Shown here: in pieces, positions 1-22,221 of the stretch
Numbering within the stretch: position 1 is the stretch's first letter
Layout: every line of letters begins with the position of its first letter
Virus record (IMG/VR): IMGVR_UViG_3300025594_000060
Coordinates: 1 to 22,221 of that record
Source: a virus
Direction: 5' to 3' (one strand)
DNA length: 22,221 bases
Made by a program: the position numbers and the translations under genes
The notes under the pieces: generated by a model
Seen by the model: the letters and a program-made list of their open reading frames with translations, nothing else
What the model was told of the DNA's origin: nothing
The model's database searches: none

Positions 1-1
1 T

Positions 2-3000
2 CTTGATATGTATTATGCGAAACTTTCAAACGCATATAACACATCATCAGGAAGTCCAGATAGAAATATTGATAGTAAGTATCCTCAGGATCCTGATGGA
101 TTTGCAAAACAAAGACCTGAATGGGAGATTGTTGGAGCATTTGCATCAGATCCAATTTCAATTTCTGCAATCGAAGCAGGATCTGGTGGAACACCGAATA
201 ATCAGGTTACAGTAACAACAACAGTAGATCATGGTCTTACTGTAGGAACACCAATTAAGATTAATGGTGTCTCGCCAACAGATTATAATATTTCAACAAA
301 AGTTCAAAGTGTTGATTCATCTAATGCAAGAATTTTTACTTATCTTCTTCCAACATTTAGAAAGAATCTTCCAACACCAGGAACTGCATCTGGAGCATCA
401 GTAACAATTGAAACTGATACTGTATCTGGTGCATCCCCTTATATCTTTAACATCTCATTACGTTCTGTTTTTGGAATGAATGGAATGTTGGCAGATGGAA
501 GCAAAGCATCTGGATTCCGTTCAATGGTTGTGGCTCAATTCACTGGAGTCAGTCTTCAAAAGGATGATCGTGCGTTTGTAAAGTATGATAAAACTTCTAG
601 AGGATATGCTGGAATTAATATAACCAAACAATCTGGTGCAGATTTATCGAATGGATCATCATCTACAAATCCAGATCAAGTATATCATTTAGATTCTAAT
701 GCTGTTTATCGTCAAGGATGGGAGCAAACTCACATTCGTATCACAAATGATGCAATTCTACAAATTGTTTCTGTTTTTGCGATTGGATATAACAAACACT
801 TCTCTATTGAAAGTGGTGGAGATGCATCTATTACTAACTCAAACTCTAACTTTGGACAATTGTCTTTGATTGCAGATGGATTTAAAAAAGAAGCATTTGC
901 TAAAGATAATAAGGCATTTATTACAAATATTATCCCTCCAAGATCAACAAATGAAGCAGAAGAAAGTATTGATTGGTTAAGTATTGATGTTGGAGTTACC
1001 ACTGCAGTTGGAGTTTCAACTCACCTATATCTTCGTGGATTTGAGTCGGAAGATAGTATTCCACCAGTTTTGACTCAAGGATACCGTATTGGTGCAAAAG
1101 TAAATGATAAGTTATTTGTAAATGTTGGTTCAGGAACCAGTGAAGCAAACATTTATATGCAGGATGGATTAACATCATCCACTAAAGAATTTAATGTTAC
1201 TGCCAGTGCAGATAGCAAGTTGACTATTGGTTTAAATAATGGATTACAAACTGGAGAAAAAATCATTCTTCTGAGTTCTTCTGCCGATTATCCAGAAAAT
1301 ATTGATGCACATAAACCATACTATGTAATTTCCCTTTCTGATGCGACAGATGTTGCTGATAGACCTAAAATTCAATTAGCATCAACAAAAACAGATGCTG
1401 ATAATAAAAATTTCATTATTTTTTATGGGGGCACTGACCTTAGAGTTGTAAGCAGAATTACTGATAAATCTGCCGGTGATGCTGGTAGTCCGGTTCAATT
1501 TGATTCTACACAAAATCGTTGGTATATTACGGTAAACACTACGAATGGAATTTATTCCACTTTAAACACTTTAGGTGTTGCAGGTATTGGTGCAGAAACT
1601 AATCCTACATTTATTAAGAGAGCACCAGACAATAGAAGTTTGGATGAAAAGATTTATAAGTTCAGAGTTGTTATTCCAAAAGAACTTATAAATGCAAAAA
1701 CACCAGAATCTGGATTTATTATTCAAGAATCCAGCACAACCGGTGTCAGGGAAAATACAGACTTTACTTTATCAACAATTGGTTTAAATGATTTTGAATA
1801 TAATAGAAATCCAAGATTTATTTCGGCATGTTCTCATAGCACAAATACTTCAACTGTAATTACAGAACTTCAACATAATCTTGATGTTGGGGATCAAATT
1901 ATTATCACTAATGTAACAGATACTAATAACACTGTTGGTTCTGCGACTAGTGGATATAATGGAACATTTACTGTTGCAACAGTAAGCGCAGACAATATGT
2001 CATTTACATATTCAAATACAACTGGAAATCCTGGATTATTCAATAACAACACAAGCACCAGAAATCTAAGTCTTCCAAGATTTCAAAGAAATGATTTGCA
2101 GAGTAACTTCTATGTTTATCGTAATGAAGTAATTAATGAATATGTTGAAAATCAACAAGATGGTGTTTATCACATATATGCACTCAAAGCAGACAATAAA
2201 ATTTCTGCAGAATTTACAGAATTGGAGTATGGTCAAAATGTTACTAATTTATATCCTCAAACTGATAGAGACAATGTAAATGATAATCCAGGATCAACTA
2301 AGTCAAGAGCACTTTCTTTTCCAATTGGTGATGTTAATACAAGTGATTTAAAAGGAAGTATCACCAGAGAATCTGCAGATTCTTTCATGACAAAACTTGG
2401 TGGCGGTCTTATTGTAGATTCTGTTTCACCAGATAGTGGTGGTATTTCAACTATAACATTTACTAGAAATCATAAATTTGCCGGTATTTCTACTGCGACA
2501 CTTACTAGTGCAGGATCAGGAACAAGAACTAATGGGACATATTATAATGTAAAACTTTACAATGAAAATACATATTCAACTTGGAATGGTGCCACTGCAC
2601 AAGTTGTCGTATCTGGTAATACTATTAATAGTTTCCATATTCAAGCACCTGGATCCGGATATTCTAATTCAGATACACTTTTCTTTGACAATGCTTCAAT
2701 AGGTGGAAATCAGGATGGTTCTGTTACGGTATCAAATTCTGGTATCTCAACAAATGTTGGGGATGTAGTTCAGATTACTGGTATTGCAACAATTTCTGAT
2801 GCATATTACAGAATTACTAATGTTCCAGGTGCAAATAAAATTGCAATTGCTAAAACTTCTGGTGATCCCTCTACTTTCCAAGGAAGCATTCTTCTTTCCA
2901 GTGGACCTTCAATTTCAGTAAGTTCTTCTACATTCCTAAGTGGTATTACAACCTTTACGTGTTCATCTGCACATGGATTGATTTCTGGTAATAAGTTTAG

Positions 3001-4537
3001 AGTAATTGATGCAAGTAGTAATAATCTTGGGGATTATCTCGTAAAATCTAAAGTAAATTTGAATACATTTACTGCAGAAACTACTACAGCACTAACAAGT
3101 CCAGCATTTCTATTAAAACATAATTTTTCATCTAATTCAGGTGTATCAGATTCAAGTTCAGAAAATCTTGCAGGTAGGCAAAATACCTTCTATAGTGGAG
3201 ATACTTTCGTTATCAATAATGGTGGAAATACTATAGGAATCAATACTACTTTAATTCCTCTTTCCCATCCAAAATCTGGAGTATCTGCTGGTGTTGGACT
3301 TACTGAAAGATTGCCAATAGGATCTTATATTCAAATTGATGATGAGATTATGAGAGTCGCATCAACATCGATTACGGGTTCAGATAAACTGACCGTTCTT
3401 CGTGGTGTTTTCTCATCAAATGTTGGAATACATTCCGATACTTCATTAGTCAAAAAAATTAATGTAATTCCTGTTGAGTTCCGCAGACCATCAATTATTC
3501 GTGCATCGGGACATACGTTTGAGTATCTTGGATATGGTCCAGGTAACTATTCAACTGGTCTTCCACAAGTTCAAACAAGAACTCTGACAGAAAAAGAAGA
3601 GTTCTTAACACAATCTCAAGAAAGATCTGCTGGTATTGTTGTTTATACTGGTATGAACAACAGAGGTGACTTCTATATTGGTAATACCAAGAAATCTTCT
3701 TCGACTGGTGAGGAAACTTCATTTGATACTCCAATTCCGACAGTTACTGGAGAAGATCCCGCAAGATTGAGTGCAATCTTTGACGAAATTACTGTTAAGG
3801 AAAGAATTGTTGTTGAAGGTGGAGATTCACGTCAAATTCTTTCACAGTTTGATGGACCTGTTACCTTTGGTGGTGAAGTAAGAATTAAAAATACACTAGC
3901 ACTTATTGGTAAATTAAGAATACTTAATACTACAAATAGTACCGGTATTGGAAATGGTTCTGTTGTGATTGATGGTGGTGTTAGTATTGCTAAAAATCTT
4001 TTTGTTGGTGGCAATACAAACATTACAGGAGATTTTGATGTAACTGGAAACACTACTTTTTCAACTATAGTAGCAGCAGGTGCAACATTTGGCAATATTC
4101 AAATTGCCCAGACTGATGATAATACTATTGATACTTCATCTGGTGATTTTAAAATAAGTTCTATTGTAGGATCACTTGTTGCAATTCAAACAAATACCAC
4201 AATTACTGGTATTTTGAGTGTAACTGACGATATTACAGCATTCTGGTCCTCCGATGAAAGATTAAAGGATAATATTACTCCAATCCATGATCCTCTATCA
4301 AAAGTCATTTCAATCAGTGGTAATACATTTGATTGGAATGATAAGTCTAATAAGTCGGGAAATGATGTTGGATTGATTGCACAAGAGATTGAAAAAGTTC
4401 TCCCAGAAGCAGTTACAACAAGAGACAATGGATACCTTGCAGTTGATTACCATAAGGTTGTTCCTCTGCTTGTAGAGGCAATTAAAGAACTCTCTGGTAA
4501 GGTCGATGCACTTGAACAAAAATTACAGGATAAATAA
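2..4537 (+). CDS. Virion tail/fibre-type structural protein with C-terminal S74 intramolecular chaperone (5' partial)
   Basis: The reading frame is open from the first bases of the window, so the ATG at 8 is probably internal and the true start lies upstream; 1511 codons are visible. The body is rich in Ser, Thr, Asn and Gly with beta-strand character, as in phage fibre and baseplate-decorating proteins. The last ~95 residues, counting from that ATG, match the peptidase S74 chaperone family: S-S-D-E-R-L-K-D-N-I at about 1414-1423, then GLIAQEIEKVLPEAV and VDYHKVVPLLVEAIKEL, ending in a short coiled coil. In characterised members (endosialidase-type fibres) the Ser/Lys pair of the S-D-x-R-x-K motif releases this domain after trimer folding. 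Here Ser1415 and Lys1420 are in place, so maturation by self-cleavage is inferred. A late-promoter-like GATAAATA overlaps its stop codon. Structural role is fairly sure; exact virion location is not. Confidence 0.85.
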   Translation, partial: LDMYYAKLSNAYNTSSGSPDRNIDSKYPQDPDGFAKQRPEWEIVGAFASDPISISAIEAGSGGTPNNQVTVTTTVDHGLTVGTPIKINGVSPTDYNISTKVQSVDSSNARIFTYLLPTFRKNLPTPGTASGASVTIETDTVSGASPYIFNISLRSVFGMNGMLADGSKASGFRSMVVAQFTGVSLQKDDRAFVKYDKTSRGYAGINITKQSGADLSNGSSSTNPDQVYHLDSNAVYRQGWEQTHIRITNDAILQIVSVFAIGYNKHFSIESGGDASITNSNSNFGQLSLIADGFKKEAFAKDNKAFITNIIPPRSTNEAEESIDWLSIDVGVTTAVGVSTHLYLRGFESEDSIPPVLTQGYRIGAKVNDKLFVNVGSGTSEANIYMQDGLTSSTKEFNVTASADSKLTIGLNNGLQTGEKIILLSSSADYPENIDAHKPYYVISLSDATDVADRPKIQLASTKTDADNKNFIIFYGGTDLRVVSRITDKSAGDAGSPVQFDSTQNRWYITVNTTNGIYSTLNTLGVAGIGAETNPTFIKRAPDNRSLDEKIYKFRVVIPKELINAKTPESGFIIQESSTTGVRENTDFTLSTIGLNDFEYNRNPRFISACSHSTNTSTVITELQHNLDVGDQIIITNVTDTNNTVGSATSGYNGTFTVATVSADNMSFTYSNTTGNPGLFNNNTSTRNLSLPRFQRNDLQSNFYVYRNEVINEYVENQQDGVYHIYALKADNKISAEFTELEYGQNVTNLYPQTDRDNVNDNPGSTKSRALSFPIGDVNTSDLKGSITRESADSFMTKLGGGLIVDSVSPDSGGISTITFTRNHKFAGISTATLTSAGSGTRTNGTYYNVKLYNENTYSTWNGATAQVVVSGNTINSFHIQAPGSGYSNSDTLFFDNASIGGNQDGSVTVSNSGISTNVGDVVQITGIATISDAYYRITNVPGANKIAIAKTSGDPSTFQGSILLSSGPSISVSSSTFLSGITTFTCSSAHGLISGNKFRVIDASSNNLGDYLVKSKVNLNTFTAETTTALTSPAFLLKHNFSSNSGVSDSSSENLAGRQNTFYSGDTFVINNGGNTIGINTTLIPLSHPKSGVSAGVGLTERLPIGSYIQIDDEIMRVASTSITGSDKLTVLRGVFSSNVGIHSDTSLVKKINVIPVEFRRPSIIRASGHTFEYLGYGPGNYSTGLPQVQTRTLTEKEEFLTQSQERSAGIVVYTGMNNRGDFYIGNTKKSSSTGEETSFDTPIPTVTGEDPARLSAIFDEITVKERIVVEGGDSRQILSQFDGPVTFGGEVRIKNTLALIGKLRILNTTNSTGIGNGSVVIDGGVSIAKNLFVGGNTNITGDFDVTGNTTFSTIVAAGATFGNIQIAQTDDNTIDTSSGDFKISSIVGSLVAIQTNTTITGILSVTDDITAFWSSDERLKDNITPIHDPLSKVISISGNTFDWNDKSNKSGNDVGLIAQEIEKVLPEAVTTRDNGYLAVDYHKVVPLLVEAIKELSGKVDALEQKLQDK
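4529..4536 (+). promoter_or_regulatory. Candidate T4-type late promoter (GATAAATA)
   Basis: GATAAATA matches the NATAAATA late-promoter core of T4-like cyanophages. It overlaps the stop codon of the upstream structural gene and lies 18 bases before the ATG of the next one. A structural gene is the expected target of the gp55-type late sigma factor. No transcription data are available. Confidence 0.45.
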
Positions 4538-4554
4538 CTCTAAAGCTTATAATA

Positions 4555-6795
4555 ATGGCAAATATTAGGAAGTCATTTAATTTTAGGAATGGTGTTCAGG
4601 TTGATAATGATAATTTCATTGTAAATTCGAATGGTCTGGTGGGGATTGGAACATCTATCCCTACTGAATCTCTCGATTTGATTGGAAATGCAAAAATTAC
4701 TGGATTTACAACAACAATAACCTTAGGAGTTGCACAGACTGCAAACTTTTATAATGATCTAAAAGTGGGACCAGTCAATATAGATCCTAGTAGTGGAGTA
4801 ATCACAGCAACAAAATTTGTTGGAGATGCCTCCGGTCTTCAAAATATTTTCGCAATTTCAACAACTGGTTGGATTTCACAAGGAGTAGGATTACATACAT
4901 TTAGATCGATTGGTATTGGAACCACAAATCCAGTATATAATTTACAAATAGGAGGAGACCCTGCCACAGCAACTGGTGCGGGTTTTGATGGTGGAAATAT
5001 TCTTGCAAGTGGTATAGTTACTGCAACTAGTTTTGTTGGAAATTTAACAGGTAATGTAACTGGTAATGTAACTGGTGTAGCTGCATCTGCAACTAAACTT
5101 GAAACTGCGAGAGATTTTAATATCACTGGTGATTTAGAATCAAGCACTATATCTTTCGATGGAACAGGTAATGTTAGTTTACCATCTGAACTGTCATCTA
5201 GTTTCAGTGCAAATACAAGTGGTATTGTAACTGCGAGTAAGTTTGTTGGTCCTACAGAATCAACAACATCAACGATTACTACCGGAACAATTACCACAGG
5301 AACAATCACGAATGCAAACATCACTAATGCTGATGTTGGTATTGGAACCTTTGATGATTTAAGAATCAATAAATCTGCTGCAGCAAGTCTTGTTGTTACG
5401 AGTACAACAAACTCATCTGTAAGTATTGGTGAATCTGTAGGTGCAGGTAATAGTAGTGCCCAGTTACTCTATACACCAGGCACAGGACGTTTGGATATTA
5501 ATAACTACGATGTTGGTGGAGTCAGTATCAATCTTCATGAAGGGACTGGTACAGGCACAACAGAAAGTTTCAATGTCAACTATGACAATTCAACACAGTT
5601 TGAAGTCACTTATGATGGAAAAGTTGGTGTAAATCGTGGTGGTGCTGCATTAGAAAATAATTTAGAAGTTGGTGGTGATGCTCTTATTACTGGAAATTCT
5701 CAAATTGTAGGTATACTTACAGTCGGAACAGGTTCAGAACAAGTAACTCTTGGTGATGGTAGTCCTATACCAGTTTCAGATAGTCAAAATTTTAATACTT
5801 TAAGTGGAATTAGCACATTTAATAAGTTGAGTGTGCAAGATATTCAAGTTGGAGGAGGAATAACAGTATCTTCTGATGTTTATGTTGGAAATGACGTTGG
5901 TATAGGAACAACAACAAACGTTGGTTTTGCTACTGGAGGTATTAATCCAAAACTTCAAATATTTGGAGTAGCATATTCTACAGAAGGATTCATATCCAAG
6001 CAGACACTTGGAATTACAACAAATATTGACGGATCTTTTCAATCAGATCCTAGAACAATTCCAAGTGATTTAGGTTCAACAATTCCATTCTTGTCTTATG
6101 GGGATTTCCAAGTTGATAGTGGTGCAGCAGGATTTATTTCATCTAATTTTCTAATAGTTCCTACAGTTGGAGTTGCTACCGTAGGATTTGGATCAACTAA
6201 TCTTGGAATAATTTCAAAAAATCATATACCAGGTGGAAGTGAATCAGAATACTTATCATCAGTTGGTGTCAATACTTACTTTGCAAGGTCTGTATTTGAT
6301 GTAGGAACTGCTTCTACATCGATGAATAGTTATTTCATTCCTCCATCATTAACAGAAACTCAGATAAGTGTTGTTAGTAATTTATGGCAGAATCCATCTG
6401 GATTTGGGACAGTACTTTCAAGAAAAGTTACTCCAAATGGACTTGTTCCTGGAGGATTAGTATATAACTCCTCAAGAGATAACATCCAGATTAGAAATAC
6501 TGCATCATCATTTAGAAACTTAAGTCCTGTTGTTGCATTTGGAACTATTGTTAGTGGTGCAGTACCAACTCCTGCTGACGGATATAATTTGGATGCTCCA
6601 GCAAACAGCACTAATGATGCAAACTTTAGTTTTAGCACTGCATTACAATCAGCAAACTATACGGTAATTGTTTCTAATACCGGAACATCAACATTTACTG
6701 TTCCTGAAGTGAATAAAACAACTGCTGGATTTAAAATTACTTTTAGTTCTAGTGCTAGCACCAAAAGTTACTCTGTAATGATACTTCAAGTATAA
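4555..6795 (+). CDS. Repetitive fibre-like structural protein
   Basis: A 746-residue protein starting MANIRKSFNFRNGVQVD and beginning 17 bases after the preceding structural gene. It is built from short glycine-rich beta motifs such as VGIGT, GIVTASKFVG and GNVTGNVTG, typical of trimeric beta-structured phage fibres. Near-exact short tandem repeats are visible: GNVTG units at residues ~166-173, and TTGTI twice at ~242-251. The C-terminus (ANYTVIVSNTGTSTFTV...SYSVMILQV) looks like a compact beta domain that could be the exposed, receptor-facing tip. Unlike its neighbour it lacks an S74 chaperone. Its place next to another fibre-type gene suggests a shared role in the tail or adhesion apparatus; host recognition is inferred. 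Confidence 0.75.
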   Translation: MANIRKSFNFRNGVQVDNDNFIVNSNGLVGIGTSIPTESLDLIGNAKITGFTTTITLGVAQTANFYNDLKVGPVNIDPSSGVITATKFVGDASGLQNIFAISTTGWISQGVGLHTFRSIGIGTTNPVYNLQIGGDPATATGAGFDGGNILASGIVTATSFVGNLTGNVTGNVTGVAASATKLETARDFNITGDLESSTISFDGTGNVSLPSELSSSFSANTSGIVTASKFVGPTESTTSTITTGTITTGTITNANITNADVGIGTFDDLRINKSAAASLVVTSTTNSSVSIGESVGAGNSSAQLLYTPGTGRLDINNYDVGGVSINLHEGTGTGTTESFNVNYDNSTQFEVTYDGKVGVNRGGAALENNLEVGGDALITGNSQIVGILTVGTGSEQVTLGDGSPIPVSDSQNFNTLSGISTFNKLSVQDIQVGGGITVSSDVYVGNDVGIGTTTNVGFATGGINPKLQIFGVAYSTEGFISKQTLGITTNIDGSFQSDPRTIPSDLGSTIPFLSYGDFQVDSGAAGFISSNFLIVPTVGVATVGFGSTNLGIISKNHIPGGSESEYLSSVGVNTYFARSVFDVGTASTSMNSYFIPPSLTETQISVVSNLWQNPSGFGTVLSRKVTPNGLVPGGLVYNSSRDNIQIRNTASSFRNLSPVVAFGTIVSGAVPTPADGYNLDAPANSTNDANFSFSTALQSANYTVIVSNTGTSTFTVPEVNKTTAGFKITFSSSASTKSYSVMILQV
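5038..5076 (+). repeat. 12-bp tandem repeat GGTAATGTAACT inside fibre gene
   Basis: GGTAATGTAACT occurs twice back to back at 5050-5061 and 5062-5073, with degenerate partial units on both sides. It encodes the GNLTGNVTGNVTG run. The identity at DNA level suggests recent slippage or recombination within the fibre gene. Confidence 0.7.
5278..5307 (+). repeat. 15-bp near-tandem repeat encoding TTGTI units
   Basis: Two adjacent 15-base units, 5278-5292 and 5293-5307, each encode T-T-G-T-I, followed by a diverged T-N-A-N-I unit. The period is a whole number of codons, so unit number can change without breaking the frame of the fibre gene. Confidence 0.6.
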
Positions 6796-6799
6796 GGAC

Positions 6800-6828
6800 T
6801 TGACAAGACTCTAAAAACCATGTAGACT
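6800..6828 (+). promoter_or_regulatory. Sigma70-like promoter in the fibre-helicase gap (TTGACA-N17-TAGACT)
   Basis: TTGACA at 6800-6805 is a perfect -35 box. It is followed after exactly 17 bases by TAGACT at 6823-6828, a 4/6 match to the -10 box. Nothing is coded between its expected start near 6835 and the terminator hairpin at 6871-6904, so it may drive a short non-coding RNA. Confidence 0.5.
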
Positions 6829-6834
6829 ACCTTT

Positions 6835-6904
6835 GTTAGGGTTGAAGAGGAAGCTATAAGACACTTTAAGAACCGTCTACCAGGTCGCACTGGGGACGGT
6901 TTTC
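6835..6904 (+). ncRNA. Candidate ~70-nt small RNA between promoter and terminator
   Basis: This stretch lies between a consensus-like promoter (TTGACA 6800, TAGACT 6823) and a strong hairpin followed by a T-run. It contains no start codon with a usable frame. A transcript would be about 70 nt, with a 3' end in the hairpin. It could instead simply be the trailer of the fibre mRNA. This is an inference from the layout only. Confidence 0.3.
6871..6904 (+). terminator. Rho-independent terminator after fibre genes
   Basis: AACCGTC (6871-6877) pairs with GACGGTT (6895-6901). Inside it, CCAG (6880-6883) pairs with CTGG (6890-6893) around a six-base loop, and a short T-run follows. It ends transcription from the structural genes just before the helicase promoter; TATAAT begins only seven bases after the stem. 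Confidence 0.75.
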
Positions 6905-6907
6905 TGC

Positions 6908-6925
6908 TATAATAAGAAGGTAATC
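6908..6925 (+). promoter_or_regulatory. Promoter-leader cassette copy 1 (TATAAT-N5-GGTAATC), helicase gene
   Basis: An extended -10 box TGC-TATAAT is at 6908-6913, followed after five bases by GGTAATC at 6919-6925, which would sit at the transcription start. The sequence GAGGG then serves as ribosome-binding site for the TTG start at 6937. No good -35 box is seen, because that position is occupied by the terminator stem. Confidence 0.7.
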
Positions 6926-6936
6926 GAGGGACACCT

Positions 6937-8130
6937 TTGACCATCACTCTCAGACCCCATCAACGCAAAGCACTGAATGAGATGCTGGCATATGACAAAG
7001 GTCAGTTGATCATCCCTACGGGTGGTGGTAAGACCTTGTGTATGATACATGATATTGTTGAGAATCAAAAGTATATTGATAATGGTTCTACTATTGTTGT
7101 TGTAGCACCACGTATTCTGCTTGCAGAGCAACTTTGTAGTGAGTTTCTTGAGGTAATTGATACAACTCACACACATGTGATGCATGTTCATAGTGGTGAG
7201 ACTTCACACTTCTCCACAACAAAAGCAGAAAAGATCAATCTTTTTGTAAATACTGCTAGAACTGCTGGTGAGAATGTAGTAATCTTTACCACATATCACT
7301 CTCTACATCGTCTTGTAGAAGCAGATATCGAAGTCAACACGATTTACTTTGATGAAGCGCATAACTCAGTCCAACGTAACTTTTTCCCTGCTACGGAGCA
7401 CTTTTCTGCTGATGCTGATCGGTGTTACTTCTTCACTGCTACTCCTAAGCATTCTCTCTCTATTTACAAGCCAGGGATGAATGATTATGAGGTCTACGGT
7501 AAAGTCATCTGTAACATTCCTGCTCCTACATTAGTAGAGCAAGGATACATTCTGCCACCTAAGGTTGTTGTAAAGCAACTGGATATGGTTCAGGACAAGC
7601 AAATGATTGCCGACCGTGATTGTCAGAATCTGATTGAGACAATTGATGAGAACTCACTGGATAAGATTCTGATTGCCGCACGTTCTACCAAACAGATTAT
7701 CAAACTTCTGAGTCAATCTGATTTCCGTAATGAACTAGCAAAACGTGGTTATTCCTGTCTGTATATTACATCCAAGACTGGTGCAATCATTGATGGTCAG
7801 AAAGTCAATCGTGAGGTATTCTTTGATACTCTGAATGCATGGGGTAAAGATCCTAACAAAAAGTTTGTTGTTCTTCATCACTCTATTTTGTCTGAAGGTA
7901 TCAACGTCAGTGGACTTGAGGCGGTGTTGTTCATGAGAAACATGGACTATATCGGTATTTCGCAAAGTATTGGACGTGTGATCCGTCTAGGAGGCACCCA
8001 GAAGACCTTTGGACTGGTCTGTGTTCCAGTTTATGATAAAGTGGGCATCAGCACTGCTAAATCCGTTCAGGCAGTCGTTGACACCGTGTTTAAGCAGGGT
8101 CAACCTGCCATCTCTGTTATCCGTCGTTGA
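6937..8130 (+). CDS. Superfamily II DEAH-box helicase (UvsW-like)
   Basis: A 397-residue ATP-dependent helicase or translocase. The motifs run in order: RPHQRKAL (6-13), Walker A PTGGGKT (27-33), Ia VVVAPRILLAEQ (54-65), Walker B DEAH (139-142), III TATPK (167-171), V SEGINVSG (319-326), VI QSIGRVIR (343-350). All catalytic motifs are intact. In T4-like phages such enzymes (UvsW and relatives) remodel branched recombination or replication intermediates and unwind RNA-DNA hybrids. At ~400 residues it is shorter than T4 UvsW and may be a second, paralogous phage helicase rather than UvsW itself. The start is TTG, chosen because GAGGG precedes it and the MTITLRPHQ N-terminus is typical. A PD-(D/E)XK-like gene follows after seven bases. 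Confidence 0.88.
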   Translation: MTITLRPHQRKALNEMLAYDKGQLIIPTGGGKTLCMIHDIVENQKYIDNGSTIVVVAPRILLAEQLCSEFLEVIDTTHTHVMHVHSGETSHFSTTKAEKINLFVNTARTAGENVVIFTTYHSLHRLVEADIEVNTIYFDEAHNSVQRNFFPATEHFSADADRCYFFTATPKHSLSIYKPGMNDYEVYGKVICNIPAPTLVEQGYILPPKVVVKQLDMVQDKQMIADRDCQNLIETIDENSLDKILIAARSTKQIIKLLSQSDFRNELAKRGYSCLYITSKTGAIIDGQKVNREVFFDTLNAWGKDPNKKFVVLHHSILSEGINVSGLEAVLFMRNMDYIGISQSIGRVIRLGGTQKTFGLVCVPVYDKVGISTAKSVQAVVDTVFKQGQPAISVIRR

Positions 8131-8137
8131 GGTCATT

Positions 8138-8476
8138 ATGAACACTAGATATCTAAAACAAAAAGGAAGAATGTTTCAACAAAAAATCAGAGATCTCATC
8201 ATTGAATCTTTTGGTCTTCCACAAGAAGATGTAAAGTCTTGTAGTATGGGTGCTGGTGGTGTTGACATTCAATTATCATCTCATGCTAAAAGAGTTTTTC
8301 CATTCTCCATTGAATGTAAAAATGTAAAAGGTTTATCTGCACTATCAACTTATTATAAACAATCAGTTTTAAACTGTGTTAAAGAAACAATCCCTGTTCT
8401 TGTGTGTGAGATGCCAGATGGAAAACCTTTGGTTACAATGTCATTGGAAGATTTTTTCGAAGTTGTACGTCGTTGA
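8138..8476 (+). CDS. Small PD-(D/E)XK nuclease-like protein
   Basis: A 112-residue protein. The pattern GAGGVDIQL (D43) ... FPFSIECKNVKG (E59-x-K61), preceded by a helix with the motif GRMFQQKIRDLII, is the core of the PD-(D/E)XK nuclease fold. Here it looks like the Holliday-junction-resolvase or VSR-like small single-domain type. The ATG at 8138 was chosen because GAGGTC precedes it and it lies just after the helicase stop; the frame is open further upstream inside the helicase, but that would be overlap. Its position behind a helicase fits a role in recombination or repair. Nuclease activity is inferred from the motif alone. Confidence 0.65.
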   Translation: MNTRYLKQKGRMFQQKIRDLIIESFGLPQEDVKSCSMGAGGVDIQLSSHAKRVFPFSIECKNVKGLSALSTYYKQSVLNCVKETIPVLVCEMPDGKPLVTMSLEDFFEVVRR

Positions 8477-8481
8477 TATTG

Positions 8482-8502
8482 TGCTATAATATCCAGGTAA
8501 TC
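8482..8502 (+). promoter_or_regulatory. Promoter-leader cassette copy 2
   Basis: Extended -10 box TGC-TATAAT at 8485-8490, then N5 and GGTAATC at 8496-8502. It overlaps nothing coding and precedes the ATG at 8519. It lacks both the upstream AAGTG element and a hairpin. Confidence 0.65.
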
Positions 8503-8518
8503 TAAGATTATTATTCAA

Positions 8519-8902
8519 ATGAATCCTTCAAAATACATTACATCCTCCATGCGAACTACCATTTACAATTCGGATGGAGAACATCTTAACAAATCCATTA
8601 AACATGGTGCAGTTTGTCAGGGAACTACTGGTCGAAAATTTAATAAAAATCAACGTGTCATTGTTGCAGATAAACGCAATGATGGTAATTATGATCTTGG
8701 ATTTGGTGTTGCAACAGGAGAACAAATCGAAGTTGATGCTACTAAAATTTGGAAAAATTGGCAAGATCATCCCAATTCTGTGATTAATTGTGTTTCTTTT
8801 TTTGCAAAAGTAGAAAACGTTCCCAGACACATGGTTAATCCTACACAAACTGATATTCCTAATCATCTTCGGGAACCTTTGTGGACTCTTTCTGCCAATT
8901 AA
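8519..8902 (+). CDS. Conserved-looking phage protein, 127 aa, unknown function
   Basis: A soluble 127-residue protein with its own promoter cassette. The N-terminal part reads SSMRTTIYNSDGEHLNKSI, followed by a basic, beta-rich stretch (GRKFNKNQRVIVADKRNDGNYDLGFGVATGEQIEV) that could be a small SH3-like barrel, and then a Trp-containing tail (KIWKNWQDHP). No catalytic motif or membrane segment is visible. The GTAATCTAAG leader gives only a weak ribosome-binding site. Function not recognised. Confidence 0.6.
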   Translation: MNPSKYITSSMRTTIYNSDGEHLNKSIKHGAVCQGTTGRKFNKNQRVIVADKRNDGNYDLGFGVATGEQIEVDATKIWKNWQDHPNSVINCVSFFAKVENVPRHMVNPTQTDIPNHLREPLWTLSAN

Positions 8903-8903
8903 T

Positions 8904-8965
8904 AAACTGGCACACTCTGCTTCCGACTTTGCCTCACTCTGCTATAATACAAAGGTAATCAAGGG
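8904..8965 (+). promoter_or_regulatory. Promoter-leader cassette copy 3 with upstream TGGCACA element
   Basis: TGGCACA (8908-8914) lies 28 bases before TATAAT (8943-8948, extended TGC), then N5 and GGTAATC (8954-8960) and AAGGG as ribosome-binding site for the ATG at 8975. It is expected to drive the long small-gene array that begins here. Confidence 0.7.
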
Positions 8966-8974
8966 AACACCACC

Positions 8975-9115
8975 ATGAAATGCAAAGTTCAACTCTATGT
9001 TGCTGGCACCGTATTTGATGAAGTTGTTGTTGCACGGGACTATGAAGATGCAAAAAAAACTGCCCTTGCACGTAATCCTACAGCAACAATTGTGAGTGTC
9101 ACTGCCGTTTTCTAA
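8975..9115 (+). CDS. Small conserved-type phage protein, 46 aa
   Basis: Starts ATGAAATGCAAA with AAGGG nine bases upstream and runs 46 codons to TAA, sharing one base with the next ATG. The protein MKCKVQLYVAGTVFDE...ARDYEDAKKTALARNPTA..VTAVF has a beta-alpha-beta pattern with a D-A-x-x-x-A-L-A-R-N-P helix. From memory, similar ~50-residue proteins are common in cyanophages; function unknown. Confidence 0.75.
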   Translation: MKCKVQLYVAGTVFDEVVVARDYEDAKKTALARNPTATIVSVTAVF

Positions 9116-9369
9116 TGTCCAAGTTTCTCAAACCCCATGTTCATAATCAGAGTCTCCTGAACCCAAAATCAGGAGATCCTGACGGTTTTGTATCTAAAGA
9201 CGGAATGTGGGCTGCTGTTCCACTAGCGGGAAAGAAGAAAGGGTTCTGTATTATACATAATGGTAGTCAAGTGCATAATGTAAAAACGTATAAGCAAGCA
9301 CTTGATTATATCAAAAAGTATTCTAAAATCAAAAAGAAAGCAACCTCTTCTCTTGAACAATTTCTATGA
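9115..9369 (+). CDS. Basic small protein, 84 aa, unknown
   Basis: Overlaps the previous stop by one base (TAATG), so translation is probably coupled. The central region (GMWAAVPLAGKKKGFCIIHNGSQVHNVKTYKQALDYIKK) looks like an alpha/beta unit. A lysine-rich linker follows, and then a hydrophobic tail, SSLEQFL. T4-type sliding-clamp-binding proteins often end in such a short hydrophobic peptide, but that comparison is speculative. No enzyme motif seen. Confidence 0.7.
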   Translation: MSKFLKPHVHNQSLLNPKSGDPDGFVSKDGMWAAVPLAGKKKGFCIIHNGSQVHNVKTYKQALDYIKKYSKIKKKATSSLEQFL

Positions 9370-9548
9370 CTGATAAACAACAAAAGCGCAAAGATGCACT
9401 TGGACTTTTTTATGAGAGTGTATTGAAACCAGATCATGAACTCAGAAAATGTGCTCACAATCAAGAATGTTTCTTTGAGTTGATGGAATGGAGAGCAGAT
9501 ATATTAGAATATCTTGACCGTTGTAGAAATCAGGAGTTTAACCAATGA
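9366..9548 (+). CDS. Small helical protein, 60 aa, unknown
   Basis: ATGA overlap with the upstream stop. The 60 residues are charged and helical (KQQKRKDALGLFYESVL...CFFELMEWRADILEYLDRCR), with two cysteines at 29 and 35 and one at 53. It fits into a run of coupled genes; no family recognised. Confidence 0.65.
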   Translation: MTDKQQKRKDALGLFYESVLKPDHELRKCAHNQECFFELMEWRADILEYLDRCRNQEFNQ

Positions 9549-9793
9549 CAGCACAATATGTGCTTTTTTTGGTATTTGGAGTTATTTTATATGTGATAGT
9601 CATTGATCCAAATGTCGCAAAAGCATTTGATTATGTTCTTCAGTTAGTGAATACAAACATTAGAAAGGAATTGTGGTGGTTAAAAAATAATCCTGCCAAT
9701 CCTGTGGTAAAATATATGATATACCGTAAAAATCTCAATCTTGCAAAGGAATTGCGAGCAAAAATAAATAAACACCTAGAGGCAAAAGAATAA
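9545..9793 (+). CDS. Single-helix membrane protein, 82 aa
   Basis: ATGA overlap upstream. Residues ~4-22 (QYVLFLVFGVILYVIVIDP) form one transmembrane helix. A mostly basic cytoplasmic tail with a helical end (NLAKELRAKINKHLEAKE) follows. The topology suggests an inner-membrane protein of the infected host. AATAAATA at 9763-9770, inside its 3' end, resembles a late promoter for the next gene. Function unknown. Confidence 0.7.
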   Translation: MTAQYVLFLVFGVILYVIVIDPNVAKAFDYVLQLVNTNIRKELWWLKNNPANPVVKYMIYRKNLNLAKELRAKINKHLEAKE

Positions 9794-9794
9794 T

Positions 9795-10109
9795 ATGCTG
9801 TCTACAAACTACCGTCTTCGGTTAGAATTTATTTGTAAATGTATTGCAAATAACGAAGAGGTAAAACTTGATGATATGGTATGGGCACAAAAACTTGCGA
9901 AAGCAAACACAACTGCCTATGAAATGTTGAAAAAAGCAAGAAGACAATCTTCACAAAACATTGAGGAAGGTAGTATGGATGATTTTCTTAATCGGATGGG
10001 GTTAGGTGATCCCGACCCATCCGAATATAAAACGGGATTTGGATCTGCTGATGAAATTGTAGATTGGTTTAATCATGAAAAAAGAGACGATTGGAGGCAA
10101 AGAGATTAA
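9795..10109 (+). CDS. Soluble protein, 104 aa, unknown
   Basis: Starts one base after the previous stop. The N-terminal helical part (YRLRLEFICKCIANNEEVKLDDMVWAQKLAKAN) is followed by a linker, the acidic motif SMDDFLNRMGLGDPDPSEY, and a charged end (VDWFNHEKRDDWRQRD). No catalytic motif. It resembles small cyanophage proteins recalled from memory, without known role. Confidence 0.68.
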   Translation: MLSTNYRLRLEFICKCIANNEEVKLDDMVWAQKLAKANTTAYEMLKKARRQSSQNIEEGSMDDFLNRMGLGDPDPSEYKTGFGSADEIVDWFNHEKRDDWRQRD

Positions 10110-10110
10110 A

Positions 10111-10347
10111 ATGCAGGCAGTAATTTACAGCAACGGAAGTCAGGAGTGTGAGAGAATGGCATCTCTCATAAAATTTCTTGGGGATAACTTTCATGAATAT
10201 GTGTTAGGTGTTGACTTTGATGATAAGGCATTTGAGTCAGAATTTGGTTCAGAGGCAACATATCCTCAAGTATCAATCGGTTATCATCACATTGGTAGCA
10301 TGAAAGAAACACTTCAATATATGAGTGAGAATGGAATGTTTGTATGA
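10111..10347 (+). CDS. Glutaredoxin-like protein with single active-site cysteine
   Basis: The 78-residue thioredoxin-fold pattern is clear: first strand MQAVIYSNGS, active-site loop S-Q-E-C (C13) followed by ERMASLIKFL, the cis-proline signature T-Y-P-Q-V (P52), and the C-terminal H-I-G-S-M-K-E-T-L helix. These match glutaredoxin elements in order and spacing. The CPYC motif is replaced by SQEC, so the usual nucleophilic first Cys is missing and only the resolving position remains. Classical disulfide exchange (for example for ribonucleotide reductase) is therefore doubtful; glutathione or iron-sulfur binding or a structural role is possible. ATG 10111 was chosen over upstream in-frame codons because it begins exactly at strand 1. 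Confidence 0.75.
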   Translation: MQAVIYSNGSQECERMASLIKFLGDNFHEYVLGVDFDDKAFESEFGSEATYPQVSIGYHHIGSMKETLQYMSENGMFV

Positions 10348-10553
10348 AACCCCTAATCCTTATTGCTTGTTTTTTACCTCTGGTATTGATTTGGATCGTT
10401 ATGAAACTTTCACTGTGGATTGCAGCTGTTAACCAAGAACAGAATTATGTCCGAACAGAATCCAAAAAACCACACGGACCATATGTGGCAGATGCATATG
10501 CGGATGTTGATGAGGAGGAAGAAGAATATGGAAACCGCACAGATTATCGATGA
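10344..10553 (+). CDS. Small membrane protein with acidic tail, 69 aa
   Basis: ATGA overlap with the glutaredoxin-like gene. Residues ~3-28 (PLILIACFLPLVLIWIVMKL...) form a transmembrane helix. The tail is hydrophilic and very acidic (DVDEEEEEYG). Its 3' end overlaps the next gene by 26 bases, and the GAGGAGGAAGAAG encoding the acidic run doubles as that gene's ribosome-binding site. Confidence 0.65.
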   Translation: MKPLILIACFLPLVLIWIVMKLSLWIAAVNQEQNYVRTESKKPHGPYVADAYADVDEEEEEYGNRTDYR

Positions 10554-10677
10554 TGCTTTATATGAATATTATGCTGTAGAACAAGGTAAACCTGTCCCCA
10601 ATTGGAAGTATATGAAAGATGCTGATTGGTGGATTGATTATCTTGAAAGTTTAGGTATTGACCCAAGAAATCCATAG
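10528..10677 (+). CDS. Small protein, 49 aa, unknown
   Basis: The ATG at 10528 follows a very strong GAGGAGGA ribosome-binding site embedded in the upstream gene, which decides the start over upstream in-frame codons. The protein METAQIIDDALYEYYAVEQG...WKYMKDADWWIDYLESLGID is acidic and rich in aromatic residues. No family recognised. Confidence 0.65.
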   Translation: METAQIIDDALYEYYAVEQGKPVPNWKYMKDADWWIDYLESLGIDPRNP

Positions 10678-10708
10678 TGTTAAATATAACACAAGTTGCA
10701 CTGAAGCA

Positions 10709-10876
10709 ATGGATCAGAACTTAAATTGGAACTTACTGCATCAGTTTGCAAAAGAACTGGGTCAAGAAGGTCATGACTACAAAATACATAAGAGATCCTT
10801 ATCAGACACAGTGAGCACACACAAGGAAATTGTGATAGAATATGGGTATAAACAAGAGAAACCTGATGCCCGATGA
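10709..10876 (+). CDS. Small protein, 55 aa, unknown
   Basis: Starts after a short 31-base gap. An upstream in-frame TTG exists (10658), but the ATG fits the gap better. The sequence MDQNLNWNLLHQFAKELGQEG...THKEIVIEYGYKQ shows a helix and a beta hairpin; no motif. The ribosome-binding site is weak. AGTGTTAAATA in the gap before it recurs near 13390. Confidence 0.5.
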   Translation: MDQNLNWNLLHQFAKELGQEGHDYKIHKRSLSDTVSTHKEIVIEYGYKQEKPDAR

Positions 10877-11084
10877 AACTTGGACAGTCATGAACAATCT
10901 TGAGCAATCATTTTCCCGAATTTCTACAGTAGAATTTATGTTGGATGAATTGCAAGAGGCTGTAGATGAACAAAATCAAATGAAAATTGTTGATATTTGT
11001 TATGCACTAAACTCTTTCCTTCCAGTTTATACTGAAAACTGGGATAAAAACTTTAAGAAAGCATGGGAACAGGTTGTAGTATGA
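10866..11084 (+). CDS. Small helical protein, 72 aa, unknown
   Basis: The ATG at 10866 overlaps the upstream gene by 11 bases and has AAGAGA upstream; the internal ATG at 10890 (MNNLEQSFSR) is the alternative start. The product is acidic and helical (TVEFMLDELQEAVDEQNQMKIVDICYALNSFLPVYTENWDKNFKKAW). It resembles a conserved cyanophage family recalled from memory, without known function. Confidence 0.65.
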   Translation: MPDETWTVMNNLEQSFSRISTVEFMLDELQEAVDEQNQMKIVDICYALNSFLPVYTENWDKNFKKAWEQVVV

Positions 11085-11287
11085 TACCAGTTTTTGTTGA
11101 TGATCCTAACACATGGACCAAAATACAGGTTCCACAAGAGATTGTGAGAATTTGTGAGAATTTTACGGCACTTGATCCCTATAATGAAGAGAATACAATC
11201 ACTGAGAAGTTGAGATTGATTGATTGTTATTGGTATAATATGGGATACTATGATATTGCTCCCCCACTCTTTCCTTTGTTTAAATAA
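11081..11287 (+). CDS. Small protein, 68 aa, unknown
   Basis: ATGA overlap with the upstream stop. The sequence MIPVFVDDPNTWTKIQVPQEIVRICENFTALDPYNEENT...CYWYNMGYYDIAPPLFPLFK has a beta start, a helix with C25, and an aromatic C-terminus. No catalytic motif or membrane helix. Function unknown. Confidence 0.62.
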   Translation: MIPVFVDDPNTWTKIQVPQEIVRICENFTALDPYNEENTITEKLRLIDCYWYNMGYYDIAPPLFPLFK

Positions 11288-11288
11288 A

Positions 11289-11456
11289 ATGATCAATCCA
11301 ATCTCCTATGTAAAGAACACCAGAACTTCTTATTCCAAGTTCTTAGAAAAGAGTGTGAAGGAAGTTCAGGTTCAGTTTGATGATGAAAATCCTGCATGGA
11401 TTCCTTATGATACTTTAATCGCAATAGATCGCATGATTACAAATGAAAAAGAATGA
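11289..11456 (+). CDS. Small protein, 55 aa, unknown
   Basis: Starts one base after the previous stop (TAAAATG). The sequence MINPISYVKNTRTSYSKFLEKSVKEVQVQFDDENPAWIPYDTLIAIDRMI has one long helix. It overlaps the next gene by 14 bases. No family recognised. Confidence 0.6.
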   Translation: MINPISYVKNTRTSYSKFLEKSVKEVQVQFDDENPAWIPYDTLIAIDRMITNEKE

Positions 11457-11856
11457 TGTTATAGAATACACGGGATGCTCTGAAGAGCAAATAAGATGGG
11501 GAAACAATGATGATCCCACTTCACATCTTATAATTGGTAAAGAATATATTATTGAAAAAGTGGATGTTCGTTCTCAACATACGAAAATAAAACTTTACAA
11601 TAAGGAGGGATGGTTTAACTCAGTATGCTTTGAACTGAAAGATTCTGGGGTAAATAGTAGTTTAGAATATCTAAAAGACATGGATCCAGATAGCATACAG
11701 TTAGAGACCACATCTAAACTCTTTGAATATGAAAAACTATCCAGAGAAATTGAGAACTGTGAAGATCTTGATACAATGAAAGTAATGGCAAGATGCTTTA
11801 TTAAATTGTATCTAAGACATCAAGAAGTTACAACCCAAATTATGAAAATGCCATGA
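11443..11856 (+). CDS. Two-part protein, 137 aa: beta-barrel-like N-half, helical C-half
   Basis: The N-terminal half (DVIEYTGCSEEQ...LIIGKEYIIEKVDVRSQHTKIKLYNKEGWFNSVCFEL) has the strand pattern of a small SH3-like barrel seen in many phage hypothetical proteins. The C-terminal half (~residues 90-137: TSKLFEYEKLSREIENCEDLDTMKVMARCFIKLYLRHQEVTTQI) is an amphipathic helical hairpin. Its size and pattern faintly recall NblA, the phycobilisome-degradation adaptor carried by some cyanophages, but key residues cannot be matched by eye and I do not assign it. Overlaps its neighbours on both sides. Confidence 0.68.
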   Translation: MKKNDVIEYTGCSEEQIRWGNNDDPTSHLIIGKEYIIEKVDVRSQHTKIKLYNKEGWFNSVCFELKDSGVNSSLEYLKDMDPDSIQLETTSKLFEYEKLSREIENCEDLDTMKVMARCFIKLYLRHQEVTTQIMKMP

Positions 11857-12065
11857 GTTTAATTGATCCCTCCGACCCATTGTTCTTTACAGAATCATCC
11901 AGTGAACCTTATGATCGACATCACTATAAAGTTACAAAAACTGATGGTAAGTCTCTTACAGTAGAATCATGGGAAGAAGCACAATCAATCTGGTGGAATA
12001 CTCCAACATCTTTTCTCTCTCATATTGATGTGCTAGATAAAAAAGAAGTAAAAGGTTTCAAATGA
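11853..12065 (+). CDS. Conserved-type cyanophage protein, 70 aa, unknown
   Basis: ATGA overlap upstream. The protein MSLIDPSDPLFFTESSSEPY...HYKVTKTDGKSLTVESWEEAQSIWWNTPTSFLSHIDVLD is soluble, with a beta hairpin followed by a Trp-rich helix. I recall near-identical small proteins in T4-like cyanophages, which supports the coding call; function unknown. Confidence 0.72.
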   Translation: MSLIDPSDPLFFTESSSEPYDRHHYKVTKTDGKSLTVESWEEAQSIWWNTPTSFLSHIDVLDKKEVKGFK

Positions 12066-12208
12066 TGAATGATTTTTTAGACAACTTAGGTGCTCAACAA
12101 CACGAAAAAATGATTGAGAAAAATGCCAGCAAAGAAGACTACTACAACTCGCAAAGCGAAGGCAAAGAGTTCAACAAAAACTCCCAAGAAAAAGAATCTA
12201 ACACCTGA
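12062..12208 (+). CDS. Possible short ORF, 48 aa, overlapping the next gene out of frame
   Basis: Starts at an ATGATGA overlap with the upstream stop and encodes MMNDFLDNLGAQQHEKMIEKNASKE..., ending in a low-complexity Asn/Lys/Ser tail. Its last 86 bases overlap the 82-aa gene in another frame. Only the part before the overlap looks like an ordered helix, so it may be a short leader peptide that couples translation to the next gene. Confidence 0.45.
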   Translation: MMNDFLDNLGAQQHEKMIEKNASKEDYYNSQSEGKEFNKNSQEKESNT

Positions 12209-12371
12209 AGAAATGCATCCATTTAAAGCATTCCCTTATCGATTAGAATACAGGGACGGAAATGAAGATCGAATCTGCCATTTTGATTGTAATGAACACA
12301 GACAAGCACACATTAAACGATACAAACTCAGAAAAAACAAATACACAATTAATGATCTCACCGTTGCCTAA
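12123..12371 (+). CDS. Small basic protein with Cys/His cluster, 82 aa
   Basis: The ATG at 12123 was chosen over an in-frame TTG three codons upstream. The N-terminus is very basic and Thr/Lys-rich (AKKTTTTRKAKAKSSTKTPKKK), a likely nucleic-acid-binding tail. The folded part, KAFPYRLEYRDGNEDRICHFDCNEHRQAHIKRYKLR, carries C-H-F-D-C-x2-H-x3-H (residues ~53-63), possibly a small zinc site. I recall the FPYRLEY...CHF pattern from cyanophage proteins of unknown function. Confidence 0.7.
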   Translation: MPAKKTTTTRKAKAKSSTKTPKKKNLTPEEMHPFKAFPYRLEYRDGNEDRICHFDCNEHRQAHIKRYKLRKNKYTINDLTVA

Positions 12372-12480
12372 CCTAATCGCAACGGGCTTGATATTTCTGT
12401 CCGTCTTTGCTATAATCCTTGCAGGATACATTCACGGGCACATGAGTATCTCTGCTGTCTACAAAACTTTAAATCCATGA
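12352..12480 (+). CDS. Single-helix membrane peptide, 42 aa
   Basis: ATG 12352 overlaps the preceding gene by 20 bases, and the stop overlaps the next ATG (ATGA). The core LIATGLIFLSVFAIILAGYIHG is a convincing transmembrane helix, followed by a short polar end. A strong sigma70-like promoter (12388-12416) lies inside it, so part of the apparent hydrophobic coding could reflect regulatory sequence. Coding call moderate. Confidence 0.55.
   Translation: MISPLPNLIATGLIFLSVFAIILAGYIHGHMSISAVYKTLNP
12361..12416 (+). promoter_or_regulatory. Hairpin plus strong internal promoter (TTGATA-N17-TATAAT)
   Basis: CCGTTGC (12361-12367) and GCAACGG (12379-12385) can form a 7-bp stem. Directly after it, TTGATA (12388-12393) is 17 bases from TATAAT (12411-12416), which also has the extended TGC. 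This is one of the best sigma70 matches in the window. It would start transcription near 12423, feeding the genes from 12477 onward. Confidence 0.6.
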
Positions 12481-12635
12481 CTAAAAAAGAATTTACTGGA
12501 AAGGGTGGTGAAACTTGGGAGTGGGAAGAAACTCCTGAGGTTACTGAAGCACTCAAGCAACTTCATGATAGAGTGAGACGTGCTAAACTCAAAGAGCAAG
12601 ATGATCAACTAAACTATGATACAGGAGGAAAATGA
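12477..12635 (+). CDS. Small charged protein, 52 aa, unknown
   Basis: ATGA overlap upstream; its stop is inside the next ATGA overlap. The sequence MTKKEFTGKGGETWEWEETPEVTEALKQLHDRVRRAKLKEQDDQ shows a short beta hairpin and a helix. Its 3' end supplies the AGGAGG ribosome-binding site of the following gene. No family recognised. Confidence 0.65.
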   Translation: MTKKEFTGKGGETWEWEETPEVTEALKQLHDRVRRAKLKEQDDQLNYDTGGK

Positions 12636-12910
12636 GCGATCAATTTATGAATGACGACGAATATGATCAATTAATGAAAGATGGACTGGAAAGGTACAAG
12701 AAAAGAATGAACAACATCAAGGAAGCAAAACTTGATTTTGAAGATATGGAACTTCTTCAATTGGAGTTTTATGTAAGTGAAATGGAGAAAAATTGTTCGA
12801 TGGGTGGAGAGATCCGTCGTCATGAATCCATTTACAATAAAATCAAAAAGGAACAATCAAGAAGAATTCTTGTTAAACTTGAAGAAGAAGCACTCGGTAA
12901 ATTTAAATGA
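12632..12910 (+). CDS. Helical protein, 92 aa, unknown
   Basis: Start ATG with perfect AGGAGG six bases upstream. Strongly helical and charged (DEYDQLMKDGLERYKKRMNNIKEAKLDFEDMELLQLEFYVSEMEKN...), probably a coiled-coil or helical bundle protein. ATGA overlap with the next gene. Function unknown. Confidence 0.68.
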   Translation: MSDQFMNDDEYDQLMKDGLERYKKRMNNIKEAKLDFEDMELLQLEFYVSEMEKNCSMGGEIRRHESIYNKIKKEQSRRILVKLEEEALGKFK

Positions 12911-13134
12911 AAGATCAACCAATCACAGTCGAAGACTATAAAGAGCACAGTCAAGAGTTCTTTGATAAGTATTTTTATGTTGCCAAAGAACTTGGTGAAG
13001 GTGCTAAGGCAGAAGACATCCTTAAAATTATGGAGTCTCTTGCTGGTGTTGTTATGAAGAAAAGATCTGAAACTAAAGTAGGACCTTTTGGATTTAATAA
13101 AAAACCACCCGAAGAGAACAATGATTCAGACTGA
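12907..13134 (+). CDS. Small helical protein, 75 aa, unknown
   Basis: ATGA overlap upstream. Central helices (EFFDKYFYVAKELGEGAKAEDILKIMESLAGVVMKKR) are followed by a disordered tail (GPFGFNKKPPEENNDSD). It overlaps the next gene by 14 bases. No motif; possibly an adaptor-type small phage protein. Confidence 0.65.
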   Translation: MKDQPITVEDYKEHSQEFFDKYFYVAKELGEGAKAEDILKIMESLAGVVMKKRSETKVGPFGFNKKPPEENNDSD

Positions 13135-13375
13135 TACAAAACCAGAAGTCATTATACCAGAAGGTGCCGAACTTATTGACGAGTGTTTCTATGTTTGGGC
13201 AACTCGTTATGGTTTGTTTTCTTCTATGACCAAAGATGGTCGTCAAATGCTCACTGGTGCCATTAAAGAAAATGTGACTATTATGACACGATGGCACCTT
13301 AAGTGTGAACAAGAAGGTTGGCCTGAAGGTAGCACTAGAGTAGTGAATAGTGGCATAGTTAGTGGTAAACTTTAG
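13121..13375 (+). CDS. Conserved-type cyanophage protein, 84 aa, unknown
   Basis: The ATG at 13121 was chosen because it follows GAAGAGAA and overlaps the upstream gene only slightly. The protein contains CFYVWATRYGLFSSMTKDGRQMLTGA and MTRWHLKCEQEGWP, a pattern I recall from many T4-like cyanophages. Soluble, alpha/beta, two cysteines; function unknown. Confidence 0.7.
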   Translation: MIQTDTKPEVIIPEGAELIDECFYVWATRYGLFSSMTKDGRQMLTGAIKENVTIMTRWHLKCEQEGWPEGSTRVVNSGIVSGKL

Positions 13376-13426
13376 TATATGAAGGTTAAAGTGTTAAATA
13401 CTTAAAACATCCAAACAAATCTTAAA

Positions 13427-13579
13427 GTGGATTTATCCGACAAAAAAGCAACAAAAAAAATTATCAAAAGATCTAAAAAACATCCTGAATGGTATTCTCA
13501 AGAAGAAGTTTTATATGCTAAAATGATTAGAAAGCAATTAAAGAAAAATGAAAGACAGTCTGAAAGTAGACCAGAATAA
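13427..13579 (+). CDS. Small basic protein, 50 aa (GTG start)
   Basis: Begins at GTG after CTTAAA (a weak ribosome-binding site) in what would otherwise be a 170-base gap. The sequence MDLSDKKATKKIIKRSKKHPEWYSQEEVLYAKMIRKQLKKNE is very basic, with a helix pair, and fits a small nucleic-acid-binding or regulatory peptide. The K-K-x-x-K-H-P-x-x-Y-S pattern is familiar from cyanophage small proteins. It overlaps the next gene by 32 bases out of frame. Confidence 0.65.
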   Translation: MDLSDKKATKKIIKRSKKHPEWYSQEEVLYAKMIRKQLKKNERQSESRPE

Positions 13580-13703
13580 AGACGGAACCTTTAGTCTTGA
13601 ATGGGATAAAGATGATCCTAATTGGAAGTTCTTAAATGGTATGACAAGTAAGGAAATTCAGGAAATTGTAAATCGAGCAATCAAAGATCAACTTGACTCT
13701 TAA
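13548..13703 (+). CDS. Small acidic protein, 51 aa
   Basis: The ATG follows AAGAAAA. The sequence MKDSLKVDQNKDGTFSLEWDKDDPNWKFLNGMTSKEIQEIVNRAIKDQ is a beta hairpin plus helix. The phrase F-x-L-E-W-D-x-D-D-P-x-W-x-x-L-N-G-x-T is one I recall as conserved among cyanophages. Its opposite charge to the basic 50-aa neighbour it overlaps is notable, and the two could act together. Function unknown. Confidence 0.68.
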   Translation: MKDSLKVDQNKDGTFSLEWDKDDPNWKFLNGMTSKEIQEIVNRAIKDQLDS

Positions 13704-13713
13704 TAATAAAAAA

Positions 13714-13944
13714 ATGGCACTCTCAGAATCAGTCGAAGCATCACTCAAAGAAGCAGAACAATCACTTCGCAATGCACTTGCATTTGCGGCAAGGCAAGAA
13801 AGACCAATGGTTTGCAACAATATTGCAGAGATGATAAGTAAAATAGAATCAGTTATCTCTACTGATGAAATTCTTGATAAACTTGAAAATCGTAATCCTG
13901 GAGATAGTGGCATCTTTGACTCTTGGTTTAATACTGATGAATAA
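13714..13944 (+). CDS. Conserved-type helical cyanophage protein, 76 aa
   Basis: MALSESVEASLKEAEQSLRNALAFAARQERPMVCNNIAEMISKIESV begins at 13714. An upstream in-frame extension is possible, but this Met is at the natural start of the helix. The protein is an all-helical bundle ending in NPGDSGIFDSWF. Near-identical proteins are, from memory, widespread in T4-like cyanophages with no assigned role. Confidence 0.7.
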   Translation: MALSESVEASLKEAEQSLRNALAFAARQERPMVCNNIAEMISKIESVISTDEILDKLENRNPGDSGIFDSWFNTDE

Positions 13945-14018
13945 ATGTGAATAAAAACTTAAATTCCTAGATAATATTGGATTCTAATGTTAGAATATCA
14001 ACACACCGAAAGAAATCT

Positions 14019-14174
14019 ATGACTTTACCAAAAAACGGCAAGAAATTGACCGAAATGGAGGAAAAAAGCATGAAAATTGCCCTAAAGGAGGCAGATATAC
14101 GTGCAATTCACCCAGAAAGAATGGAAGCTCTTGCTCATTATTTGGTAGAAAAGGCAAAAAGTCAAAATAAATAA
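14019..14174 (+). CDS. Small helical protein, 51 aa, unknown
   Basis: ATG 14019 is preferred to an in-frame TTG at 13977. The sequence MTLPKNGKKLTEMEEKSMKIALKEADIRAIHPERMEALAHYLVEK is two helices. The stop codon overlaps AATAAATA, a candidate late promoter for CP12. A 74-base gap upstream (13945-14018) shows no clear promoter or hairpin. Confidence 0.6.
   Translation: MTLPKNGKKLTEMEEKSMKIALKEADIRAIHPERMEALAHYLVEKAKSQNK
14166..14173 (+). promoter_or_regulatory. Candidate late promoter AATAAATA upstream of CP12
   Basis: AATAAATA matches the NATAAATA core used by T4-like cyanophages. It overlaps a stop codon and lies 22 bases before the CP12 ATG, the same arrangement as the site before the fibre gene at 4555. 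AT-rich background makes chance matches possible. Confidence 0.3.
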
Positions 14175-14195
14175 AAGTATAAGAACAGTAGCACA

Positions 14196-14423
14196 ATGGA
14201 AAACATCGAAACTCACATCGCCAAGGACAAAGAAATCCTTGACAATCCTATGATCTCTCCCAATCAACGTCGTCACATTGAAGGTGAACTACATGAATTG
14301 GAAGAATATGCTGAACATCATAAGAAAGAAATTGAAGCAGGTGATCATCACGATCCGTCATACCTTGAGTTGTTCTGTGATCAGAACCCATCAGAACCCG
14401 AATGTTTGGTTTATGAAGACTGA
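14196..14423 (+). CDS. cp12: CP12-like Calvin cycle inhibitor (auxiliary metabolic gene)
   Basis: A 75-residue protein. Its C-terminus, LELFCDQNPSEPECLVYED (residues ~57-75), is the CP12 signature: two cysteines (C61 and C70) eight residues apart, followed by V-Y-x-D. The preceding helix, HIEGELHELEEYAEHH, matches the acidic core of CP12. In cyanobacteria CP12 ties GAPDH and phosphoribulokinase into an inactive complex and shuts carbon fixation. Cyanophage copies are known and are thought to divert host metabolism to the pentose phosphate route for dNTP supply. The N-terminal cysteine pair of full plant-type CP12 is absent, so phosphoribulokinase binding may be altered while the GAPDH-binding end is kept. 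A terminator follows 27 bases later. Confidence 0.82.
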   Translation: MENIETHIAKDKEILDNPMISPNQRRHIEGELHELEEYAEHHKKEIEAGDHHDPSYLELFCDQNPSEPECLVYED

Positions 14424-14438
14424 TTGAGACAGTTTGAG

Positions 14439-14500
14439 AAGTGTCACACTGACCCTTACAGGGTCTTTTTTATGCCTTATAATATAGAGGTAATCAAGCA
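14439..14500 (+). promoter_or_regulatory. Promoter-leader cassette copy 4, intertwined with a terminator
   Basis: AAGTGTCACA (14439-14448), then 29 bases to TATAAT (14478-14483), N5, then GGTAATC (14489-14495). The only -35-like sequence, CTTACA at 14455-14460 with a 17-base spacer, lies in the loop and stem of the terminator. It drives the ATG at 14509. Confidence 0.72.
14451..14471 (+). terminator. Rho-independent terminator after CP12
   Basis: GACCCT (14451-14456) and AGGGTC (14460-14465) form a perfect 6-bp stem with a three-base loop, followed by six T residues. It is a textbook intrinsic terminator ending the CP12 transcript, six bases before the next TATAAT. Confidence 0.85.
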
Positions 14501-14508
14501 AAGGCACC

Positions 14509-14922
14509 ATGGGTACCCGTTCCCGCATCGGCATCCAACTTCAAGATGAGAGCATCGTTTCTGTTTATTGTCATTATGATGGATATCCTGCGTTCAATGG
14601 TAAAGTTCTGCGTGACAACTATGATACCGTTGAGAAAGTAAAAGAACTGATTGATGGTGGTGATATGTCCTGCACCTGGACTAATTCTGGTTGGGGTAAT
14701 GAAACTCTGCCTGAGTCTGGTGCTCTGTATTATACTATGCGTGGTGAATCTCTTGAAGATAATGCACCACGTCTTGACAAAGATATGGAAGAGTTTTTCT
14801 CTGATGGTGAAGAATACTCCTACATCTTCCGTAATGGTAACTGGTTTGCTTATGACATGCATCAGTTTGAAGATATGGTAGCACCAGAACCTGTGGAAAT
14901 CCCTGCTGGTCCAGTTGCCTAA
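14509..14922 (+). CDS. Conserved-type phage protein MGTRSRIG..., 137 aa
   Basis: Own promoter cassette; ribosome-binding site AAGCAAAGG. The sequence begins MGTRSRIGIQLQDESIVSVYCHYDGYP, continues with FNGKVLRDNYDTVEKVKELIDGGDMS and ends EEYSYIFRNGNWFAYD. This alpha/beta protein type is common in T4-like phages of cyanobacteria and other marine hosts, but its function is unknown. No catalytic motif is obvious. Local codon use is richer in C-ending codons than in the arrays before it, as in the other cassette-driven genes (14989, 20521), suggesting higher expression. Confidence 0.78.
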   Translation: MGTRSRIGIQLQDESIVSVYCHYDGYPAFNGKVLRDNYDTVEKVKELIDGGDMSCTWTNSGWGNETLPESGALYYTMRGESLEDNAPRLDKDMEEFFSDGEEYSYIFRNGNWFAYDMHQFEDMVAPEPVEIPAGPVA

Positions 14923-14975
14923 GTGTCCCAATGCATCCTGAAACCCTCTCAGGATGCCCTATAATATGTTCATAC
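14921..14975 (+). promoter_or_regulatory. Promoter-leader cassette copy 5 with 9-bp hairpin
   Basis: AAGTGTCCCA (14921-14930) is 29 bases before TATAAT (14960-14965). Between them, GCATCCTGA (14933-14941) and TCAGGATGC (14949-14957) form a perfect 9-bp stem with a 7-base loop. This copy lacks GGTAATC but keeps ACAAGGG and CCACC before the ATG at 14989. The hairpin has no T-run, so termination is uncertain. Confidence 0.7.
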
Positions 14976-14988
14976 AAGGGAAACCACC

Positions 14989-15357
14989 ATGACTGCCACT
15001 TTCACTGACTACGTTGCTCAACAGGATGCACGTAACACCATTCAGTTGAATGTCACCAAGTATGCTCTCATGCTTTGTGATGCACTGCAACAGTCTCATC
15101 AGCGTCAACATCCAAATGGTCGTAACTATTCTTATGCACTGATCTCCGGTCGTAAGTATCATAAAGTGATGCAGTGTGTCGATGGTCAGACGGAATCAGT
15201 TCATGCCTTCATTGATAAGAAAACTGGTGAAGTATACAAGGCAGCATCATACAAGGCACCAGCAAAAGGTGTTCGTTTCAATCTGCTAATCATCGAAGAA
15301 CGTGAGTTTGTGTTGGAGAACTGTGATTGGGCAGGTGGTTATCTTTACATTCGTTGA
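14989..15357 (+). CDS. Conserved-type cyanophage protein, 122 aa
   Basis: The ATG follows AAGGGAAACCACC. The protein has an N-terminal helix (NTIQLNVTKYALMLCDALQQSHQRQ) and a beta-rich middle (YHKVMQCVDGQTESVHAFIDKKTGEVYKAASYKAPAKGVRFNL), ending WAGGYLYIR. The HAFIDKxTGEVYKAASxxxPAKGVRFNL block is one I recall as highly conserved in cyanophages; it could be a small OB- or WWE-like fold, but function is unknown. Confidence 0.78.
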   Translation: MTATFTDYVAQQDARNTIQLNVTKYALMLCDALQQSHQRQHPNGRNYSYALISGRKYHKVMQCVDGQTESVHAFIDKKTGEVYKAASYKAPAKGVRFNLLIIEEREFVLENCDWAGGYLYIR

Positions 15358-15393
15358 TTATTCCCAAATCTTTTCATTAAACACTGAATTATT

Positions 15394-15777
15394 ATGGCAC
15401 ACGAATACGATCTCACGGAACAATCTGATCTTGATATGTTAGATGAGGTTGATGGTGAGTATTACAATTGGGATCAGAATCACTCTGGTTATTTGTGGTT
15501 GACTGATGCATGTGTGGAGAAGTATGGATTAGAGAAGGGTATGGATGTAGAACCCATTGACTGGGATATTTGGGATGATGAGTATTACGCTGAATACAAA
15601 GAGATGGGATTAAAGTGGGATCTTCCTATTCAACAATATGCCTCAGTGCATGATAAGGATGGAAAGTATCTCCGTGATTGCACCTATGAAGACTGGGAAG
15701 TATGTAAGGCAAATGGTATTAAGGAAGAAATGTTAAGTGATGAAGGTTGTGAAATTATGGGATGGTGTGACGGATGA
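15394..15777 (+). CDS. Very acidic protein, 127 aa, unknown
   Basis: Rich in Asp, Glu, Trp and Tyr (DLTEQSDLDMLDEVDGEYYNWDQNHSG..., EPIDWDIWDDEYYAEYKEMG). Such strong acidity and aromatic content is seen in DNA-mimic or host-protein-binding phage proteins, but that role is only a suggestion. Two cysteine pairs occur near the end (C96/C104, C118/C125). It is preceded by a 36-base gap without a clear promoter. Confidence 0.65.
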   Translation: MAHEYDLTEQSDLDMLDEVDGEYYNWDQNHSGYLWLTDACVEKYGLEKGMDVEPIDWDIWDDEYYAEYKEMGLKWDLPIQQYASVHDKDGKYLRDCTYEDWEVCKANGIKEEMLSDEGCEIMGWCDG

Positions 15778-15935
15778 TTGTAAATCTAACAAAGAATGAG
15801 ATAAAGCATCTTGTATATCTTCTGGGTAAAGGAGATGCTGATTATCCTGAATTAAATCAGAATTTACTGAACAAATTAGGATCACTGATTGAAGTCTGTA
15901 CTTGCAAAGAAAAAAATTCTGAGACTGAACAATGA
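15774..15935 (+). CDS. Small helical protein, 53 aa, unknown
   Basis: ATGA overlap on both ends. The sequence MIVNLTKNEIKHLVYLLGKGDADYPELNQNLLNKLGSLIEVCTCKEK is helical, with a C-x-C near the end. The pattern L-T-x-x-E-x-x-x-L..L-L-x-K-L is common in small phage-encoded regulatory-type proteins. Function unknown. Confidence 0.65.
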   Translation: MIVNLTKNEIKHLVYLLGKGDADYPELNQNLLNKLGSLIEVCTCKEKNSETEQ

Positions 15936-16090
15936 AAGCATCATCTGATCGATGGATTGTCTCATGGAAACGTGAGAAGAAAAATGGTTACACTTCAACT
16001 CAGCAAGTTGTAGTCTATGGAATCAAAAATGTTGAGCACATTATCAATACAATGGTTCCGACAGATGAATGGAGTGTAACACCAGCATGA
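15932..16090 (+). CDS. Small basic protein, 52 aa, unknown
   Basis: ATGA overlap on both ends. The sequence MKASSDRWIVSWKREKKNGYTSTQQVVVYGIKNVEHIINTMVPTDEWSVTP has a beta-beta-alpha pattern: strands, then a helix (NVEHIINTM). No motif beyond that. Confidence 0.65.
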   Translation: MKASSDRWIVSWKREKKNGYTSTQQVVVYGIKNVEHIINTMVPTDEWSVTPA

Positions 16091-16221
16091 CTGCTAAAGA
16101 AAAACTTTTATTCTTATCATCTTTTATCTGGGTTTTACATTGGGGAACATGTCTTACATCTTTCATAGTGGATACGGTTATTCTCAAAAACGGTGTGAGG
16201 ATATTGCCCATTGGTTTTTGA
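16087..16221 (+). CDS. Short hydrophobic ORF, 44 aa, overlapping metallopeptidase
   Basis: ATGA overlap upstream. The sequence KEKLLFLSSFIWVLHWGTCLTSFIVDTVILKNG is hydrophobic and could span the membrane. The last 73 bases overlap the metallopeptidase gene in another frame. Either it is a true small membrane peptide or only the coupled leader that brings ribosomes to the next start. Confidence 0.45.
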   Translation: MTAKEKLLFLSSFIWVLHWGTCLTSFIVDTVILKNGVRILPIGF

Positions 16222-16565
16222 GTGAATTTTTCCCACGACACAAAATTGTGGTAGAGATTGAACATAAAGGTCTCAAACGTGATGGTGTTGTTGGGTATTG
16301 TGATGTGATTGGTAATGATTATCGGCCACGACACTTCTTGATTGAACTTCAGGCACGTATGTCTGAGGAGATGTATATAAAAACTCTTTTTCATGAACTG
16401 ACTCATCTGGCACAGTGGGTAGGTGGTTCTCTGCGGTTTCATCATGGAAAAATGAGGTATTGTCAGGAACCGGTGGAGAATTATGATTATTGGGATCAAC
16501 CACATGAAATTGAGGCACGGAAGGAAGAAGTAAGGCTATATGATCAGTGGTTAAATGAGGAATAG
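16149..16565 (+). CDS. SprT-like HExxH zinc metallopeptidase, 138 aa
   Basis: The zinc-binding motif F-H-E-L-T-H-L-A-Q-W (H82, E83, H86) lies in a helix after SEEMYIKTL. A downstream acidic segment, QPHEIEARKEE (residues 118-127), could supply the third ligand, as in minimal zincin peptidases. The early part (KIVVEIEHKGLKRDGVVGYCDVIGN...HFLIEL) is the beta layer of that fold. This compact form, with no extra domains, is common in phages of marine cyanobacteria (recalled, not searched). The substrate is unknown; host protein or phage protein turnover is possible. The ATG at 16149 has TTGGGGA upstream and fits better than the in-frame TTG at 16140. Confidence 0.72.
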   Translation: MSYIFHSGYGYSQKRCEDIAHWFLSEFFPRHKIVVEIEHKGLKRDGVVGYCDVIGNDYRPRHFLIELQARMSEEMYIKTLFHELTHLAQWVGGSLRFHHGKMRYCQEPVENYDYWDQPHEIEARKEEVRLYDQWLNEE

Positions 16566-16596
16566 AGTGTGCCAGTCGGCAAACCGGTTCAGATGC

Positions 16597-16625
16597 TTGA
16601 CATTACCATGAATCGGTGATATATT
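16597..16625 (+). promoter_or_regulatory. Near-consensus sigma70 promoter before the modification block
   Basis: TTGACA (16597-16602), exactly 17 bases, then TATATT (16620-16625) with an extended TGA in front. Transcription would start near 16632. GGGA-GAAA-TCCC (16634-16645) follows at once, a GNRA-capped hairpin that would sit at the 5' end of the mRNA. The ribosome-binding site AAGGAGA (16664-16670) is ideally placed before the GTG at 16679. Confidence 0.75.
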
Positions 16626-16678
16626 AGATTCATGGGAGAAATCCCCGATCAACATTAGTCTTTAAGGAGATTGTAATT

Positions 16679-17821
16679 GTGTCCAAAACAAAAAAGCAAG
16701 GTGCAGGAACATCAATCGAGCATTATATTCAAGATGCAGCAGAGATTCGATTGACCGCACGTTTACAAGAAGAGGCAGAGAGATTAGGAGTTGCCTCTAA
16801 GAGCATTTCTTCAGAAATCAATAAGGAATTTGAGAAGGCATGTGTAGACGGTAATATTGAGACTAAGTTCTCTAAGAGTAAGTATTCTAAAAATATAGAA
16901 GCAACATATCAGTCTATAGTTCAGGATCTTATTAAGAAATATCCTGATCGTAAGTTTTATTTTCAGTGTGTAGATACAGAGTATCGCAATTTAGGAAAGA
17001 AAGGTGATATTCTTATTCATTTTGATGATGGTGAGAAAATCTCTGTTAGTGTTAAGAATTATCAGAATGGATATTCTTCTATTCAGGTATGTTCAGGAAC
17101 ATTTAATTCTACATTAAATAACATCTTATTTGATAATACTGATTGTTCTCCTGGAATGTATATTTCACCTTATGGTGTAAAGTTTAAGGGAAGCAATAGA
17201 GAGTATCGTGATGGACTTGTAATGAGACAATATCCTGAATTACTTCCTTTCTTTGGTAAGTTGGATAATATTAATGATAGTATTCGTGACTACTATATTA
17301 ATAGTCCAGAGGCAGAGCATTATGAAAATGTAGCAGATCAGTGGAAGAAGGATTGTTCTTCTGTTGGTACTGAAGTTGCACCTCTTGTTGTTGAGGCACT
17401 TTCATTTCTACCTAATGAATCGGTTCTTGGTAGAATGCAGAAAGCAACTGGTTTAGTATCTGATGAGCATCTACTCTGTCTTGGTAAAGGTGAATATCTA
17501 TTCTCTGTTACTAATGAGGATTATCATAAACTTTGCAATCGTGTAAAGGCAGCAACTCATGTTGAGTTGGAGAGTAGAGGACAATCAGTTTTCTATCATA
17601 TCTGTGATGCTGATGGTGTAATCATTAGTATTAATCAACCATGCACACTGCAAAAGAATGGAGCATGGTTTGCAACCAATGAACCAAAGTTTGAGGGTGT
17701 TCGTGAAAAGAATGATAAAGGTAAAAAGTTTATGCTTAAGTGGGGTCAAAGAAGACCACGTAAGAGTAAAGAACTTGCAACATCTACAAACATGTATCTT
17801 AAATTAAAAGACTATATGTAG
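16679..17821 (+). CDS. Putative PD-(D/E)XK endonuclease-like protein, 380 aa
   Basis: Starts at GTG behind a strong ribosome-binding site and a near-consensus promoter. After a helical N-terminus (residues 10-88) comes K-K-G-D-I-L-I-H-F-x(6)-I-S-V-S-V-K-N-Y (D110, K126), then GYSSIQVCSGTFNSTLNNIL. A GD-I strand followed by a strand ending in S-V-K is a form of the PD-(D/E)XK core found in several type II restriction enzymes. Here the second acidic residue is replaced by Ser124, so catalysis is not assured. The C-terminal third (residues ~245-380) is unrecognised, ends basic and may bind DNA. The neighbouring split methyltransferase makes a restriction-type role possible. A 13-bp hairpin follows. 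Confidence 0.6.
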   Translation: MSKTKKQGAGTSIEHYIQDAAEIRLTARLQEEAERLGVASKSISSEINKEFEKACVDGNIETKFSKSKYSKNIEATYQSIVQDLIKKYPDRKFYFQCVDTEYRNLGKKGDILIHFDDGEKISVSVKNYQNGYSSIQVCSGTFNSTLNNILFDNTDCSPGMYISPYGVKFKGSNREYRDGLVMRQYPELLPFFGKLDNINDSIRDYYINSPEAEHYENVADQWKKDCSSVGTEVAPLVVEALSFLPNESVLGRMQKATGLVSDEHLLCLGKGEYLFSVTNEDYHKLCNRVKAATHVELESRGQSVFYHICDADGVIISINQPCTLQKNGAWFATNEPKFEGVREKNDKGKKFMLKWGQRRPRKSKELATSTNMYLKLKDYM

Positions 17822-17841
17822 TCTAATGTTTTGATTTATTA

Positions 17842-17873
17842 ATGAATCTTTCAAACTCACTTGAAAGATTCAT
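17842..17873 (+). terminator. 13-bp perfect hairpin in the intergenic gap
   Basis: ATGAATCTTTCAA (17842-17854) and TTGAAAGATTCAT (17861-17873) are perfectly complementary around a six-base loop, ACTCAC. No T-run follows (ATATACATGG), so it may be a processing or stability element, or an attenuator, between the nuclease-like gene and the next one rather than a full terminator. Confidence 0.5.
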
Positions 17874-17911
17874 ATATACATGGTATTCTTGAAACAACCT
17901 TTAAAAAAACA

Positions 17912-18988
17912 ATGAGTAAGCATTCCTTCGGCGTAATTAACGCACAAAAATTTCCAAAAGCACCCGATTGTAAAGAGGGGTATGAATGGATTGATGGTGG
18001 AGATGTTAAGATGATCCCAATTGAAAATTGGGAGTCTGATTATGAGTGTGATGCAAATACTAAAATAAATGATCACACAAATTATGAAAAAGTAGAGAGT
18101 AATTTACAAGCAACGGGATTTGATCATTCTTTTGAACCAGGACATGCAGTTCCTATCCCTGGGACAAATAATGTTTCAGGAAAGAGTGCTAGAACTCGTC
18201 ATAATATTCTTAAAAACAATGGATATAAGTATTATCCAACTAGGTTAATGACACCTGTTGAGGGATATGATGAAAGAATATCATCATTTTCTGAGGCGAT
18301 GTCTGCTGATCTGCAACATAAACCACATAGAGAATTGAGTATGAAGCAAATTGCACAACAAATGTGGGCACAAAAAGATAAAGGTATTTCCTGGTATCAT
18401 GGGCAACCCGTTAATCCTGTGACCGGAGAAATTATCTATGGGGATGATGAATTTGATCATGCTTATGATACAGAGTTTGGAATCAATCAGGTATTTTGGC
18501 ATAAAGTTCCAAGGGGAACTATCAGAAATTTAGTAAACAAAGGATTTTCCACTGCTGTGAAAATCAATGATAAAGATGAGAGAGTAATTAAGCAAGAAGT
18601 CAAAGATCATGAACTTGGAAATGGTAATGATGGATATAAAGTCAGTTTGATTTGTATGGATGACGCTGGCGCAAATGCTCCTGCTAAATTGTGGAATTTG
18701 TTTATGAATCCAAATAATAAGATTCGTCACATTATTTTCACTAAAAAAGCACAAACGGCAGAAGAAGTGAAAACAATGAGAGAGACCTGGAGAAAAACTT
18801 TGATTAATTATGCAAAGATTGCTATTCAGTTTTCTCTGCAAAATAAATATATTTCTCCCGAAACAAGGGAAGAATTTATTAATGAGCGACTTCATATAAT
18901 GTTTGCAAATTTTGAACTTTATGGGTATAATCATCTTGAGGATGAGGAAAATTATGTGAAGATTGATATGTTTCGTGAGTATGTTTGA
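17912..18988 (+). CDS. Unrecognised 358-aa protein of the modification block
   Basis: ATG 17912 is used because the in-frame TTG at 17861 lies in the hairpin stem; neither has a strong ribosome-binding site. The soluble protein contains KSARTRHNILKNNGYKYYPTRLM, a helical region (SFSEAMSADLQHKPHRELSMKQIAQQMWAQKDKG), WYHGQPVNPVTGEIIYGDDEFDHAYDTEFG, FWHKVPRGTIRNLVNKGF and a helical C-terminus. The middle, with many His, Tyr and charged residues, could be a nucleic-acid-binding or nuclease domain, but I see no known catalytic motif. Its place between a nuclease-like gene and a split DNA methyltransferase suggests a DNA-specificity or accessory role. Function unknown. Confidence 0.7.
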   Translation: MSKHSFGVINAQKFPKAPDCKEGYEWIDGGDVKMIPIENWESDYECDANTKINDHTNYEKVESNLQATGFDHSFEPGHAVPIPGTNNVSGKSARTRHNILKNNGYKYYPTRLMTPVEGYDERISSFSEAMSADLQHKPHRELSMKQIAQQMWAQKDKGISWYHGQPVNPVTGEIIYGDDEFDHAYDTEFGINQVFWHKVPRGTIRNLVNKGFSTAVKINDKDERVIKQEVKDHELGNGNDGYKVSLICMDDAGANAPAKLWNLFMNPNNKIRHIIFTKKAQTAEEVKTMRETWRKTLINYAKIAIQFSLQNKYISPETREEFINERLHIMFANFELYGYNHLEDEENYVKIDMFREYV

Positions 18989-19013
18989 TCTAATCTAACA
19001 GATAAAGTATAAC
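18985..19013 (+). promoter_or_regulatory. Possible promoter for the split methyltransferase genes
   Basis: TTGATC (18985-18990, overlapping the upstream stop codon), 17 bases, TATAAC (19008-19013). The match is 4/6 and 5/6 with ideal spacing. It lies in the 83-base gap before the ATG at 19072, which otherwise holds only AT-rich sequence and an AGAG ribosome-binding site. Confidence 0.45.
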
Positions 19014-19071
19014 GACATTATTCTCATTGGAGATTGGTTTGTTTAATTAAATAAATCACCTCTAAGAGAAT

Positions 19072-19995
19072 ATGCAGTTTGATATAATAGTAACGAATCC
19101 ACCATTTCAGGATTCTACCAATAAGAAGAAGACACAACATAAGCTATGGATTGACTTTACACAGAAAACATTCAGTGAGTGGTTAAAACCTGGAGGTATT
19201 CTCCTTCAGGTTTCTCCTAGTAGTTTCTTATCACCATCCAGTAAGATTCTGCAACTGTTTAAGTCTAAGGCAGTGAAGTTTCTGAACTTAGATACAAAAA
19301 CTTATTTTCCTGAAGTGGGAAGCACGTTCGCCGACTATATGGTCTCCAACCGTCCCGGCATCGAAAAAACTAAAGTTGTTACTCAAGACGGTACATTTGA
19401 CTGTAAAATAGATGATTCAGTGTTCTATTTGCCTATAGATTTATCAGAAAATGCCTTATCTGTTCATAATAAGGTAATGTTTGAGATAAGAGAGCACCTT
19501 GATGTAAGATATGATTATGTGACGTGTCATAACGTGAATTTGCTACGGGAGACTGGTATCATCAATAAGTGGGATAACTGTTGTGACATTAAAACTAAAC
19601 AAGAGTTTATTGATAGTCATCCAATTCTACACACAAACAAACAAACTTGGTATTCACGAATTCGACAGGATTGGGCATCAAAGAAGAAAGTAATGTGGTC
19701 ACGGAGTGGATATACAAAACCAGTTTATGATGATGGTATTTTAGGTGGTACTGATATGGTATATTATGTGTTGGTGAATGATAAAGAATCGGGAGAGAAT
19801 CTAACACATAACCTGAATAGTACGCTAATGAAGTATATTCTCAAGACTGCAAAATGGTCTGGGTTTGGTAATGAGAAAGTATTTTGTAGGTTGCCAAATT
19901 TACCAATTGATTGTAAAATGAGTGATGATGATGTGTTTGATTTCTTCAACATCACAGAACAAGAGAGAGTGTATGTCAGACAAATTGTGGGATGA
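19072..19995 (+). CDS. N6-adenine DNA methyltransferase, C-terminal half (motif IV onward)
   Basis: A 307-residue protein that begins directly with motif IV: MQFDIIVTNPPFQ (N9-P-P-F12), the catalytic N/D-P-P-Y/F of amino methyltransferases that flips and holds the target adenine. Next come WIDFTQKTFSEWLKPGGILL..SPSSFL (30-53) and YFPEVGSTFADYMVSN (78-93), the order seen in Eco57I-like and type I HsdM enzymes. The rest (VHNKVMFEIREHLDVRYDY... to the end) fits a target-recognition domain. The S-adenosylmethionine-binding motif I is missing here and is found in the next gene. In a normal gamma-class enzyme this piece would follow that one, so the gene order is inverted. It probably needs the partner to work. 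Confidence 0.82.
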   Translation: MQFDIIVTNPPFQDSTNKKKTQHKLWIDFTQKTFSEWLKPGGILLQVSPSSFLSPSSKILQLFKSKAVKFLNLDTKTYFPEVGSTFADYMVSNRPGIEKTKVVTQDGTFDCKIDDSVFYLPIDLSENALSVHNKVMFEIREHLDVRYDYVTCHNVNLLRETGIINKWDNCCDIKTKQEFIDSHPILHTNKQTWYSRIRQDWASKKKVMWSRSGYTKPVYDDGILGGTDMVYYVLVNDKESGENLTHNLNSTLMKYILKTAKWSGFGNEKVFCRLPNLPIDCKMSDDDVFDFFNITEQERVYVRQIVG

Positions 19996-20443
19996 AGTAA
20001 AGAATAGGATGAATGATCACTCTTATATGGGTGAGATTAATCGTGACGAATACAGAGTCAAAGTAACAGCCGAGGTTTTTACTCCGACTGATTTGGTGAT
20101 AAGAATGATTCGTGAATGTGGTACGGATGAGTTTGTATCAGGCAAAACAGTTCTTGACCCTGCATGTGGAGATGGTCAGTTTCTAACAGCAGTCAAGTGG
20201 GTGAAAGTGTTGTTTCATAATATGAGTGAGGAAGATGCACTTAAAGATATCTATGGTGTGGATATTATGAGAGATAATGTTGACCTATGTAAGAAAAGAT
20301 TGGGAGGAGGAAAAATATTAATGGGTAATACATTAGATCCTGCAAAGAGATTAGACGGTCAAAGTGATAGTGAACATGATATGATGAAGTTTCTATTTCT
20401 AGCACAGACAACGGTCTATAGTGCCGAAGCAATGGACACCTAA
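19973..20443 (+). CDS. N6-adenine DNA methyltransferase, N-terminal half (motifs X, I-III)
   Basis: A 156-residue protein. EVFTPTDLVIRMI (34-46) is the F-T-P motif X. VLDPACGDGQFLTA (60-73) is motif I, binding S-adenosylmethionine. YGVDIMRDNVDLCKKRL (94-110) covers motif II, and KILMGNTLDP (114-123) covers motif III. It stops just where motif IV would start; that motif opens the gene before it. ATG 19973 lies inside the end of the upstream half, a 23-base overlap that should couple their synthesis. The ~30 residues after motif III (SDSEHDMMKFLFLAQTTVYSAEAMDT) have no methyltransferase match and could be a docking tail. Confidence 0.85.
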   Translation: MSDKLWDEVKNRMNDHSYMGEINRDEYRVKVTAEVFTPTDLVIRMIRECGTDEFVSGKTVLDPACGDGQFLTAVKWVKVLFHNMSEEDALKDIYGVDIMRDNVDLCKKRLGGGKILMGNTLDPAKRLDGQSDSEHDMMKFLFLAQTTVYSAEAMDT

Positions 20444-20445
20444 AC

Positions 20446-20507
20446 AAGTGGCACAGGGTGTCCTGAAACCCCACCAGGATGCCTTATAATACAGAGGTAA
20501 TCAAGGG
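20446..20507 (+). promoter_or_regulatory. Promoter-leader cassette copy 6
   Basis: AAGTGGCACA (20446-20455), 29 bases, TATAAT (20485-20490), N5, GGTAATC (20496-20502), AAGGG. A short stem TCCTG/CAGGA (20461-20465 and 20475-20479) lies where the -35 box should be, and the sequence CCTGAAACCC is shared with copy 5. It drives the ATG at 20521 just after the methyltransferase genes. Confidence 0.72.
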
Positions 20508-20520
20508 AACACCACTCACC

Positions 20521-20790
20521 ATGCAAATCACCAACAATGTCACCACGGTTGATTTCTTTCCTGAGGCATTCATTGCCGAGGCAGATGAAGAGAAAGGAAT
20601 GATCACTGTGGTCAAACGTTTTCAGAAACGTGTTACTTTCAATGCTAATGGTCTGAAGTCTTATTCAACTGTGACGGCACTGAATGCACGTAATGAGTGG
20701 GACACACGTATTGCGAATGGTGCGGTGGTAACTGATTTCAATCTTGACAAAATGCCACGTTCAGAGTATACTCCTATGGCAGTAGGTTGA
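20521..20790 (+). CDS. Small beta-rich protein, 89 aa, unknown
   Basis: The ATG at 20521 was chosen because AAGGGAACACC leads into it; an in-frame upstream extension would run through the promoter. The sequence (VTTVDFFPEAFIAEADEEKGMITVVKRFQKRVTFNANGLKSYSTVTALNARNEWDT) is mostly beta strands. C-ending codons are common, as in the other cassette-driven genes. No family recognised. Its 3' end contains a consensus promoter. Confidence 0.7.
   Translation: MQITNNVTTVDFFPEAFIAEADEEKGMITVVKRFQKRVTFNANGLKSYSTVTALNARNEWDTRIANGAVVTDFNLDKMPRSEYTPMAVG
20744..20772 (+). promoter_or_regulatory. Consensus promoter inside the 3' end of a gene (TTGACA-N17-TATACT)
   Basis: Perfect TTGACA at 20744-20749 and TATACT (5/6) at 20767-20772 with a 17-base spacer. 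Transcription would start near 20779, giving a leader of only about 11 bases to the ATG at 20790. Confidence 0.6.
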
Positions 20791-20936
20791 TGAGTAAGGT
20801 TAATTTTATTCAATACATGCTGGCATTTATCATCACGATGTTCGCAATGTCATCTTATTTGATGTTCCTTGCAGAACGTGACACCAAAATGATGAACTAT
20901 TATGACTCAACAATCGAATCAAGAGTTCGTGAATGA
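20790..20936 (+). CDS. Single-helix membrane protein, 48 aa
   Basis: TGATG overlap with the upstream stop. A transmembrane helix (FIQYMLAFIITMFAMSSYLMFLAE, residues ~6-29) is followed by a short polar tail. Its 3' end overlaps the next gene by 35 bases in another frame. Function unknown; a holin-like or host-membrane role cannot be excluded, but one helix gives no evidence for it. Confidence 0.6.
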   Translation: MSKVNFIQYMLAFIITMFAMSSYLMFLAERDTKMMNYYDSTIESRVRE

Positions 20937-21045
20937 CTTGTTTGACAAACTCTTTAAGCACACAGACACGGACATGATTGATTTGCACGATGATGATTCT
21001 TGTGATGACCATCTCCAATTTGAAAAACTCATTCTTGACTTCTAA
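20902..21045 (+). CDS. Small acidic protein, 47 aa, unknown
   Basis: The ATG at 20902 starts within the membrane-protein gene; the ribosome-binding site is weak. The sequence MTQQSNQEFVNDLFDKLFKHTDTDMIDLHDDDSCDDHLQFEKLILDF is acidic, with an Asp-rich middle and a C-terminal helix ending in a hydrophobic L-I-L-D-F. It overlaps the next gene by one base (TAATG). Confidence 0.55.
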   Translation: MTQQSNQEFVNDLFDKLFKHTDTDMIDLHDDDSCDDHLQFEKLILDF

Positions 21046-21314
21046 TGACTGATCTAACTTTTTCTGGTGTATTTGTTACTTGTGAAGATTATGGATGCAT
21101 TTATACTGTTTGCACTGAAGGTGAATTGTTTTATGCACCTATTCATAATGATGGAAAGATAGATTTTGATGAATTTAATATGGTAGATTTTTGGGAATGT
21201 GATTTGGATGTGGAAGAATTGGAGGAGATACAATCAAAGTTAATTGATATGATGCAAATTGCCGGACTGTATTTCAAATCACAACCAATTGAATTATCAG
21301 GAGTTAATGAATGA
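21045..21314 (+). CDS. Small acidic protein, 89 aa, unknown
   Basis: TAATG coupling upstream and ATGA downstream. The sequence TFSGVFVTCEDYGCIYTVCTEGELFYAPIHNDGKIDFDEFNMVDFWECDLDVEELEEIQSKL has a beta start with four cysteines (C12, C18, C23, C52) and an acidic helix. The cysteine spacing is not a clear metal site. Unknown function. Confidence 0.68.
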   Translation: MTDLTFSGVFVTCEDYGCIYTVCTEGELFYAPIHNDGKIDFDEFNMVDFWECDLDVEELEEIQSKLIDMMQIAGLYFKSQPIELSGVNE

Positions 21315-21526
21315 AAAAGACTGAGATTAATATTGAACTGAATGTGCATGAGTTAGATATTATACTCAAGGCACTTGAATTAGTAGAGAACGGAGATGAG
21401 ATACAGATCAATCGATCATCAGGTAGTATTGACACCTTGTATGATCGGTTGTATGATTATTATGCCACATTAGACACAACAAACGTCGAACTCAATTATG
21501 AATCTTATGTTGAACCCTCTTTCTAA
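21311..21526 (+). CDS. Small protein, 71 aa, unknown
   Basis: ATGA overlap upstream. A strand-helix-helix pattern (KTEINIELNVHELDIILKALELVENGDEIQINRSSGSIDTLYDRLYDYYATL) resembles small regulatory phage proteins. A consensus promoter lies inside its 3' half. It overlaps the next gene by 29 bases. Confidence 0.62.
   Translation: MKKTEINIELNVHELDIILKALELVENGDEIQINRSSGSIDTLYDRLYDYYATLDTTNVELNYESYVEPSF
21429..21457 (+). promoter_or_regulatory. Consensus promoter inside a gene (TTGACA-N17-TATGAT)
   Basis: TTGACA (21429-21434, 6/6) and TATGAT (21452-21457, 5/6) with an exact 17-base spacer. Expected start near 21464, about 34 bases before the ATG at 21498. The match is strong enough to be worth testing despite lying in coding sequence. 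Confidence 0.5.
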
Positions 21527-21683
21527 AAGAACACCAGTGACCCCACAAACAAATCCAGAGTTATGGTATTCATGGTATAATGTGGTCAAAGAAGATGCAC
21601 CTGAGGTATTAGATCAGTTTATTGAAAACACTGCTGCAAAGATGGAACTGACTGTTGATTACTTTACTGCGGAGTTCTTGTGA
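21498..21683 (+). CDS. Small helical protein, 61 aa, unknown
   Basis: Start ATG 21498, with a second ATG at 21507 as the alternative. The sequence LSKRTPVTPQTNPELWYSWYNVVKEDAPEVLDQFIENTAAKMELTVDYFTAEFL is helical with a Trp-rich segment. The stop overlaps the GTG of the next gene (GTGA). Unknown function. Confidence 0.6.
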   Translation: MNLMLNPLSKRTPVTPQTNPELWYSWYNVVKEDAPEVLDQFIENTAAKMELTVDYFTAEFL

Positions 21684-21910
21684 AATACATGTATGTTGTT
21701 GATTACTGGGTGCCATTTCCACAGTCAGAGTATGGAGGGTTAATTACATTGATTGCAGAGAATGATGCAGAAGCCCTTGAATTGTTATCTGATGAGGAAT
21801 CATTTAATGAGGACTATGGACATTTGATTATGGAAAAGATTATTACCGCAAATAAACTCAGCTTGCTAGATGAATATGAATCTGGTATAATAGAAGCATT
21901 CTGCACTTAA
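21680..21910 (+). CDS. Small protein, 76 aa (GTG start), unknown
   Basis: GTGA overlap with the upstream stop and GGAG seven bases ahead support the GTG start. A beta-alpha-beta-like pattern (KYMYVVDYWVPFPQSEYGGLITLIAENDAEALELLSDEESF) recalls phage proteins in which a strand is followed by an N-D-A-E-A-L helix. No motif for enzymatic activity. Confidence 0.62.
   Translation: MKYMYVVDYWVPFPQSEYGGLITLIAENDAEALELLSDEESFNEDYGHLIMEKIITANKLSLLDEYESGIIEAFCT
21863..21891 (+). promoter_or_regulatory. Internal promoter (TTGCTA-N17-TGG-TATAAT)
   Basis: TTGCTA (21863-21868, 4/6) is 17 bases from TATAAT (21886-21891, 6/6), which has an extended TG. It lies in the 3' end of the preceding gene. Expected start near 21898, before the ATG at 21916. 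Confidence 0.5.
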
Positions 21911-21915
21911 TCTCT

Positions 21916-22068
21916 ATGGAAGAATTATATAAACTACAGGAAGAAGGGACGATGGGATGGACTGATGTTACGGGAGCATTAACAAAGGAGGAATGTAAGA
22001 GACAATATGAAGAAAATTTAAATGATGGTACAAATCCAAAACGATTAAAGATTGTAAGAGTCCAATGA
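21916..22068 (+). CDS. Small charged protein, 50 aa, unknown
   Basis: Starts five bases after the previous stop. The sequence MEELYKLQEEGTMGWTDVTGALTKEECKRQYEENLNDGTNPKRLKIVRV is helical; T-K-E-E-C-K-R-Q-Y-E-E-x-L-x-D-G-x-N-P-x-x-L-K-x-x-R looks like a conserved small phage motif. ATGA overlap with the next gene. Confidence 0.62.
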   Translation: MEELYKLQEEGTMGWTDVTGALTKEECKRQYEENLNDGTNPKRLKIVRVQ

Positions 22069-22221
22069 TTGATTTCCCACACCTACCACCCGAAGGTTTT
22101 TCTTATTCATTTGAATCATTTAGTGCAAGGTATGATGCAGTATGGATAGTGAATCATTCAGTGTTTTCTTATAGAGATACACCACCCAAATCAATATGGG
22201 GATTCTATTCATCAAAGAAGG
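22065..22221 (+). CDS. Protein of unknown function, 3' truncated by window edge
   Basis: ATGA overlap with the upstream stop; 52 codons are visible before the window ends. The sequence MIDFPHLPPEGFSYSFESFSARYDAVWIVNHSVFSYRDTPPKSIWGFY is aromatic-rich and beta-like. Nothing more can be said without the rest. Confidence 0.55.
   Translation, partial: MIDFPHLPPEGFSYSFESFSARYDAVWIVNHSVFSYRDTPPKSIWGFYSSKK

Follow-up and report, generated by a model that had tools for sequence, protein, structure and literature searches.

Can two adjacent phage genes, each of them lacking half of the motifs of a DNA methyltransferase, jointly encode a single enzyme, and what does their arrangement say about the origin of permuted motif orders in DNA methyltransferases, which is a long-standing question? 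Genes A and B (Table 1) raise both issues. They are situated in the IMG/VR virus record IMGVR_UViG_3300025594_000060, whose 22,221 bases are the whole stretch of DNA that was analyzed and are referred to as the window. Among isolates, Synechococcus phage S-SKS1 covers the largest part of the window (39%, at a mean identity of 90%), and the source virus is likely marine and, judging from this coverage, cyanophage-like. From the data presented here it appears likely that A and B constitute a two-subunit N6-adenine methyltransferase, which probably belongs to a phage-borne restriction-modification cassette together with the neighboring gene U; enzymatic activity, heterodimer formation, target and cleavage are inferred.

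Table 1. Coordinates of the features described in this study
Feature	Position in the window	Strand	Remarks
Gene A, catalytic and target-recognition half of a gamma-type N6-adenine methyltransferase	19072..19995	+	Starts with motif IV (NPPF); Eco57I, phrog_3689, TaqI fold match
Gene B, AdoMet-binding half, 156 aa	19973..20443	+	FTPT (motif X), DPACGDGQF (motif I), YGVDIMRDNV (motif II region), then a motif III-like stretch; N6_Mtase, phrog_21201
Overlap of A end and B start, 23 bases	19973..19995	+	Translational coupling likely, inferred
Gene U, probable PD-(D/E)XK restriction-endonuclease-like protein, 380 aa	16679..17821	+	HinP1I/MspI-like fold (moderate scores)
Gene V, 375-aa ORF, unknown function	17861..18988	+	Optional member between U and A

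Anatomy of genes A and B

Gene A encodes 307 amino acids and opens with MQFDIIVTNPPF. NPPF is located at residues 9-12, and no part of a methylase lies ahead of motif IV. Gene B ends without a motif IV. Its start was assigned to the ATG at 19973 in preference to the GTG at 19922 given in the mechanical ORF list; an ATG at this position relative to the A stop codon is conserved in 27 of 28 loci. In the family represented by the window, A is thus devoid of an AdoMet half of its own and B of a catalytic half. A matches positions 73-159 of the 171 positions of the Pfam profile Eco57I (E 9.1e-8), B positions 24-94 of the 311 of N6_Mtase (E 1.4e-6), and the best PHROGs, phrog_3689 for A (E 2.9e-18) and phrog_21201 for B (E 1.6e-15), are both labelled DNA methyltransferase. 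Because these Pfam and PHROG pieces are complementary, A and B are regarded as halves of one enzyme. The Pfam domain TaqI_C remained below the cut-off in the sequence of A, and no match to Pfam N6_N4_Mtase (PF01555) was obtained with either gene.

Gamma-class enzymes show the motif order X-I-II-III-IV-VIII-TRD (PMC2890505). The motif content of this class (NPP[YF] as motif IV, DPxxGxG as motif I, FTP as motif X) is present, spread across the two genes, and the order within one chain is absent, A with motif IV onward preceding B with motifs X to III. The order IV-VIII-TRD-X-I-II-III of the beta class is found in the gene order and in a joined model of the two proteins, the halves being separate chains. 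The beta-class motif IV D/SPPY is absent, A reading NPPF. Complementary motif sets on two genes also occur in naturally split, AquI-like methyltransferases. A preliminary description, made from the sequence alone, had claimed complementary halves in swapped order with a cut between motifs III and IV, which was confirmed by the motifs and the Pfam pieces, and a coupling of the genes by an overlap of 23 bases; the overlap exists, the coupling itself is inferred.

Conservation and selection

Scans of viral contigs yielded 33 close loci (six via B and 27 via A) on 28 distinct contigs; in four of these contigs, both genes are 100% identical to those of the window. All 33 loci show A and then B on one strand, the A frame being broken in one of them (L036). 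In 23-row alignments of A and of B, whose members are 58-100% identical, NPPF, FTPT and DPACGDGQF are invariant. Purifying selection acts on both genes: of 435 pairs each, 93 were usable for A (median dN/dS 0.149) and 80 for B (median 0.176); the value for U is 0.150 (50 usable pairs). The distances of A and B co-vary strongly (Mantel r = 0.881 for 29 loci, reached by none of 2000 permutations), while co-variation with U is weaker (A-U, r 0.60; B-U, r 0.615). Common phage descent inflates all three values.

It might be argued that A and B are non-functional remnants left by the decay of one methylase or of two different ones. The absence of half of the motifs from each gene and the broken A frame of L036 would suit decay. 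Against it stand the low dN/dS values, the invariant motifs and the recurrence of the split in phages and bacteria, and this explanation can practically be ruled out. Chance arrangement, simple decay or sequencing error were rejected on the grounds of the A-B order in 33 of 33 loci, the invariant motifs and the low dN/dS. Since the same layout recurs in many viruses and some bacteria, A and B very probably represent a stable enzyme design and not a broken gene, the activity being untested.

Predicted structure of the joined proteins

AlphaFold2 was run on an in-silico joining of the A and B frames, which had been aligned with 72 relatives of the A, B or fused type. The joined protein is predicted to fold as one enzyme (pLDDT 84.9, pTM 0.84). 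As artificial joining forces proximity, the model is support and not proof. In VIA alignments, the beta-class enzymes MboIIA (Z 12.2, 155 residues aligned, rmsd 3.3) and M1.HpyAVI-SAM (Z 11.5, 144 aligned) scored best and were matched across the joint, both by model residues 1..412, as were CcrM (Z 10.5, 1..412/413) and RsrI (Z 10.4, 1..442/443). These beta-class alignments cover only about 140-175 residues, most of the recognition domain of A lying outside them. The gamma-class enzymes TaqI (VIA Z 11.2, 252 aligned, model 1..281 corresponding to chain 97..411), CamA (Z 10.0-10.5, 283-284 aligned, model 1..294) and BseCI (model 1..299) align through A alone, the aligned parts beginning at chain residues 97, 157 and 125, respectively. 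By structure alignment, a TaqI-like recognition domain was found in A after the catalytic half. According to the note of the tool, VIA Z gaps near 1 are close to ties. The top Foldseek matches were CamA, ranking first, BrxX, TaqI and BseCI, all with poor rmsd (~8-15), and this ranking does not discriminate between gamma and beta order. The three-dimensional alignments of the predicted model fit gamma-class parts in beta-class order, which we consider the likely arrangement.

In the mechanism we propose, B would provide motifs X, I, II and III, i.e. the AdoMet-binding strands, and A would contribute everything from motif IV onward, including its catalytic loop NPPF, together with a target-recognition domain of the TaqI/CamA type. 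Strand beta1 of B is inferred to pair with the first strand of A (QFDIIVTNPPF), which would complete the Rossmann sheet and place AdoMet beside NPPF. A and then B would probably be translated as a coupled pair, giving a beta-class motif order from gamma-class parts.

Extended partners and natural fusions in phages

An alignment scan with B revealed 180 viral relatives, 80 of which were kept, and a scan with U gave 51 loci. The following counts refer to 68 distinct B sequences in the fetched viral contigs. Half of them (34) are preceded by an A-type ORF in which NPP comes after 40 residues or fewer; U is present in all 34 cases and V in ten. Another 22 follow an A-type ORF with at least 80 residues before NPP, none of them with U within the stretch examined. 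The N-terminal region of these 22 extended genes ranges from an apparently complete AdoMet half (L083, FDPACGYGTF) to sequences unrecognisable by eye (L078, L096, L098). Three B sequences are part of one-gene A-B fusions behind U (L147, L156, L157), seven are cut by the contig or locus end, and two have no intact A directly upstream (L036 with its broken A, and L109). In the L147 fusion, the Eco57I profile (positions 75-154) matches residues 3-64 with 26.2 bits (cut-off 25.3) and the N6_Mtase profile (19-87) residues 354-428 with 31.0 bits (cut-off 20.4). L157 has the same order, Eco57I being below the cut-off. A tandem pair of A-type genes ahead of a single B was observed in L101 (1631-3999).

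Among named phages, seven of 48 matches were examined. Aeromonas phages ZPAH1 and phiAS5 possess a single fused A-B gene, and PHROG 11371 matches both fused forms over nearly their full length. This PHROG, labelled unknown function, appears to be a one-gene permuted A-B methylase (L041 2218-3378, L042 2155-3408). In Shigella phage PSD9 and Aeromonas phage Ah1, B lies behind an A-type gene, as it does in Klebsiella phage KpV477, where the A-type gene lies in two ORFs. The PSD9 and KpV477 genes sit between the genes for DNA primase and dCTP or nucleoside triphosphate pyrophosphatase, the interval in which T4 has dam. By eye only, the N-terminal stretch of the A-type genes of PSD9 (L039 1485-2984) and KpV477 (L040 1526-2671) resembles GIY-YIG/T5orf172. 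Synechococcus phage Bellamy carries the B-like gp88 (E 3e-11) two genes behind an A-type gene; in gp86-gp88 (L038 2638-4853) the A-type gene is followed by gp87 and then by gp88, whose motif I reads FMDNSAGSGNF, and the gp87 stretch DGLPNVIQFKFK looks nuclease-like by eye. ACG-2014f has an A-like gene (gp191), and no B match was found within its 6.9-kb locus.

A further possibility is that B is a separate AdoMet-binding regulator or decoy and that A borrows its AdoMet half from another protein. In favor of it, many A-type partners beside B keep an N-terminal half, which is often degenerate, L101 has two A-type genes per B, and gp191 of ACG-2014f is A-like without a B match. On the other hand, natural A-B fusions exist with and without U, A and B co-vary, and the joined halves form one beta-ordered domain in the model. 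We therefore regard this reading as very unlikely and retain that of A and B as parts of one enzyme.

Assembly of the halves into one gamma-type enzyme of beta-like order had also been claimed in the preliminary description and is supported by the joined model, the fusions and the co-variation, with activity untested. Of the checks proposed there, structure prediction gave the model matching M1.HpyAVI-SAM across the joint (the AdoMet pocket itself is inferred), the Pfam and homologue searches showed complementary halves whose homologues include one-gene A-B fusions and are not halves of two different enzymes, and the same split was found in all close phage loci. The nuclease-like ORF of U had been missed.

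Bacterial relatives and the direction of change

One genome scan with B gave 149 bacterial relatives, 80 of which were kept. In 50 of these 80 loci, the A-type gene is located downstream of B (B then b'A). Four have A upstream of B and no U in the stretch examined, and six contain U, A and B, with U upstream in two and convergent in four; the latter six belong to two Micrococcales MAGs, a Cellulomonas MAG, Geodermatophilus, a Limnochordia MAG and Curtobacterium ammoniigenes NBRC 101786, in which the three genes are carried on a 678-kb contig. Fifteen loci have no NPP neighbor and five gave no match to the B profile. NPP within the same ORF as B was detected in none of the 75 bacterial loci with a B match. 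Motif I of B looks intact in all 50 B-then-A loci (FLEPACG[DNET]G[NA]F). In the partner's own motif I, K[ST]G replaces the expected GxG (FLDPxxK[ST]GVF in 49 loci, FLDIGCKSGVF in one), so that the first glycine is a lysine in 50 of 50 (including L187, L205 and L199). In L187, a gene for a T5orf172-helicase protein directly follows the B-then-A pair. The bacterial loci indicate that B, as a separate AdoMet half, is likely a broad family in which the gene order is not fixed.

Simple complementation is contradicted by the A-type partners that keep their own N-terminal half, in 22 of 68 viral and 50 of 80 bacterial loci. At those loci, B can therefore not just occupy a vacant position. In a tree of AdoMet halves, B (52 rows) and the partners' own halves, B' (10 rows), are separate (94/83). 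Five B genes whose A partners bear an N-terminal half nest among the U-linked B genes in this tree, which implies partner exchange. The tree is limited by long branches, 136 columns and an arbitrary root. The idea that B arose recently, lineage by lineage, as a duplicate of the AdoMet half of its partner is unsupported, given the separation of B and B', evidence that is weak in view of the long branches.

For circular permutation, models in print invoke either duplication/truncation or fission/fusion (PMC3320104, PMC5944983). Duplication plus truncation has been proposed as a route, and intermediates among DNA methyltransferases are stated as documented, citing Jeltsch 1999 (PMC3320104). It is conceivable that a single-chain permuted A-B came first and was split later, in which case the window would not be a step towards permutation. 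In line with this, fused forms are scattered over distant phages (L147, L156 and L157; ZPAH1; phiAS5), and fused rows branch outside a 40-row clade of split B (96/99), their own placements being mostly unresolved. By contrast, B'-A plus B pairs resemble partial-duplication intermediates, and 50 bacterial loci are ordered B then b'A. On balance, we lean slightly against fission. The forms found agree with each model in part and leave the direction undecided. According to the preliminary description, a natural circular permutation may have been caught at the two-gene stage. Support for this is only partial, given that the split is common and well conserved, that no direction of change has been established and that B precedes A in 50 of 80 bacterial loci.

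A bolder reading is that of a distinct class of N6-adenine methyltransferases, in which a conserved AdoMet subunit B completes exchangeable A subunits in trans. The partner's AdoMet half would be intact-looking or degenerate in some lineages and wholly absent in the window family, the fused A-B genes would show how gamma order becomes beta order, several forms of the permutation path would be extant, and B would be a common module for specificity swapping. As a joint claim, this reading may just as well prove wrong as right.

Genes U and V and the S-SKS1 slot

The model of U (pLDDT 89.8) was matched by Foldseek to HinP1I (E 0.011, probability 0.93). VIA aligned it with HinP1I (Z 7.3, 213 residues, rmsd 5.2) and MspI (Z 5.5), and further matches were ACE1, Hjc and EcoRV; these five make up the first eleven VIA rows, the twelfth being influenza polymerase. 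The scores are moderate, as no Foldseek E value is below 0.001 and the best VIA Z of 7.3 is less than 8, the higher-trust level of the tool. HinP1I, MspI, ACE1, Hjc and EcoRV share the PD-(D/E)XK fold, and the active-site motif of HinP1I and MspI is D...(Q/N/E/S)xK. Residues D110 and K126 of U do not vary across 33 rows, the sequence in the window being GD-x11-SxSxK. Searches of Pfam, PHROGs, PADLOC, NCBIfam and PDB sequences gave no convincing family for U, and a plasmid search with U gave no match. U is likely a PD-(D/E)XK endonuclease-like protein resembling HinP1I and MspI, cleavage being inferred. For V, family searches gave nothing above the cut-off; its stop codon overlaps the A start in L025 and L034.

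A relative of U lies upstream of A in 33 of 33 close viral loci. In 16 of 28 loci, the U stop and the A start overlap within the string T(G/A)ATG, and V or other sequence intervenes in the rest. U also occurs without A or B in the cyanophages P-RSM6 and S-SZBM1 and in eight viral loci with ~4 kb of room downstream (five more are cut off), and U and A-B are hence not strictly linked. S-SKS1 shares synteny with the window on either side of the cassette (window positions 15928-16591, 85%; 20479-21302, 83%). The same slot in S-SKS1 holds a 176-aa protein followed by a DPPY beta-class methylase (Pfam N6_N4_Mtase, E 3.5e-36). The 176-aa protein contains SPDF...DIECK, a string resembling a PD-ExK site, has no convincing Pfam family and belongs to a PHROG of unknown function. 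Differing nuclease-like/methylase pairs at one slot would suit restriction-modification cassettes exchanged among cyanophages, a possibility that is inferred. No B match was detected in the S-SKS1 record NC_020851 at E 1e-5. This record encodes a 459-aa Eco57I-like protein with NYPY instead of NPPY (L246 6989-8368, minus strand). Short repeats, 87-95% identical, occur in the window at 14472-14493, 14936-14966 and 20461-20500, and S-SKS1 has them too.

Phage-borne orphan methylases are common. It is possible that the heterodimeric methylase is such an orphan modification enzyme directed against host nucleases, and that U is an independent nuclease, e.g. for host DNA breakdown, in the same variable region. 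This is favored by the occurrence of U alone in P-RSM6, S-SZBM1 and the eight loci with room, and by the weaker co-variation of A and B with U. The constant position of U upstream of A and the frequent stop/start overlap speak against it, as do the six bacterial loci carrying U, A and B in two gene orientations and the other nuclease-like/methylase pair at the S-SKS1 slot. In the restriction-modification reading, which we prefer, A-B would methylate one target and protect the phage DNA, and U would cut unprotected competitor or host DNA in a type II-like manner.

Significance

The computation establishes the anatomy, conservation, purifying selection, co-variation, natural fusions, a predicted joint fold and a nuclease-like neighbor. 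A physical heterodimer, methylation, the target, and cleavage by U with its cognate specificity are inferred, there being no activity or interaction data. Beyond the preliminary description, this work adds the recurrence in phages and bacteria, natural one-gene fusions, partners whose second AdoMet half looks degenerate, and a neighbor resembling a nuclease. As split, partly duplicated-looking and fused forms coexist in phages and a cultured bacterium, both permutation models become biochemically testable. The data suggest modular methylases with a single AdoMet subunit serving different recognition subunits, offer a candidate natural split m6A writer for targeted methylation and point to restriction-modification-like cassettes swapped between cyanophages at one genomic slot.

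Comparison with known systems

A report of a split or permuted gamma-class adenine methylase was not found in the literature searched (titles and abstract openings; most subscription papers and REBASE were outside the scope), which is no proof of absence. A-B shares with the gamma-class enzymes M.TaqI, CamA and M.BseCI (Eco57I / N6_Mtase) NPPF as motif IV, FTP as motif X, DPACGDG as motif I and the TaqI/CamA-like recognition domain, but consists of two chains, and motifs IV-VIII-TRD are encoded before X-I-II-III. In genome order, IV-VIII-TRD-X-I-III, it corresponds to the beta-class enzymes MboIIA, M1.HpyAVI, RsrI and CcrM, with which the joined model aligns across the halves. What separates it from this class is NPPF in place of D/SPPY, the lack of an N6_N4_Mtase match and the two polypeptides. 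The PHROGs 21201, 3689 and 11371 match B, A and the fused forms, respectively, yet are separate families, of which 11371 is not labelled methylase. U finds its best fold match in HinP1I and MspI and has a conserved D-x13-S-x-K, but is longer, its 380 aa comparing with 241-262 in the matched chains; the scores are only moderate, and a sequence match is lacking.

Like M.AquI and M.EcoHK31I, A-B would be one methylase from two polypeptides (PMC3404938). Those are, however, C5 enzymes, AquI being cut in the variable region and EcoHK31I having motif IX alone apart, whereas A-B is adenine-type, cut between the AdoMet and catalytic halves, and swapped in order. The permuted motif order of A-B has its counterpart in the circularly permuted C5 methylases M.BssHII and M.Alw26I. 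Unlike A-B, these are single-chain enzymes permuted in the variable region, while the permutation point of the gamma-type A-B lies between motifs III and IV, and its split, fused and partly duplicated-looking forms exist side by side.
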